From: an uncultured Nitrospiraceae bacterium
Lineage (GTDB): Bacteria > Nitrospirota > Thermodesulfovibrionia > Thermodesulfovibrionales > SM23-35
Reading direction: 5' to 3'
NCBI GenBank assembly: GCA_937138415.1
Contig: CAKZPA010000026.1
Span: 62,001 to 126,000 of the forward strand
Length of the DNA stretch: 64,000 nucleotides
The notes under the pieces were generated by a model. The model was not told the DNA's origin. It ran no database searches and saw only the letters and a list, made by a program, of their open reading frames with translations. Made by a program: the position numbers and the translations under genes. This document shows, in pieces, positions 1-64,000 of the stretch. Positions within the stretch are counted from its first letter, which is position 1; the number at the start of each line of letters is the position of its first letter.

Positions 1-156
1 GTGGTGATCGGAACGGATCAGGTGGCCGTCGATTCTTACGGGGCGACCCTGTTCGGGATGAAGGGGAGCGACCTTTCCTATGTGAGAGCCGGTGCGGCGA
101 TAGGCATCGGGACAATGGACCTGTCGAAATTGAGGATTAAGAATATCAGCGTTTGA
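1..156 (+). CDS. DUF362 domain protein, C-terminal fragment
   Basis: An open frame runs in from the window edge to a TGA at 154-156. The last 51 residues include VAVDSYGATLFG followed by an alanine- and glycine-rich helix. This resembles the C-terminus of DUF362 proteins, where an Asp-rich VAxD turn precedes the final helix. The gene ends about 400 bases before a polyferredoxin membrane protein, a common partner of DUF362 proteins in anaerobes. The true start lies outside the window and the function is unknown. A second, full-length DUF362 protein lies at 21707-22828. The family call rests on a short tail, so it is moderate. Confidence 0.55.
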   Translation: MVIGTDQVAVDSYGATLFGMKGSDLSYVRAGAAIGIGTMDLSKLRIKNISV

Positions 157-194
157 TACAGAGAGAGGGAACCCTATCTTCACTCGTTCTCGTT

Positions 195-259
195 CCGATA
201 TCCATAGGGACTCCGAGGTTTTTGCCTCGTTCCCGTCGAAAAACTTTACTGGATATCGG
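195..259. repeat. Inverted repeat with nested hairpin
   Basis: CCGATATCCA (195-204) is exactly inverted as TGGATATCGG (250-259). A second stem, CGAGG/CCTCG, sits inside it at about 214-229. This would fold as a two-tier hairpin in RNA or DNA. It could be a terminator for the DUF362 gene, an RNA element or a repeat copy. There is no T-tract after the outer arm. Confidence 0.5.
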
Positions 260-325
260 CACAAGAATCCGCTCACATACGACATCGTTCTGGATGAGAC
301 TATTGTGGAATAACGTCATATGATC

Positions 326-427
326 GTCATTGCCCGACTTGATCGGGGGATCCATGGTTCGACAGGTTCACCATGACAGATGGTCTTTCTAAAGTTATCG
401 AAGGGCTGGATTGTCCGGTCAAGCCGC
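326..427. repeat. Dispersed intergenic palindromic repeat
   Basis: GTCAT at 326-330 and ATGAC at 373-377 bound a segment containing GATCC and GGTTCGACAGGTTCACC. Just downstream is a GGATTGTCCGGTCAAGCCG motif. The same boundary words and internal GATCC recur at 25273-25365 and 30409-30455, and the second motif recurs inverted at 43690-43710. These look like members of short mobile or structural repeat families found between genes. Confidence 0.5.
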
Positions 428-562
428 ACAAAGACACAGAAGAGTCTATGTACAGACTTTTGACCAAAGAAGGCATTTGAAAAGGGGAGATATTGCAAGA
501 ACAATTATTTTTCGATGTCCGCACTTTCCAGGTTGAACCCCCTTTGATGGCATAGCATCTCC

Positions 563-2107
563 ATGAGAAAACTGAGAATAGTATCGCAGGGTGTCTTCCT
601 CCTCGTCTTCCTTTTCCTCTTCATCCAGACGGAATCCAAAGGAGACGATACCCTCGGCTACCCGGTCCGACTCTTCCTCGACTTCGACCCTCTTATTTTC
701 ATCACGACGTTTTTCGCCGCCCGTGCACGGGAAATACCCCCTGCCTTCTATCTCTCGGTCATCGTGGCAATCGCAACGATCTTTCTCGGGCGGATATTCT
801 GCGGATGGATATGCCCGCTCGGCGCACTCAACACCTTCGTCGGCTCGTTGAGAAAAAGGCATCCCGTACGGCCAAGGCCTTCCCTCTTTACAATGAAATA
901 CTACATCCTCATCGTGATCCTCGTCTCGTCGATATTCTCCCTCCAGCTTGCCGGCATCATGGACCCTATATCCCTCCTCATCCGTTCTTTCTCGTTGAGT
1001 GTCTACCCTCTGTTCAATTACGGAGCACACAGCGTCTTCGACATTCTCTACCGCGTGCAAATTCCCGTCCTCTCCGATATAGGCGAAACGTCATATCATC
1101 TTTTGAAAGAGACCATCCTCGCTTTCAAGCAGCCTCACTACTTCCAGGCTGTTTTTGTCGGGGTGCTCTTCTTCGCTATCCTTTTTTCGAACCTCTACGA
1201 AAAAAGATTCTGGTGCAAGTTCCTCTGCCCCTTGGGGGCTCTCCTCGGCCTTTTATCTCGCTTCTCGCTCCTCAAGCGCGACGTGAGCGAAGGGTGCACA
1301 TCCTGCGGATCGTGCACCGCCGCATGCCAGGGTGGCGCGCTTCCGCGCGACGGTCGGGAGTGGAGGAACTCGGAATGTCTCGTGTGTTTCACCTGCGACG
1401 ACGTCTGCCCGCAGAACGCAGTGCGATTCGGTTTCGGGAAGAAAGTCGCTCAGGGATTGGATCTCGGGAGGAGACAGGTCACGCTTTCGGTGCTCACGGG
1501 TGTCGTCGTGGTCCCGCTTGTCCAATCGACTCCCTTCGTCGGGACGCACTTCTCGAGGTCCGATGTCATAAGGCCGCCTGGAGCGCTCGAGGAGGACGAA
1601 TTTCTGAGGAGGTGCGTCAAATGCGGCGAATGCATGAAAGTATGCATCACGAACGGACTGCAGCCCACGTTTCTCGAAGCCGGGGTAGAGGGACTATGGT
1701 CGCCCCGTCTGATCCCGCGGATTGGCTACTGCGAATACCGCTGCACCCTCTGCGGGCAGGTTTGCCCGTCAGGCGCGATACGGAGATTGCCGCTCGAGGA
1801 AAAAGTGAAGGTAAAAATCGGCCTCGCGATGATCGATACGGGACGGTGCCTTCCCCACGCGCACGGAATCCCGTGTATCGTCTGCGAAGAAGTCTGCCCC
1901 ACGCCGAAAAAGGCCATCTGGTTCGAGGAGAGGATCGTGCAAAACCGAGACGGGCACAACGTCGTGGTAAAACAGCCGCATGTCGATCTCGACCTCTGTA
2001 TCGGCTGCGGCATCTGCGAGGCGAAGTGCCCCGTCGGAACAAGAGCGGCGATCTACGTGACGAACATCGGCGAATCCCGGTCGAAGGAAAATCAACTCCT
2101 GCTGTAG
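563..2107 (+). CDS. NapH-like membrane polyferredoxin (4Fe-4S protein)
   Basis: A 514-residue integral membrane protein. The N-terminal half has about four to six hydrophobic segments and two NapH-type motifs: FCGWICPLG near residue 78 and FWCKFLCPLG near 215. The C-terminal half is soluble and carries ferredoxin motifs: CTSCGSC, CLVCFTC, CVKCGECMKVC, CTLCGQVC, CIVCEEVC and CIGCGICEAKC, enough for about six 4Fe-4S clusters. The arrangement looks like NapH fused to a NapG/NapF-type ferredoxin. Such proteins pass electrons between the quinone pool and periplasmic or cytoplasmic enzymes. The substrate is unknown. The DUF362 tail upstream suggests a two-gene unit. The ATG at 563 is chosen because the hydrophobic signal-anchor begins there, although no strong ribosome site is visible. 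Confidence 0.85.
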   Translation: MRKLRIVSQGVFLLVFLFLFIQTESKGDDTLGYPVRLFLDFDPLIFITTFFAARAREIPPAFYLSVIVAIATIFLGRIFCGWICPLGALNTFVGSLRKRHPVRPRPSLFTMKYYILIVILVSSIFSLQLAGIMDPISLLIRSFSLSVYPLFNYGAHSVFDILYRVQIPVLSDIGETSYHLLKETILAFKQPHYFQAVFVGVLFFAILFSNLYEKRFWCKFLCPLGALLGLLSRFSLLKRDVSEGCTSCGSCTAACQGGALPRDGREWRNSECLVCFTCDDVCPQNAVRFGFGKKVAQGLDLGRRQVTLSVLTGVVVVPLVQSTPFVGTHFSRSDVIRPPGALEEDEFLRRCVKCGECMKVCITNGLQPTFLEAGVEGLWSPRLIPRIGYCEYRCTLCGQVCPSGAIRRLPLEEKVKVKIGLAMIDTGRCLPHAHGIPCIVCEEVCPTPKKAIWFEERIVQNRDGHNVVVKQPHVDLDLCIGCGICEAKCPVGTRAAIYVTNIGESRSKENQLLL

Positions 2108-2138
2108 CAGGCGAGGATCTCACAAATATTTGAAATGT

Positions 2139-2774
2139 CTATCCTGTCCGATTCCCTTCGGCGGGCTTCTGTGTGATCCTTTCCCTGAACCATCTCATGA
2201 TGTCGTCGTACGACGGGGGGGTGATGAGGAAAACCTCGATATCCTTCGGGAACTGAATCCTCGATCTATCTTCATCCTTCATGAAGAGGAGACCCGCTTC
2301 CGATGCCGACAGGTTGCGGTCGATCGTGCTCAACATGTGCTCGAGCCGCTTCTCCGCATATTCTTTATAGAATCCGAGCACCCGCGTGAAGACTTCCTTC
2401 GTGAAGACGACCCGCAGGCAGTTGCCCCAGTCAGTATAAGGCCCGATGATGTCCTTATCCTCCAGAGGGATGAGCGTGCCACCTTCCCCGAGCTTCTTCC
2501 TGACGATATCCGTCAGTCGCTCGTTGATCTTCCCCAAAACGGAGAGGGCTTCCTCCCCCTGCTGGTATATAATTTCGCAAAATATTTTCTGCGCTTTTCC
2601 TGCTGTTTCGATTCTCTCTATCTGCGCTGCCACCTCATCCCAGTACTTCGCGACCAGATCGTGGTAATCCTTTCCGGCCTCTTCGATGTGGTAGACGTTC
2701 GCAACGCAATAGAGCTTTCTCTTCCCAGAAAAGTCTTCGGCGAGCGGTCTTTGAATCTGGCCTAATTCAACCAT
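2139..2774 (-). CDS. Conserved protein of unknown function
   Basis: A 211-residue soluble, charged protein that I do not recognise. It has no signal peptide, membrane segment or clear catalytic motif. Visible features are LYCVANVYHIEEAGKDY near the N-terminus, a long amphipathic helical middle (about 40-95), IPLEDKDIIGPYTDWG, and a C-terminal sandwich-like stretch ending VFLITPPSYDDIMRWF. It starts 5 bases after the hisG stop on the same strand, so the two are probably co-transcribed. That does not prove a histidine role. The ATG at 2774 follows directly from the tight junction. Confidence 0.75.
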   Translation of the reverse strand: MVELGQIQRPLAEDFSGKRKLYCVANVYHIEEAGKDYHDLVAKYWDEVAAQIERIETAGKAQKIFCEIIYQQGEEALSVLGKINERLTDIVRKKLGEGGTLIPLEDKDIIGPYTDWGNCLRVVFTKEVFTRVLGFYKEYAEKRLEHMLSTIDRNLSASEAGLLFMKDEDRSRIQFPKDIEVFLITPPSYDDIMRWFRERITQKPAEGNRTG

Positions 2775-2779
2775 ACCAC

Positions 2780-3655
2780 CTACGGAATGACCTTGTTCAG
2801 CTGGTACTCGACGATGCCTTCGGCCCCTGCCATCTTCAGTTTCGGAATGAGTTCGCGGACGAGCTTCTCATTGATCATGACCTCGAGGGCGAACCAATCC
2901 GGATCCGACAGTGTGGAGACGGTCGGCGAGTGCATGGCGGGCAGAAGACTGATGACCCGCTTGAGCGAGCGCGACGGGACGTTCATCTTGAGGCCGACTT
3001 TCTCCTCCGCGGCGAGAGCGCCCTGGAGGAGCATCACGATGTTCTCCATCTTCTGCCTTTTCCACTTGTCGCGCCAGGCCTGCCTGTTGGCGATGAACCG
3101 GGTACTGGATTCCATGATCGTTTCGATCACTCTGAGGTTATTCGCCCGCAGCGACGTGCCGGTCTCCGTCAGCTCGACGATCGCATCGGCGAGGTGCGGC
3201 GGCTTGACCTCCGTCGCACCCCAGGAAAAGTCGATCTGCGCGTTGACCCCTTTCGACTTGAGGTACCGCCGCGTAAAGCCGACCAGCTCCGTGGCGATCC
3301 TTTTCCCGTTGAGATCCTTGACCGTCTTGATCTTCGAGTCGTTCGGGACGGCGATGACCCATCGCACGGGACGCAATCCTTCCTTCGCGTAAATGAGCTC
3401 CGCTACTTCGTGGACGGACGCATTCTGCTCGAGGATCCAGTCTTTCCCCGTGAGGCCGCAATCGAGAATGCCGGATTCTACATAGCCGGCCATTTCCTGC
3501 GCCCGTATGAGCATCGCCTGTATCTCGGGATCGTCGAACGACGGATAGTACGATCGGCTCGACACGGAAATGTGATAGCCCGCCTTCCTGAACAGTTTCA
3601 ACGTTGATTCCTGGAGACTCCCTTTGGGAAGTCCGAGTTTCAAAATTTTCTTCAT
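2780..3655 (-). CDS. hisG: ATP phosphoribosyltransferase, long form
   Basis: Catalyses the first step of histidine synthesis, joining ATP and PRPP. The 291-residue protein begins [14 protein letters not shown], the family's typical start, and has [10 protein letters not shown] and [10 protein letters not shown] in the catalytic core. The C-terminal 75 residues form a regulatory HisG_C domain, so this is the long form that does not need HisZ. An upstream in-frame ATG at 3757 would add 34 atypical residues and overlap mfd. The ATG at 3655 has AAAGGA just upstream and is preferred. No other his gene is present; the downstream partner is an unknown protein. Confidence 0.93.
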
Positions 3656-3688
3656 GACAGCGTCCTTTCTTTTCGGGAAATCGCGGTG

Positions 3689-3710
3689 TGATATAATGGA
3701 CATATAATCT
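3689..3710 (+). promoter_or_regulatory. Divergent hisG/mfd promoter region
   Basis: The 72-base gap between hisG and mfd holds TGaTATAAT (3689-3697), an extended -10 sequence, and a second TATAAT at 3703-3708. On the opposite strand the same segment offers TTATAT-like -10 words for hisG. No clear -35 box is seen. Confidence 0.5.
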
Positions 3711-3727
3711 ATCACATTGCTACACGT

Positions 3728-6700
3728 GTGGCAACAGACTCCACAAGAGCAGACCACGTCGCTTCTTTCCCGATGAATCTCGAGACGATTCGTGAAACGA
3801 TCGAGGCCGGCTTCCGGCAGGGACGCATGTACAACCTCACCGGGTCATCCGCCGCTTTCCTCCTCGCAGCGTGCGATGAACCTCTCTGCATTCTCGAACG
3901 CACGGAGGAGCGTGCGAGAGAACTGGCGAACGACATCAATTTCTACAGGAGCGCCCTGCGAAAAGAACCAGTCTCTTTCATCACTGATCCAGACGGGCCT
4001 GGCCGTGCCGGGGAAAGGGCGTTATTCGTCTCTTCCCTGACCGCACAGATCTCGATCGTCAGCTCTTTGCACAATCTGAGGGCATTTCTATGGTCACCCG
4101 AGACATTACGGCTGAGCACGATACACCTCGCAACAGGGATCGAGATGGATCGCTCCGAATTGGAGAAGAGACTCCACCGGATCGGGTACCGCTCCGTTAC
4201 ACTCGTGACCGAGAAAGGAGAGTGGAGCGGACGGGGATGGCTCTTCGATATTTTCCCCTCGACCTCGGATGCGCCGCTCCGAATCGAATTTATCGGAGAC
4301 GAGATAGAGAGCATGAAATTCTTCGACGTGGAGACTCAGAGATCCACGTCCGATATCCCCTCATTTTCGCTCTTCCCCGCGGCTGACGCGGTATCGGGCA
4401 CCACGTTGCTCGACCTCATCGGGGAGAGACGATGTCTCTGTTCCGACTCCGTCGCCGATCGTGCCGACATCCCGGGCGGCACGGTCTTCTTTTCGGAATA
4501 CTCCGTCAAAGGCGAGGGATTCGAAGCGGGAACGCTCCCGATAAAAGGCCTCGGTATCCTGCCGGAAGAACGGAAAAACATCGACGAACTGCCCCGACAG
4601 CTCAGATTGATCCAGCGGGAAAAGAGAGTCGTCATGGTCGCTTCGTCAAAGAGCCAGGCGGCGAGGATACGCGATATTCTGTCTCCGGCGGGCATCATCG
4701 CGCCGATCATCGAGCTACGGGATATGTTTTCTTATGAAGGGCTCGTTTCGATTGTGATCGGGGCACTCTCGGCCGGCCTCCATCTCCCGGACATCCTGAT
4801 CCTCACCGAAAGAGAGCTCTTCGGTGCCCGACCTCCGTACAAGCACCTCAAGAGATCGAAAGTTTCCCAGCTCCTCGCCTCCCTTGGCGACTTATCCCCT
4901 GGTGATTTCGTCGTCCATAAAGATCACGGCATCGGCCGATTCACGGCGCTCATCAATCGGGACGTCGAAGGCGTGCAGGAAGATCTCATGGTGATAGAGT
5001 ACGATGGCGGGCGACTCCACCTGCCGCTTCAGGGTATCGCAAAAATTTCGAAATACCACGCGGAAGAAGGATTTGCGCCGAAAATAGACCGTCTGGGCGG
5101 GAAAACGTGGCAGAGAACGAAAGAGAAAGTCGAGCTCAAGATAAGGCAACTCGCGGAAAAGCTCATTTCGCTCCACGCGCGCAGGGAGGTCCAGCGAGGG
5201 TTTTCCTTCAGCCCTGACACGGAACTGCACAGGGAATTCGACAGTTTCTTCCCTTATGAGGAAACGCCGGATCAGATCAAGGCAAGCGAAGAAATCAAAC
5301 GGGACATGGAATCGGACAGGCCGATGGATCGGCTCCTCTGCGGTGACGTCGGTTTCGGCAAGACGGAGGTCGCTATGAGAGCGGCCTTCAGAGCGGTGTA
5401 CGACGGATTCCAGGTCGCCGTCCTCGTGCCGACGACCATCCTCTGCGAACAGCACTATCGCACGTTTCTGGCACGCTTTTCGGCGTTCCCCGTACGAATC
5501 GACTACCTGAGCAGGTTCAAGTCGCGCAGGGAAAAAGACGAGGTCGTACGATCGCTCGCGCGTGGCGACATCGACATCGTCATCGGAACCCATAGTCTGC
5601 TCGGCACAAACATTTCTTTCCATAAGCTTGGCCTCCTCGTCATCGATGAAGAACACAAGTTCGGCGTCGCGCAGAAAGAGAGGATCAAAGAACTGAAGAC
5701 TGGCGTCGATGTGCTGACCCTGACGGCGACGCCTATTCCGCGCACACTTTCGATGGCCCTTTCGGACATACGGGCCATGAGCGTCATCGAAACACCCCCG
5801 GAGGAGCGCCTCGCCGTGAAGACGGTCGTTTCCCGATTCGACAAGGAACTGATCAGGGAGGCGATCGGCAGAGAACGCGAGAGGAATGGCCAGACCTTCT
5901 TCGTGCACAACAGAATCCAGAATATCCATGAGGTCGCCGCATTTATCAGGGAACTCTTCCCGTCGCTCACCGTCGAGGTGGCCCATGGTCAAATGGATGG
6001 AAGGCGCCTTGAAAAGGTCATGCTCGATTTCTATCGGCACGCCATCGACGTGCTCGTCTCGACGGCAATTGTCGGTGCCGGTCTCGATGTGCCGAACGCC
6101 AATACGATCATTGTCAATCGCGCCGACACGATGGGACTCGCGGATCTCTACCAGCTGAGGGGCCGCGTGGGGCGTTCGAATGTCCGCGCCTACGCGTATT
6201 TCCTCGTCCCCGGCGACGATGCGATCTCCGGAGAGGCGCACATGAGACTGCAGGCCATACAGGAGATGAGCTACCTCGGCGCGGGTTTCAGGCTGGCGCT
6301 GAAGGACCTCGAGATACGGGGCGCAGGCAATCTGCTCGGGGCCGAGCAATCCGGGCACATTCACGCGGTAGGCTTCGATCTGTACATGGAGATGCTCGAG
6401 AGAGCGGTCGCGGAACTGCAGGGGTCGAAGATCGAGGAAGAATTCGAAACGGCCGTCCGCGTGCAGACCGATGCATTCATCCCCGAGGCTTACATCGATG
6501 ACACGACGGTACGACTGGGCTTCTACCGAAGGATCGCTTCTGCGAGAACGCACGAGTCGGTAGAGGAAATTCTGTCCGAAATGGAAGACCGCTTCGGACC
6601 GGTCCCCGCGCAGGCGTCGCACCTCGCGGATATCATGAAACTGAAGATTTCCGCGCGGGACCTCATGATCACAAAAATTCTCGAGAGGGGCGAATGGGTG

Positions 6701-6898
6701 CGTTTCGAGTTCTCGCCGCAGATGGACGTTCACGTTCAGGAACTCCTCTCCCTCGATAGAGAGAAAAAAGAGGGATTTCGGTTTCTGCCCAATGGGTTCG
6801 AGATGGCGCTGAAGGATTCTTCGTGGGAGGAACGCCGCGCGCGCATGGAAGACGTCATCGAACAGCTGAAAAAATCTTCCGCTTTACTTGTCTCATGA
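3728..6898 (+). CDS. mfd: Transcription-repair coupling factor
   Basis: A DNA translocase that removes RNA polymerase stalled at lesions and recruits UvrA. Its 1056 residues run in the usual order. A UvrB-homology region occupies about 1-350. A CarD-like polymerase-binding domain follows near 390 ([13 protein letters not shown]). The RecG-like ATPase has Walker [11 protein letters not shown] near 537, DEEH near 638, TLTATPIPR and QLRGRVGRS. The TRG motif near 860 includes [14 protein letters not shown]-terminal D7 domain closes the protein. It is about 90 residues shorter than the E. coli protein, mostly at the N-terminus. The GTG at 3728 gives the longest frame; the ATG at 3773 is a real alternative, as neither has a strong ribosome site. 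Confidence 0.95.
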
Positions 6899-6920
6899 TT
6901 TCTGCTACTTTTAAGACATC

Positions 6921-7649
6921 GTGAGAACTCGTCGATTGAAGAGGTTGCCGGAAAGCCTCCTCGTCCTTGCGGTCGTCTTGAGCTGCGCGTGCGCCAGCAT
7001 ATCCGGAACCGACATCAAGAAGTCGCAGTACCACTACCAGCTCGGAATATCGTATCTGAACGAAAACAACGTCCAGCCTGCTTTCGTGGAACTGCAGAAG
7101 GCGTTGAAACTCAATCCCGGCGACAAGGAGATTCACCACGTCCTGGGCATCATCTATCTCGAGAAGTTGGAGGATTACGCGAGAGCGATCGAGCATTTCG
7201 AGAAAGCTTTTGCCATCGACAGGAACTACTCCTCCGCTGCAACCAACCTCGGAATCACATATGCGAAGATGGGGGAATACGACAAGGCTATCGAATCGTA
7301 TAAGAAAGCGTTGTCGAATCCTCAGTATGAAAATGCCGCGATGGCGTTGTACAATCTCGGGATGGTACACTATAGGCTGTCGAGACTCGACGAGGCGATA
7401 TCTTCTTTCAAAGAAGCTCTGAAGAGACACGCTGATTTCCCCGCCCCGTATTACGGTCTCGCCCTCGCGTACAATGCGAAGGGGCAGTACGGGGAGGCAG
7501 CCACTGCGATGAGACGTGCTATCGACCTCGACCCACTGTATCAGGGTGACACGGGAAAGGCTCGTGCTGACTTGCGAAACCAGCAGATACGGGCGGCTGG
7601 CGAACAATTGAAGGACATCGCGGACTATCTCGACATCATCCAGTATTAA
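6921..7649 (+). CDS. TPR-repeat lipoprotein, PilF/PilW-like
   Basis: A 242-residue exported protein beginning 22 bases after mfd with a GTG. A basic N-terminus and hydrophobic stretch end in a lipobox-like VLSC (Cys about 22), suggesting a lipoprotein. At least five tetratricopeptide repeats follow between about 35 and 205, with signatures such as YLNENNVQPAFVELQKALKL, DYARAIEHFEKAF and EYDKAIESYKKAL. Architecture and length resemble PilF/PilW, which help place type IV pilus secretins, but TPR similarity is generic. It might serve the type II secretin at 36198-38201; this is only inference. Confidence 0.8.
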   Translation: MRTRRLKRLPESLLVLAVVLSCACASISGTDIKKSQYHYQLGISYLNENNVQPAFVELQKALKLNPGDKEIHHVLGIIYLEKLEDYARAIEHFEKAFAIDRNYSSAATNLGITYAKMGEYDKAIESYKKALSNPQYENAAMALYNLGMVHYRLSRLDEAISSFKEALKRHADFPAPYYGLALAYNAKGQYGEAATAMRRAIDLDPLYQGDTGKARADLRNQQIRAAGEQLKDIADYLDIIQY

Positions 7650-7658
7650 CCCGCAGTT

Positions 7659-7737
<79 letters not shown>

Positions 7738-7776
7738 CGTTCTTTGCGAACGCGCACAACGAAAAAGGATGGCACG

Positions 7777-9021
7777 ATGAAAAAAGCGGGCATTGTCGTA
7801 TTGGCGGCGCTGCTGCTTCTGTCGTTCACGGGCTTCGCATCGGCGACGAACGGTTACTTTACCCACGGGTACAGCATCAAGAACAAAGGGTTGGCCGGTG
7901 CAGGGGTTGCGTTGCCGCTGGACGCGCTCTCTCCCTCTATGAACCCTGGGACAATGGTTTACGTCGGCACGCGACTGGACGTCGGGCTCACGGTATTCAA
8001 TCCGAACAGGCAGTACACGGTGCAGGGAGCGCGGTCGACCGATTTTGGACTGACCCGCGGCACCGTCGAGAGCGGTTCCGAATGGTTTGTCATCCCCGCA
8101 CTCGGATTCAACAAGATGCTGAACGAGCGCATGTCACTCGGCGTATCTCTCTTCGGGAACGGAGGCATGAACACTGATTATGACGAGAAGACGTTTTTCG
8201 CCTCGTCGCCGACCGGCGTCGATTTGATGCAGTTGTTTCTCGCACCGACGTTCGCCATAAAGCTCCACCCGAAACACGCGGTCGGCGTCAGCCCCATCCT
8301 GGCGTATCAGAGCTTTGAAGCGCAAGGACTCGGCGCCTTTGGTGAGCTTTCGAGCGACTCCTCGCATCTTACGAACAACGGGCATGATGACTCGTTCGGA
8401 TACGGTGTGAGAGTGGGATACCTTGGCGAAGTGCTCCCGGACCTGTTCATCGGTGCGTCTTACCAGACGAAGATCTTCATGAGCGAGTTCGATGATTACA
8501 GAGGCCTCTTCGCGGAGCAAGGAGATTTCGACATACCTTCGAACTGGACGGTCGGCGTTGCCTACAGGGCAACGCCCGCCCTTACGGTTCTCGCCGACGT
8601 GCAAACGATCTACTACAGCGAAGTCGATTCCATCGGGAACCCCCTGCTGAATAACCTTTTTTCGAGCAGATTGGGAAGCGACACGGGCGCGGGGTTCGGA
8701 TGGGATGACATGACCGTCTTTAAATTGGGTGTTCAGTGGCAGAGCAGCGAAGAGTGGATCTGGAGGGGCGGCTTCTCCTACGGTGAGCAGCCGATCCCAT
8801 CGAGCGAGGTGCTCTTCAATATCCTCGCGCCGGGCGTCATCGAATACCACGCTACGCTCGGCGTCACGAAGAGGATCGGCAGCAACCACGAGCTGGATTT
8901 TGCCGTCATGCGCGGGTTTCCGAAAGAGATCGAGGGACCGAACCCGCTGGATCCCCAGCAGACAATCAAACTGAAAATGGACCAGTGGGAGTTCTCGGTG
9001 GGGTATACGTATAAATTTTAA
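7777..9021 (+). CDS. FadL/OmpP1-family outer membrane protein
   Basis: A 414-residue beta-barrel protein with a clear signal peptide (MKKAGIVVLAALLLLSFTGFA, cleavage near SATNG). The mature start NGYFTHGYSIKNKGLAGAGVA, followed by a NPG turn, is characteristic of the FadL/TodX family, whose N-terminal hatch begins with a glycine-rich segment. These proteins move long-chain fatty acids or other hydrophobic compounds across the outer membrane. The C-terminus WEFSVGYTYKF ends in Phe, the usual BAM signal. The ATG at 7777 has AAAGGAT upstream; an earlier ATG-like start would add a non-signal tail. The gene is single and ends in a strong terminator. Confidence 0.88.
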   Translation: MKKAGIVVLAALLLLSFTGFASATNGYFTHGYSIKNKGLAGAGVALPLDALSPSMNPGTMVYVGTRLDVGLTVFNPNRQYTVQGARSTDFGLTRGTVESGSEWFVIPALGFNKMLNERMSLGVSLFGNGGMNTDYDEKTFFASSPTGVDLMQLFLAPTFAIKLHPKHAVGVSPILAYQSFEAQGLGAFGELSSDSSHLTNNGHDDSFGYGVRVGYLGEVLPDLFIGASYQTKIFMSEFDDYRGLFAEQGDFDIPSNWTVGVAYRATPALTVLADVQTIYYSEVDSIGNPLLNNLFSSRLGSDTGAGFGWDDMTVFKLGVQWQSSEEWIWRGGFSYGEQPIPSSEVLFNILAPGVIEYHATLGVTKRIGSNHELDFAVMRGFPKEIEGPNPLDPQQTIKLKMDQWEFSVGYTYKF

Positions 9022-9046
9022 GAATCCACGTCAGAGGAAACAACAG

Positions 9047-9077
9047 AGGGGGAGCGGTACCGCTCCCCCTTTCTTTT
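9047..9077 (+). terminator. Rho-independent terminator after FadL-type gene
   Basis: AGGGGGAGCGGT and ACCGCTCCCCCT form a perfect 12-bp palindromic stem (9047-9070), followed by TTTCTTTT. It lies 25 bases after the porin stop and close to the convergent DsrE-like gene. Confidence 0.88.
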
Positions 9078-9079
9078 AG

Positions 9080-9541
9080 TTACGTGTAGAGGAGAATTTT
9101 ACAATCCTTCGCGTACTTCAGAAAATCCTCCGCGGATTGGATGACGACGCCGTCAATAAAGTCTTTCTCCGTGAGCCCCATCATATCCGTCGTCATTCTG
9201 CACGCGACAAATTTCACTCCCTCGAGTTGCGCCATCTCCTGGAGATCCGAAAGGCCGGGGATATTTGCTTTTGCGAGCTTGCTCTTCATCATCCACGTGG
9301 CTATCGAGGACATCCCGGGGATCGCGCCCATAAATCCCGGGGGCTGAAACTTTGCCTTTTCCGCCCATCCTTTCCGTATCACATTGAGCCCCATGAACGT
9401 GTAAAAGATGGTTGCCTCCATCCCCAGACGAACCGCGTTGATGCCGAGCACGAGACCCGGATATGCGCCGTCCAATGTATCTTTCGATGTAATGAACGCC
9501 GCCGCTTCCTTGACCTTCTTGCCCTCTTCGCTCTGTTTCAC
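9080..9541 (-). CDS. DsrE/DsrF-like sulfur-relay family protein
   Basis: A 153-residue cytoplasmic protein. An alpha/beta fold with GLVLGINAVRLGMEATIFYTFMG, a hydrophobic loop, and VKFVACRMTTDMMGL carries the single Cys expected in DsrE/DsrE2-like proteins near residue 115. Relatives carry persulfide in sulfur oxidation, sulfite reduction or tRNA thiolation. No dsr, tus or rhodanese gene is adjacent, so the partner is unknown. The start is a GTG at 9541 with AAAGGAGA about 10 bases upstream; an ATG seven bases earlier is in another frame. It stands alone and converges on the FadL-type gene. Confidence 0.8.
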   Translation of the reverse strand: MKQSEEGKKVKEAAAFITSKDTLDGAYPGLVLGINAVRLGMEATIFYTFMGLNVIRKGWAEKAKFQPPGFMGAIPGMSSIATWMMKSKLAKANIPGLSDLQEMAQLEGVKFVACRMTTDMMGLTEKDFIDGVVIQSAEDFLKYAKDCKILLYT

Positions 9542-9749
9542 GAGTCATCTCTCCTTTTCGTTCGGCAGTTATCCTGTTTCTCCGGCTTCCCCATCGCGGT
9601 GTTCGAACACCCGCGTTTCATGCTTTATTTCAAAGCGTCCACGCACACAGCCACCGAGCGAGCGTTTCGAGCACATAAGAAGAGCCGTCACCTACTTTTT
9701 AATGATGAGGTGCTGCACGACAAAAGTCAAATGATAAAGAGGTCATGTG

Positions 9750-12700
9750 TCAGCGAGGACGTACCTCGCCGACTGTCGTCATTTCTTGTCCTTCCCGTCG
9801 ATAGACAACGCGAAGGGTATCCCCCGGCTTCAGAGTCCTCAGAATATCCGCATAATCCTTGAGGCTGAGAATTGTCTGGTCATTTATCCGAACGATGATA
9901 TCGCCTTCCCGGAGTCCTCCCTTTTCGGCGGAAGACCCAGGGACGATACCTGCCACCCGACAACCTGGGCCCGGGTGCGCGAAGTCCGGAACGATGCCGA
10001 AGGTCACCCCACGCTGCCCTTTCTGCTCATCCCCGTTTTTGGACGCAGGAGCGACCGCCGCCGTGAGAGGGTTTTCTCTTGCCGCGAGGTGTTCGATGAC
10101 TTCCTGGGCAAATCGAGCGATCCTCTCCATGCCTTCCAGGTCTATTTTGTCAGGCGTATCGGTCGTCCTGTGATAGTCGGGATGCGGTCCGGATGAGAGC
10201 TGTATCGCAGGGATCCCCTTCTCGTGGAAGCTTTTCTGATCGCTTGCGTCGAGTTCTCGGAAGGCGATATCGATATCGACCCCTGCTGTCCGACTTGCCT
10301 CCGTCACGATACGTTTCCATTCAGGCGCGGAATCGGCCCCGAAAATCAATACTTTCTTGTTGCCGAGGCGCCCTACCGTATCGATGTTCACCATGGCGAC
10401 GATCCGATCGTCCCCATATCGCCGGCTACGCGTCAGGAAGGACCGAGAACCTTTTCGCCCGCTCTCTTCTCCGGTAAAAGCGACAAAGAAGATCTTTTTC
10501 TGCAGCGGTTTCTTGGCAAGAACGCGCGCGAGTTCGATCAAGACTGCGATCCCGCTCGCGTTATCGTCGGCTCCAGGGTAGTAAACGAACTCTCTCCCAT
10601 TCTCCGCCGCAGAAAAGCCTACGTGGTCGTAGTGAGCCCCGACGACGATGCCTTCCGTGGAACGATGATCGTTCCCGACTGGCAGGAGTACACCGACGAC
10701 ATTTTTCAGCATGATTGCCCGACCCTCCCCATCTTCTTCGCGCCACGTCTGAAAATAACTCCGATCGTCATCGCCCGCCGGCAGTAAATGGGCATCGGAA
10801 AAGCGCCGTGCGATAAACTCCGCGGCCAGCTCTATTCCTCTCGTCCCCAGTCCCCTGCCCTTCAGTTCGTCCCCCGCGAGGTAATTGACCGTCTCCCGCA
10901 TGCTGTCGGAGGAGAATTCTTCGGCATACAGGGAGAGAGGATGGCGTTTACGCAGCGTTCCCATTTCCGACTGGGAGACCGCCCCGTCCTTGTCCGGAAG
11001 GAAAGCGGTCAACGGTGAGTCAACGATCTTCCAGCGCCCTTTGAGAACATTTACCGGTTCGTCACCCCTGAAGACGAGGTAACTATACTTGTGGTAATGG
11101 GGGAGTTTCCTCCCAAGACCAATCAAAGCGGAGGGGTTGTCCGACGTCACGAAGAGAAGGCCCGCGTGCTCATTTGCCGGGTTCTGTCCGGTGAACACGA
11201 AAGAGTGCGATTCGAAGGGCAGTTCCGATTCCGTGACGCGCACCGCCTTCGTGCTCATCCGGACGCCGAACCGCGCGAGTGCATCCATGACGCTATCGCG
11301 AAATCGATTTTCGGCTCCGAGCACGCAGACGGCGGCATCTGACGGCAGCGACCGCAGTTTTTTATCGAGCGCGATGGTGACGGAGTCCGGTCCGGAATTC
11401 CGCAACATTTCGGCGAGGGCGCGATAGGCGGATAAAACCGGCGGTTTCGCGGCAGAAGGGAGAATAACAGTCATCTTTTCGGCACCGAGGACCTGCGTGA
11501 TCGCGGGAGGAATTTCTCGACGGTGAAGTCTTCTGAAGACATCGTATTCGGGATCGACATCGACTCGACGTGGCCTCGCTTCGAAGCGAAAGGAAAATTC
11601 TACACGTCTCTCGTCAATCTGCAGAGAGACCTGATGCGCATCCCGTTCGCCCTCCAGTGTCACCGCGAGGGGGAGTGAGAATCGATAAGGTTCGCCGCGC
11701 TGAACTTGTCGTACCACACCCCTGAGGCTATGTGCGTTACCGTCAAAAGAAGCGCGAACATCGGAGAGTGTCACCTCGGGTCCGCCGGATCTGGTAATCC
11801 ATTGAGAAAAAAATGCTTCAAGGTTCTTTCCGGAAACCCGCTCGAAGCTCCTCCTGAGGTCCCCAAAAGACGCGAAACGGAAAACATGGTTCCGGTAAAA
11901 ATCCTGCAGTCCTTTCATGAACAGCCGGTCACCGAGTTCCTGCCGGAGCATGTGAAAGAACATGAGGGATTTCCCGTAGCCGATCGCCTCCGAAGGAGGG
12001 CTGTGGCGCGAACGGAATGCCGTGAGGGGGAAATCCTTCCCGCTGGTGACGTAATCGGTATATTTTTGGAGGGTCGTCTGCCGGTACTCCCATCCTTCTC
12101 CCCGCGCTTCCGCATTCAGGTGGTCGGAGAGGTAGGCAGTGAGGCCCTCGGACCAGTTCCCCTCCTCGTAGGCGGGGATGACGCCGTTCCCCCACCACGA
12201 GTGGAGTATTTCGTGCGGATACGACGTATTCACAATGAACGGGAGACGGATCACCCGCGGTCCCAATAGGGTGAAGGAGGGCATGCCGAAACCGGTCTCC
12301 CAGAAGTTCTCGATGAGCGCGAACTTTCCGTACGGATACGGGCCGATGAGAGCCCCGTACAGCCGGACATAACGGACCGTAGCCTCGAGATATTTCTCCG
12401 CCAGTTCAGGATCAGGAGAACGCAAGAAAACCATGGCGTGGACGATTCTCTCCCCGCTTTCCGAACCGGAAGAGGGAGCAGGAGGGAGCGTCATGGGTCT
12501 CCCATACTCATGGAACGTGCCCGCGACGAGGTAAATTTCCTCCTGCGGCTCGGGCGAAGACCAGCGGACGACCGTTTTTTGATCGTCCTTTTGGTGCACA
12601 GTCCTCACCCCCTGACTGACAGCTTCCCAGTCCTTGGGCAGCTCGACCGTCAGCGAAAACGTTATGAAAGGGACATCGATGACGGGGTACCAGTGCGTAG

Positions 12701-13169
12701 AGCCCGAGAGATAGACACCCTCCTCGGTAATCTTTCCGATCGTATGACTATAGCCGCGAGCTTGCTCTTTGCCGACGGGCTCGAGCGGATGATCGATCAT
12801 GCCTCCGTAACGGATCGTAAAAGACGTCGCACCCTCCGGCAATTCTATACGGTATGATTCGAGATGTTTCCCGCGCCCTCCTTTGGAATCCTTCATCAGT
12901 CGGCCGTTCTCGGACAGCAAAACAGGGTTCAGTCCTCCATGGAGCGCGAGCGTCAGTATTTTTGGAGAGTTCGGCGGAATCGTGATCGTGTCGACAGCGG
13001 TCAAACGATTCTCGCGTGGATGCACGACGACGTGAAGGTCATGGTGGACGAGGACATCTTTCGCGGAGATCTCTTCGGCATTCAGCGGAACTGCCAAAAA
13101 GGCGAGAGCGAAAAGACAGCCAATGGTGATTCGACAGAGGCGCCGGCGGTTCAACGTGAACCTACTCAA
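9750..13169 (-). CDS. Exported M1-type/M28-type double metallopeptidase with PDZ domain
   Basis: About 1139 residues with an N-terminal signal (CRITIGCLFALAFLAVPLNA). An M1-like aminopeptidase domain follows, with HEILHSWWG near residue 318 and the third zinc ligand in NWSEGLTAY about 22 residues later. A middle segment (about 490-760) has no known motif. An M28 domain then shows all zinc ligands: HYDHVG (about 845), GADDNASG, TGEESG, NIDTVG and DYHRTTDTP. A C-terminal PDZ domain (about 1060-1139) contains GGLREGDIIVRI. Both active sites look intact. The frame opens with ATG at 13271, but this would overlap the upstream lipoprotein gene by 110 bases. The TTG at 13169, overlapping that gene's stop, gives a clean signal peptide and is preferred; TTG 13154 is also possible. 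Likely digests peptides in the periplasm or outside. Confidence 0.88.
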   Translation of the reverse strand: MSRFTLNRRRLCRITIGCLFALAFLAVPLNAEEISAKDVLVHHDLHVVVHPRENRLTAVDTITIPPNSPKILTLALHGGLNPVLLSENGRLMKDSKGGRGKHLESYRIELPEGATSFTIRYGGMIDHPLEPVGKEQARGYSHTIGKITEEGVYLSGSTHWYPVIDVPFITFSLTVELPKDWEAVSQGVRTVHQKDDQKTVVRWSSPEPQEEIYLVAGTFHEYGRPMTLPPAPSSGSESGERIVHAMVFLRSPDPELAEKYLEATVRYVRLYGALIGPYPYGKFALIENFWETGFGMPSFTLLGPRVIRLPFIVNTSYPHEILHSWWGNGVIPAYEEGNWSEGLTAYLSDHLNAEARGEGWEYRQTTLQKYTDYVTSGKDFPLTAFRSRHSPPSEAIGYGKSLMFFHMLRQELGDRLFMKGLQDFYRNHVFRFASFGDLRRSFERVSGKNLEAFFSQWITRSGGPEVTLSDVRASFDGNAHSLRGVVRQVQRGEPYRFSLPLAVTLEGERDAHQVSLQIDERRVEFSFRFEARPRRVDVDPEYDVFRRLHRREIPPAITQVLGAEKMTVILPSAAKPPVLSAYRALAEMLRNSGPDSVTIALDKKLRSLPSDAAVCVLGAENRFRDSVMDALARFGVRMSTKAVRVTESELPFESHSFVFTGQNPANEHAGLLFVTSDNPSALIGLGRKLPHYHKYSYLVFRGDEPVNVLKGRWKIVDSPLTAFLPDKDGAVSQSEMGTLRKRHPLSLYAEEFSSDSMRETVNYLAGDELKGRGLGTRGIELAAEFIARRFSDAHLLPAGDDDRSYFQTWREEDGEGRAIMLKNVVGVLLPVGNDHRSTEGIVVGAHYDHVGFSAAENGREFVYYPGADDNASGIAVLIELARVLAKKPLQKKIFFVAFTGEESGRKGSRSFLTRSRRYGDDRIVAMVNIDTVGRLGNKKVLIFGADSAPEWKRIVTEASRTAGVDIDIAFRELDASDQKSFHEKGIPAIQLSSGPHPDYHRTTDTPDKIDLEGMERIARFAQEVIEHLAARENPLTAAVAPASKNGDEQKGQRGVTFGIVPDFAHPGPGCRVAGIVPGSSAEKGGLREGDIIVRINDQTILSLKDYADILRTLKPGDTLRVVYRREGQEMTTVGEVRPR

Positions 13170-14232
13170 CCCAATCCGCGATATAAATATCCGTCGCTCG
13201 CGGTTTCGCGGGATTTCTGTTCGAGGCGAAGACGAGTTTCTTTCCGTCCGGCGAGAACATCGGGAAGCCATCGAAAGTGGTATTGAAGGTCAGCCTTTCC
13301 AACCCGGAGCCGTCAGCCGAAATGATGTAGAGTTCGAAGTTATGCCCGAAGCGCCTGGCATCCTCGCGCCAGTCATCCATATTGCTCGAAAAGACAATAC
13401 GTTTTCCGTCGGGGTGCCATGACGGGGCGAAATTCGTCGCTCCGTTACGGAGGATTCTCCTCTTATTCGATCCATCCGAATCCATGACCCAGAGGTCCAG
13501 AGGGACAGGAACGATGTAGTTCTTTTCCATGCAGTCGCGCCATAACGTCTTCTCGTCCTCCGTTTCGGGATACCACGCCCGCCAGACGATGCGCTTCCCA
13601 TCCGGAGAAATCCAGGGGCCTCCGTCGTACCCGACGCGATCGGTCAGCCGCTGCGCGTTCCCACCGTCGGCATCCATGATGTACACATCGAAATCCCCGA
13701 AGCGCTTGGACCCGAACACGATCTTCTTGCCGTCCGACGACACGATCGGCTCCGCATCGTATTCCGGGTTATCGGTTATGGCGCGCATATTCGATCCGTC
13801 CGTTGCCGCAACGAAAATATCATAAGGGTAGAGCGGCCACACATGGCCCGATACTTTGGGGAGATCTGGTTTCGGGGGACAATCGCCGGGGAGATGGCTC
13901 GTGGAGGCAAAAACGATTCGCTCGTTGTCGGGGAAGAAGAAAGAACACGTGTGCGCCCCCCGGTTGGGACTGACCATTTTCTTGTCGGACCCGTCGACGT
14001 TCATGGTCCATATCTTGTCACATCCGTAACCCCCGCGGTTCGACTGAAAGATAAGCCTCCTGCCGTCCGGGCTGAAGTATGCCTCGCCGTTGTCGCCGTC
14101 GAACGTAAGCTGTGTCACATTGACGAGATGTTTTTCAAGGGACCGCTCCCCCGGTGGCTTTCCCGAAATGATATTCCGGGAACAGCACGTCAGGAGAAGC
14201 AGCACTATGGCACAGAGGGCACCGACGTTCAT
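13162..14232 (-). CDS. TolB-like beta-propeller lipoprotein
   Basis: A 356-residue lipoprotein. The signal peptide MNVGALCAIVLLLLTC ends in a lipobox with Cys near residue 16. At least six PD40/WD40-like blades follow, recognised by SPDGRRLIF, PDNERIVF, SDGKKIVF, SPDGKRIVW, HPDGKRIVF and SPDGKKLVF. The fold matches the TolB propeller but not TolB's N-terminal domain or a tol operon. It overlaps the start of the double peptidase, so the two are probably translated together and may cooperate in peptide binding. The ATG at 14232 is preferred over 14307 because the longer form hides the signal peptide. A TATAAT ends 7 bases before this ATG, so the mRNA may be nearly leaderless. Confidence 0.87.
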   Translation of the reverse strand: MNVGALCAIVLLLLTCCSRNIISGKPPGERSLEKHLVNVTQLTFDGDNGEAYFSPDGRRLIFQSNRGGYGCDKIWTMNVDGSDKKMVSPNRGAHTCSFFFPDNERIVFASTSHLPGDCPPKPDLPKVSGHVWPLYPYDIFVAATDGSNMRAITDNPEYDAEPIVSSDGKKIVFGSKRFGDFDVYIMDADGGNAQRLTDRVGYDGGPWISPDGKRIVWRAWYPETEDEKTLWRDCMEKNYIVPVPLDLWVMDSDGSNKRRILRNGATNFAPSWHPDGKRIVFSSNMDDWREDARRFGHNFELYIISADGSGLERLTFNTTFDGFPMFSPDGKKLVFASNRNPAKPRATDIYIADWVE

Positions 14233-14234
14233 TG

Positions 14235-14244
14235 TATAATTATA
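14235..14244. promoter_or_regulatory. Shared divergent -10 element
   Basis: TATAATTATA is a perfect palindrome, so it gives TATAAT on both strands. On the minus strand it would start RNA at or next to the ATG at 14232. On the plus strand it could serve cinA-ligA, about 105 bases upstream of the GTG at 14352. No -35 box is evident on either side. Confidence 0.45.
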
Positions 14245-14351
14245 GCCAATGGAGACGCATATGCGCTCTCGCGAACCATGACGCACAGCAGAACTACGGG
14301 TGAACAATCGATTGTCCCTGGCATCGTCCCACGGAAGAGAAAAGGGGGAAG

Positions 14352-14924
14352 GTGCGCGGAAACGGGCGCCGTTACGCTCATGACATGGACGTAATGGGCG
14401 AGGAGCCGGGAGCGAACAGGACGTTGCCTGTCGTCGTAAAGAAGGTTCACACCTTTTTCAGGAAGCGCGGATACACCCTGTCTGTGGCGGAGTCGTGCAC
14501 CGGCGGCCTCATCAGTCATTTGATCACTTCCCTGCCCGGAGCGAGCGCGTTCTTCGAGGCGGGGGTCGTCTCCTATTCGGCAAACGCAAAAAAATCCATT
14601 CTGAAGGTATCCTCGCGCTGCATGAGGCGATACGGCGTCGTGAGCGCGGAGACGGCGCGTGAGATGGCCGAAAAGATCCGGGTGCTGACCGGAACGGATT
14701 TCTCGGTTTCAACGACCGGGAATCTTGGTCCCGATGTCCTCGAAGGGAAAGAGCGGGGTTTAGTTTTCATCGGTGTCAGCACGGGGAAGGAGACACGGGT
14801 AAAAACGTTAAGGCTGCGGGGAGGCAGGGAAGAGAACAAAGAGCGGGCGGCCATCTCAGCCATTGGTTTTTTGCTGGATACAGCGTTGCGCGAGAACTCG
14901 GAGAGGAACGAGCCTTTGAAATGA
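14352..14924 (+). CDS. CinA C-terminal-type nicotinamide-nucleotide amidase
   Basis: A 190-residue single-domain protein of the PncC/CinA_C family, which deamidates NMN to nicotinic acid mononucleotide in pyridine-nucleotide salvage. The family core is clear: LSVAESCTGGLISHLIT, then PGASAFFEAGVVSYSANAK and GVVSAETAREMAE. The usual TGIAGP loop reads TTGNLGP here. The N-terminal MoCF-like domain of full CinA is absent. The GTG at 14352 follows a GGGGGAA site; ATGs at 14385 and 14394 are alternatives nearer the domain. Its stop overlaps ligA, another NAD-linked gene, by ATGA. Confidence 0.87.
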   Translation: MRGNGRRYAHDMDVMGEEPGANRTLPVVVKKVHTFFRKRGYTLSVAESCTGGLISHLITSLPGASAFFEAGVVSYSANAKKSILKVSSRCMRRYGVVSAETAREMAEKIRVLTGTDFSVSTTGNLGPDVLEGKERGLVFIGVSTGKETRVKTLRLRGGREENKERAAISAIGFLLDTALRENSERNEPLK

Positions 14925-16954
14925 CAGAACAACCACCGGAAAAAATCAAGGCCGAAATCGAAAAGCTCGTGAACGAACTCAACTATCACTGTTACAGGTA
15001 CTACGTCCTCGATTCGCCGGTCATATCGGACGAAGAGTACGATCGGCTCTACATTCGACTGAAGGGCCTGGAAGATCGCTACCACTATATCTTGCCCGAT
15101 TCGCCGACCCAGCGTGTCGGAGCCCCTCCGCTCGACAAATTCGAGAAGGTGAAACACACCGAACCGATGCTCTCGCTTGACAATGCCTTCTCGTTCGACG
15201 AGATGCGAGAGTTCGACGGGCGCATTAAGCGACTCCTCAAATCAGACGAGGATCTTGACTATACGATCGAACCGAAATACGACGGTCTGGCGATCGAACT
15301 GACCTATCGGAACGGCCTTCTCTCCAAGGCGTCGACGCGGGGCGACGGCTACGAGGGGGAAGACGTGACTCAGAACATAAAGACGATCAAATCGATACCG
15401 ATAAAGATTGCCGGCGACGGAGAGATTCCCGCGGAGATCGATATCCGTGGGGAAGTGTACATGGATATCGAAGATTTTAACAATCTCAACAAGGAGAGAG
15501 AAAGGAAGGGAGAGCCACTCTTCGCCAATCCGCGCAATGCCGCCGCGGGTTCGGTGCGGCAGCTCGACTCGAGCATTACGGCCTCACGGAAACTGCATCT
15601 TGCCTGTTACGGCGTGGGGGCCTTCCGGGGGATAGACTTTGCGAGCCAGTGGGAGTTCATCGCCTGGCTGAAGAAAGCCCGTTTCCCGACCCCCGCCATC
15701 GTCGAAAAACACCGGGGGATAGAAAAGATCATCGATGCCCTTCGGAAACTCGAGGAAAAGCGAAAGCATTTTCCGTTCGAAACAGACGGCGCGGTGGTGA
15801 AAGTGAATGACTTCAGCCTCCAGAAACAACTCGGCGTCAAGACGAGGGAGCCGCGATGGGCGATTGCGTACAAATACGCTTCTCATCAGGGCATCACGAA
15901 AATTCTTGACATCCAGGGGAGCGTCGGGAGGACAGGGGTGATCACGCCGTTTGCCATTTTCGAACCGGTGAGAATCGGAGGAGTGACGGTGTCCCGCTCG
16001 ACCCTCCACAACTGGGACGAAATGAAGAGGAAAGATATCAGGATCGGCGACACCGTTGTGGTCGAACGCGCGGGCGACGTCATCCCCCATGTCATCGCCG
16101 TCATCAAAGATAAGAGAACCGGCAAGGAACGCGAGTTCCCCATGCCGAACAAATGTCCGGCATGCGGCTCGCGGGTCGTCAGGGAGGAGGGAGAGGTCGC
16201 TGTCCGCTGCATCGGGCTGAATTGCCCGGCCCAGGTGCGGGAGAGGATTATCCACTTCGCCTCTCGGGGCGCTATGGATATCGAGGGGCTGGGGGAGAAA
16301 AATGTCGAGCTGCTCTACTCGAATGGCCTCATCGCCCACTTCACCGATATTTTTACCCTGAAGAAAGGGGATCTTCTCAACCTTCCCCGGTTCGCCGAAA
16401 AATCAGCACAGAATCTCATCGATGCGATCGAGCGGAGCAAACGAACCACGCTCGCGCGCTTTCTCTACGCCTTGGGGATCCTACACGTCGGAGAGTACGC
16501 TTCGAAACTCCTCGCGAGGAACTTCGAAAAACTGGACGATCTCTTCCGCGTGAAACCGGAGCGCGTCACGCGGATCAAGCAGATCGGGGAGAAGACGGCC
16601 CGATCGGTCTCCGATTTTTTCAACGACGAGCAGAATCTGCGCACGCTCAAGACACTGAAAGCGCTTGGCGTGCAGATTTCAAACCCCGATTTCGCAGGGA
16701 AAGAGACAGGCGAAAGAAAAGGCCCTCTGAGGGGGAAGACCCTCGTCATCACGGGCACTCTCCCCAGGCCGCGGGAAGACGTCGAGGCGCTCATCGAGCA
16801 ACTCGGTGGGCACGCTGCGTCCTCGGTATCGGGAAAGACCGACTATGTGATCGTCGGCGAAAACCCCGGTTCGAAACTGCAGAAGGCCCGGTCGCTCGGG
16901 GTGAAAACCATTTCCTATGAAGAATTCCTCGGGCTTATCGGGGAGAACGAATGA
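14921..16954 (+). CDS. ligA: NAD-dependent DNA ligase
   Basis: Seals nicks in replication and repair using NAD+. Its 677 residues match the family length and order: Ia domain (HCYRYYVLDSPVISDEEYD), adenylation domain with catalytic Lys119 in KYDGLAIE, OB fold, a four-Cys zinc finger (CPACG...CIGLNCPAQ), helix-hairpin-helix repeats (about 440-580) and a C-terminal BRCT domain (about 600-677). The ATG overlaps the cinA stop, indicating translational coupling. The DUF4197 gene follows 20 bases later. Confidence 0.97.
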   Translation: MTEQPPEKIKAEIEKLVNELNYHCYRYYVLDSPVISDEEYDRLYIRLKGLEDRYHYILPDSPTQRVGAPPLDKFEKVKHTEPMLSLDNAFSFDEMREFDGRIKRLLKSDEDLDYTIEPKYDGLAIELTYRNGLLSKASTRGDGYEGEDVTQNIKTIKSIPIKIAGDGEIPAEIDIRGEVYMDIEDFNNLNKERERKGEPLFANPRNAAAGSVRQLDSSITASRKLHLACYGVGAFRGIDFASQWEFIAWLKKARFPTPAIVEKHRGIEKIIDALRKLEEKRKHFPFETDGAVVKVNDFSLQKQLGVKTREPRWAIAYKYASHQGITKILDIQGSVGRTGVITPFAIFEPVRIGGVTVSRSTLHNWDEMKRKDIRIGDTVVVERAGDVIPHVIAVIKDKRTGKEREFPMPNKCPACGSRVVREEGEVAVRCIGLNCPAQVRERIIHFASRGAMDIEGLGEKNVELLYSNGLIAHFTDIFTLKKGDLLNLPRFAEKSAQNLIDAIERSKRTTLARFLYALGILHVGEYASKLLARNFEKLDDLFRVKPERVTRIKQIGEKTARSVSDFFNDEQNLRTLKTLKALGVQISNPDFAGKETGERKGPLRGKTLVITGTLPRPREDVEALIEQLGGHAASSVSGKTDYVIVGENPGSKLQKARSLGVKTISYEEFLGLIGENE

Positions 16955-16974
16955 AAGGGTAAGGAGGAAACGTC

Positions 16975-17700
16975 ATGAAAAGAACATTTGTCCAGATGGC
17001 GATCATCGCCGTCCTCGCAAGCAGTGCGCTGGCACTTTCATTCGAAGATATTATGAAAGGACTTCGCGAACCGGCAGCGGGCGGTCCGACGGATGAGACC
17101 ACAATGGTTTCAGGGTTAAAAGAGGCCCTTGCCGTAGGGACGGAGAACGCGGTCAAAAGCGTGTCCCAGATTGACGGCTACTTCGGCAATCAGATGATCA
17201 AGATCCTCGTGCCGGAGAAGATCCGAAAAGTCGCCGATATCTTAAGAATGGCCGGTTACCAGAAAGAGGTGGATGAATTCATACTGAGTATGAACCGTGC
17301 AGCCGAAAAAGCGGCGCCCCGAGCGGCATCCTATTTCAAAGACGCAGTAAGGGAGATGACCTTCGAGGACGCGGCAAGGATTCTGAACGGAGGAGACACC
17401 GCGGCAACGCAGTACTTCAGGGGGAAGACACAGGAAAAATTGTACGTCGCCTTTTATCCCGTCGTGTCAGCACGCATGAACGAAGTTGGAGCACCCCGAG
17501 CCTACAAGGACATGATGGGGAAGTATGAATCGCTTCCGTTTGTGAGCAAGGAATCCGTGGACCTCGACCACTACGTGACCAACAAAGCGCTCGACGGCCT
17601 CTTCTACATGATCGGTCAGGAGGAGAAGAAAATAAGAACCGACCCGGCTGCCAGGGTTACCGACCTCCTGAAAGAGGTGTTCGGAAAGGAATCGCGGTAA
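16975..17700 (+). CDS. DUF4197 exported protein
   Basis: A 241-residue protein with an N-terminal signal ([21 protein letters not shown]) and a helical DUF4197 body: [22 protein letters not shown], a pattern of paired helices, and the C-terminal DYxTxKALDGLF-like motif ([19 protein letters not shown]). The family is found in many Gram-negative bacteria; its function is unknown. AAGGAGG sits nine bases before the ATG. It follows ligA and converges on pyk. Confidence 0.85.
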
Positions 17701-17728
17701 AAGAACGGCGGCATCTTTCGCGCGTTTT

Positions 17729-19153
17729 CTATCCCACCACGCGGTGGAGCTTCATGAAGTTCGTCTTGCCCTGAGCGGACAGAGGCGAACTCGATGTGAT
17801 CACGATACTGTCTCCCTTTTTGACAATCCGATCCCGGAGCAGTAATCTCTCCACCTCCGAAATCATCTCATCGGTCGTCGACGGTAACGGCATAATTTTG
17901 GGAGTAATGCCCCAGTAGAGGCAGACTTTGTCACGAATTCGCTCGTCGGGCGTGAACGCGACGATCGGGACCCCCGGCCTGATCTTCGACAACAGGAGCG
18001 CGGTAAATCCGGACTGGGTGAATGCCACCAGCGCCTTTGCGCGCATGTCTTCGGCGGCTTTCGCGGCCGCGTCTACCGTGGCCTCCGCGAAAGTCCTGCC
18101 CCGTACATACCGCGAACCGCCGGTCCCGATCGATTCCGTGTGTCTGATGATCCGATCCATCATTTTCAGTGCTTCGACCGGATATCGCCCCCGCGCTGTT
18201 TCTCCCGAGAGCATCAGCGCGTCGGTGCCGTCGAGGACAGCGTTCGCGACATCGGTTGTTTCCGCCCGTGTCGGCCGGAGGTGCTCCGTCATCGACTCGA
18301 GCATCTGGGTTGCCGTTATCACGATTCTTCCCTTCTCGTTCGCCTTCCGGATCAGCTCTTTCTGAATGAGCGGCACTTCCTCGGGGGGCATTTCGACGCC
18401 GAGATCCCCGCGCGCGATCATGATGCCATCCACTTCGGACAGAATGCTGTCGATATTGCTGAGCGCCTCGGGTTTCTCGATCTTCGCGATGATCGGGATG
18501 CCGTGGCCTTTTCTCTCAAGCCAATTCCTGACAACTTTGATGTCCCCAGCCTCCCGGACAAAAGAAATGGCAACGTAGTCGATGCCCAGGCGCAGACCCA
18601 GCGTTAAATCCCGCTCGTCTTTATCGGTGAATGACCTGAGCGAGACACGCATGCCGGGGAAATTCACGCCTTTCTTGTCCCTCAGCACGCCTCCCTCGAC
18701 GATTCTCGCTTTGAGCGCGGACGCGCTCTTCGCGATCACCCTCAGTTGGATGAGCCCGTCATCGAGGAGTATTTTGTCGCCTCTCTTCGCGTCTCTCAGC
18801 AACCCTTCGTAGGAAATATATAGCCGATCTTCGTTGCCGATCCCATCCCCTGGAACGAGGAGGAGTTCCCTCCCCTTCTTTAGCGTTGCCTCCCCTCCCG
18901 CGAGGCGTCCGACCCTTATCTTCACCCCCTGAAGATCCTGGAGAATTGCAACGGGGAAGCCGTATTTTTTCGAGACGGACCGTATCAGTTCAAAAGACCG
19001 CCGATGGGTCTCATGATCGCCATGAGAAAAATTGAGACGTGCGACGTTCATCCCGTTCTTCACGAGGGCCATGATCGTCTCCTCGTCCGATGAAGAAGGC
19101 CCGATCGTGCAGACGATCTTCGCCCGCCGATGCGCGCTATGGAATAGACTCAT
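17729..19153 (-). CDS. pyk: Pyruvate kinase
   Basis: Converts phosphoenolpyruvate and ADP to pyruvate and ATP, the last step of glycolysis. The 474-residue protein shows IVCTIGPSS at the N-terminus, NFSHGDHETH, the catalytic IIAKIEKPEAL, the metal site MIARGDLGVEMP and ITATQMLESM, then a C-terminal allosteric domain with SGFTALLLSKIRPGVPI. The ATG at 19153 has AAAGGGAG upstream, inside the end of nadB; an ATG at 19171 is a weaker choice. It is the last gene of a creatininase family-nadB-pyk run. Confidence 0.96.
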   Translation of the reverse strand: MSLFHSAHRRAKIVCTIGPSSSDEETIMALVKNGMNVARLNFSHGDHETHRRSFELIRSVSKKYGFPVAILQDLQGVKIRVGRLAGGEATLKKGRELLLVPGDGIGNEDRLYISYEGLLRDAKRGDKILLDDGLIQLRVIAKSASALKARIVEGGVLRDKKGVNFPGMRVSLRSFTDKDERDLTLGLRLGIDYVAISFVREAGDIKVVRNWLERKGHGIPIIAKIEKPEALSNIDSILSEVDGIMIARGDLGVEMPPEEVPLIQKELIRKANEKGRIVITATQMLESMTEHLRPTRAETTDVANAVLDGTDALMLSGETARGRYPVEALKMMDRIIRHTESIGTGGSRYVRGRTFAEATVDAAAKAAEDMRAKALVAFTQSGFTALLLSKIRPGVPIVAFTPDERIRDKVCLYWGITPKIMPLPSTTDEMISEVERLLLRDRIVKKGDSIVITSSSPLSAQGKTNFMKLHRVVG

Positions 19154-20732
19154 ACCGTGCTCCCTTTTCATTGGTAAAGAGAATATGGTCCTTCCACCCC
19201 TCGAACTTTTTCGGAAAATCGGAGCGATAGTGGGCGCCGACGCTATTTTTTCGAAGGATGGCCGACTCCGTGATCACCTGCGAGACTTCGAGCATATTTT
19301 GCAGCTCGAGTTCCCTCCTCGTCCCGAATGGCACATCGAGAATGAACGACCACTCTTCCAGCTTCGAACGGGCTTCCGCGAGCGACTCCGCGCATCGTAT
19401 GATGCCGACCCGCTCCCACATTGTCTTTCTCAGGAGGTGCCTGATCTCCTCGATGTCGAATTTCGACACTTTCGTGCCCGATGAGGTTCCCACGCCTTTG
19501 TCCCTGGCCGGTCGGAGGCGTAACGGCCTCCTTCGCCCCGTTATCCCCGTGCCGTAACGAACGGCAGCGCGGCCCGCCCTCGCGCCGTACACCAGCCCTT
19601 CGAGGAGGCTGTTCGAGGCGAGCCTGTTGGCTCCGTGTACCCCTGTGCACGCGACTTCCCCGGCTGCGAAGAGTCCCCCGATGTTCGTCGCACCGTCGGT
19701 ATCCGTTTTAACGCCGCCCATGCTGTAGTGAGCACCCGGGGAGACCGGAATCGGTTCTTTCGTGATGTCGACGTCGTACTGGAGGCAGGTCGCGTAAATC
19801 CGTGGGAACCGACTCTTGATGAACGTTTCGTCAAGATGGGTGAGATCGAGAAGGACGTGGGTACTGTTGGTCCTCGCCATTTGAGAAACGATCGCCCTGC
19901 ACACTACATCGCGGGGAGCGAGCTCCGCATCGGGGTGGTAGTTCTTCATAAATGGCTCTCCACGAATGTTGCGCAATATCGCGCCTTCCCCCCTCATCGC
20001 CTCGCTCAAGAGGAACTGAGGGGCCGAAGGAGCGAAGAGAACGGTCGGATGGAACTGAATGAATTCCATATCTTCGAGTACGGCGCCCGCCCTCAGCGCG
20101 ATAGCCATTCCATCGCCAGTGGATACGGCGGGGTTCGTCGTTCTCGAGTACACCTGGCCCGCTCCGCCCGTGGCGAGCACGGTCGCTCTCGCGAAGACGA
20201 CCGACAGTTCCCCTCGAACGCGAACGAGGGAGCCGTAACATTCTCCGTCTTCCACGAGAAGGTCTTCGGTGAACGCGAACGGATATTTTTTGACCGAGGG
20301 GAAAGACCTCACCTTATTAAGGAGCACGCGTTCGAGCTCTCGCCCCGTCGAGTCACCGTGCGCGTGGAGAATTCGCTTCCGGGAATGGGCTGCTTCCATC
20401 GTGAAATCGAGTTTCGTCCCTTCGCGATCGAACTCCGCGCCCCACGAGATGAGTTCGCGGATTCTCTCGGGTCCTTCCTCGACGAGAATCCTGACCGCGT
20501 CCTCTCTGCACAAACCGTCGCCTGCGCGAAGCGTGTCCTCGTAGTGAATCCCGACTTCATCCTCGTCGCTCAGAGCGACCGCGATCCCCCCCTGCGCGTA
20601 CTCTGTGCTGCTCTCAGCTGGGAGATCTTTCGTGACAACGAGGACATCTCCGTAGGGAGCCATCTCGATTGCGGCCCTGAGTCCGGCGACACCGCTGCCG
20701 ATAATCAGGAAGTCGACCTCTTCTTCTCTCAT
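19137..20732 (-). CDS. nadB: L-aspartate oxidase
   Basis: An FAD enzyme that oxidises aspartate to iminoaspartate for NAD synthesis. Its 531 residues show the FAD-binding GSGVAGLRAAIEMA (from residue 12), the substrate loop SSTEYAQGGIA, GGAGQVYSRTTNP, the active-site region GARPDVVCR-like APRDVVCRAI, and SPGAHYSMGGVKTD with the catalytic His/Arg. NadB is favoured over SdhA/FrdA by overall length and these loops. It starts 43 bases after the creatininase-family gene and overlaps pyk by 17 bases. nadA and nadC are not in the window. It joins ligA and the cinA-type amidase as NAD-related neighbours. Confidence 0.94.
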   Translation of the reverse strand: MREEEVDFLIIGSGVAGLRAAIEMAPYGDVLVVTKDLPAESSTEYAQGGIAVALSDEDEVGIHYEDTLRAGDGLCREDAVRILVEEGPERIRELISWGAEFDREGTKLDFTMEAAHSRKRILHAHGDSTGRELERVLLNKVRSFPSVKKYPFAFTEDLLVEDGECYGSLVRVRGELSVVFARATVLATGGAGQVYSRTTNPAVSTGDGMAIALRAGAVLEDMEFIQFHPTVLFAPSAPQFLLSEAMRGEGAILRNIRGEPFMKNYHPDAELAPRDVVCRAIVSQMARTNSTHVLLDLTHLDETFIKSRFPRIYATCLQYDVDITKEPIPVSPGAHYSMGGVKTDTDGATNIGGLFAAGEVACTGVHGANRLASNSLLEGLVYGARAGRAAVRYGTGITGRRRPLRLRPARDKGVGTSSGTKVSKFDIEEIRHLLRKTMWERVGIIRCAESLAEARSKLEEWSFILDVPFGTRRELELQNMLEVSQVITESAILRKNSVGAHYRSDFPKKFEGWKDHILFTNEKGARYESIP

Positions 20733-20775
20733 ATGGTTGCAAGCATACTGGATACTGGACAGGAAATCAAGAACG

Positions 20776-21495
20776 TCATCGTGTCCTCTCCATCATATCG
20801 ATTACCTCGATGACCTTTTCGGCGATAACCGTGATCGCGCGCTTCCCTTTCTCCGCGGTCGCCTTGCCCGGATCGCCCCACACGCCCCCTTTCCAGTAGC
20901 GGACCTTGTCCTTCACGACGAGCGGCCGCGGAAAGCATGGGTATTCCGCCGGCGACCTCCCTTTAACGGTAGACCGCTCCAGGAAGAGCATGATCGAGGT
21001 CTCGAGTTCCCCGGCGTGGGAATCGTCGGGGGTTTCCGAAATCGACGAAAGTTCCTTCCATAAGAGGTCATAAGGAGAGAACACCGCGACGCGAAGACCG
21101 CTGAGGCGATCGACGAGTGTCTCCGCCGTTTCCCTCAACGCGGCCATGTGAAGACTCCCGCCGTGGCCCGAAACCAGGACGACATTCCGCAGACCTTTTC
21201 TGTGCGCCTCGGAAACGAGGTCGCGGGCCAGTGTCCTGAGCGTCTCGGGGGCGATGCCGATCGTCCCCGGATGATCGCGTGTCGCCGTGCACACGCCGTA
21301 GGGGACTGTCGGTGCGAGGAAGAATTTTCGCTTCTTCGCCGCCAGGAGGAGAACCTGCTGAACAATGAAAGAGTCGGTGTGGAGCGGCAGGTGCCGCCCG
21401 TGCTCCTCGATCGTGCCGAACGGAAACACGATCGTTTTCGTCTGCCTGAGATATTTCGTGAACTCGGGCATCGTCATCGTTTCGAGGATATACAT
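20776..21495 (-). CDS. Creatininase-family amidohydrolase
   Basis: A 239-residue metal-dependent hydrolase. It has the family's metal ligands: FPFGTIEEHGRHLPLHTD (Glu, His, Asp), SGHGGSLHMAALRE and DSHAGELETS. Relatives include creatininase, FAPy-type deformylases and MftE, so the substrate cannot be assigned. AGGAGG precedes the ATG at 21495. It heads the minus-strand run with nadB and pyk and may act in nucleotide or cofactor breakdown; this is inference from position only. Confidence 0.85.
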   Translation of the reverse strand: MYILETMTMPEFTKYLRQTKTIVFPFGTIEEHGRHLPLHTDSFIVQQVLLLAAKKRKFFLAPTVPYGVCTATRDHPGTIGIAPETLRTLARDLVSEAHRKGLRNVVLVSGHGGSLHMAALRETAETLVDRLSGLRVAVFSPYDLLWKELSSISETPDDSHAGELETSIMLFLERSTVKGRSPAEYPCFPRPLVVKDKVRYWKGGVWGDPGKATAEKGKRAITVIAEKVIEVIDMMERTR

Positions 21496-21512
21496 TCCAT
21501 TTCCCTCCTTTC

Positions 21513-21545
21513 GCCGCCAACGAATACCAGAGTGGTATCGGCGGC
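21513..21545 (-). promoter_or_regulatory. Leader hairpin before the creatininase-family gene
   Basis: GCCGCC (21513-21518) pairs with GGCGGC (21540-21545), with an inner ATACC/GGTAT stem. On the minus strand the hairpin lies in the leader about 18 bases before the start and just before the ribosome site. It could affect translation or be an upstream terminator remnant. Confidence 0.4.
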
Positions 21546-21659
21546 ATGGAAATCACGTTTCTGCCATTCAAAAGGACCGGCCATACGGGCATCGCGGTAC
21601 CGCGCTCCCCGATGAGGCAGTCCCGTCACGCTCGCCTGTCATATGCGGCGGAGCTGAAT

Positions 21660-21668
21660 TGATATAAT
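21660..21668 (+). promoter_or_regulatory. Extended -10 promoter for the DUF362-ferredoxin gene
   Basis: TGaTATAAT matches an extended -10 element. RNA would start about 7 bases later, giving a leader of roughly 30 bases with the ribosome site GAGAGGAGG before the ATG at 21707. No -35 box is seen. Confidence 0.55.
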
Positions 21669-21706
21669 AATCACTATCGTCGAACGATTCGGAGAGGAGG
21701 TCACCC

Positions 21707-22828
21707 ATGTCCATCGTCTATTTTGCATCAGCGAGGGCGAAGAAGTGGAAGTACGATGACAGCATGCCCGGGAAACTCGAGGCGCTCCTGAGGGAATTCA
21801 ATCTTGCCCGGTACTTCGAACCGAAAGAATGGGTTGCAGTCAAAACCCACTTTGGATCCGAAGGCGCGCATCGCATCGTTCGGCCCGTTTTCTTAAGAAA
21901 AGTGGTTGATGCCCTCCATGCCGCAGGGGCGAAACCGTTCGTGACGGATTCCGTTCGGATAAAAGGGCTCGACTATCTCCACGTCGCAAACGAGAACGGT
22001 ATAAACCACCTGTCGGTCGGCGCGCCGGTCATCCTCGCCGACGGGCTCTACGGGCACGATAACCTGATGGTGATGGCCGGCGACATTCTCGGTGAAATTG
22101 CTGTGGCAAGCGTCATCCATGACGTGCCGGCGATGGTCGTCTGTTCCCACGTGAAGGGACATATTCAGGCGGGCTATGGCGGCGCCATCAAGAATGTCGC
22201 TATGGGAGGCGTTAGCTCGAGCCACCGCACGTGTGGCTGGAAGTGCGGCAGGGGAGCGATGCACACCCTCGGTGAAGGCATGCTCTCGTGGGACAGGGAC
22301 AGGTGCGAACTCTGCGGACAGTGCATGGAGATCTGCCCCCTCGACGTCATCACGTTCGTCAACGGCGAGTTGCGTTGGAATGGCGACGAGTGCTGGCGGT
22401 GCGGGCGGTGTGAAAGGGTCTGCCAGTCGGGCGCTCTCTCGCTTCCGAAAGACGATGAACGGTTCATGCGGTCCCTCGCTGAGGCAGCGAAAGCGGTTCT
22501 CAGCACCTTCAAGAAAAATAAAGTGATCTACATCAATTTTCTGACGGAGATACAACCGGAGTGCGACTGCATGCCCGTCGCTGACGTGCCCGTCATACAG
22601 GATCAGGGTATCATGCTATCTGACGACATCGTCGCAATCGAGCAGGCGACCATCGACTTTCTACTCAAAGCCCCTCCGTTACCTCAGTCCGTGGCCGGAG
22701 AAAAAGCAATCTCGCCGGGCGACGACATTCTCTTCAAACTGAGCGCGAAACCATATTCGATACAGATAGAGGAGTCCGAACGTCTCGGCCTTGGCAGCCG
22801 GTCTTATGAATTGATCGAAGTGAGCTGA
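21707..22828 (+). CDS. DUF362 protein with two 4Fe-4S clusters
   Basis: A 373-residue cytoplasmic protein. The N-terminal 200 residues are a DUF362 domain (VAVKTHFGSEG, CSHVKGHIQAGYGGAIKNVAMG). A two-cluster ferredoxin domain follows: CELCGQCMEICPLD and CWRCGRCERVCQSG (about 203-250). The C-terminal part ends in a conserved helix with QIEESERLGLGS. Members of the family are widespread in anaerobes and have no settled biochemical role. The gene is monocistronic, with its own promoter and a hairpin after it. Confidence 0.88.
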   Translation: MSIVYFASARAKKWKYDDSMPGKLEALLREFNLARYFEPKEWVAVKTHFGSEGAHRIVRPVFLRKVVDALHAAGAKPFVTDSVRIKGLDYLHVANENGINHLSVGAPVILADGLYGHDNLMVMAGDILGEIAVASVIHDVPAMVVCSHVKGHIQAGYGGAIKNVAMGGVSSSHRTCGWKCGRGAMHTLGEGMLSWDRDRCELCGQCMEICPLDVITFVNGELRWNGDECWRCGRCERVCQSGALSLPKDDERFMRSLAEAAKAVLSTFKKNKVIYINFLTEIQPECDCMPVADVPVIQDQGIMLSDDIVAIEQATIDFLLKAPPLPQSVAGEKAISPGDDILFKLSAKPYSIQIEESERLGLGSRSYELIEVS

Positions 22829-22834
22829 AAATTA

Positions 22835-22869
22835 AATGCTGCTGCCCGTGGGAGTTGGACAGCAGCATT
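22835..22869 (+). terminator. Hairpin after the DUF362-ferredoxin gene
   Basis: AATGCTGCTG (22835-22844) is exactly inverted as CAGCAGCATT (22860-22869), six bases after the stop. There is no T-run, so it may be a weak or Rho-assisted terminator, or simply stabilise the 3' end. Confidence 0.5.
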
Positions 22870-22938
22870 AGGGGAGATAACGAGGCATTCGCTAAATAAA
22901 TACCATCAGTCATCCGTTTTTGTCAAGAAAAATATGTC

Positions 22939-24114
22939 CTACGTTCTATAGGCCGCGTTCACCCGAATGTATTCCTCCGTCAAATCGCAGGTCAGGACCC
23001 TGGCGGAAGCCTTCCCCATGTTGAGAGCGATCGTGATCTTCACCTCGTTTTTCCGAAGCGCCCTCGTCGCCGCCTCATCTCTGTCGGTAGAAACACCCCG
23101 ACGAACCACGGGTACCGGACCGAAAAAGATATCGACCTTTTCTTCGCGAAGTCCGATTCCGGAATAGCCGAGTGCCGCCATCACCCGCCCCCAGTTGGCG
23201 TCATTGCCGTAGATCGCCGTTTTGACAAGTTTCGAATTCGCGACGGAAAAGGCCGCCTTTTCGGCTTCGACCTCAGTCCGCGCCCCCTTCACCTCTATTT
23301 CGACGAGCTTCGTCGCGCCCTCTCCGTCCTCGACGATACGCTTCGACAACTCGAACGAAACCTCAGCGAGCGTTTCACGGAAAGCCCGAAAAGCTCGCGA
23401 CGTTCGCCGGAGGGGAGAGTTGCCGAGCAGTCCGTTTGCCATGATGAGGACCGTGTCATTCGTGGACATGTCGCCGTCGACGGTGATCCTGTTGAAAGAT
23501 GTTCCGACGGCGTCACGCAAACACGCATCGAGGGTTTCGCTTTCGACGCGGATGTCGGTGAGAAGAAAACAGAGCATTGTCGCCAGACGAGGACAAATCA
23601 TCCCGGCTCCCTTGCAGACGCCCGCGATCACTCCCGTTTTGCCGTCGACCGTGACCTTTTTCGCGACCACCTTAGGAAATCTATCGGTGGTCATCATTGC
23701 GGCGGCGACGTCGTCGAGGGAATGTGTCCCGGTCGCAGCGATCAGTTCGGCTATTTTCGGGCGAATTCGCTCCATGGGGAGGGGGATCCCGATCACGCCA
23801 GTGGAGCACACGAAAACACGGGAAGGTCGGACCCGGAGCTCCCGGGCCACGAGAGCGGTCATCTCCCGCGCGTCGTCCAGTCCCCGCCTGCCCGTGCACG
23901 CATTGGCATTCCCGCTATTGACGATCACAGCCTGACCCCTGCCGGCGCGGATTCTCTGCATAGCGAGACGCACGGGAGCCGCCTTCACCGCGTTCGAGGT
24001 AAAGACCCCGGCCATGTCGGCTTCGTGTTCCGAATAGATGAGCGCGAGATCTTTTCGCCCCGGTTTCTTTATCGCGGCTTCGACCGCGGAAAACAAGAAT
24101 CCCTTGGGAACCAT
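22939..24114 (-). CDS. argJ: Bifunctional ornithine acetyltransferase/N-acetylglutamate synthase
   Basis: Transfers acetyl from N-acetylornithine to glutamate in the cyclic arginine pathway. The 391-residue precursor is expected to cut itself between Ala178 and Thr179 in PRLATML, where Thr179 becomes the nucleophile. Other motifs are SGNANACTG, CSTGVIG, KGAGMI and TVDGDMSTNDTV, with ANWGRVMAALGYSG near the C-terminus. It begins 6 bases after argC on the same strand. Whether it can also use acetyl-CoA cannot be read from the sequence. Confidence 0.95.
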   Translation of the reverse strand: MVPKGFLFSAVEAAIKKPGRKDLALIYSEHEADMAGVFTSNAVKAAPVRLAMQRIRAGRGQAVIVNSGNANACTGRRGLDDAREMTALVARELRVRPSRVFVCSTGVIGIPLPMERIRPKIAELIAATGTHSLDDVAAAMMTTDRFPKVVAKKVTVDGKTGVIAGVCKGAGMICPRLATMLCFLLTDIRVESETLDACLRDAVGTSFNRITVDGDMSTNDTVLIMANGLLGNSPLRRTSRAFRAFRETLAEVSFELSKRIVEDGEGATKLVEIEVKGARTEVEAEKAAFSVANSKLVKTAIYGNDANWGRVMAALGYSGIGLREEKVDIFFGPVPVVRRGVSTDRDEAATRALRKNEVKITIALNMGKASARVLTCDLTEEYIRVNAAYRT

Positions 24115-24120
24115 CGATCC

Positions 24121-25161
24121 TCAGGGGAATGCGGCGAGGGTGTCGAGCGCGAGCGTTTCCTCGAACCCGAGGATGATATTCATATTCTGGACAGCCTGCC
24201 CCGAGGCTCCTTTTACGAGATTGTCGATGGCCGTTATGACAATGAGGGTGTTCGTTCGCTCGTCGACCTTGAGGCCGATGTCGCAACAGTTCGTCCCCTT
24301 CACGTTCTTGATGTTCGGATAATGCCCCCGCGGCAGCACTCTCACAAAAGGCTCCGTCGCATAGGCGTCGCGATAGATTTTCTCGATCGCGCCCGTTTCA
24401 AAGTTCCCGACGAGGGGGGCGTACATCGTCGTGAGGATCCCTCGGTCGACCGGCAAGAGATGGGGAGTAAAATTCACGACGACTTCTCGCCCGGTGAGGA
24501 GCGACAGCTCTTGCTCTATTTCGGGGGTGTGCCGGTGGGTTCCGACCGCGTACGCCTTGAACCCCTCGTTGACTTCGCAGAAGGCAACGGCGAGATCCGC
24601 TTTTCTCCCTGCGCCGCTCACGCCCGATTTCGCGTCGATGACGATCGCCGACGTGGCTATCAGTTTGTGTCTGATCGCCGGCAAAAGCCCCAGGAGCGCG
24701 CCGGTCGGATAACAGCCCGGGTTCGCAATCAGTCTCGCCCTTCGTATGTCTTCGCGGTAACGTTCCGGAAGGCCGTATACCGATTCCTTCAGTGTCGACG
24801 GAAACGCGTGCGGGACGTGGTACCAGCGCTCGTAATGTTGTGCGTCTCTCAGCCTGTAGTCGGCGGAAAGATCGATGACCGTCTTCCCCTGACGATAGAG
24901 AAAGTCGACCACCTCCTGCGATTCGCCATGAGGGAGCGCCGTGAAAAAGAGGTCGGCCTTTCCGGCGATGACGTCTTTGCGGAGAGGCTCGTAGGCGAGG
25001 TCGGTGTACGTCCTCAAATGAGGGAATAACTCGACAACGGTTTTCCCGGCGGATTTCTGAGACGTCACGCCGGCGACGTGTACCTTCGGATGTCGCGAAA
25101 GGATGCGAAGGAGTTCGCTCCCGGTGTAACCACTTCCCCCGCAAATGAAAACTCGAATCAT
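24121..25161 (-). CDS. argC: N-acetyl-gamma-glutamyl-phosphate reductase
   Basis: NADPH-dependent third step of arginine synthesis. The 346-residue protein has the Rossmann motif FICGGSGYTGSELLRIL, the catalytic Cys150 in ANPGCYPTG, SGVSGAGRK and HTPEIEQEL. It lies downstream of rplM-rpsI and upstream of argJ, an order also seen in other Deltaproteobacteria-like genomes. A 93-base palindromic repeat separates it from rpsI, so it may have its own transcript or depend on read-through. Confidence 0.95.
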   Translation of the reverse strand: MIRVFICGGSGYTGSELLRILSRHPKVHVAGVTSQKSAGKTVVELFPHLRTYTDLAYEPLRKDVIAGKADLFFTALPHGESQEVVDFLYRQGKTVIDLSADYRLRDAQHYERWYHVPHAFPSTLKESVYGLPERYREDIRRARLIANPGCYPTGALLGLLPAIRHKLIATSAIVIDAKSGVSGAGRKADLAVAFCEVNEGFKAYAVGTHRHTPEIEQELSLLTGREVVVNFTPHLLPVDRGILTTMYAPLVGNFETGAIEKIYRDAYATEPFVRVLPRGHYPNIKNVKGTNCCDIGLKVDERTNTLIVITAIDNLVKGASGQAVQNMNIILGFEETLALDTLAAFP

Positions 25162-25272
25162 TGCTTGGAATGTGGCGACGGGAGTGATCGGATGGCGGGC
25201 CGTATTACTGTTCGCGCTGAATCGATCATGTTTCCACCGTCAACAATTTCTGCCCCCGCGCATTGCGATTGA

Positions 25273-25365
25273 GGTGTCATCCATCCCACAGGCCCTCGGC
25301 GGCAGGGTGACATGGTAGGCCAGCCGAACCAAAAGGATCCGGCGGAGCTGCGCACTGATGACACC
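25273..25365. repeat. 93-base repeat with 9-bp terminal inverted repeats
   Basis: GGTGTCATC (25273-25281) and GATGACACC (25357-25365) bound a segment with internal GGATCC and GCTGCGCACT. The pattern GATCC...GCTGCGC...ATGAC closely matches the element at 30409-30455. It lies in the 276-base gap between rpsI and argC, where it may also act as a terminator or attenuator. Confidence 0.6.
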
Positions 25366-25437
25366 CGGAAGGCCCTCCCGCACAAGATATGATGCTGTCC
25401 GATCTCGTGGTCTCTCCACGAACGGAGCGTTCGGCAG

Positions 25438-25830
25438 CTATCTCTTCGAGAACTGGAATCTCTTGCGAGCGCCTTTTTGCCCGTACTTCTTGCGTTCTTT
25501 TTCCCGCGGGTCACGGGTGAGGAACCCTTCCTTCTTCAATCTCTGACGGAGATCGCTGTTCATCTCGACAATGGCCCGCGCGATGCCGTGCCTGACCGCA
25601 CCCGCCTGACCGGAGAGCCCCCCTCCCGAAACGTTCACTTTGACGTCATACTTTCCCGCGATTCCCGCGAGATCGATCGGTTGCCGTATGACCATGCGTA
25701 ACGTCTCGCGAGGGAAATAGACATCTGCTGGTTTATTGTTCACGACGATCTCGCCGCTTCCGGGGACGAGAGTCACCCGAGCGACGGATGTTTTCCTTCG
25801 GCCAGTTGCGTTGAACTGAATGTCAGCCAT
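25438..25830 (-). CDS. rpsI: 30S ribosomal protein S9
   Basis: A 130-residue ribosomal protein. It starts [14 protein letters not shown] and has the central [18 protein letters not shown] motif. The basic tail ends KRFQFSKR and reaches the P-site tRNA. It follows rplM by 12 bases, the near-universal rplM-rpsI operon. Confidence 0.98.
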
Positions 25831-25842
25831 CGAATGCTCCTT

Positions 25843-26292
25843 TTATGTCCGTGTTGAACGAGTGCTTACTGCGAGGACTTCCGGTTTTTGAGCCTCGTGA
25901 GGATGTTCTTCTCCTCGATATACCTTTAACTTCTTGATCATCGCTCTGCCGAGCCTCCCTTTGGGAAGCATTCCCCACACTGCGGCGGTGATCACCTTTT
26001 CCGGAGAACGAGCGAGGCGTTCGCGGGCCGTCTGGGACTTGATGCCACCCGGATACCCCGAGTGCCAGTGATAGACCTTGTCGTCGAGCTTCTTGCCCGT
26101 GAGCTTCACCTTGTCGGCATTGATGACGACGACAAAATCCCCCGTATCGACGTTCGGCGTATACACCGGCTTGTTCTTGCCGAGCAAGTGTTCCGCAACG
26201 ATCACCGCAAGCCTCCCGAGGACGACGTCTTTCGCATCGACAAGGTACCATTTCCTTTCGATCTCGCCCTTTTTTGCGGAGAGAGTTCTCAT
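25843..26292 (-). CDS. rplM: 50S ribosomal protein L13
   Basis: A 149-residue protein with [37 protein letters not shown] and the core [22 protein letters not shown]. The C-terminal extension [18 protein letters not shown] is a little longer than typical. AAGGTG precedes the ATG. It heads rplM-rpsI behind a sigma-70-like promoter. Confidence 0.98.
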
Positions 26293-26327
26293 GTGAGCAC
26301 CTTCCTGATATTTTTTAAAGCTTTATA

Positions 26328-26356
26328 AGATAATAAAAGCACCGAATAATTGTCAA
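26328..26356 (-). promoter_or_regulatory. Promoter for rplM-rpsI
   Basis: On the minus strand TTGACA (26356-26351) is a perfect -35 box. TATTAT (15-base spacing) or TTATCT (17-base spacing) could be the -10. The site lies directly after the yqgE stop and gives a leader of about 30 bases, in a clearly AT-rich patch. Confidence 0.65.
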
Positions 26357-26358
26357 CG

Positions 26359-26919
26359 TCAGACGGAGCCCTGACGGCAGATTACCCTCTTGAGGTCAAC
26401 GCCGATGAGTGCGGCGGCGGCAGTCCAGCGTTCGTTTACGGGGACGTCGAATATGATGCGGTTGTCCGACGGCGCGACGAGCCAGCTATCTTCCATCAGT
26501 TCACGCTCGAGCTGACCGGGAGCCCACCCCGCGAACCCCAGGACAATGAGAAATTTTTCAGGACCCCTGCCGAGGGTGATGTCGGTCAACACCTCCTTCG
26601 CTGTTGTCAGGACGAGTTCGTCGTGAATTCTGATCGAGGGGTGGTAATCGCGGCCGGATGAATACAGCACGTACCCTTGCTCCGGTCTCACGGGACCACC
26701 ATAGTAGACGGGGATATCGATGAAACACTCTTTAATATCAAAACTGCTGCTGAGGGGAACGAAGCTACTGAGGAGGAGACGATTGACGACGAGGCCAAAT
26801 GCGCCGTCCTTTGAATGGTCGCAGATGAGGACGACGGTTCTCGCGAAATTCGGATCCCTCAACCCGGGAACCGCGATGAGGAACGTATTCGTCAGGTTTC
26901 TGATATCGATACGGTTCAT
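26359..26919 (-). CDS. YqgE/AlgH family protein (DUF179)
   Basis: A 186-residue protein of the UPF0301 family. It shows the N-terminal [21 protein letters not shown], then [27 protein letters not shown] and [14 protein letters not shown], all family signatures. The function is unsettled; the name AlgH comes from alginate regulation in Pseudomonas. The ATG at 26919 overlaps the rnhA stop by ATGA and is chosen over 26949, which would read back into rnhA. Confidence 0.93.
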
Positions 26920-27401
26920 GCGGCGTCCCGCCCTAACGCGCCCTTGCACCGCTTTATTGCGCGCCGTGCGAGCCTGTCGCAGCGTTCATTTTCCTCGTGA
27001 GCACTATGCCCCCTTATCCAGATCCACTCGATGTCGTGCATTTCCGAAAGGCGCGCGAGTTTTTCCCATAAATCCCGATTCGCTACAGCCTGTTTCTGAC
27101 TGTTCTGCCAGTTATTCTTCCGCCACCGCAGAATCCACGACGTCATTCCCTGCACCACGTAGTTCGAATCGGTGATGACTCTGACGGCACAGGGTCTTTT
27201 GAGCGTTTCGAGTGCCTTGATGACCGCCGTCAGCTCCATCCGGTTATTCGTCGTGAGAGGCTCGCATCCGGACATTTCGCGCTCGCGAGAACCGGACCGC
27301 AAGAGAATTCCGTACCCGCCGACGCCCGGATTCCCACTGCATGCGCCATCGGCAAAAATGTCGACAGCTGGTTTCCCAAGGTCTTTCTTCATGGGGGACA
27401 T
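26916..27401 (-). CDS. rnhA: Ribonuclease HI
   Basis: Cuts the RNA strand of RNA-DNA hybrids. All four catalytic acids are visible: [11 protein letters not shown] (Asp), [12 protein letters not shown] (Glu), [11 protein letters not shown] (Asp) and [10 protein letters not shown] (Asp), with the WVKGH-like [11 protein letters not shown] loop. The length of 161 residues is typical. The frame opens at 27461 but conserved sequence starts near 27401; ATG 27392 is also possible. A TACAAT lies 4 bases before ATG 27401, suggesting a very short leader. It is coupled to yqgE. Confidence 0.93.
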
Positions 27402-27545
27402 AGGTATTGTACACCAAAGCATCTGTTCTCTGTCCATCGACGGATTCCCTCGCACGAGCAAGGCACGCGGTGGTGCCCGTCTTCGCGTGAAGGCATCCGT
27501 CTCTGTCTAGGGAACCGTGTATCCGGAGTTCAGCACGGCCCGGTA

Positions 27546-27554
27546 TGGTATAAT
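27546..27554 (+). promoter_or_regulatory. Extended -10 promoter for the gsp operon
   Basis: TGgTATAAT lies 15 bases before the GTG of gspE, with the ribosome site TGAGGA between. RNA would start around 27561, leaving a leader of about 10 bases. No good -35 is visible. Confidence 0.6.
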
Positions 27555-27569
27555 TTCTGAGGACAGCAC

Positions 27570-29093
27570 GTGATCAGCTACGCAGAACATATTCGACCGG
27601 AAGACCTTCCGAAGGTGCCTTTCGTCCTGAACGGTGTATCTTCGCGTTTCATCCGTGAGCAGAAGATCATCCCCCTCGAGTTCAAGAACAACGTCCTGAA
27701 AGTCGCCATGGCGAACCCGGAAAATGTCGTCGCAATCGACGCCCTGAGGGTCGCCACGGCCGCCGACATTGTCGTCTACGGATGCGACACAAAAGTCGTC
27801 GACGAATATCTTGCCCGTTTCTACGAGCAAGAGACGCAGAACATCAACAGGATCATAGAGGATCTCGGCGAAAAGGGAATCGAGTTCCTCCGCGAGGAAG
27901 AGGAAGACATCGGCCACCTGAAAGACCTCGCTTCCGAAGCGCCGATCATCCGACTCGTCAACATGTTCATCACGCGGGCTGTCGAGAGCAGGGCGAGCGA
28001 CATCCATATCGAACCTTTCGAAGACGAGTTGAAGGTGCGCTATCGCATCGACGGCGTTCTCCACGACATCGAAACGACACCCAAAAGGCTCCAGGCCGCG
28101 ATCGTATCGAGAATAAAAATCATGGCAAAACTGAATATAGCCGAACGGCGACTTCCGCAGGACGGCCGCATCAGGCTGCGGGTCGGCGAGAATGAACTGG
28201 ACTTGAGGGTGTCGACCATTCCGGTGCTCTACGGGGAGAGTGTCGTCATGCGGATACTGCGCAAAGAGGGGATCGTTATCGACCTCGATCTCCTCGGCTT
28301 CCCTCCGGATACCCTGAGACGCTTCAACCAGCTCATCTCGAAACCGAACGGTATCATTCTCGTCACGGGGCCGACGGGGAGCGGGAAGACGACGACGCTT
28401 TACGGAGCGCTCGATAAGATCAATTCCCCGGACAAAAAAATTATCACGGTTGAGGATCCGGTGGAATACCAATTGAAGGGGGTTAACCAGATACAGGTCA
28501 AGCCCCAGATCGGCCTGAACTTCGCCAATACACTCCGCCACATCGTCCGGCAGGATCCCGATATCATCATGATCGGCGAGATCAGGGATCTGGAGACGGC
28601 AGAGATCGCGATTCAGTCGTCCCTCACGGGCCACCTCGTCTTTTCGACCCTCCACACGAATGACGCCCCGAGCGCCCTCACGAGGCTCCTCGATATGGGC
28701 GTGGAAAACTTCCTCCTCTCGTCCACGATCCGCGGCATACTCGCCCAGCGTCTTGTGCGGGTTATTTGCCCCGCCTGCAAGGAAAAAGACAGTGCTCTCA
28801 CCGATAGCGAAGAATTGAAGCTGTTCGGCCTCCCCGAAGACCAGGTGCTCTATCATGGGCGAGGGTGCGCGCAGTGCGCCCAAACAGGGTTTTACGGCCG
28901 CACGGGAATCTTTGAACTCCTCGTCATCGACGATGACATCCGCAAACTCGTTCTGAAAAGTGCCGACGCGAACCAGATTCGGGACTCGGCACGACGTGCG
29001 GGCATGAAGACGCTCCTCGAAGACGGCGCGGAAAAAATCAAGGCGGGCATCACTACTCTGAGCGAAGTCCTCAGGGTGACGCAGGAGGCCTGA
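27570..29093 (+). CDS. gspE: Type II secretion ATPase GspE
   Basis: The cytoplasmic motor of type II secretion. Its 507 residues comprise an N-terminal N1-like domain, then the ATPase with Walker A GPTGSGKTTT near 266, the Asp-box around 330 (DIIMIGEIRDLETAE), the His-box STLHTNDAP, and a zinc knuckle of two CxxC pairs (CPAC near 400 and CAQC near 433). The tetra-Cys domain is shared by GspE and PilB; the following gspF-gspC order favours GspE. GTG start. gspF begins on its stop (TGATG). Confidence 0.95.
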   Translation: MISYAEHIRPEDLPKVPFVLNGVSSRFIREQKIIPLEFKNNVLKVAMANPENVVAIDALRVATAADIVVYGCDTKVVDEYLARFYEQETQNINRIIEDLGEKGIEFLREEEEDIGHLKDLASEAPIIRLVNMFITRAVESRASDIHIEPFEDELKVRYRIDGVLHDIETTPKRLQAAIVSRIKIMAKLNIAERRLPQDGRIRLRVGENELDLRVSTIPVLYGESVVMRILRKEGIVIDLDLLGFPPDTLRRFNQLISKPNGIILVTGPTGSGKTTTLYGALDKINSPDKKIITVEDPVEYQLKGVNQIQVKPQIGLNFANTLRHIVRQDPDIIMIGEIRDLETAEIAIQSSLTGHLVFSTLHTNDAPSALTRLLDMGVENFLLSSTIRGILAQRLVRVICPACKEKDSALTDSEELKLFGLPEDQVLYHGRGCAQCAQTGFYGRTGIFELLVIDDDIRKLVLKSADANQIRDSARRAGMKTLLEDGAEKIKAGITTLSEVLRVTQEA

Positions 29094-30286
29094 TGCCGGT
29101 CTTTTCGTACCGCGCGACGACGGTTCAGGGCGCGATCATAGAGGGCGTCATCGAAGCGGCCGACGAGCAGTCCGCCGTCGAGAGGCTAAAAAATACCGGT
29201 TACATCCCCCTCAGGATCGCTGCGCCGAGGGCGGAGAGGGGAAAGCGGTTCTCGCTGAGATCTTCCCGGAGCGATCTCCTCACGTTCACCACGGAACTAT
29301 CGGCTCTGCTCGGCGCGGGCCTTCCTCTCGACAGGAGCCTGAACATCCTTGCCGACATCTCCGAGAGCAGAGAGATGAAGAACGTCGTGCAGTCGGTGCT
29401 GAAATCGATCCGGGAAGGCAGTTCTTTTTCGGATGCCCTCCAGAAACACCCGACAATATTTCCGCGGTTGTACGTCAACATGATCCGTGCGGGCGAAGCG
29501 GGCGGCGTCCTCGATGTCGTCCTCGACAAGCTGAACGAGTTCCTGGAGTCATCCAAGGCGCTCAAAGACCACATCGTCTCTGTCATGATTTATCCTGTCA
29601 TCCTGATTCTCACGAGCGGCCTGTCGATCGCTGTCCTCCTCACGTACGTGTTGCCGAAATTTTCCGTCATCTTCGCCGAATTGGGCGGTGCCCTGCCGGT
29701 TCCCACCCAGATACTTCTCGCATTCAGCAACGCGCTTAGAACGTACTGGTGGATTGTTCTCGCTGCGATGGTCGCGCTCTGGGTGCTGTTGAACAACTAT
29801 AAGAAGACCGATTCCGGCAGGTACAACTGGGACAGGTTCAAGCTGAGAATGATGGGGGACGTGATCAGGAAACTCGAGACCGCGCGTTTCTGTAGGACAC
29901 TCGGAACGCTCCTCAAGAGCGGAGTGCCGCTCCTCCAGGCCCTCAACAACGCAAAGGATACGATCAGCAACCAGGTGATCGCTTCCTCTATCGACGCTGT
30001 GAGCGCAGGAGCAAAGGAGGGGAAAGGCATCGCGGCACCCTTAGCGGGCACAGGCGTCTTCCCGCCCCTCGCCCTCTCCATGATCAAGGTGGGAGAGGAG
30101 ACGGGCCAGCTCGATACCATGCTCCTGAAAGTCGCGATGACCTATGAAAAGAGCCTCAACGTCGCAATCAAGAGATTCGTGAGCCTTCTCGAGCCCGTGA
30201 TGATCCTGACCATGGGTCTCATCATTGCCGCCATCGTCATCTCGATCCTGATGGCAATATTCAGCATTATAGAACTCCCGTTTTAA
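29093..30286 (+). CDS. gspF: Type II secretion inner membrane platform protein GspF
   Basis: A 397-residue protein with two repeated cytoplasmic helical domains (T2SSF; GAGLPLDRSLNILADI near 80 and LKSGVPLLQALNNAKD near 275) and three membrane segments, near 170, 220 and the C-terminus. It links the GspE motor to the GspL/M platform. GEAGGVLDVVLDKL and GEETGQLDTMLLKV are typical. The ATG overlaps the gspE stop. A 104-base repeat-rich gap, not gspG, follows. Confidence 0.95.
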   Translation: MPVFSYRATTVQGAIIEGVIEAADEQSAVERLKNTGYIPLRIAAPRAERGKRFSLRSSRSDLLTFTTELSALLGAGLPLDRSLNILADISESREMKNVVQSVLKSIREGSSFSDALQKHPTIFPRLYVNMIRAGEAGGVLDVVLDKLNEFLESSKALKDHIVSVMIYPVILILTSGLSIAVLLTYVLPKFSVIFAELGGALPVPTQILLAFSNALRTYWWIVLAAMVALWVLLNNYKKTDSGRYNWDRFKLRMMGDVIRKLETARFCRTLGTLLKSGVPLLQALNNAKDTISNQVIASSIDAVSAGAKEGKGIAAPLAGTGVFPPLALSMIKVGEETGQLDTMLLKVAMTYEKSLNVAIKRFVSLLEPVMILTMGLIIAAIVISILMAIFSIIELPF

Positions 30287-30327
30287 TGTATGGCTTCGAA
30301 CTGCGATCACGTGCTCGAGTCGTTGTG

Positions 30328-30455
30328 CACTGTCATTCTGAGTCCGCCTGAGGCGGACGAAGAATCTCGGTTTCATGATGCGGTAAGAATATGATATTCT
30401 TCACTGATGTCATCCTGAAATCATCGGAAAGATCCTTCGCTGCGCTCAGCATGAC
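30328..30455. repeat. Palindromic repeat between gspF and gspH
   Basis: Two halves are visible. TGTCATTCTGAG begins at about 30329 and is followed by the hairpin GTCCGCC/GGCGGAC and AAGAATCTC; a palindrome AAGAATA...TATTCTT lies at 30386-30402. Then GTCATCCTGA (30409-30418) is inverted as TCAGCATGAC (30446-30455), enclosing GATCC and GCTGCGC. The last half matches the family seen at 25273-25365. It occupies the place where gspG is normally found. Confidence 0.65.
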
Positions 30456-30933
30456 GATTCGCCTGACGGGGTGTCGGCGGTACAGACCCACGTCCGGCGG
30501 ATCGGGCTTCATGCTCATCGAACTCATCATCGTCCTCTTCCTGATGGCGGTCATCCTCGGCCTTACCGCTCTCTTCTACGCGAACAGCCTCCCCGGCTAC
30601 CGGCTTAACGCAACCGCCCGGAACATCTCGACGACGATCAAACAGGCCCGCGCGTACGCCAAGATGTTGAACGAGCCGCAGGTCGTGACAATAGATATCG
30701 AGAACCGCACGTACGCCCTCGAAGGACGTCAAGCCAAAGAGATCCCCGTAGACATCGCGGTCAAAGTTGTCGACCCTGTGGAGGGGGACATTGTCGATGG
30801 GAAATATTCCTTCGTCGTCCACTCGACCGGGGGTGTCGAAGGCGGCATGATCGTTCTGTGGAACGCCAAGAAAATGGTCAGCATCCAGGTCGATCCGATC
30901 GTTGGCACCGTCGGGGTTCAGGAGAGATCGTGA
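30451..30933 (+). CDS. gspH: Minor pseudopilin GspH
   Basis: A type II secretion pseudopilin. The prepilin peptidase site is SGGSG/FMLIEL, with Glu at +5, followed by a hydrophobic helix and KQARAYAKMLNEPQVVTIDI, which fits GspH rather than GspG. From the ATG at 30451 the leader is 19 residues and the whole protein 160. That ATG lies inside a repeat arm (TCAGCATGAC). An ATG at 30391 would give a 39-residue leader partly encoded by the repeat. Neither has a good ribosome site. The gene ends in GTGA overlapping gspI. Confidence 0.85.
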   Translation: MTIRLTGCRRYRPTSGGSGFMLIELIIVLFLMAVILGLTALFYANSLPGYRLNATARNISTTIKQARAYAKMLNEPQVVTIDIENRTYALEGRQAKEIPVDIAVKVVDPVEGDIVDGKYSFVVHSTGGVEGGMIVLWNAKKMVSIQVDPIVGTVGVQERS

Positions 30934-31490
30934 AGCACGTCCATCACGCGCCCGGACATCCGACACGGCGATGTCGTTCTGCCTTCCCGGGGAAGGTCTT
31001 CCAAAAAATGCGTCTTTTTGCCGGACCCGGAGGTGGCGTCTCGACTTCCCCGCCGCGTTCGAAAAACGGGGAAAGGCGATGTCCTAGTTCCATTGCAGCC
31101 ATGCGCGCTTCCCTTGGGTTCACGCTGCTCGAAGTCCTCGTCGCGACGGCTCTCCTGGCGATAGCCGTCGCTGTTGTTCTCCAGTTGTTCTCCGCAAATC
31201 TGAGAGCGGTCAGCATATCGGAGGACTACGTTGTGGCAACGAAAAAAGCCGACGTCAAGATGAGGGAGATCCTCGACAGCGAAACCCTTTCCGAGACGTC
31301 GTTCAGCGAGGCGACGGGCGATGGGTATCGCATCGACGTCTCCGTTGCGGATGCCCTCCCGGAGCGAACGCAAAATCTCCCGGTCAAGCTTCTCGAGATC
31401 GACATGACGGTCACCTGGTCGAAAGGCAATCGGGAAAGGTCTCTCAAACTGAAAACGATGAAAGCGATCAGAAGAGAGCAAATCTCGTGA
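30930..31490 (+). CDS. gspI: Minor pseudopilin GspI
   Basis: The cleavage site ASLG/FTLLEV and the helix with Glu at +5 are clear, followed by a short GspI-like body (about 125 residues). A GTG at 30930 overlaps the gspH stop and has GGAGAG upstream, but then the leader would be about 62 residues, far longer than usual. An ATG at 31101 gives a classic 6-residue leader but has no ribosome site; a tiny ATG-TCC-TAG frame ends about 13 bases before it. The gene ends at the gspJ junction. The protein joins the tip complex with GspJ and GspK. Confidence 0.83.
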   Translation: MKHVHHAPGHPTRRCRSAFPGKVFQKMRLFAGPGGGVSTSPPRSKNGERRCPSSIAAMRASLGFTLLEVLVATALLAIAVAVVLQLFSANLRAVSISEDYVVATKKADVKMREILDSETLSETSFSEATGDGYRIDVSVADALPERTQNLPVKLLEIDMTVTWSKGNRERSLKLKTMKAIRREQIS

Positions 31491-31579
31491 TGCGTGACGG
31501 ATTGAAGGAAGGGCCTATCGACGACGGATTGCGGTCTCATCGCTTTACAGCCGCCGTGCTTCTCGACCGGGGAGGATGT

Positions 31580-32290
31580 GTGACCGGCGGGGATAGAAGA
31601 AAAGGACGGCACGAGAAAACGGAGAACCCGCGGGCGATGAGCGGGTTTACCCTCCTCGAAATTGTCATCTCGATTTCGCTCATCGGGATCATCGTCCTCA
31701 TCGTGGTGGGTGCCATGCGGCTGGGAACGAGGGCGGTGGAGTCGAGCGAAAAGAAAATCTCCTCTCTCGAACGGACGCGGTCTTCGCTGAGCATCATGGA
31801 TGCCCAGATACAGTCGTACGTGCCGCTCGTCTATATCGAAAACGGCGAAAAAAGGTATTACTTCCGGGGAGACCGCCAAACCCTGCAGTTCTCGACGAAC
31901 TATTCCATTTGGGGCGGCGAAAAGGGATACGTCATCACGACGTATGCCGTGAAAGCGCTCGACAACGGGAAACAGGCCATCTTCGCTTCGGAGACGGTGG
32001 CCGGCAGGCGGAACAGAACCGAGACGATGCTCACGAACCCGGCGGATCAGATATTTTTCGAATACTTCTCGAAAGACCCTACGGAAGAAACCGGCAGATG
32101 GATGGACCGGTGGACGGAGAACCTGAGCATCCAGGAGACCGACAAACCTGGAATCCCCGAGAAAATAAAAATTCATTTCGCCGAGGGAGCGCAGGAATTC
32201 TCTCTCGTCCTCCCCGTCCGGGTAAAAATGAGTGTGGCAGACCTGGCAGCCGCGGGCGGCTTCGAGGAAGATTTCATTCCGGAAGAGTAG
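31580..32290 (+). CDS. gspJ: Minor pseudopilin GspJ
   Basis: The site RAMSG/FTLLEI with Glu at +5 marks a pseudopilin; the body of about 210 residues and ERTRSSLSIMDAQIQSY fit GspJ. A GTG at 31580 has GGAGG five bases upstream and gives a 22-residue leader, so it is chosen. The frame opens at GTG/ATG 31487/31490 on the gspI stop, giving a 50-residue leader. ATG 31637 would give only MSG. The gene ends just before gspK and acts in the I-J-K tip. Confidence 0.84.
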   Translation: MTGGDRRKGRHEKTENPRAMSGFTLLEIVISISLIGIIVLIVVGAMRLGTRAVESSEKKISSLERTRSSLSIMDAQIQSYVPLVYIENGEKRYYFRGDRQTLQFSTNYSIWGGEKGYVITTYAVKALDNGKQAIFASETVAGRRNRTETMLTNPADQIFFEYFSKDPTEETGRWMDRWTENLSIQETDKPGIPEKIKIHFAEGAQEFSLVLPVRVKMSVADLAAAGGFEEDFIPEE

Positions 32291-32292
32291 CG

Positions 32293-33276
32293 ATGACCGA
32301 TGGGACGAGAATAACGTCACAAGCCGGCATCGCTCTCGTCATGGTTCTTTGGGTGCTCACGATTCTCACCGTTATCGTTTTCTCGTTCTCCTTCATGACG
32401 AGAACGGAAACCCTTTCGACCGCCTCCTTCAAAGGGGGATTGGAAAAGAAATTCATCGCCGAGGGCGCCATGGAGAGGGCTATCATGGAGCTCTTCTACC
32501 GGAACGTGTACAAAAACCAGACCGTCGAGTTCGAGGAGTTCGCGGTCTGGCAGGTTGACGGAACGCCGTACACGGGAACGCTCGGCAACGGCGCGTACAC
32601 CGTCCGCATCATCGACGATTCGGGGAAAGTGGACATCAACGCGGCCTCCGAGGTAGTATTAAAAAATCTTGTGCTGAATGCAGGAGTTTCGGACGAAGAA
32701 GCCGATACCATCGTCGATTCGATCATGGATTGGAAAGACCCCGATGATCTGCACAGGCTTCACGGGGCGGAAAGCGACTACTATCTTTCTCTCCAGAACC
32801 CTTACAAGGCAAAGAATGCCCGTTTCGACAGTTTGGAAGAACTCCTTCTCGTGAAAGGAGTCACGCCTGACATTCTCTACGGGACTCCCGAAAGGAAGGG
32901 ATTGATCGATCTCCTCACGGTGTACACGAAGAAGAACAGAATCAATATCAACGTCGCTCCGAGAGAAGTTCTCTTGGCAATACCAGGGATGACGCCGGAA
33001 CTGGCGGATAGCATCATTAGTTCCAGGCAGGCGGCCGCATCCGGCGGATCGATGAACATCAGAGAACTCGCGGGAGAGAATTACGGCATGATGTCGCGCT
33101 ACGTTACGACGGCGGGCTCCAATGTATTTTCGATTGACGTCGTGGCGCGGGAAGAGAATGAGAGGGGCGCGTACGGCATCAGGGCAACGGTCGTCTTGAT
33201 ACCGTCCACCGCATTTCCTGACCAACTTCCCTATAAATTCGTATACTACAAAAAACCGGTGGCGATGACGCAATGA
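32293..33276 (+). CDS. gspK: Pseudopilin tip protein GspK
   Basis: A 327-residue large pseudopilin. The start is ATG 32293, three bases after the gspJ stop, with GGAAGA upstream. The cleavage site is SQAG/IALVMVLW. The usual Glu at +5 is absent, as expected for GspK at the tip. A saposin-like helical insertion with DINAASEVVLKNL, DSIMDWKDPDD and ININVAPREVLLAIPGM is diagnostic. It overlaps gspL by ATGA. Confidence 0.92.
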   Translation: MTDGTRITSQAGIALVMVLWVLTILTVIVFSFSFMTRTETLSTASFKGGLEKKFIAEGAMERAIMELFYRNVYKNQTVEFEEFAVWQVDGTPYTGTLGNGAYTVRIIDDSGKVDINAASEVVLKNLVLNAGVSDEEADTIVDSIMDWKDPDDLHRLHGAESDYYLSLQNPYKAKNARFDSLEELLLVKGVTPDILYGTPERKGLIDLLTVYTKKNRININVAPREVLLAIPGMTPELADSIISSRQAAASGGSMNIRELAGENYGMMSRYVTTAGSNVFSIDVVAREENERGAYGIRATVVLIPSTAFPDQLPYKFVYYKKPVAMTQ

Positions 33277-34835
33277 ACGGAACGGCTATTATCAACAGAT
33301 TGTCGCTATGGGCGTCGACCTCTTCGTCGCGTCTGAAGAGCATGAGCGCCCCCCTTGGCCGTGTGCTCACCTTCAGCCTCGCCGATGATCTCATTTACCC
33401 CGCGAGGACCATCGCGGCGTCTCTCGACGGAGGGGCCATTTCGGTCGTCTACGGGAAGAGGCTGTTCTCTCGGGTGGCGATTCGAGGGGTACGGGAGTAT
33501 CCCTTCGACGGCAAGTATCCGCAGCCGGAGTTTCTCGCCTCGTCGATCGCCCTCGCTGTCAATGCGCTCGGGGCCCGCAAAGCACCGGTGACCCTGAGTA
33601 TTCCCAAAGCGTGGACGGTCATCACGACAGCGGAGTTTCCCCTCACCGTAAAGGAGAATCTCTCCGACGTCATCTCGTACGAACTCGACAGAATCACCCC
33701 TCTCACCTCGGCGAACGCATTCTTCGATTTCAGGGTTCTCGAAGAAAAGGAAGGAAAACTCTCGGTTCTCGTCGTCGCCGTGAGAGCGGATCTTGTCGAG
33801 CCGTATATCGACGCTCTCCGGGAAAAGGGGATTTCGGTCAGCAGACTCACGACGAACCTTTCGGGATTCGAGGTGCTCTCCCGTTTCATCGGATCGACGA
33901 GGGCGACGATTTTCCTCGACGTGAGCGCGAACGGATACGAGGGTGCCCTGTTCGACGGTACAGCGATCACGAACATCGTTGCGGGCAGTTTTCCCGCGAC
34001 GGACGAACGATTGTGCGCGGAGCGGTTGCGTCAGGAGATCGCGCCGCTCATCGACGAGGTGAAGAAGAGCGGACGGGATCCACGGTTCATGATACGGTTG
34101 CGCCAGACCTCGCCCGGTCTGAAGGAATCTCTCAAGGCACAAGTGCCGCACCCTATCATGTTCCTGGGAGAGACGGATATCAAAGTCAAATATCCTCCTC
34201 TGGAAAGAACCCCCCCCTATGCGGCGATCGGAGCAGTTCTCGAATCGCTGTGGCCGAGGGCACACGGCGTGAACTTGCTCTCGAAGGGCCTGCGGGAAGA
34301 GAGTAGCCCTCCGAAATTTTTCACCGTAATCCTCCTGCTCTGCATTCTCGGATTATGGATCGTCTATCTCTTTGCTCCCCTCAAGACGGAGGAGAAGAGG
34401 CTCGCCGAGATAGACCGTCAAATCGCTGCGAGGAAAGAGGACGTGAAGAAGGTCGAAGCGCTCAAAAAGGAGATTGAAGCGGTCGAGAATGAGGTCGGCT
34501 TAATCAATACGTTCAAGGTAAACCGGAGGATGACGCTCGATATACTCAAAGAGCTGACGGCGATTCTGCCGAAGAGCGCCTGGCTTTCGCGCGTGAGGGT
34601 ATCCGAGACAGCCGTCGAACTCGAAGGGTATGCGTCGGCGGCAACGGGGTTGTTGTCGAAGCTGGAGGCGTCACCTTTCTTCAGAAAGGTCGAGTTTTCG
34701 TCGCCGACGTTCAGAGATACGAGGATGAACGCTGACCGGTTCAACATAAAGATGGAGATAGAGGGGGTGAACGTCGAAATATTCAAGGCCAAGGAGGAGG
34801 GAGAGGAGTTCGATGAAGCAGCTGAGGAAGAATAG
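33273..34835 (+). CDS. gspL: GspL-like platform protein (PilM-PilN type)
   Basis: A 520-residue protein. The cytoplasmic N-terminal part (about 30-330) has an actin-like fold of the PilM/GspL type (VTLSIPKAWTVITTAEFP, ISYELDRITPLT). A membrane segment lies near 349-370, followed by a coiled coil (about 375-415) and a PilN-like ferredoxin fold (ILPKSAWLSRVRVSE). It therefore looks like PilM and PilN in one chain, which is the GspL plan. It recruits the GspE ATPase. gspM overlaps its end by 23 bases. Confidence 0.87.
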   Translation: MNGTAIINRLSLWASTSSSRLKSMSAPLGRVLTFSLADDLIYPARTIAASLDGGAISVVYGKRLFSRVAIRGVREYPFDGKYPQPEFLASSIALAVNALGARKAPVTLSIPKAWTVITTAEFPLTVKENLSDVISYELDRITPLTSANAFFDFRVLEEKEGKLSVLVVAVRADLVEPYIDALREKGISVSRLTTNLSGFEVLSRFIGSTRATIFLDVSANGYEGALFDGTAITNIVAGSFPATDERLCAERLRQEIAPLIDEVKKSGRDPRFMIRLRQTSPGLKESLKAQVPHPIMFLGETDIKVKYPPLERTPPYAAIGAVLESLWPRAHGVNLLSKGLREESSPPKFFTVILLLCILGLWIVYLFAPLKTEEKRLAEIDRQIAARKEDVKKVEALKKEIEAVENEVGLINTFKVNRRMTLDILKELTAILPKSAWLSRVRVSETAVELEGYASAATGLLSKLEASPFFRKVEFSSPTFRDTRMNADRFNIKMEIEGVNVEIFKAKEEGEEFDEAAEEE

Positions 34836-35373
34836 GACGTTGATGCTCACGATTCCCCTCGCGCTCATCCTTTCGGGGTATCTATTCTACGAGTACGTCT
34901 ATGTGAAGGTGAAGTCGGATATTGCTTCCGTCAAAGAGAGCCAGGAAATCAAGACAAGGACGCTCGAAAAATATATGGCCCTGCTCGCGGAAAAACCGGA
35001 GATCGAAAGCAGACTGGCGTCCCTCAAAGAACTGAGGAAGGCCGAAGAAGTGAAAATGATCGCGGGGGAGACGCTCTCCCTGGCTTCCGCTTCGCTCCAG
35101 GATGTGGTGAAGGATATCATTACGCGGAGCGGCGGGACGATATCGAGTCAGCGTGTCGGGAAACCCGACGATCTCGGCAAGTTCAAGGTCATCACGGTGA
35201 GCATGGATACGATTCTGCCGGATCCGAGAGCCCTCCGAGACATCCTGTACGCCGTCGAGACCCAGACCCCGTACCTCGTCGTCAAAGAGCTCGATGCCCG
35301 AATCAGGAATTACAAGGATCCGCGCGATCAGGTCGTAAAAATCGACGTCTCGGCCCTGACGACCAGCAGGTGA
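34813..35373 (+). CDS. gspM: GspM/PilO-like platform protein
   Basis: A 186-residue bitopic protein with one N-terminal membrane segment (LMLTIPLALILSGYLFY), a short coiled coil (about 40-80) and a periplasmic ferredoxin-like domain resembling the GspM_b/PilO group. It overlaps gspL by 23 bases, with GGAGGGAGAGGAG just before the ATG, and partners GspL in the inner membrane. Sequence similarity in this family is low; position carries much of the call. Confidence 0.82.
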   Translation: MKQLRKNRTLMLTIPLALILSGYLFYEYVYVKVKSDIASVKESQEIKTRTLEKYMALLAEKPEIESRLASLKELRKAEEVKMIAGETLSLASASLQDVVKDIITRSGGTISSQRVGKPDDLGKFKVITVSMDTILPDPRALRDILYAVETQTPYLVVKELDARIRNYKDPRDQVVKIDVSALTTSR

Positions 35374-35459
35374 GATCGAAAAGCACGATCGTTGACGAGA
35401 TGGGAGAGGCTGAACGTCGAGGAGCGTGTTATCGCAGGATAGGAGCATAGGAACGCCCC

Positions 35460-36083
35460 GTGATCAAAAAAATTCTCCGTAACATCAACATCCTGAACAT
35501 TGTCCTGATCGGAGCGGTCATCGCGTTTGCCGTCGACGGTGTTCTGCCGACACTGAGGATCGGGGTGACGTATTCTCTCCCCTCCGCGGCAAAAGACGAA
35601 CACATCGTCGAGAAGGAACCGGTGGAGCCCCGTTTCCCGTCCGCCATGGAGTACGCTGCCATAGTGGACGAAAATCTCTTCCATCCGGAGAGGCGGATAC
35701 CACCGGAAAAGAAAGCTGAAGCCCCTCTGCCCAAGCCCGAATTCGTCCTCTACGGCACGATGATCTCGGACGACCTGAGCCTCGCTTATGTCGAGGATCT
35801 GAAAGCGCCGCGGAACACGCCGGGACGGGGTAAACGGCAGGTCGCCCTGAAGAAAGGCGACTCTATGAGCGGCTTTGTCTTGAAAGAAATCCAGAGCGAT
35901 AAGATTGTCATGGTGCGCGGAGAAGAGAGATTGGTCGTCGCCATAAACGATCCTGAAAAATCGAAGTCGAGAGAGATTGCACCGGCGCCTCAGGCACAAC
36001 ACCAGATATCTCCTCCTCCTTCCCCGACACCTGCGAGACCGAGGAGAGAGCCCCGCGGGGTAGCACCCGCCGTCCAGCCGTGA
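35460..36083 (+). CDS. gspC: GspC-like inner membrane protein
   Basis: A 207-residue protein with an N-terminal membrane anchor (NILNIVLIGAVIAFAVDGVL) and a periplasmic homology-region-like domain around 85-160 (VLYGTMISDDLSLAYVED, KKGDSMSGFVLKEIQSDKIVM). A Pro-rich tail follows (about 170-207). This fits GspC, which docks the platform to the GspD secretin; no PDZ domain is seen. The start is GTG 35460 with AGGA upstream. It is the last plus-strand gene and faces gspD. Confidence 0.8.
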   Translation: MIKKILRNINILNIVLIGAVIAFAVDGVLPTLRIGVTYSLPSAAKDEHIVEKEPVEPRFPSAMEYAAIVDENLFHPERRIPPEKKAEAPLPKPEFVLYGTMISDDLSLAYVEDLKAPRNTPGRGKRQVALKKGDSMSGFVLKEIQSDKIVMVRGEERLVVAINDPEKSKSREIAPAPQAQHQISPPPSPTPARPRREPRGVAPAVQP

Positions 36084-36095
36084 TCGAATAGGATA

Positions 36096-36170
36096 CTGAC
36101 CGCCTGGGAGTGTCTGCCTGCGGGCGGTCGGTCAGGGGGTGGTGAGCTTCAACTCCTTGAAGGTTTCACC
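36096..36170. terminator. Two hairpins between gspC and gspD
   Basis: CTGACCGCC (36096-36104) is inverted imperfectly as GGCGGTCGGTCAG (36123-36135). A second stem, GGTGA..CTTCAA / TTGAAG..TCACC, spans 36141-36170. They lie between convergent genes and may end transcription from both sides, though T-runs are lacking. Confidence 0.5.
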
Positions 36171-36197
36171 CTGTTGGAGCGGATCCCGTGGGCGTTC

Positions 36198-38201
36198 CTA
36201 GAGGTCTTTCACGAACAAACCTTTGTCGATGCTTTCATCGACGCTTTCCATTCTCTTCAGATAGTCCGTCGTGACATTCCTCGCTTCTTCCTGGCTCCTG
36301 ATCACATGCGGTGTCAGCAGAATGACGAGTTCTCTCCTTTCATACTTATCCGTGGAGGCGCCGAAGAGATATCCCAAAAGTGGGATCTTGCTCAGAAAGG
36401 GGATGCCTTCCTTCGCTTTCGACGTCAGTTCCTGGATGAGTCCGCCGATAACGATCGTCTGCCCGTTTTGCGCAACGAGGTTCGTCGTCGCTTCACGTTT
36501 GCTGATGACCACCTGGTCCGAGTCGAAGATCTTCTGGATCGAATAGGTCGAGACCTCCTGGGAAAGTTCAATCGTCACGAGGCCGCCCTCGTTAATCTGC
36601 GGCTTGACATTAAGGATAACGCCGGTATCTTTGTACTGGATCGTCCTCTGGATCTGCGTCGTGCCGGAAATATTCGTCTCGGATGTCGCTATCGGTACCT
36701 GGTCGCCGATCTGGATTCTCGCTTCGCGGTTATCCAAGACGAGAATGTGAGGAGAAGCGAGCACCCTCGCGCGAGAATCCTGCGCAAGCGCTTCGAGGCG
36801 AGCCCGCACGATACCGGCCGAATCGGTCGCGAGAAAAGTGAATCCCGAGCCGGAAAGCGTCGCGGCATCCTTGCCGTTCCCCAAAACGGACGGTCTCTGG
36901 CCCATCTGGCCATCAAGGTTCAACGTATTGTCAAAAGGCTTCAATGATACATTGAGATCCGTTTTAAGCGACCATGCGAGCCCGAAACTAAGATCATTTG
37001 TCAATTTTATTTCAGCGACGAGTGCTTCGATCACGACTTGCCTCGGGAGGACATCAAGTTTCTTTATTGTCTCCTCGATAAATGAATAGTCGGCCGGCGT
37101 CGCGAGAATAATGAGCGAGTTCGTGATCTCATCGGCGAATACCTTCGTCTCCGGCGAGACGAACTTCCCTCCTCCGGTCACCGTTGCCGCTGCCCCTGTT
37201 CTCGGCTCGGCGGTTGGCGCCGCCGGTTGCGCGGCGGCAGCCCCCGTTTGGGCAGTTCTTGTCGGTGTCGGTCTCGGCGTCGGTGCCGGCGTCGGCGCCG
37301 TCGTCGTCGCGGCCCCACTTCCCGAGAATATTGACTGCATCAGCGACGCGATGTGGGTCGCTTTGCTGTTTTGTAGGGGGTAGACGAAAATTTTGAGCCT
37401 TGTCACCGCGAACATGTCGTCGAAGATCTGAATCCATTTCTTGATGTACGACAACTGTTCGTGGGACGTCGCAACCACGACGAGCGAGTTCAGTCTGTAG
37501 ATGGGCAGGATTCTGACCGTCCCCCCTTTCAGGTGCAGGCCCAGCGCATTCTCGATATCGGGCATTGCCTCCCTCAGCTCGAGATTCTTGAAATTGACCA
37601 TATCGATGGCGACTTTTTCGGGCTCCTTCCCGATCTGCGCATAGACGAGTTCACGCGGAACATCGGTGAGCGGGACGATCCGATAGAGGCCTGCCTCTTC
37701 CACAAATCCGACCCCGTTCATCCGAAAGACAATCTCCATGATCGCGAGCACATCGTCCTTCGGCACAGGCGTGATCGTGCGGAAATTCACCCGTCCCTTC
37801 ACCTGAGGATCCACGATGTAGTTCACCTTCAAGACATCGGCGAAGATTGTCTGGATCACTTCGTAAATGTCGGCATCGTCGAAAAAGAAGCTGACGGTCG
37901 GGGCCGGTTTGGGCGGAGGCGGAGGAGGAGAGGAAACCAGAGGAGGCGGTGGCGGAGCCACGGGTGGCGTCACAGGAGGAATCTGTGGCGGTTTTGCGGT
38001 CTCCGGAGACGCTGCCTGCTGCATCACACTCGAAGGTGGAAGCGGACCAGGAGCTTCCGGCGCAGTCGCCTCTTCCGCGTGTTCTGTCTCAGGGACAGAT
38101 TCATCCGCGGATGCGGAATCCTGAGCGAAAGACTGGGTTACCAGGCTTAACGAGAAAAGGAGGATGAACAGGAGGGAGAGGATACTTTTCAACCGTCGCA
38201 A
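36198..38201 (-). CDS. gspD: Type II secretion outer membrane secretin GspD
   Basis: Forms the outer-membrane channel. The protein has a signal peptide (SILSLLFILLFSLSLVTQSFA). A Pro-rich linker of about 70 residues follows. N0-N1-N2 domains run from about residue 100 (FFFDDADIYEVIQTIF), with a Thr/Pro/Ala-rich spacer near 310-345. The secretin domain ends with VIGGLIQELTSKAKEGIPFLSKIPLLGYLFG. The frame opens at a TTG at 38237 without a ribosome site; TTG 38201 follows GGAGA and starts LRRLKSIL, so it is preferred. The gene is on the opposite strand to gspE-C and has its own promoter. Confidence 0.93.
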   Translation of the reverse strand: MRRLKSILSLLFILLFSLSLVTQSFAQDSASADESVPETEHAEEATAPEAPGPLPPSSVMQQAASPETAKPPQIPPVTPPVAPPPPPLVSSPPPPPPKPAPTVSFFFDDADIYEVIQTIFADVLKVNYIVDPQVKGRVNFRTITPVPKDDVLAIMEIVFRMNGVGFVEEAGLYRIVPLTDVPRELVYAQIGKEPEKVAIDMVNFKNLELREAMPDIENALGLHLKGGTVRILPIYRLNSLVVVATSHEQLSYIKKWIQIFDDMFAVTRLKIFVYPLQNSKATHIASLMQSIFSGSGAATTTAPTPAPTPRPTPTRTAQTGAAAAQPAAPTAEPRTGAAATVTGGGKFVSPETKVFADEITNSLIILATPADYSFIEETIKKLDVLPRQVVIEALVAEIKLTNDLSFGLAWSLKTDLNVSLKPFDNTLNLDGQMGQRPSVLGNGKDAATLSGSGFTFLATDSAGIVRARLEALAQDSRARVLASPHILVLDNREARIQIGDQVPIATSETNISGTTQIQRTIQYKDTGVILNVKPQINEGGLVTIELSQEVSTYSIQKIFDSDQVVISKREATTNLVAQNGQTIVIGGLIQELTSKAKEGIPFLSKIPLLGYLFGASTDKYERRELVILLTPHVIRSQEEARNVTTDYLKRMESVDESIDKGLFVKDL

Positions 38202-38543
38202 AGAGGTTCTCCGCTCGTCGCTGTGGGTATGCTCCAATAGTGGCTATGCACAGTGGTTTTCGATAGAAACAGACCGTTCTGAGGCTGGAAGAGAAGGACC
38301 TGCACGCGCTGTTTCGGTTTTTCCGGTGAACGTTTTTGCATATGAAGAAATTACTATGTAACAATAATGAATAATTGGCATGTTGTCAAGTAGAGCGTCC
38401 CTTCTTCACATTTTTTTCATGACGTATGCATCGCTGCAAAAAAGATCGGTCGATTGCGAAGCTCGACGGAAGGCCGGTGATGCGGGCTTGCGCTCTTCGA
38501 TGTCTCGTGCCATAATGAGTCGTTTTTCGCTCGAGTCTCTCGA
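38202..38543. other. Intergenic region between gspD and gatA
   Basis: About 340 bases between two divergent genes. It holds the gspD promoter (38361-38389), a stretch rich in A and T (38335-38390) and no gatC, which normally precedes gatA. A short open frame on either strand (60-87 codons) has no family likeness and no ribosome site. No plus-strand promoter is clear. Confidence 0.55.
38361..38389 (-). promoter_or_regulatory. Promoter for gspD
   Basis: On the minus strand TTGACA (38389-38384), 17 bases, then TATTGT (38366-38361). The RNA would carry a leader of about 150 bases before the TTG start. The site lies in an AT-rich patch. Confidence 0.6.
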
Positions 38544-40019
38544 GTGGGTACGTATGAGAACGTGGAATTATACGAACTAACCGTTTCGGAAGCATCGGCA
38601 TTGATCGCGCGCAGGGAGGTGTCCCCTCTCGACGTCACGAAAGCGGTCCTTCGGAGAATCGAGGCGGTCGAGAGCAAAGTCAGGGCCTTCGTGACCCTCG
38701 CACCCGACAGGGCCATTGCAATGGCAGGCTCGGCGGAAAAAGAGCTCAGGACCGCAGGGCGCGCCGGATCACTCCTCGGCATCCCCCTTGCGATAAAAGA
38801 CAACCTCTGCACGAGGGGAATCCTCACGACCTGCGCCTCGAAGATGCTTTCGAATTTTGTTCCGCCGTACGAGAGTACCGCCACATCGAGATTGCTCGAA
38901 AGCGGGTATGTTCTCGTGGGGAAGACGAACATGGATGAGTTTGCCATGGGTTCCTCCACGGAGAACTCTGGATTCCATGTCACGAGGAACCCCTGGAATC
39001 TCGACAGAATCCCGGGCGGCTCCAGCGGAGGCTCTGCCGCCGCCGTCGCCGCCGACGAGTGCCTCGCTGCACTGGGGTCCGATACGGGCGGGTCGATCCG
39101 GCAACCCGCCGCACTGTGCGGTGTCGTCGGCATGAAGCCGACTTACGGTCGTGTTTCGCGCTACGGTCTTGTCGCCTTTGCTTCTTCGCTCGATCAGATC
39201 GGAACGCTCACGAAGTGCGTGCGGGACGCGGCAATGGTTCTCAACGTGATCTGCGGACATGACCCGAAGGATTCGACATCCGTGCCTTCAGTGGTGCCCG
39301 ATTTTACGCGAGCCCTTGGCGACGGCGTAAAGGGAGCGAGGATCGGCATCCCGAAGGAATACTTCGTCGAGGGAATGGACAAGGAAGTCGAGGGCGCCGT
39401 GCGCGGTGCGATCGGGCGGCTGGAAGAACTCGGCGCGCGCCCGATCGAGGTCTCGCTGCCCCATACCGAATACGCGATCGCCGCCTATTACATCCTCGCG
39501 ACATCGGAGGCGTCCTCAAATCTCGCGCGCTACGACGGCGTCAAATATGGACGAAGGTCCGAGGGGAGAGACCTCATGGATATGTACCTGAAGACGAGGG
39601 CGGACGGCTTCGGTCCGGAAGTCAAACGGAGAATCATGCTCGGCACCTACGCCCTCTCTTCGGGATACTACGAGGCGTACTACAAGAAAGCTCAGCAGGT
39701 GAGGACACTGATCAAGAACGACTTCGAAAGGGCGTTCACTCAGGTAGACCTCCTCGTTACTCCCACGACGCCGACTGCCGCTTTCCGCATCGGGGAAAAG
39801 ACGGCCGATCCCCTCCAGATGTACCTCTCCGACATTTTTACCATCTCCGTCAATCTCGCGGGATTGCCCGCGCTCTCGCTCCCGTGCGGTTTCACGTCCG
39901 ATAACGTACCGGTCGGCCTCCAGTTCATAGGGAAGCATTTCGACGAACAGACGATCTTGCGGGCGGCACATGCGTACGAACAGAGTACCGACTGGCACAG
40001 GAGGAGGCCGGCACTATGA
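38544..40019 (+). CDS. gatA: Glutamyl/aspartyl-tRNA amidotransferase subunit A
   Basis: The amidase subunit of GatCAB. It releases ammonia from glutamine to amidate mischarged Glu-tRNAGln or Asp-tRNAAsn. The 491-residue protein has the Ser-cisSer-Lys triad in [19 protein letters not shown] and [12 protein letters not shown], plus [12 protein letters not shown]. The start is GTG 38544; GTG 38562 is an alternative. gatB overlaps by ATGA. No gatC is adjacent. Because glnS is also present (47315-49069), the complex may serve Asn-tRNA. Confidence 0.95.
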
Positions 40020-41452
40020 GCTATGAAGCGGTCATCGGCCTCGAAGTCCACGCGCAGATGCTCACGGACACAAAAATATTCTGCGGGTGCCCGACGACGT
40101 TCGGCGCCGAGCCGAACACGCAGACCTGCCCGGTGTGCATCGGCATGCCCGGGGTTTTGCCCGTCTTGAATCGCGAAGCGCTCCGCTTCGCTATCATGAC
40201 AGGCCTCGCGACGCACTGCCGCATTTCCCCGTACAGCCGGTTCGCCCGGAAAAACTACTTTTATCCCGATCTCCCGAAAGGCTATCAGATCAGCCAGTAC
40301 GAACTCCCTCTGTGCGAGGACGGATTCATCGAGATCTCGATCGACGGACAGGCGAAGAGAATCGGGATTACGAGGATCCACCTGGAAGAGGATGCGGGGA
40401 AGAATATCCACGAGGGTGCGGGGAACTGGAGCCTCGTGGATCTGAACCGGGCCGGCGTACCGCTCATGGAGATCGTCTCGGAGCCCGACATACGGAGCCC
40501 CCGGGAGGCGGTCGAATACATGCAGAAGCTCCGAACCATACTGAGATATCTCGGGGTGTGCGACGGCAACATGGAAGAGGGCTCTCTCCGGTGCGACGCG
40601 AACGTATCGGTGAGGCGATCCGGTGAAACCGCGTTCGGGACGAGGACGGAGATCAAGAATATCAACTCGTTCCGATTCGTCGAAAAAGCCCTCGAATACG
40701 AGATAAAACGTCAAATACGGGAGATCGACTCGGGAAGGAGGATCCTTCAGGAGACGCGTCTCTGGAATGCGGAAAAAGGCGTGACGGAACCGATGCGGGG
40801 GAAAGAGGAAGCGCATGATTACCGGTACTTCCCGGAGCCCGACCTCGTGCCGATCGTCGTTCCGAAAGAGTGGATCGATGAAATACGTGCGTCGTTGCCG
40901 GAATTTCCGGACGCGAAGAAGGAACGGTTTCTCTCGGAGTACCGCCTTCCCGTTCATGACGCGAATCTCCTGGTCTCGGAGAAGGCTCTCGCCGATTGGT
41001 TCGAAGAGGCGGTCAATCTCGGGGGTCAGCCGAAAGCGGTCGCCAACTGGATGATGGGTGAGCTGATGCGGCTGCTGAACGAAGACGACGTTCCCATCGA
41101 GCGTTGTCCCCTCGCACCGCGGTACCTCGTCGAAATGCTCGCGCTTTTGGAGAACGGGACGATCAGCGGGAAGATAGCGAAGGCGGTTTTCGAGGATATG
41201 TACAGAACGGGGAAAAGACCTGATGCGATCATCCGGGAAAAGGGACTCGTCCAGATCAGCGATGTCGGCGAAATCGAGCAAGCGGTCACCGATGTGTTGT
41301 CCAAGCATCCTCACGAAGTATCTCGCTTCAGGGCGGGCGAGGAAAAGCTCCTGGGGTTCTTCGTCGGGCAGGTCATGAAAATGACCAAAGGCAAGGCGAA
41401 CCCGCAGAAGGTGAACGAGCTTCTCAAGGAAAAGCTTTCTTCAGGGACCTGA
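40016..41452 (+). CDS. gatB: Glutamyl/aspartyl-tRNA amidotransferase subunit B
   Basis: The kinase and tRNA-binding subunit of GatCAB. Its 478 residues include the N-terminal [13 protein letters not shown], the four-Cys zinc site CGCPTTFG...[32 protein letters not shown] and a C-terminal YqeY-like tail domain (about 330-478). It is translationally coupled to gatA and is the last gene of its transcript; hairpins lie in the gap that follows. Confidence 0.96.
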
Positions 41453-41699
41453 CGTTCCTGCTCCTTTCTTCATTCATGGTAAAATACGGGACAGATCTCT
41501 CGCTGGAGAGAGAAAAACACAGTATTGTGAGCAGGGCGGCGAGCGCTGCTCACAGTCCCGCTTGCCAGAATTCTCCTGACGTGTAAAACCGAAGGGAGAG
41601 ATTCCCGACAAGCCGGCATGACGAGGGAGGGCGGGATTCGATAATCCGTCGATTGCCCACGTACTTGCTTTTTACGAACTGCTGTCTACTGTCATAAGC
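41453..41699. repeat. Intergenic hairpins and repeat before tRNA-Ser
   Basis: GTGAGCAG (41527-41534) is inverted as CTGCTCAC (41546-41553). A smaller CTCTC/GAGAG stem with AAAA after it lies near 41497-41516. A GATTCCCGACAAGCCGGCATGAC word at about 41602-41624 resembles the ATGAC-bounded repeats elsewhere in the window. No gene is seen. Confidence 0.5.
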
Positions 41700-41790
41700 G
41701 GAGAGATGTCCGAGAGGCCGAAGGAGCACGACTGGAAATCGTGTGTACGCTAACACCGTACCGTGGGTTCAAATCCCACTCTCTCCGCCA
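41700..41790 (+). tRNA. tRNA-Ser (GGA)
   Basis: A 91-nt class II tRNA with a long variable arm. Acceptor arms GGAGAGA/TCTCTCC pair fully, with discriminator G and an encoded CCA. The anticodon stem CACGA/TCGTG holds CTGGAAA, giving anticodon GGA. The SRP RNA begins about 13 bases later. Confidence 0.95.
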
Positions 41791-41802
41791 TGCTGTCGTT
41801 CT

Positions 41803-41913
41803 GCAGCCTGGGAGCGGCCCTTCGCAGCAGGGGGGTGTGAACCCCGTCAGGTCCGGAAGGAAGCAGCGGTAAGCGCTTTCCCTGGGTGCCGGAGCCAGTC
41901 GCTCCCAGGCTGG
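41803..41913 (+). ncRNA. ffs: Small bacterial signal recognition particle RNA (4.5S)
   Basis: The ends CAGCCTGGGAGCG (41804-41816) and CGCTCCCAGGCTG (41900-41912) pair fully. The conserved apical domain is present: GTCAGGTCCGGAAGGAAGCAGC with the GGAA tetraloop and the asymmetric internal loops. The RNA binds Ffh to target membrane proteins. It lies between tRNA-Ser and dnaX, a common place. Confidence 0.95.
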
Positions 41914-41929
41914 AGGACGAGAGAGAGTC

Positions 41930-43603
41930 ATGAGCTATTTGGTTCTCGCGAGAAAATGGAGACCACAGGGATTCGCTGACCTCATCGGCCAGGAACCGAT
42001 CACGCGCATACTGAAAAACGCGATCGACCAGGGGAAGGTCGCTCACGCGTACCTTTTCTCGGGTCCGCGGGGGGTAGGGAAGACATCCACCGCGCGCATC
42101 CTCGCGAAGGCATTGAACTGCGTCGGGGGGCCGACGTCGTCGCCGTGCGGTTCGTGCCCGTTCTGCACCTCGATTGCCGACGGATCGTCGGTGGACGTCA
42201 TGGAGATCGACGGCGCGTCGAATAACAGCGTGAACGATATCCGCGACCTGCGGGAAGGCGTGAAATACGTCCCTTCCGGCGGCCGATTCAAAGTCTACAT
42301 TATCGATGAGACGCATATGTTGTCGGACGCGGCATTCAATGCCCTCCTGAAGACGCTCGAGGAACCGCCTCCGCACGTCGTGTTTGTCCTTGCGACGACC
42401 GCTCCGAGAAAGATTCCGGCAACCGTTCTCTCGAGATGTCAGCATCTTCCGTTCCGGAGAATACCGGGCCTCCTCATCAAAAACCGGCTCAAGACCATAT
42501 GCGAAAACGAAGGCATCACCATTTCCGGGTCCGCTCTCGAGATGATCGCTCGCGCGGCCGACGGGAGCCTCCGAGATGCGTTGACGCTCCTCGATCAGAT
42601 TTCCTCCTTTTCGGAGGAAATCACGGAGACCGACGTAAAAGATCTCCTCGGGATCGCCGATTTCACGGTGCTTTCCCAGCTTGCCGAATTCCTCGTCGAG
42701 GGAAAACGTGAGGAGATCCTCGCGATCGTCGCCACGCTCGTCGAAAAAGGGACCGATCTCCGTTCTTTCATCCGAGAATGTGTCCAGTTTTTCAGGGACA
42801 TGCTTGTCATGAGCGTCGTCAAAAAACCCGACGACCTGGTGGCGCTCGGCACGGAAGAACGAATAGCGATGCAGAATATCATACGAAAGACGACGGACGA
42901 GCACCTCACCCTCCTCCTCTCCGACTTGCTGAAAGCCGAACTCGACGTGAGGAACGCTTCTTCGCCCCGTCTCGCACTCGAGATGTCCCTCTTGAAAGCG
43001 AGTTTTCTGCGCAACCTGAGACCGCTGAGCGACGCGATGAAGAGTCTCGAGCAGTACGCGAGGGGAGTCGCTCCATCAGGCAGCGCCGGGGCAGGAAGCC
43101 AAACAGTGTTCGATCGGGAGGAAAGTCATCCGGATTCCCGAACGAGCCGTGATAGCCTCGTCGAAAATCTGCAGGATGTGCACGTGCCAGAGCAGCCCGT
43201 CGCCGAGTCCGGAATGTCGAAAGCGCCGCCAGTTACCACCCAGGCAATCCTCCTGACGGACGACGTCCGCGAAAGGGCTCTCCAGAGGATGAGCCCTCCG
43301 CTCCAGTCTAAGCTGTCGGCCGCACAGTTGCAGCTCGAGGGAGAGAAACTAATCCTCACGTTGAACGGTGGTGATTCGGTCTTCGCGGATTCAATAAGAA
43401 AGAACAGGGATGCTCTCGAGAGCATCTTCTCCGAGGAGCTCGGGAAAACGGTCCGACTCGAGATTGTCACTGTGAAGAAGAAGGAAGTTCGCCGCAAAGA
43501 CCTGAAGGCCGAAGTCATGGCTGATTCCGCGATACGGGAGGTGCTCGACCTCTTTGACGGCAGGATCGTCGACGTGACGCCGGTGAAAAAGACGCCGGAA
43601 TGA
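41930..43603 (+). CDS. dnaX: DNA polymerase III subunits gamma/tau
   Basis: The clamp-loader ATPase. Its 557 residues begin MSYLVLARKWRPQGFADLIGQ and show Walker A GPRGVGKTSTA (from 45), the zinc module CVGGPTSSPCGSCPFC, Walker B IIDETHML and the arginine finger SRCQ. The C-terminal part (about 370-557) is a tau-like region. I saw no A-AAA-AAG slippery heptamer with a hairpin, so no gamma product is predicted. It is downstream of SRP RNA and upstream of ybaB. Confidence 0.95.
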   Translation: MSYLVLARKWRPQGFADLIGQEPITRILKNAIDQGKVAHAYLFSGPRGVGKTSTARILAKALNCVGGPTSSPCGSCPFCTSIADGSSVDVMEIDGASNNSVNDIRDLREGVKYVPSGGRFKVYIIDETHMLSDAAFNALLKTLEEPPPHVVFVLATTAPRKIPATVLSRCQHLPFRRIPGLLIKNRLKTICENEGITISGSALEMIARAADGSLRDALTLLDQISSFSEEITETDVKDLLGIADFTVLSQLAEFLVEGKREEILAIVATLVEKGTDLRSFIRECVQFFRDMLVMSVVKKPDDLVALGTEERIAMQNIIRKTTDEHLTLLLSDLLKAELDVRNASSPRLALEMSLLKASFLRNLRPLSDAMKSLEQYARGVAPSGSAGAGSQTVFDREESHPDSRTSRDSLVENLQDVHVPEQPVAESGMSKAPPVTTQAILLTDDVRERALQRMSPPLQSKLSAAQLQLEGEKLILTLNGGDSVFADSIRKNRDALESIFSEELGKTVRLEIVTVKKKEVRRKDLKAEVMADSAIREVLDLFDGRIVDVTPVKKTPE

Positions 43604-43689
43604 GCGGGAAATACTGATTCGATGAACGATGCCTGTTATCAGCCGATACAATACTCCTTTTTTATCAAAGTGTGGTTCGATGGCTGTGG

Positions 43690-43747
43690 TTATCCGGCTC
43701 GACCGGATAATCCATCTTTGCTCTGGCTTGCCCATCGGGTTGGGCAA
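43690..43747. repeat. Palindromic repeat between dnaX and ybaB
   Basis: TTATCCGG/CCGGATAA (43690-43710) and TTGCCCA/TGGGCAA (43728-43747) form two adjacent hairpins. The first matches, inverted, the GGATTGTCCGGTCAAGCCG word near 408. The 210-base gap has no gene; the frame that runs into ybaB from 43629 is only the repeat read in frame. Confidence 0.6.
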
Positions 43748-43814
43748 CGATATTCGCTTAAGGATACAGGTTTTTCACGGAATGTATTCACAATATCATG
43801 AAACGGAGGATGTG

Positions 43815-44150
43815 ATGTCCAAGAAAATGCTCGGAGATATCATGCGCGAGGCGCAAAAACTTCAGGCCAAAATGGCCGAGATACAGGAAGAGGCGAAGAA
43901 GAAGACTGTCGAGGCAACCGCGGGCGGCGGGATGGTGACGGTGGTCGCGAGCGGCGCGGGCGAAATGGTCTCGATCAAGATCGAGAAAGAAGTAGTCAAT
44001 GCCGACGACATCGAGATGCTCCAGGACTTGATTATCGCGGCGGCCAACGAGGCGCTCCGACGCGCACAGGAGATGGTTCAGAGCGAAATGTCGAAACTGA
44101 CCGGCGGTCTCCAGTTGCCAGGGTTGGGGAATCTCGGGAAGTTATTCTGA
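43815..44150 (+). CDS. YbaB/EbfC nucleoid-associated protein
   Basis: A 111-residue DNA-binding protein of the YbaB/EbfC family, forming a tweezer-like dimer. It has the N-terminal helix DIMREAQKLQAKMAEIQEE, the sheet VEATAGGGMVTVVASGAGEMVSIKI and the C-terminal helices. GGAGGATGTG precedes the ATG. ybaB usually has recR after it; here an HNH nuclease and tilS follow. Confidence 0.94.
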   Translation: MSKKMLGDIMREAQKLQAKMAEIQEEAKKKTVEATAGGGMVTVVASGAGEMVSIKIEKEVVNADDIEMLQDLIIAAANEALRRAQEMVQSEMSKLTGGLQLPGLGNLGKLF

Positions 44151-44167
44151 CAGACCGACCGTACACG

Positions 44168-44473
44168 ATGGAACCCTTTATCTCGCCTGTCTCCGAAGAG
44201 GACATAAAAAGAGAAAAGATCAGGGCCCGGGAGCTCAGGAAATCCCAATGGTGGAAGAGGAGGATCGCGGCCGGTGTCTGTTATTTCTGCGGCGCTGGCC
44301 TCCACCCCAGGGACCTCACGATGGAGCACATCGTCCCCCTCGTTCGTGGGGGCAGATCCACCCGCTCGAATGTCGTCCCCGCGTGCAAGGAGTGTAACGC
44401 GAAGAAAAAATACCTTCTGCCCTCCGAGTGGGAGGAGTACAGGGAAAAGCTGCTCGCCGATTCCTGGAGCTGA
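44168..44473 (+). CDS. Small HNH endonuclease
   Basis: A 101-residue protein with a complete HNH module: CYFCGAGLH, then EHIVPLVRGGRSTRSNVVPACKECN, giving two CxxC zinc pairs and His and Asn of the beta-beta-alpha metal fold. No other domain is present. Stand-alone HNH proteins act in repair, restriction or as phage nucleases; the role cannot be told here. It starts 17 bases after ybaB and ends 4 bases before tilS, within a housekeeping operon. Confidence 0.9.
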   Translation: MEPFISPVSEEDIKREKIRARELRKSQWWKRRIAAGVCYFCGAGLHPRDLTMEHIVPLVRGGRSTRSNVVPACKECNAKKKYLLPSEWEEYREKLLADSWS

Positions 44474-44477
44474 CGAC

Positions 44478-45884
44478 ATGCCTCTCGCTCCCCTTCTCGA
44501 CAAGGTCAAGACCACGATCAAGCGCCATCAGATGCTCCTCCGCGGCGACAGCGTTCTGATCGGCCTTTCCGGCGGACCAGACTCGGTGTGCCTCCTCTGC
44601 GTGCTCGATATGCTCAAGGAATCGTTCGATCTGCGTCTCTCTGCAATCTACATCGACCATGGGCTCAGGCCGGGAGAAACGGACGTCGAACGGGAATTCT
44701 GCCGAAAGTTGTGCGGCGGTCGAGGCGTTCGTTTCATCGAGCAGTCGATCGACGTGAGGGCGCACGCGAACACGTGGAATCTCAATCTTCAGGAGGCGGC
44801 GCGGCAACTGCGGTACTGGACATTCGATCAGACCGCCCGCGAGATAAAAGCCCACAGGATCGCTCTCGGACACACGGCGGACGATCAGGCGGAGACCCTC
44901 GTCATGAATCTCCTCAGGGGGACCGGCCCGACTGGCCTTGCCGGCATGCCGCCGGTGAGAAAGAATATCATTCGACCGCTGATCGACGTCGAGCGGAGAG
45001 AAATCGAGGCCTTTCTCGATGCGAACGGCGTCGGCTTTCTGACCGATTCCTCGAATCTAAAAAGAGACTATGTGCGCAACAGGGTGAGGCTCTCTCTCAT
45101 GCCGAGGCTGAGGGAATTCAACCTGGACATCATCGGAACGCTCGCAAGGACGGCGGCAATCTTCCAGGACGAGGAGCGATACTTCACGGTCATCGTTACG
45201 AAAACCCTCATGAAAATGATCAGCCGGAAGACCGATACGCGTCTCGAACTCTTTCTCGCGCCGTTCGAGATCATGGATACCGTCGTTATGAGGAGAGCGC
45301 TGAGGCGTGCCATCGACGAGACGAGGGGGCTCCGCCGCATTACATACGCCCACATAGAAGACGTGATACGGCTTATCAAAGAGGGCAAGCCTGGGGACAG
45401 GATTTATCTGCCGGACGGCATCCGCGTCATCAAGGATTATTCCACGCTGATCCTCACATCGGAGGCGCCGAGCACCCTCACGCCGTGCGCGCTGAACGTC
45501 CCCGGCGAAACGATCCTGAAAGAGTCGGGCATCCTCCTCAAAGCCTCGGAGGCGGGTGTCGATGCAGTGAAAGACGCGCGCGATCTCCTGGGGGATGGAA
45601 AAGGAACGTGCGTTCTCGATGCGGACGCGCTGCCCGCGCCCCTCATGGCACGACCGCGGCGACCCGGTGATTTTTTCTACCCGAGGGGCTTCGGCAGGAG
45701 GAAGAAGCTCCAGGACTACTTTGTGGACGAAAAAGTGCCGCGGGATGAACGAAACAGAATTCCGATCGTCACGTCGGGCGATGAAATTGTGTGGGTCGTC
45801 GGCTATCGAGCCGATGAGAGGTTCAAGGTGACGGGGAAGACAAAGCGGATCGTGACGCTGGAAGTGAAAAAAATCAGGGACTGA
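44478..45884 (+). CDS. tilS: tRNA(Ile)-lysidine synthase
   Basis: Modifies the wobble C of tRNA-Ile (CAU) to lysidine. The 468-residue protein shows the PP-loop LSGGPDS (31-36), IDHGLRP, HTADDQAET, and two C-terminal substrate domains including RRPGDFFYPRGFGRRKKLQDYFVDEKVP, a typical TilS_C stretch. The ATG at 44478, four bases after the HNH stop, is preferred over the longer frame from 44274, which overlaps that gene. Confidence 0.95.
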   Translation: MPLAPLLDKVKTTIKRHQMLLRGDSVLIGLSGGPDSVCLLCVLDMLKESFDLRLSAIYIDHGLRPGETDVEREFCRKLCGGRGVRFIEQSIDVRAHANTWNLNLQEAARQLRYWTFDQTAREIKAHRIALGHTADDQAETLVMNLLRGTGPTGLAGMPPVRKNIIRPLIDVERREIEAFLDANGVGFLTDSSNLKRDYVRNRVRLSLMPRLREFNLDIIGTLARTAAIFQDEERYFTVIVTKTLMKMISRKTDTRLELFLAPFEIMDTVVMRRALRRAIDETRGLRRITYAHIEDVIRLIKEGKPGDRIYLPDGIRVIKDYSTLILTSEAPSTLTPCALNVPGETILKESGILLKASEAGVDAVKDARDLLGDGKGTCVLDADALPAPLMARPRRPGDFFYPRGFGRRKKLQDYFVDEKVPRDERNRIPIVTSGDEIVWVVGYRADERFKVTGKTKRIVTLEVKKIRD

Positions 45885-45896
45885 ACGGAGGGTTCA

Positions 45897-47318
45897 TTGG
45901 CTGAGACAGTGAGGGTGAGATTCGCGCCGAGCCCGACGGGGCACCTCCATATCGGCGGCGCGCGGACAGCCCTGTTCAACTATCTCTTCGCGCGGCAGAA
46001 CGGGGGGAGTTTCATTCTGCGGATCGAAGATACCGACAGGACCCGTTCGACGGAGGAATACATCGATTCCATCCTCGAGGGGATGCGGTGGCTTCGCCTC
46101 GACTGGGACGAAGGGCCCTACCGTCAAACGGACCGGTTCGATCTCTATCGCCGGTACGCACAACGTCTCGTCGAGGAAAAGAAGGCCTACTACTGTACGT
46201 GCTCGCCGGAGGAACTCGAACGGCGGAGGCAAGAAGCCCTTGCTGCCGGCAGACCCGTGCGCTATGACCGCCGCTGCAGGAATTCGCAAACAGCGTTCAC
46301 CGGTCCGAGCGGTGCGATACGATTCATGATGCCGGAGGAGGGGCAGGTGGGTGTGCCTGACCTCATTAGGGGGGAGATCGTCTTCGACAACGCGCAATTG
46401 GATGACCTCATTATCCTCAGGTCCGACGGCACGCCGACCTACAATTTTACCGTGGTCGTCGACGACGTGGACATGCGCATCACGCACGTCATCAGAGGAG
46501 ACGACCACCTCAACAACACACCGAAGCAGATCCACATCTATCGGGCTTTCGGTTATACCGTGCCCGCCTTCGCGCACGTGCCGATGATCCTCGGGGCCGA
46601 TAAGACGCGCTTGAGCAAGCGGCACGGCGCGACCTCGGTCATCGCCTACCGCGACATGGGGTATCTTCCGGAAGCACTCGTGAACTACCTTGCGCGCCTC
46701 GGGTGGTCGCACGGGGATCAGGAGATCTTTTCTCTCGACGAGCTGGTGCGATATTTTTCGTTCGCACACATCGGCAAGTCCGCCGCGGTCTTCAATCCAG
46801 AGAAACTCCTGTGGCTGAACGGACAGCACATGATGAAGTCGTCTCCCGGGAAACTCGCCGAACTCGTCATACCGTTCCTCAAAAAGATGTCTCTCATCGA
46901 CGACGGCGAAGAGCTCGACAGGTCGTGGCTCGCGAGAGCGGTGTCGACCCTGCAGGAGCGCGCGAAGACGCTCACGGAACTCGCGCAGTCCCTCTCGTTC
47001 TACATCGCTGACCGTATAGAGTATAATGTCAAGGCCAAGGAGAAATTCCTGAATGAGCGCACGTTCGGGTACCTGATCGACGTCAGGGATACCCTTGCGA
47101 AGGTAGAGCCCTTCGCCGCCGCCGAGATCGAAAAGGCATTCCATGCGATCAGCGAAAAGCATCAGGTAAAATTGGGCGCGATCGCTCAACCGGTCCGGGT
47201 GGCCGTCACGGGCAAAACAGAGAGCCCCGGTATTTTCGAGGTGCTCGAAATACTCGGACGGGCAAAGGCCATTGAACGGCTCGGCAGGGCGATCGAGGAC
47301 ATTCAGGCGAGATCATGA
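45897..47318 (+). CDS. gltX: Glutamyl-tRNA synthetase
   Basis: Charges tRNA-Glu. The 473-residue class I enzyme has [14 protein letters not shown] (8-21), a zinc-free insertion, the KMSKS-like loop [10 protein letters not shown] (about 236-245) and a C-terminal anticodon-binding helical domain. The start is TTG 45897 with CGGAGGG upstream. glnS overlaps its stop. Whether it also charges tRNA-Gln is not clear, but a separate GlnRS makes that less likely. Confidence 0.95.
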
Positions 47319-49069
47319 GGAAAGACGTGAAGAAAGAGACGGGGAGCGAGAAAAGGGAGCCTGACACCAAGCAGAAGGAGCCCGCCGCACCGCAGCTCGA
47401 TTTCATACGGATGATCGTCAAGGCGGACACCGAATCGGGAAAATTCGGCGGGCGTGTCCACACGAGGTTCCCGCCTGAACCCAACGGGTATCTGCACATC
47501 GGTCACGCGAAATCCATCTGTCTCAATTTCGGCATCGCGGCCGAATTCGACGGCATGTGCAACCTGAGGTTCGACGACACGAACCCCGTGAAGGAAGAGG
47601 TCGAATATGTCGAGTCCATCAAGAGAGACGTGCGATGGCTCGGCTTCAATTGGGACGATCGGGAATACTACGCGTCTGATTATTTCGAGCAGCTTTACCA
47701 GGCGGCGGTCGATCTGATAAAAAAGGGGAAAGCGTATGTCTGCGATCTCTCACCGCGGGAGATAAAAGAGTACCGCGGGACGCTCACCGAGCCGGGGAAA
47801 GACAGCCCTTACCGCAGCAGATCGGTCGAGGAGAACCTCGATTTATTCGAACGCATGCGAAAAGGGGAATTCCCGGACGGGAGCAGGACCCTGCGCGCCA
47901 AGATCGATATGAAATCCGGGAACATCAACATGCGCGATCCGGTGATCTACAGGATCCTTCACGCACCCCATCACAGGACCGGCGATGCCTGGTGCATCTA
48001 TCCGCTGTACGATTTCGCCCACTGTCTCTCCGACTCCATCGAAGGGATAACCCATTCCATTTGCACCCTCGAGTTCGAGGATCATAGACCGCTCTACGAC
48101 TGGTTCCTCGACCAGTTGGGGGTGTATCATCCTCGGCAGATCGAGTTTGCGCGGCTCAACGTGAGCTACACCGTGCTCAGCAAGCGAAAGCTCATCAGAC
48201 TGGTCGAGGAAGGCATCGTGTCGGGGTGGGACGATCCCCGCATGCCGACGATCTCGGGATTGAGGAGGCGCGGTTACACACCGGAGGCGATCAGAAACTT
48301 CTGCGACCGAATCGGTGTCGCGAAAAGAGACAGCGTGGTCGATGTCTCGCTCCTCGAGTACTGTGTCCGGGAAGATCTGAACAGACGGGCGCCCCGCGTC
48401 ATGGCGGTGTTGAACCCGATGAGGGTCGTCATCGACAATTATCCGCCGGACGCCGTCGAAGAACTCGAAGCGATCAATAACCCTGAAGATCCGGGCATGG
48501 GGACGCGGAAGGTCCCTTTTTCCGGTGTGCTCTATATCGAACGCGAAGATTTCCTCGAGAATCCTCCTCAGCAGTTCTACCGTCTTGCGCCAGGCCGGGA
48601 GGTGCGATTGCGGTACGCGTATTTCATCACGTGCACGGGCGTCGTGAGAGATCCGGATACCGGTGACATTGTCGAATTGCGCTGCACGTATGATCCCGCG
48701 ACGCGTGGCGGAGACGCGCCGGATGGTCGCAAGGTAAAATCCACTCTCCACTGGGTATCGGCGGCGCACGCGTGCGAAGCGGAAGTGCGCCTTTATGATC
48801 ATCTCTTCACGAAGGCGGATCCGGACGAAACGGCAGAAGGAGAAGATTTTATGGCGTACATCAACCCCGACTCGCTCCGGATTCTGCACGGCTGTTTCGT
48901 CGAGAAAAGCCTGGCCGAAGCTCCGGTCGGAGCGTTCTATCAGTTCGAGCGCCAGGGCTATTTTTGTGTGGATCCGGATACGACGCGTCGCGGGAAGTTG
49001 GTCTTTAACCGGATCGTAACGCTGCGTGATACATGGGCGAAGATCCAGAAGACCCTCGCTCCACGATGA
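47315..49069 (+). CDS. glnS: Glutaminyl-tRNA synthetase
   Basis: Charges tRNA-Gln directly. The 584-residue class I enzyme has [15 protein letters not shown] (HIGH at 61-64), DDTNP, the catalytic loop VLSKRKL (about 287-293), and two C-terminal beta-barrels (about 340-560). A basic N-terminal tail of about 45 residues precedes it. The ATG overlaps the gltX stop. Having GlnRS next to GluRS and a GatAB pair nearby is a notable combination. Confidence 0.95.
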
Positions 49070-49136
49070 AAGGGAACGGTTTCGCATGGGATACGGTCGC
49101 ACGACCGGAGACCGTTCGTAGGGTGCTCCACCGCGC

Positions 49137-50132
49137 ATGAGTTACGTCGCTGTCATCGGTGCGGGGAGCTGGGGAACGACGCTCGCGCATCTCCTCGCGG
49201 AGAAACAGTACGACGTATCGCTCTGGGTCTACGAGAGCGAGCTCGCGGAAGAAATACGCCGGACGAGAGTGAACAGCGTCTACCTGCCGGGCGTGGAGCT
49301 ACCCGACAATATTCGCGTAACGAGCAGCGTGGAGGACGCTCTCACCCGGTCCCGCTATGTCATCAATGCGGTGCCTGCTCAGTATACGCGGATGGTCTTC
49401 AAAGACCTTGCGCCCTACGTCGCGCGCGAATCCGTCGTCATCAGCGTCGCGAAAGGAATCGAGAGAGGCACCCTCTGCACGGTCTCCTCTGTCCTCAAAC
49501 AATTAGTGCACAATCCGATCGCGGTCCTCTCCGGTCCGAGCTTCGCGAAGGAAGTGATCAAAAAACTACCGACCGCCGTCACGCTCGCAACGGACGACAT
49601 CCACATCGGCGTCCATCTCCAGGAAATTTTCAACGTCTCTTACTTCCGGGTTTATACGCACGACGACATCCTCGGCGTCGAACTCGGCGGTGCGCTGAAG
49701 AACGTCATGGCCATCGCATCGGGCATCGCCGACAGCCTCGAACTCGGCAACAACGCGCGCGCCTCTCTAATCACACGAGGATTGATCGAGATGACCCGCC
49801 TCGGCGTCGCGATGGGCGCGAAGGAGAGAACGTTCACGGGGTTGAGCGGTATCGGCGACCTCGTGCTCACCTGTTCGAGCCCCCTCTCGCGGAACTATTC
49901 CGTCGGAGTGAGCCTCGGACAGGGAATGAAATTGAGGGACATCCTCACAAAAACGCGGAGCGTCGCCGAGGGGGTCGCGACCGCGGAATCCGCTTTCGCG
50001 CTCTCGCAGAAGTACGGCGTCGAGATGCCGATCGTGGAGCAGGTCTACAGAGTTCTCTACGAGGACAAAGACCCCTCGCTCGCGGTGAGGGATCTCATGG
50101 AACGCTCCCTGAAATCGGAATTCTATGGATGA
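49137..50132 (+). CDS. gpsA: NAD(P)-dependent glycerol-3-phosphate dehydrogenase
   Basis: Makes glycerol 3-phosphate from dihydroxyacetone phosphate for phospholipids. The 331-residue protein has the N-terminal IGAGSWGTTLA (from 7), SVAKGIE, SGPSFAKE, the catalytic Lys in GGALKNVMAIA (about 188) and RGLIEMTRLG. The ATG at 49137 follows a 67-base gap after glnS. Its stop overlaps the possible start of larB. Confidence 0.95.
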   Translation: MSYVAVIGAGSWGTTLAHLLAEKQYDVSLWVYESELAEEIRRTRVNSVYLPGVELPDNIRVTSSVEDALTRSRYVINAVPAQYTRMVFKDLAPYVARESVVISVAKGIERGTLCTVSSVLKQLVHNPIAVLSGPSFAKEVIKKLPTAVTLATDDIHIGVHLQEIFNVSYFRVYTHDDILGVELGGALKNVMAIASGIADSLELGNNARASLITRGLIEMTRLGVAMGAKERTFTGLSGIGDLVLTCSSPLSRNYSVGVSLGQGMKLRDILTKTRSVAEGVATAESAFALSQKYGVEMPIVEQVYRVLYEDKDPSLAVRDLMERSLKSEFYG

Positions 50133-50185
50133 TCTCACGAGGACACCGTCGTGGCTGGCGGAGAAACGATGATGTTGTGCGCGCC

Positions 50186-50926
50186 ATGGACAGCGTAACC
50201 CTGAGGAAGATACTGAGGTCACTGCAGTCGGGAAGAATCGACCTCGACGAGGCGATGGAAGCCGTAAAGCACCTCCCCTTCGAAGATCTCGCCTTCGCGA
50301 AGATCGACCACCATCGTCAAGTTCGGCAGGGGATCCCGGAGGTCGTCTTTGCCGAGGGGAAAAGGGAAGAGGACGTTGTATCGATCGGTCGCGCCATCTT
50401 CAGGAGGAGCGGAAGGCTCCTCGTCACGAAGGCCTCTGCTGCGATCCATTCGAAACTGCGCATCGAAAGCGCGGTATTTCATCCCGTGTCGCGTGTCATC
50501 GCCGCGGGCGCGGAGCGTCAGCGGAGAGGGCTCATCCTCGTCGTCGCTGCAGGGACATCGGACATCCCCGTGGCGGAGGAAGCCGCCGTGACGGCGTCGT
50601 TTCTCGGGAGCAGAGTGGAAACGGCCTATGACGTCGGCGTTGCCGGAATTCACCGCCTCCTGAGCGTAAAAAAATCCCTCTTCGCCGCGAGGGTTGTCGT
50701 CGTCGTCGCGGGGATGGAAGGTGCCCTGCCCTCGGTTGTCGGCGGGCTCGTCGATAAACCCATCGTTGCTGTCCCGACATCCGTGGGTTACGGGACGAGC
50801 CTCAGGGGACTGACCGCACTGTTCGCCATGCTGAATTCCTGCGTTCCCGGAATCGGGGTCATGAATATCGACAACGGTTTCGGTGCGGGCTGTCTCGCGC
50901 ACCGCATCAACGCACTCGGGCGATAG
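50186..50926 (+). CDS. larB: LarB-type pyridinium biscarboxylate synthase
   Basis: LarB carboxylates nicotinic acid adenine dinucleotide and cleaves it, the first step to the nickel-pincer cofactor. The N-terminal RKILRSLQSGRIDLDEAMEAV and a C-terminal AIR-carboxylase-like domain (about 110-246) with AGTSDIPVAEEA, GMEGALPSVVGGLVDKP and VPTSVGYG are characteristic. The conserved start is ATG 50186; an ATG at 50129 overlapping gpsA is possible. larC, larE and larA are not nearby, so the pathway must be completed elsewhere. Confidence 0.9.
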   Translation: MDSVTLRKILRSLQSGRIDLDEAMEAVKHLPFEDLAFAKIDHHRQVRQGIPEVVFAEGKREEDVVSIGRAIFRRSGRLLVTKASAAIHSKLRIESAVFHPVSRVIAAGAERQRRGLILVVAAGTSDIPVAEEAAVTASFLGSRVETAYDVGVAGIHRLLSVKKSLFAARVVVVVAGMEGALPSVVGGLVDKPIVAVPTSVGYGTSLRGLTALFAMLNSCVPGIGVMNIDNGFGAGCLAHRINALGR

Positions 50927-50973
50927 AGAGCGGTGTCTCCGCGAGAGGTCGCCGCATTGCCAGGACGAAGAGG

Positions 50974-53622
50974 ATGCTTCCTGTGAATCTCTACCTGATC
51001 GACGGCAATTCCTACATCTACCGCGCCTACTACGCTATCAGAACCCTCACCAGTTCTCGGGGGCTTCCCACGAATGCGGTTTACGGTTTCACTACGATGC
51101 TCCTCAAGATTCTCAGAGAAAAAAAGCCGGACGGAATCGTCGTGTCGTTCGATTCGCCCGTGCCGACAGAGCGCCACAGGCTTTTCGAGGAATACAAGGC
51201 TCGGAGACCGGACATGCCCGAAGACCTTGTCCAACAAATCCCGTATATCAAAAGACTGATCGGGGCGTTCAATATACCGATCTTCGAGGTGCCGGGATAC
51301 GAGGCCGATGACATCCTGGCAACAATCGCGAAGAAGGGTGCCGCTCAGGGGTTTGCCGTCTTCATCGTAACCGGTGATAAAGATATGCTCCAGATCGTGA
51401 ACGAACGAATCAAAGTGTACGACCCGCTGAAAGACGCCGTTCTCGATGCATCGTACGTCATGGAGAGATTCGGCATCGCACCGGACCGAATTCCGGAATT
51501 TATGGCACTGACGGGAGATGCAATCGATAACATCCCGGGCGTCAAGGGAATCGGCGAAAAGACGGCACGCGAATTGTTGACGCGGTTCGCCTCGCTCGAT
51601 GATCTCCTGATGAATGCGGTGATGATAGAGAAAGAAAAGCTCCGGCAGCTCGTCCTGGATAATGCCGATATGGTGAGATTGAGTCGTTCGCTCGCGACGC
51701 TCAATTGCGCCGTGCCCATCGCCGTTCGCCTCGAGGATTTCCGCCTGAAAGAACCCGATTGGGTCTCTCTCCTGCGCCTCTTCAGGGAACTCGAATTCGG
51801 GAGCCTCATGAAGCTGATACCGTCCGAGAAAGTACCGGAGTCACGGCATGAGGCGATCTTTTCGATAGCGAGTCTCGAAGAGGCGCTCGCGACACTCGGG
51901 GACGAAATCGCGCTCGATACGGAGGCGACCGGGAAAGACCCCGTTTCCGCGGAACTCGTCGGAGTCGCTTTTTGCGGAGAGGATGGAGCCTTTTACGTGC
52001 CGGTCGCTCACGTTTACCCTGGCGCGCCTGCCCAGCTCGGAAAGAGGGATGTCGTGAAAGCGCTGTCGCTCCTCCTCGAAAGAGAAGACATCCCAAAGAT
52101 CGGACACAACCTGAAGTACGATCTCGTACTCCTCAAAAGAGAGGGCGCAGAAGTGAGGGGCACCCTTTTCGATACGATGCTCGCCTCTTACCTCTTGAAT
52201 CCGAACAAGCCGAACCACAGCCTCGAAGAAGTCGCCTTCGAGCACCTCTCTCTCCGAAAGCGAACGTTTCCGGAAGTGCTCCGGGGGAGGAGTTCATTCG
52301 CCGAGGTTCCGGTGGAGGAGGCGACGGTCTACGCCTGCGAAGACGCGCATCTCGCGCTTCGGTCGAAGGACGTCCTGTTTGCAAAGCTGAAAGAGGAGCA
52401 TCTCGAGACCCTCTATTTCTCGATCGAGATGCCTCTTATCCCGGTACTCGTCGATATGGAAATGGCCGGCGTAAAAGTTGATTCCTCTAAACTTGCGGAG
52501 CTTTCCAAAGAACTCGATCGTGAACTGGACGGGATCACGAGGAGGATCTATTTCCTCGCGGGACAGGAATTCAACATCAATTCGCCGAAGCAGTTGAGCA
52601 GGATACTCTTCGATACGATCGGGCTCCCGCCCGGGAAAAGAACGAAGACCGGTTTTTCGACCGATATGAGCGTCCTTGAAGAACTTGCCCTCCACCACGA
52701 ACTTCCCCGTGAGATCCTCAATTACCGAAGCCTGAGCAAACTGAAGACGACGTACATCGATGTGCTGCCGACGCTCGTAAACCCCCGCACGGGCCGCATT
52801 CACACGTCGTTCAATCAGGCGGGGACCTCGACGGGACGGCTGAGCAGCAGCGAACCGAACCTGCAGAACGTGCCGATCAGGGGGGATTGGGGGAGGCGGA
52901 TACGGGAAGCGTTCGTCGCAGATGACGGGCGGATCCTGCTCTCGGCAGACTATTCGCAGGTTGAGCTGAGAATACTCGCCCACCTGAGCGGTGACGAGGG
53001 GCTCGTCGATGCGTTTAATGACAACCTCGATATCCACGCGAGAACCGCTGCCGAACTGTTCGGCATCCCGATCGATAAGGTGACGGAAGACAACCGTCGC
53101 ATCGCCAAGACGGTGAACTTCGGGATTATCTACGGTATTTCACCCTTCGGACTCTCCGAAACGCTGAGCATAACCGGAAACGATGCGAAAAAATACATAG
53201 ACCGTTACTTCCAACGGCACCCGGGGGTAAAAAAATATATCGATCGGTGTATCGAGGAAGCACGACAGAATGGATACGTAATGACGCTCTTTGGGAGGAA
53301 GCGCGCCATCCCGGAGATTCAGAGCAAGAATCTGCCGGTGCGGCAACAGGGCGAAAGGCTCGCCGTAAACTCGCCGATTCAGGGATCGGCGGCCGATATC
53401 ATCAAGGTAGCGATGATCAACATCTGGAAAAGCCTGCGGGACAGGAAGCTGAGCGCGAAGATGATCCTGCAGGTGCACGATGAACTTCTCTTCGAAGCGC
53501 CGCTCGATGAATGCGACCTGCTGCGGACGATCGTCCGCGAGAACATGGAAGGCGCCGCCTCCCTGTCAGTCCCGCTCAAAGTCGAAATCTATTCCGGCAC
53601 GACATGGGCGGAGGCGCACTGA
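50974..53622 (+). CDS. polA: DNA polymerase I
   Basis: Fills gaps and removes primers. The 882-residue protein has a 5'-3' exonuclease domain (1 to about 290; YLIDGNSYIYRAYYA, GYEADDILAT, TGDKDMLQ). A 3'-5' proofreading domain with its acids intact follows: LDTEATG near 315, GHNLKYD and YACEDAHL. The polymerase domain has motif A SADYSQVELRI, O-helix RRIAKTVNFGIIYG and motif C QVHDELL. Length is usual. It follows larB by 47 bases. Confidence 0.96.
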   Translation: MLPVNLYLIDGNSYIYRAYYAIRTLTSSRGLPTNAVYGFTTMLLKILREKKPDGIVVSFDSPVPTERHRLFEEYKARRPDMPEDLVQQIPYIKRLIGAFNIPIFEVPGYEADDILATIAKKGAAQGFAVFIVTGDKDMLQIVNERIKVYDPLKDAVLDASYVMERFGIAPDRIPEFMALTGDAIDNIPGVKGIGEKTARELLTRFASLDDLLMNAVMIEKEKLRQLVLDNADMVRLSRSLATLNCAVPIAVRLEDFRLKEPDWVSLLRLFRELEFGSLMKLIPSEKVPESRHEAIFSIASLEEALATLGDEIALDTEATGKDPVSAELVGVAFCGEDGAFYVPVAHVYPGAPAQLGKRDVVKALSLLLEREDIPKIGHNLKYDLVLLKREGAEVRGTLFDTMLASYLLNPNKPNHSLEEVAFEHLSLRKRTFPEVLRGRSSFAEVPVEEATVYACEDAHLALRSKDVLFAKLKEEHLETLYFSIEMPLIPVLVDMEMAGVKVDSSKLAELSKELDRELDGITRRIYFLAGQEFNINSPKQLSRILFDTIGLPPGKRTKTGFSTDMSVLEELALHHELPREILNYRSLSKLKTTYIDVLPTLVNPRTGRIHTSFNQAGTSTGRLSSSEPNLQNVPIRGDWGRRIREAFVADDGRILLSADYSQVELRILAHLSGDEGLVDAFNDNLDIHARTAAELFGIPIDKVTEDNRRIAKTVNFGIIYGISPFGLSETLSITGNDAKKYIDRYFQRHPGVKKYIDRCIEEARQNGYVMTLFGRKRAIPEIQSKNLPVRQQGERLAVNSPIQGSAADIIKVAMINIWKSLRDRKLSAKMILQVHDELLFEAPLDECDLLRTIVRENMEGAASLSVPLKVEIYSGTTWAEAH

Positions 53623-53694
53623 CGGAACACCGTCGGCATAGAGATACTTTTCGCCCGGTTGTCCGTTTTGGTATTATATGGCGCAGGAGGGGGC

Positions 53695-54855
53695 ATGAAA
53701 AAGACGTCAGGTGCGCAGAATGTTTCTCCCGTAGCCGAAAAACGGGCAACGAAGAAGAGATCCGGGGACCCCACCGTCACATCCTTGCGAGCACCGTCTA
53801 AAAAGAGTACCAAAACCGCTCCGACAGCGAAGTCCCGTGCTCGAGAGTCGCGGCGCGCTGCGCCCAAACGGGAGGAACACACACGGGGGAAAGGATCCGG
53901 GAAGGGAATGAAACCCACGACCGCAAGGACGTCGCCCCCCGCACGTGCGCCGTCGAAAAAGCCGTCGAAGAGAACATCGGCGAAAGCATCCGTTAAAAAA
54001 ATCGAAGAGACTGAGGTTTTACAAAAAGCCAAAAAAATCGCGAAGTCTCCACGACGAAGTGCGGCGACCGAAAAGCTCGCGTCAATCGGAGGAAAGAGGG
54101 AGACGAAGTCGCCGGGAAGGGTTGCAAAAGAGCCGAAACGAGAGCGTTCAGCGAAGAGACGGGAAAAAGTGCCAGCCGCAAAAAAGTCGATGCCGGCCGC
54201 GGAAAAAGAAAGTCGCCGACCGGGGAAGAAGAAAGTGGCCGGCGAAAAAAAACGCGAGGCAACCCGAAAAAAGAGAGCAGTAAGCGCGAAACGTCGGACA
54301 AAAAGACCAACACGTGAAGGCGAAGAAGAACGTGTTCGGCCGAGGGTTGAGCAGACGCCTGAGGAGCCGCTTGAGCTGAGTGCGGAGATCGTGCCGGAAG
54401 AACCGGAAAGCAAGGGGGTTGCGCTCGTCGAAGAGACCATAACGGCTCCGCCTCGCCACGCTCACATTGAGATGCTCTCACCCGAATACGGCGAGAATTC
54501 GATCACGTTGTTGCCGGTCAATCCCTTTCGGATCTTTGCCTTCTGGGAGGTCCGCCGGGAAACGTTGAAGATCTTTAAGGGCGCTCTCACGCTCAGGCTT
54601 TACGATATCACCGACATCGATTTCGATGCGAGGGAAGCGCAATCCTTCCGAGATATCGCCATATATGAAAGAATCGGCAAGACATACCTCGACGTGTTGC
54701 CTTCGCGTCGCTACGTTGGGGATATCGGGATTCTCTACGAAGGCATCTTTATAGGTTTCGCGCGCTCTGCGCCGGTTTCTACTCCTGTTGCTCACGTCCC
54801 GGGAGAGGAGGTATTCTCCCCCGCGCATGATGCCGATATCCCCATCGGCTATTGA
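53695..54855 (+). CDS. DUF4912 protein with long Lys-rich basic N-terminal tail
   Basis: A 386-residue protein. Residues 1 to about 215 are almost only Lys, Arg, Ala, Ser, Thr, Pro and Glu, with histone H1-like KKxxKK patterns and no predicted fold. From about 255 a compact DUF4912 domain begins (GENSITLLPVNPFRIFAFWEV, TLRLYDITDIDFD, RRYVGDIGILYEG). The DUF4912 fold is related to carbohydrate-binding-like beta sandwiches, but its role is unknown. The basic tail suggests binding to nucleic acid or polyphosphate; this is inference. The ATG at 53695 has GGAGGGGG upstream. It stands alone after polA. Confidence 0.85.
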   Translation: MKKTSGAQNVSPVAEKRATKKRSGDPTVTSLRAPSKKSTKTAPTAKSRARESRRAAPKREEHTRGKGSGKGMKPTTARTSPPARAPSKKPSKRTSAKASVKKIEETEVLQKAKKIAKSPRRSAATEKLASIGGKRETKSPGRVAKEPKRERSAKRREKVPAAKKSMPAAEKESRRPGKKKVAGEKKREATRKKRAVSAKRRTKRPTREGEEERVRPRVEQTPEEPLELSAEIVPEEPESKGVALVEETITAPPRHAHIEMLSPEYGENSITLLPVNPFRIFAFWEVRRETLKIFKGALTLRLYDITDIDFDAREAQSFRDIAIYERIGKTYLDVLPSRRYVGDIGILYEGIFIGFARSAPVSTPVAHVPGEEVFSPAHDADIPIGY

Positions 54856-55184
54856 GAAGCAATATATCATTTCTCTGCAACCCTATGATGCATGAAAAGG
54901 ACGCTTTGATATTTCAGTAATTATTAGAAGTTTTGCATAAACTAATTGCACAGTTTCAGTGTGGTATCAAAAAATGTTTTCGCAAAATAACACGTTGCAC
55001 CATGGCACAATCGTTGCTCTTCTATAAAGATTATAAAGACATGAAATAATAAGCATATAAGGAAGACGATTTTCCCCCTATGCGATGCTGTCGCTCTTGC
55101 TGTAGCGTGAAGAAGCTGACAAAGTGGGTAGCGGTTTGCTAAATTGTAACGAAGTCCAATTTACTAAACCAAAGGAGGGTACGT
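54856..55184. other. AT-rich intergenic region before the porin
   Basis: This 329-base gap is far richer in A and T than its surroundings. It contains the sigma-54-like promoter, a TGCA-bounded inverted repeat around 54935-54951, and several direct poly-A and poly-T runs. No open frame with a family likeness is seen. It probably holds binding sites for an enhancer-binding protein. Confidence 0.6.
55003..55018 (+). promoter_or_regulatory. Sigma-54 (RpoN) promoter
   Basis: TGGCAC, 5 bases, TTGCT. This matches the sigma-54 consensus at both the GG (-24) and GC (-12) positions with exact spacing. RNA would start near 55029 and give a leader of about 155 bases to the ATG at 55185. The upstream AT-rich DNA is suited to enhancer binding. 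This is the only such site noticed in the window. Confidence 0.8.
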
Positions 55185-56636
55185 ATGAAAAGGGTAGGGA
55201 TTTGTCTGTTGGTTTTTGTTTTCCTTTCTTGTGCATGGGGCTTGCCTGCTATGGCAGCAGACCCCGAGATTCAGCAGCTCCAGAGCGAGATACAGAAGCT
55301 GATGAAAAGGCTGGAAGAACTGGAGAAGAAGCAGCAGGAAACGTCGACTAAGGCCCTCGAAACGGAAAAGAAGATTACCGAGATCGATAGGAAGGCCGAA
55401 AAAGTGGAGAAGAAGCTGCCGAAAGTGGATCTCTACGCGCAGATACGAACGTTCTATCTCAACAGAGACGAAGATAAGGAGCGCCATTACAGGGATAACT
55501 ACTTCGAGATTTATAAATTCAGAGTGGCTGCCAAAGGTGAGCTTGGCAAACTAATCCAATTTTACGGGATGATCGATGCCAACGAAAGTGAGGATTACGC
55601 CGCTAAACTGTGGGAAGGGGCTGTTCAATTCACTTTTCTACCTGAACTGGTAGTGAAAATAGGACAAACAAGGGTACCGTTCAGCAGGCACCAGTTTGTC
55701 GCCCGTCATCAAAGTCCTGTTATGTCGAGCGATGGGAATTATTTTCTTCCCAGTCAGTTTAAAGATGCGACAAAAGCTGTTGATCCCTTTGCGGGAGGTT
55801 ATAGATCGTCACAAGCATTCAAGAGAAACGATTTCGAAACGGTCGTTGCGGGTTCCATAAAAGATGGTATGTTCAAATATTATGTGGCCGCGGCGAACGA
55901 AGACAGGTCGAATTCCAATAAGGTGTGGGATTTGGACGAAGGATTCGTGGACGCAGACATTGTATCCGGGCAATCCGTCAAGGACAAGAGGGGTATCGAA
56001 TATGATGCGAGGATAGAATTCACGCCTACCATGTTCGGTTTCAAATCTGAGGGAACCGTGTTCGATCCTTCTCTGAGGGTGAGACAAACGTATCTCGGCG
56101 AGTTGGATACCATGACCTTCGGAATCGGATATCATCACGAAAAGCATTTAAACGGCGCCGATGCAGCGAAATACGGTGATTCTTCCCTCACCAGAGACGC
56201 GTGGGCTGCCGACTTTTCGTTCGAGAAAAAATTAGGGAAATACGTTACTGGATTAGAGGTAGGCTACATGAATTTCGACGACACCCATTTTTACCAGACT
56301 AACGATGGTTATAAGAAGGGTGGTGCCTGGACCGGTTACGCAGACGCCCATCTTATTTACGGGGAGAAGATTTGGATGGGGTTACCCGGGATAGGTGTGC
56401 GATATGAGTATGTCAACGTTGACGGAGAATACAAAAATGGCGCTGGAGAACTCAAAAAAGACCTTGTTTACCAACGGTATGGCGCCTGTCTATCCTACTG
56501 GTTCAACAATGCGACGAGAATTGGCGTAGGCACTGACTATGTGAAAGCCAGCGATGCCTTGAAGGCATATTTCAGAGATAAGAAGTGGGAAGACAATACG
56601 ATAGTGTGGTATTTAGGGGTTTACGCGCAGTTCTGA
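55185..56636 (+). CDS. Outer membrane porin with N-terminal coiled coil (OprO/P-like)
   Basis: A 483-residue porin. The signal peptide (LLVFVFLSCAWGLPAMA) is followed by a coiled coil at about 27-78 (EIQQLQSEIQKLMKRLEELE) and then a beta-barrel with alternating aromatic strands, ending in VYAQF. The layout fits phosphate-selective porin O/P-like proteins; a PorP/OprO-type domain call is likely, the substrate is not known. AGGAGGG precedes the ATG. Codon use is clearly more AT-rich than in neighbouring genes. The gene is preceded by a sigma-54 promoter and followed by a terminator, so it is a single, probably regulated unit. Confidence 0.85.
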   Translation: MKRVGICLLVFVFLSCAWGLPAMAADPEIQQLQSEIQKLMKRLEELEKKQQETSTKALETEKKITEIDRKAEKVEKKLPKVDLYAQIRTFYLNRDEDKERHYRDNYFEIYKFRVAAKGELGKLIQFYGMIDANESEDYAAKLWEGAVQFTFLPELVVKIGQTRVPFSRHQFVARHQSPVMSSDGNYFLPSQFKDATKAVDPFAGGYRSSQAFKRNDFETVVAGSIKDGMFKYYVAAANEDRSNSNKVWDLDEGFVDADIVSGQSVKDKRGIEYDARIEFTPTMFGFKSEGTVFDPSLRVRQTYLGELDTMTFGIGYHHEKHLNGADAAKYGDSSLTRDAWAADFSFEKKLGKYVTGLEVGYMNFDDTHFYQTNDGYKKGGAWTGYADAHLIYGEKIWMGLPGIGVRYEYVNVDGEYKNGAGELKKDLVYQRYGACLSYWFNNATRIGVGTDYVKASDALKAYFRDKKWEDNTIVWYLGVYAQF

Positions 56637-56710
56637 AGGTGAGAGCATATGGTGAGGAATGCATACGCCGACGCATCTATGCATATGTGACCTGATGTCA
56701 AATCGCGACG

Positions 56711-56745
56711 AAAGGCCGCCTTCATAGGGCGGCCTTTCTATTTCA
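56711..56745 (+). terminator. Rho-independent terminator after the porin
   Basis: AAAGGCCGCC (56711-56720) pairs with GGCGGCCTTT (56728-56737), followed by CTATTTCAATTT. The stem of ten base pairs lies about 75 bases after the stop. Confidence 0.85.
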
Positions 56746-56903
56746 ATTTATTATTAAAGAATTCGCACGCCATACTGTTACCCTCTCCGCCATTTGACTT
56801 GAAAGACCGTTAAAAAATGAATTAGAATTCTACACGAAAGAGATCTTTCTAATAGGCTTTGAGCAGTGAGTGCGCCGTTGCCAACGCCAGAAGCGGATCA
56901 TCC

Positions 56904-56978
56904 GCCGGTGTAGCTCAGAGGCAGAGCAGCTGATTCGTAATCAGCAGGTCGTCGGTTCGACTCCGACCACCGGCTCCA
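56904..56978 (+). tRNA. tRNA-Thr (CGU)
   Basis: A 75-nt tRNA. Acceptor arms GCCGGTG/CACCGGC, discriminator T and encoded CCA. The anticodon stem GCTGA/TCAGC holds TTCGTAA, giving anticodon CGT. No neighbouring integrase or direct repeat was noticed. Confidence 0.95.
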
Positions 56979-57220
56979 TTTAATATCAAGCCTTTACGCT
57001 GATTAAGATTCGGCCCATTTGCCCCCGCATGTTGGAATTGTTATACGGGTGGCTGCCCGGTCAACGCGGTTCTGCCCACTATTGCGTCCGCCTTTGTCAC
57101 ATGTTCGGGCGCACGATGGGACTATCCGAGAGTCACGGCAAGGCTCTCATGAGCGAGAAGTCTTGAGAATGTCGTTAGGGGAGGGGATGCAAAAATCGAT
57201 CAGACGGAATTCCGCATGTG

Positions 57221-57676
57221 CTACGTGTGCTCGAAGAGCGTCTTTACTTCATTCATCAGTTCGTTGATATCTTTGAATTGACGGTATACCGAAGCGAACC
57301 GAACATAGGCGACCTTATCGAGTTCTCTCAAAGATGACATCACCTCTTCGCCGATCCAACTGCTCGGGACTTCCTTGACGCCGAGCCCGAGCAATTTTTT
57401 TTCGATCGAGTCCGTAATCCCCTCGAGAGTCTCTACGCCGATTGGCCTCTTTTCGCACGCCTTCTTCAGTCCGGTAATGATCTTTTCACGTTCGTATGGT
57501 TCCCTCCGGCCGTCCTTTTTTACGACGAGCGGAACGATGTCCTCGACACGCTCATAGGACGTAAAGCGCTTTGCGCACTTGAGGCATTCCCGCCTGCGGC
57601 GTATCGCGTTCCCTTCCCTGCTCGTCCGGGAATCGATGACTTTGTCTTCCAGATTTCCGCAGAATGGACACTTCAT
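57221..57676 (-). CDS. nrdR: Transcriptional repressor NrdR
   Basis: A 151-residue ATP-cone repressor of ribonucleotide reductase genes. The N-terminal zinc ribbon MKCPFCGNLEDKVIDSR...ECLKCAKRF is followed by an ATP-cone domain from about residue 49 (VVKKDGRREPYEREKIITGLKKACEKRP). Length is typical. The 333-base gap upstream holds a MITE-like element. In many genomes nrdR is next to glyA, as here. Confidence 0.96.
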   Translation of the reverse strand: MKCPFCGNLEDKVIDSRTSREGNAIRRRRECLKCAKRFTSYERVEDIVPLVVKKDGRREPYEREKIITGLKKACEKRPIGVETLEGITDSIEKKLLGLGVKEVPSSWIGEEVMSSLRELDKVAYVRFASVYRQFKDINELMNEVKTLFEHT

Positions 57677-58009
57677 AGGGAAAAATCCGAAATCCTACTA
57701 TCGAAATCCCAACAATCTGTCACGATATTCCGTATAGTATCGGCTGGTCGCTGAAAAAGTCCGATGAAGTTTCAGCCTGAGCATAGCGAAGAGTCTCCAA
57801 AGCCAGGCACCGCGAGATTCCTCACGGAGCCCGTCCCAAGCTGAACAGCAAGACTCTTTCTGCCTTGGGCGGATCCTTTGATAAAAAGTTTTCGCTCGGA
57901 GTGACTGATGGCGAAGAGCGCAGAATGACGTTTTTTGTGCTTCTTCGACGTTTTCAGCAACCTGTTGGTATTCAATGTTTTTTCGGATTGAGAGTAAGGG
58001 TTTATTCTT
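57677..58009. other. 333-base gap between nrdR and glyA
   Basis: Apart from the inverted-repeat element at 57746-57962 I see no gene. The short frame of 67 codons inside the element has no family likeness. The AT-rich 3' part (57965-58005) precedes the glyA stop. The upstream region of nrdR contains TACTAT and TAGTAG words but no firm promoter. Confidence 0.55.
57746..57962. repeat. MITE-like element with terminal inverted repeats
   Basis: GGTCGCTGAAAA (57746-57757) is inverted as TTTTCAGCAACC (57951-57962), one mismatch in 12. The 217-base interior contains GATTCCTCACGGAGC, GGATCC and CAGAATGACG, words shared with the ATGAC-type repeats. It carries no gene. It looks like a non-autonomous mobile element (MITE). 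Confidence 0.65.
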
Positions 58010-59248
58010 TTAGTAAATCGGGAATTGGTTAGAGAGTGCCTGAACCCTGTGCGAGAGCATCTCGATGGCTTTGCTGTCGCCTCTATTGGCTATGACCGAC
58101 GCGATGATCTCCGCTATTTCGACCATTTCTCTCTCTGCCATGCCCCTCGTCGTCACACAGGGCGTGCCGAGTCGAATACCGCTCGTGATGGAGGGCGGCC
58201 GCTCGTCGTAGGGGATGACGTTCTTGTTGACGGTGATCCTCGCGCTCCCGAGCGCTTCCTCGGCATCTTTTCCCGTAATGTCCATGTTCGTGAGGTCGAC
58301 GAGCATCATGTGGTTGTCCGTTCCACCCGAAATAATCCGAAAGCCTTTCCTGAGCAACTCTTCCGCTAACGTCTGTGCGTTCCTGATGACCGCCCGCTGG
58401 TAATCCCTGAACGACGGCGCCAGAGCTTCCTGAAAGGCGACTGCCTTCGCCGCGATGACGTGGACCAACGGTCCACCCTGGATGCCGGGGAAGATCGTTT
58501 TATCGATCATGCGGGCGTAGGCCGCCTTGCACAGAATAAGACCGCCTCGCGGCCCCCGTAACGTCTTATGGGTTGTGGACGTCACAAAATCGGCGAAAGG
58601 GATCGGGGACGGATGGAGCCCTGCCGCAACGAGTCCCGCGATATGGGCGATATCGGCCATGAGGTAGGCACCCACCTCCTTCGCGATATCGGAGAAGATG
58701 CTGAAGTCTATGCTGCGCGAATATGCACTCGCGCCGACGATAATCATGCGTGGTCTGTGTTCGAGAGCGAGCCGGCGCACTTCCTCATAATCGATGAACC
58801 CCGAATTTCTGTCGACCCCGTAAGTAACCGACTTGTACAGCGTGCCCGAGAAATTGACGGACGCACCGTGCGACAGGTGCCCGCCGTGGCCGAGGCTCAT
58901 GCTGAGTATGGTGTCACCGGGCTTCAGGACGGCGAAAAAAACCGCCATGTTAGCCTGCGATCCTGAATGCGGCTGGACGTTCGCGTGTTCCGCTCCGAAA
59001 AGCTTTTTCGCGCGTTCTATGGCGAGGCTCTCGACGGTGTCCGCGTGCTCGCACCCACCGTAGTATCGTCTGCCGGGGTATCCCTCTGCGTACTTGTTCG
59101 TAAAGACCGATCCCTGGACTTCGAGGACGGCGGGGCTCGCATAATTTTCTGACGCGATGAGAACGATGTGACTTCTCTCGCGCTCTATTTCCTTCTGAAC
59201 CGCAGCGAATACGTCCGGATCTGTCTCTCTCAGGTTCTCAAACTCCAT
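58010..59248 (-). CDS. glyA: Serine hydroxymethyltransferase
   Basis: Interconverts serine and glycine with tetrahydrofolate, using pyridoxal phosphate. The 412-residue protein has [44 protein letters not shown], and the Schiff-base Lys in [12 protein letters not shown] (near 227). Motifs and length are typical. It overlaps rpiB by 11 bases, so the two form one unit. Confidence 0.97.
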
Positions 59249-59696
59249 TGTCGCGGATGCGCCTTTCGATGAACGTTATCTTTTGAAGTCTCTTGGCGTG
59301 GCGCTCGCCTTCGAAGGGCGTGCTGACCCAGATCCTCACGATCTCCTTTGCCAAATCCCTTCCGACAATCCTTCCCCCCAAAACGAGTATGTTCGCATCA
59401 TTGTGGAGCCTGCTCATTTTTGCGGTAAACAGTTCGTTGCACAGGGATGCTCTCACACCCGGGAATTTGTTTGCGACGATGGACATCCCGATTCCCGTTC
59501 CGCAGATGAGGATGCCTCTTTCGACCTTTCCCGAGGACACATCTTTGGAGACCTTTTCCCCAAAGTCCGGATAATCGACTGACTGGGGCGTATCCGTTCC
59601 GTAATCAAGGCACTCGATGCGGAGTTCCTGCAAGAGGGATACTATTTCTCTTTTGAGTTCAATGCCCGCGTGATCGCAGCCGATTGCAATGGTCAT
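59238..59696 (-). CDS. rpiB: Ribose-5-phosphate isomerase B
   Basis: Interconverts ribose 5-phosphate and ribulose 5-phosphate. The 152-residue protein starts [13 protein letters not shown] and contains the active-site Cys65 in [13 protein letters not shown] and His98 in RLHNDANIL. Motifs fit RpiB, and it is upstream of glyA as in many genomes. A promoter with a palindrome precedes it. Confidence 0.95.
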
Positions 59697-59706
59697 AGTG
59701 GTGCCC

Positions 59707-59754
59707 GGTTTCCGGAAACCCTTAATATTATCCGACGCGTTTTCGGATAGTCAA
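59707..59754 (-). promoter_or_regulatory. Promoter and palindromic operator for rpiB-glyA
   Basis: On the minus strand TTGACT (59754-59749), 16 bases, then GATAAT (59732-59727). The spacer contains an inverted TATCCG/CGGATA. Between -10 and ATG (59696) lies a perfect 14-bp palindrome GGTTTCCGGAAACC (59707-59720), near the predicted start of the RNA. This looks like an operator for a dimeric repressor. The -35 overlaps the metG stop. Confidence 0.6.
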
Positions 59755-61394
59755 GAAAGCGGGTCCTTGGCGCTTTTCTTTTCGCCGCTTATTCTCGGAA
59801 AAAGCGCGGGTCCTTTCGACACCGTCGTCCCGGGACGGAGTCCTCCCCAGACTATTTCCCGCTGCAGGTTCGCCGTGGACAGGTCTCCCGACACGCCCAA
59901 TTGACCCCACATCCTCCCGGCGGTAGTCGGCATGAACGGATAGAGGAAGAGGGCGGAGATGCGCAAAACCTCTGCGAGGCTGTAAAGCACCTTCGAGAGT
60001 CTCGCCATCTCACGCTGCTTCCAGAGGTTCCATGGAGCCTCGTCTTCGATGAGTTTGTTCGCGTCGTCGATGACATCCCATACGCTGTCGATCGCATTCC
60101 CGAAGGAGAGGGTGCCAAGCGCGCGATCGAAGAGCGGATAGATGGACTCGGCTTTGTCCCGCAAAGCGCGTGTGCCCGGCAAATCGTTCGCAGGTACGTC
60201 TCCTGAGGCGTCCGGGATCGTCCCGCCGAAATACTTCTCGATCATCGTGATGGTTCGGCTCAACAGGTTACCGAGGTCATTTGCGAGATCCGTGTTGAAC
60301 CGCTTGATCAGAGCCTGCTCCGAAAAATCTCCATCGAGGCCGAAGGGGACCTCACGGAAGAGAAAATACCTGAAGGCATCCGCACCGAACGTCTCGGCAA
60401 TGTTGCCGGGATCGACCACATTGCCGAATGACTTGGACATCTTTCTCCCCTCCACGGTCCACCAGCCATGAGCGAAGATATTGTTCGGCAGAGGCATTTC
60501 AAGGGCCATCAACATCGCCGACCAGTAGATGGCGTGAGTGGTCAGAATGTCCTTGCCGATGAGGTGATGATCGGGCGGCCACCAATCGTTGAGGTGCGGG
60601 GCGGGGGCACCGGACGCCGCTTCCGCGCCACCACGCTGCGTATCGGACAGCCTCTCAAGGGAGGGGGCGAGGTATTGCGTTGCGGAGTAATAGTTCAGGA
60701 GCGCGTCGAACCATACGTAGGTGACAAAATTCTGATCGAACGGGAGCGGAATTCCCCACGAGAGCCGCTGTCTTGGCCGGGAGATGCACAAATCCCCGAG
60801 CTGATTGTTTTTCAGGAAACCGAGGACTTCATTTCGCCGCGTCTCCGGCAGAATGAAGGAAGGGTTCGCCTCTATGTGTTTGACGATACGCTCCTGATAG
60901 CGCGACATGAGGAAAAAATAGTTCTCCTCCGAAATGTGTTCGACGGGACGCTTGCAATCCGGACACCGCCCGTTCTCGACCTCCTTTTCGGTCCAGAAAC
61001 GCTCATCGTGCACGCAGTACCACCCGGCATACAGCCTCTTTATTATCTCCCCTCTGTCGAAGAGGTTCTGCAGCATCGCCTGGACGATTTCGATGTGCTC
61101 ACGATCCGTCGTCCGGATGAAAGCGTCAGGTCGGATGAACAGTGTTTCCCACATTTTCCGGTAATTTTCGACCATCGCATCCGCGTGGGCTTTCGGCGTC
61201 ATGCCTTTTTCCTGCGCCGCCTTGGCGACTTTCTGCCCGTGTTCATCCGTTCCGGTCAGGAAGAAGACCTTTTTGCCTTTGAGCCGGTTGTACCGCGCGA
61301 GAATGTCCGCGGCGATGGTGGTGTACGCATGCCCGATGTGGGGGACATCGTTAACGTAATATATAGGGGTCGTGACGAAAAACGTATCTCTCAT
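59751..61394 (-). CDS. metG: Methionyl-tRNA synthetase
   Basis: Charges tRNA-Met. The 547-residue class I enzyme has HIGH as PHIGHAYT (18-25), one zinc knuckle (CPDCKRPVEHI), and GRKMSKSFGN near 317. A C-terminal anticodon domain closes it; the Trbp111-like dimerisation domain of some MetRS is absent. The ATG at 61394 overlaps the ricT stop by ATGA. The frame from 61433 would overlap that gene. Confidence 0.95.
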   Translation of the reverse strand: MRDTFFVTTPIYYVNDVPHIGHAYTTIAADILARYNRLKGKKVFFLTGTDEHGQKVAKAAQEKGMTPKAHADAMVENYRKMWETLFIRPDAFIRTTDREHIEIVQAMLQNLFDRGEIIKRLYAGWYCVHDERFWTEKEVENGRCPDCKRPVEHISEENYFFLMSRYQERIVKHIEANPSFILPETRRNEVLGFLKNNQLGDLCISRPRQRLSWGIPLPFDQNFVTYVWFDALLNYYSATQYLAPSLERLSDTQRGGAEAASGAPAPHLNDWWPPDHHLIGKDILTTHAIYWSAMLMALEMPLPNNIFAHGWWTVEGRKMSKSFGNVVDPGNIAETFGADAFRYFLFREVPFGLDGDFSEQALIKRFNTDLANDLGNLLSRTITMIEKYFGGTIPDASGDVPANDLPGTRALRDKAESIYPLFDRALGTLSFGNAIDSVWDVIDDANKLIEDEAPWNLWKQREMARLSKVLYSLAEVLRISALFLYPFMPTTAGRMWGQLGVSGDLSTANLQREIVWGGLRPGTTVSKGPALFPRISGEKKSAKDPLS

Positions 61395-62269
61395 CTGTTC
61401 TGCGGCTTCTTCTTTCGTCTCTTCAGATACCACTTCCTCCGCTTGCTTCTCTTCTCGCGCGTCGCCTCGGGGGGCGCTTGGCCCGAGATCTCGCCATGGG
61501 GGGGTTCACCGCGCAGATCGTGAACCACCGCCCCCGCCGTCTCTGAGAGGATATCGCTCGACGCGACGACGACCTCGCCCGCTTCCGCGTCCTCGGAGAT
61601 CGACACTGCCTCCGTGTCTGTCGGTTCTTCGACGAGAGGCATCTCCGAATACTCGTAGCCGAGGCAACACATGAGGCGTCCGCACGAGCCGGACAGTTTG
61701 CTCGTATTGAGGACGAGTTCCTGTTTTTTTGCCATCTTGATCGAGATCGGCTCGAACGCGGTGAGAAACTTCGTGCAGCAGAGTTCCCGACCGCAGATAC
61801 CGAGGCTGCCGACCATCCGCGCGCTGTCCCTGACGCCGATCTGCCTCATCTCGATCCTCGTTTTGAACCGTGATGCGAGGTCCTTCACGAGTTCCCTGAA
61901 GTCGATCCGTTTTTCGGCAGTGAAGTAAAAGATGATCCGCTTCTTGTCGAGGGTCGCCTCCGTGGCGATGAGCTTCATCGGAAGACCTCTCGCCATAATC
62001 CTCTCGAGGCAGAAATGTTTCGCCTCCGCTTCGAGAGCCTTGTTCTCCTCGCGTTGCAGGAGGTCTTCCTCGGTCGCTTTACGGATGATTTTTTTGAATT
62101 TCCGATCCGGATCGTCGACCGTTCGCCGTTCCATGACGATGCTCCCGATGCTGATGCCGAGATCCGATTCGACGACGACGAGGTCTCCCTTCCGGACCTC
62201 GAAACCGTCGGCTTCGAAATCGTATATTCTTCCGCAGGGTTTAAAGCGAACACCCACAATGTCAGCCAT
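61391..62269 (-). CDS. ricT: PSP1/RicT (YaaT)-family protein
   Basis: A 292-residue protein of the PSP1 family. It has GDLVVVESDLGISIGSIV, the paired cysteine motifs CGRELCC and CGRLMCCLGYE, and Cys in KHFCLERI. In Bacillus, RicT joins RicA and RicF in a complex with 4Fe-4S clusters that affects RNA processing; here only the RicT-like member is present. It overlaps holB by 8 bases and metG by 4, as in many Gram-negative genomes. Confidence 0.92.
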   Translation of the reverse strand: MADIVGVRFKPCGRIYDFEADGFEVRKGDLVVVESDLGISIGSIVMERRTVDDPDRKFKKIIRKATEEDLLQREENKALEAEAKHFCLERIMARGLPMKLIATEATLDKKRIIFYFTAEKRIDFRELVKDLASRFKTRIEMRQIGVRDSARMVGSLGICGRELCCTKFLTAFEPISIKMAKKQELVLNTSKLSGSCGRLMCCLGYEYSEMPLVEEPTDTEAVSISEDAEAGEVVVASSDILSETAGAVVHDLRGEPPHGEISGQAPPEATREKRSKRRKWYLKRRKKKPQNR

Positions 62270-63299
62270 GCAAAGTACCTGTCGTTTCCCCCAACAGAAC
62301 GCCCGTGTAGTTCCACGTGAGCGATTTGTTGAGGTTGAAATGGAGACGTCCTCTGAGATCGACTATCTGACGATATCGTTCTATTATAACCCGGAGATCG
62401 ATGGCCATGCTCGCAGCGGAGATCTCATCCTCGAGATCGGCGTTCATGAGATGCTCGCTCCTGCCGGTTATCTTCATGATTGCAACGTCCCTGAGGACGG
62501 AGAGGAGAAAATCGAACCACTTCTCCATCTCCTCGCGGGATGACCAGCCGTCCAGCCCCAGTGTTCCCACTTCTTTCAGGAGCGACAGAAATCGAGCACG
62601 TTGCTCCATGGAATCCTCTCCCGCGACGGTCCCGGGTCTCCCCATTGCGAGCCTGGCAGAGAGATCGAGTGCCGACGGGCTGATCGGTGCCCGTTTCGTT
62701 TCGCGGCGAAGGCTCTTCTGTCCGACCTTCTCCCGTTCCCATTCCCGCTGTATGACATCTCTGCACGCGGCGAGGGAAAGGGGGACAAAGTTGATCCGCG
62801 AACAACGCGACCGTATCGTGTCGGGCAGACGTTCCGGGTTCGATGCGACCAATACGATGAGGCTCTGGGGAGGCGGTTCTTCGAGCGTTTTGAGAAATGC
62901 GTTAGCGGCGAACGGATTCATGGTCTCCGCGGAATCCACGATGACCGTCTTCACCCGCCCCTCGAACGCTTTGAGCGACAGGAGGTCCTCGACCGCACGA
63001 ATTTCCTCGACCCTGATCTGGCCGTTATCCGGCGATACTACCTGAACATCGGGGTGGATGTCTCTGTCGATTTTGCGGCACGACGGGCATGTATCGCAAC
63101 TGTCGATCGGGGAGACCCCCTGACGCTCATCCCATTCGCCCATGCAGTTCAGGGTTTTCGCGAGGGTCAGCGCGGTCAATTTCTTGCCGATACCGGATTC
63201 TCCCGCGAAGAGGTACGACGAGGGCACGCGGCCGCGCCGGATGGTTCTTTGGAGAATTCGTACTGCCCGATCCTGGCCGACGATATCCCGGAAACTCAT
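62262..63299 (-). CDS. holB: DNA polymerase III subunit delta prime
   Basis: The stator of the clamp loader. The 345-residue protein has FRDIVGQDRAVRIL, a P-loop-like GESGIGKK (33-40), the zinc module CDTCPSC, and DSAETMNPFAANAFLKTLEEPPP, the DnaX-like core. The C-terminal half is helical. It overlaps tmk by 4 bases and ricT by 8. Confidence 0.93.
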   Translation of the reverse strand: MSFRDIVGQDRAVRILQRTIRRGRVPSSYLFAGESGIGKKLTALTLAKTLNCMGEWDERQGVSPIDSCDTCPSCRKIDRDIHPDVQVVSPDNGQIRVEEIRAVEDLLSLKAFEGRVKTVIVDSAETMNPFAANAFLKTLEEPPPQSLIVLVASNPERLPDTIRSRCSRINFVPLSLAACRDVIQREWEREKVGQKSLRRETKRAPISPSALDLSARLAMGRPGTVAGEDSMEQRARFLSLLKEVGTLGLDGWSSREEMEKWFDFLLSVLRDVAIMKITGRSEHLMNADLEDEISAASMAIDLRVIIERYRQIVDLRGRLHFNLNKSLTWNYTGVLLGETTGTLHG

Positions 63300-63922
63300 G
63301 AGAGTCCGAGCCTCGTGCGCACTATCTCGACAATAGCGCGGTGCGTCTCCTCGATTCCGTTGCGTACGGAAAGGGTCCGAACGCGGGACGGCTCCCGCGA
63401 CGCGATCGCATGGTATCCGTCCCTGACGCGTTCATGAAAAGAGATATCTTCCAACTCGAGCCGATCCACCTTCCTCACGTCCTTATTCCTCTGGAGCCCT
63501 GTCCCGATATCGATGTCCAACAGAATCGTGAGGTCTGGCCGCAGCCTTCCGGTCGCGACGGCGTCGAGCGTATCGATGATCCCGAAATCGATTCCCCGGC
63601 CATATCCTTGATATGCGATCGTCGAATCGGCAAACCGGTCGGTGATGACGATCGCACCCCGATCGAGTGCCGGCAGGATCACTTCCTGCACATGCTGCGC
63701 GCGGGATGCCATGTAGAGGAGGAGTTCGGTCAGGGGTGACATGTTCCGGTGCTCGACCGCGAGCAGAACCTCCCGGATCTCTTTGCCGATAACGGTGCCC
63801 CCCGGCTCTTCCGTCAAGACGACCTCGTGTCCTCTCCCCTCCAAATAGGAATACAGGAGCTTTGCCTGGGTCGATTTGCCGGATCCTTCGATGCCCTCGA
63901 ACGAGATGAACGCGCCCTTCAT
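63296..63922 (-). CDS. tmk: Thymidylate kinase
   Basis: Makes dTDP from dTMP. The 208-residue protein has the P-loop EGIEGSGKST (9-18), EEPGGT, the DR(Y/F) motif TDRFADSTIAYQGYGRG and the lid near 145. The ATG overlaps the stop of the gene before it. Confidence 0.96.
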   Translation of the reverse strand: MKGAFISFEGIEGSGKSTQAKLLYSYLEGRGHEVVLTEEPGGTVIGKEIREVLLAVEHRNMSPLTELLLYMASRAQHVQEVILPALDRGAIVITDRFADSTIAYQGYGRGIDFGIIDTLDAVATGRLRPDLTILLDIDIGTGLQRNKDVRKVDRLELEDISFHERVRDGYHAIASREPSRVRTLSVRNGIEETHRAIVEIVRTRLGLS

Positions 63923-64000
63923 CGGGCACCTGCCTTCAACGCGGCGCTCAATTCGGCAAGGGTACGGAATATCATTTCGGTCTCCCCGATGGTTCTCGAG
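63919..64000 (-). CDS. Unknown gene, C-terminal fragment
   Basis: An open frame enters from the right edge and ends in a TGA at 63921-63919 that overlaps the tmk ATG (ATGA). The 26 visible residues include ETEMIFRTLAELSAALKAG. Too little is present to assign a family. It is the gene upstream of tmk in the same transcript. Confidence 0.5.
   Translation of the reverse strand, partial: SRTIGETEMIFRTLAELSAALKAGAR

Follow-up and report, generated by a model that had tools for sequence, protein, structure and literature searches.

The type II secretion system (T2SS) operon described here lacks a gene for the major pseudopilin, GspG, and comparison with the rest of its genome and with related genomes indicates that this gene is unlinked. 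It is most likely an orphan gspG on another contig, which is probably all that is left of a second T2SS cluster, and the system as a whole is probably complete in gene content. The window (the whole 64 kb stretch of DNA analysed) is G000:C26:62001-126000, that is, part of contig C26 of an assembly of 2.11 Mb in 57 contigs whose closest named relatives are Nitrospirota MAGs, some of them labelled Thermodesulfovibrionales.

The operon and its gspF-gspH junction

Using the frame list together with Pfam and NCBIfam models, we found the T2SS genes in the order gspE-F-H-I-J-K-L-M-C on the positive strand, with gspD convergent:

27570-29093, + strand: gspE, T2SS ATPase (NCBIfam TIGR02533, 683 bits, above cut-off)
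29093-30286, + strand: gspF, inner-membrane platform (TIGR02120, 400 bits, just below the cut-off of 424; Pfam T2SSF)
30287-30450, no strand: F-H spacer, without gspG or a gspG remnant (window searches)
30331-30455, no strand: palindromic intergenic element with inverted ends GTCATTCTGAG/GTCATGCTGAG, one copy in the genome
30451-30933, + strand: gspH, minor pseudopilin (XpsH NF047827, E 3e-13; GspH TIGR01708, E 5e-8; both below cut-off)
31101-31490, + strand: gspI, minor pseudopilin (XpsI, E 1e-10; GspI, E 2e-8)
31637-32290, + strand: gspJ, minor pseudopilin (PRK08808, E 8e-6; position and conservation)
32287-33276, + strand: gspK, minor pseudopilin (NF037980, 97 bits; Pfam T2SSK, above cut-off)
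33273-34835, + strand: gspL-like, with PilM/PilN domains (Pfam PilN, PilM_2)
34813-35373, + strand: gspM (NF040576, above cut-off)
35460-36083, + strand: gspC-like (weak matches to NF041515/NF041616, E about 1e-5)
36198-38237, - strand: gspD, secretin (TIGR02517, 397 bits, above the cut-off of 351)

The operon has the GspE ATPase and GspF platform of a T2SS (TIGR02533, TIGR02120 and Pfam T2SSF) and a GspD-type secretin (TIGR02517). Pseudopilins H, I, J and K are present, each with its best matches to its own models and below the curated NCBIfam cut-offs, as are GspL, GspM and GspC, with GspL recognised by its domains and GspC by weak matches alone. All of these frames are open. The one component absent from the operon is GspG, which is encoded elsewhere in the genome; its presence inside a T2SS operon is a usual trait but not a strictly defining one. 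We note that the gspH-gspI (30934-31100) and gspI-gspJ (31491-31636) spacers, at about 150 bases each, are unusually long for an operon and have a repeat-rich look.

The gspF frame stops at 30286 and the next gene, reading to 30933, is gspH. Searches of the 64 kb window by tblastn with 63 GspG sequences and by profile in all six frames detected no GspG-like frame and no gspG remnant, either in the F-H spacer or in the rest of the window. The best matches in these searches fell on the N-terminal, pilin-type parts of gspH, gspI and gspJ (E >= 0.009), and contig C26 gave no match to Pfam T2SSG. That gspH might be a disguised GspG was considered and rejected, since it matches GspH and XpsH models and has no T2SSG match. 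The preliminary description of this DNA, in which gspG was said to be missing between gspF and gspH and the gene that follows was said to fit GspH, is borne out on both points.

The same junction is found in relatives. At all 44 loci examined from named genomes, gspF and gspH are consecutive genes without an intervening gspG, and the arrangement is the same in further relatives in which both genes are readable. The spacers are short and repeat-free in G003, G005, G009, G011 and G018, several of them spanning a few tens of bases, and those of G008 and G019 hold other palindromes. Judged from these junctions, the gap is old, and the operon family never has gspG at this position. The operon family also occurs, at a GspF identity of 64-70%, in genomes labelled Syntrophorhabdus or Deltaproteobacteria (L137, L140, L143, L146, L147, L153 and L156), which suggests transfer between phyla.

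The palindromic repeat DNA that had been reported at the junction could be delimited as a unit of about 125 bp (30331-30455), with palindrome arms at 30335-30349 and 30351-30365, and its region folds better than shuffled sequences (z -2.4). A single copy, plus one 19-base match, is present in the 2.1 Mb assembly, and a role as a genome-wide repeat driving deletion was rejected on this ground. Relatives of its motif GTCATTCTGAG..GAAGAATCT occur in 19 of the 61 genomes searched (G000 counted) and are multi-copy in some related genomes; the many copies per genome that characterise REP/BIME-like elements are not found in G000. A literature search on GTCATTCTGAG repeats returned nothing relevant. 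Because the F-H spacers of relatives vary, being repeat-free or holding other palindromes, yet all lack gspG, we regard the repeats as secondary insertions, the element having entered later, and incidentally, a spacer already without gspG. Both in-frame ATG candidates for gspH in the stretch 30391-30520 (30391 and 30451) fall within the element, and gspH in relatives begins a few codons before GFTLLE. The likely start is the ATG at 30451, supplied by the right end of the element, which seems to have given gspH its start codon and a longer leader.

An orphan gspG on another contig

Two true gspG genes, both full-length matches above the Pfam T2SSG cut-off, are present in the genome, on contigs C23 and C11; two more T2SSG matches, on C34, are partial and are embedded in frames 452 and 530 aa long. 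The C23 gene sits within a second, complete T2SS in the canonical order C-D-E-F-G-H-I-J-K-L-M, with its own gspF. The C11 gene (G000:C11:72666-73097) is an intact orphan of 144 aa, preceded by a GAGGAGG ribosome site. Its product scores 161.5 bits against TIGR01710 (cut-off 88.85) and 136.5 bits against Pfam T2SSG, retains the GFTLVE prepilin cleavage site, YP, DPWG and the C-terminal DG..GG region (DGSPGG), and aligns with the solved GspG chains 5wda and 3gn9 with the C-terminal putative calcium-site region kept. Purifying selection on the orphan is strong: pN/pS is 0.01-0.20 overall, the two closest pairs giving 0.01 and 0.03 and pairs with saturated synonymous sites reaching 0.20. Divergent radC-purH lies upstream, two PilA-type genes are nearby, and a HepT/MntA toxin-antitoxin pair (L006:7814-8657) is directly downstream; this pair was not detected beside gspG in the relatives examined.

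The genome holds three F-type platforms only, those of the window, C23 and C33, the last presumably of the type IV pilus kind. The window operon is therefore the sole T2SS without its own GspG and, the C23 GspG having its own machine, the orphan is the sole GspG without one.

Gene order in relatives links this type of GspG to this machine, because C11-type gspG adjoins gspE or gspD of the same operon family. These C11-type genes (59-87% identical) immediately precede gspE in G022, G068, G078, G079, G103 and G105, with two such operons in G078. In G081-G085 they adjoin gspD, and in Syntrophorhabdus-type genomes they stand ahead of gspD-E-F-H (G-D-E-F-H order). Among the 176 genomes of the order, 62 carry the operon together with a C11-type gspG, 11 carry the operon without it, 39 carry that gspG without the operon and 64 carry neither. 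The p-value of this association (Fisher p 2.6e-10, no kinship correction) overstates it because related genomes are not independent. Within the window's family the orphan is found at radC in 10 of 10 genomes that hold both the operon and a readable radC junction. In G006, G010 and G012 the operon is missing, and the orphan is missing from their assembled radC loci as well. The operon-positive exceptions (G003, G009, G015 and G019) have no assembled radC-gspG junction, and G017, of the same genus as G007, has the orphan and no operon in a 91% assembly.

From this pairing of genes we infer that the orphan GspG works in the window machine. It would have an expression unit of its own and, after cleavage by a shared prepilin peptidase, would be assembled by GspE, F, L and M together with GspH, I, J and K.

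Origin of the orphan and alternative readings

The radC-purH/purD neighbourhood is a recurrent site for pilin and T2SS genes, occupied by a gspF-G-H-I-J cluster, a lone gspG or pilA depending on lineage (L195-L198, L178, L209-L215). Such a cluster lies next to purH in G004, a member of the window's family, and at radC/purD in G042, G150, G153, G154, G160, G162 and G165 of family f13, some of these clusters being cut by contig ends. At the conserved radC-purH locus of ten genomes of the window's family, gspG alone remains of F-G-H-I-J, and we infer that the orphan is the lone survivor of a cluster that would once have stood there. In a GspG tree the ten orphans group with the gspG genes of F-G-H-I-J clusters (G004, f8 and f2) on an open branch (83/83), and the operon-linked gspG genes form a separate group with other orphans. 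Because an AU test did not reject placement of the orphans with operon-linked gspG (p 0.215), the single-survivor history rests mainly on synteny. In nearly every f13 genome examined, the only C11-type gspG found sits in the F-G-H-I-J cluster, so that one GspG may serve two platforms. A tentative history, which we place a little short of probable, is that this T2SS lost its own gspG and took over the GspG of a second, paralogous T2SS cluster. That cluster would then have been reduced to gspG in the window's family, and in f13 a single GspG may still be serving both platforms.

Other sources of the major pseudopilin are less likely. The window T2SS might borrow the C23 GspG, leaving the orphan to serve something else, such as the adjacent type IV pilus genes: the C23 gene encodes a full GspG that shares 50% identity with the orphan, the orphan adjoins PilA-type genes, and G009 has the operon and only a C23-type GspG in its assembly. 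We consider this unlikely, as G006 and G010 keep a C23-type GspG yet have neither operon nor orphan, the gspG linked to this operon in other lineages is of the C11 and not the C23 type, and G009 gives no radC match at all, such that the locus may be unassembled. Less probable still is a machine that runs without any GspG, its main subunit being GspH or a PilA-type pilin. Such a machine is suggested by two near-complete assemblies that carry the operon, G003 (96% complete; L052/L087), where no GspG of whatever type can be recognised, and G067 (L228), in which no C11-type GspG candidate was found. Both are fragmented MAGs, however, G003 has no assembled orthologous radC locus, and every operon-bearing genome of the window's family in which that locus is readable has the orphan.

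The preliminary description had proposed that gspG may have been lost by recombination between repeats, or moved, and that a T2SS without GspG would be non-functional or highly divergent. A recent loss of this kind, leaving a dead or decaying system, would accord with the palindromic element that fills the F-H spacer. We regard it as extremely improbable, since all relatives examined share the gspG-less junction, several of them with spacers that hold no repeats and measure a few tens of bases, the other T2SS frames of the window are open, and the element is single-copy in the genome. The description had itself named a gspG elsewhere in the genome, and the same gap in relatives, as findings that would speak against its reading. 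The genome search and the junction comparison it proposed yielded both, with the two gspG genes on C23 and C11 and a common gap accompanied in most relatives by a gspG elsewhere. Relocation thus stands, and neither loss by recombination nor a non-functional system has support.

Comparison with known systems

Taken together, these data describe ordinary biology with an interesting evolutionary twist. In the canonical T2SS (of the Gsp/Xcp/Eps/Pul type) the genes run gspC-D-E-F-G-H-I-J-K-L-M, an order followed by the C23 system of the same genome. The window operon has the same components and differs in the position of gspG, which in its family precedes gspE or gspD, adjoins gspD or is unlinked, and never stands between gspF and gspH. 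In this Nitrospirota order and in Syntrophorhabdus-type genomes gspG is regularly outside the operon's pilin block, and its absence from the operon does not justify calling a T2SS incomplete. The takeover, if true, would be a natural case of one secretion machine adopting the main filament subunit of another and would show how specific a platform is for its pseudopilin.

There is precedent for unlinked T2SS genes, since the T2SS of Acinetobacter is functional although scattered over five loci, with a shared prepilin peptidase (PMC4713064). The window system resembles it in having an unlinked gene and would likewise rely on a shared prepilin peptidase. It differs in that gspF and gspG of Acinetobacter were cloned together as a gspFG locus (PMC4713064), whereas here gspG alone is separated from an otherwise compact operon. 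In the distance between the major pilin gene and the machine genes the window T2SS is also reminiscent of type IVa pilus loci, where pilins often lie apart from machine genes (PMC6668835). We found no prior report in the open-access literature of an operon family that omits only the major pseudopilin. According to the type IV filament survey cited above (PMC6668835), T2SS pilin genes occupy a central position in their locus; in the window operon family, by contrast, the major pseudopilin alone is consistently omitted from the pilin block.
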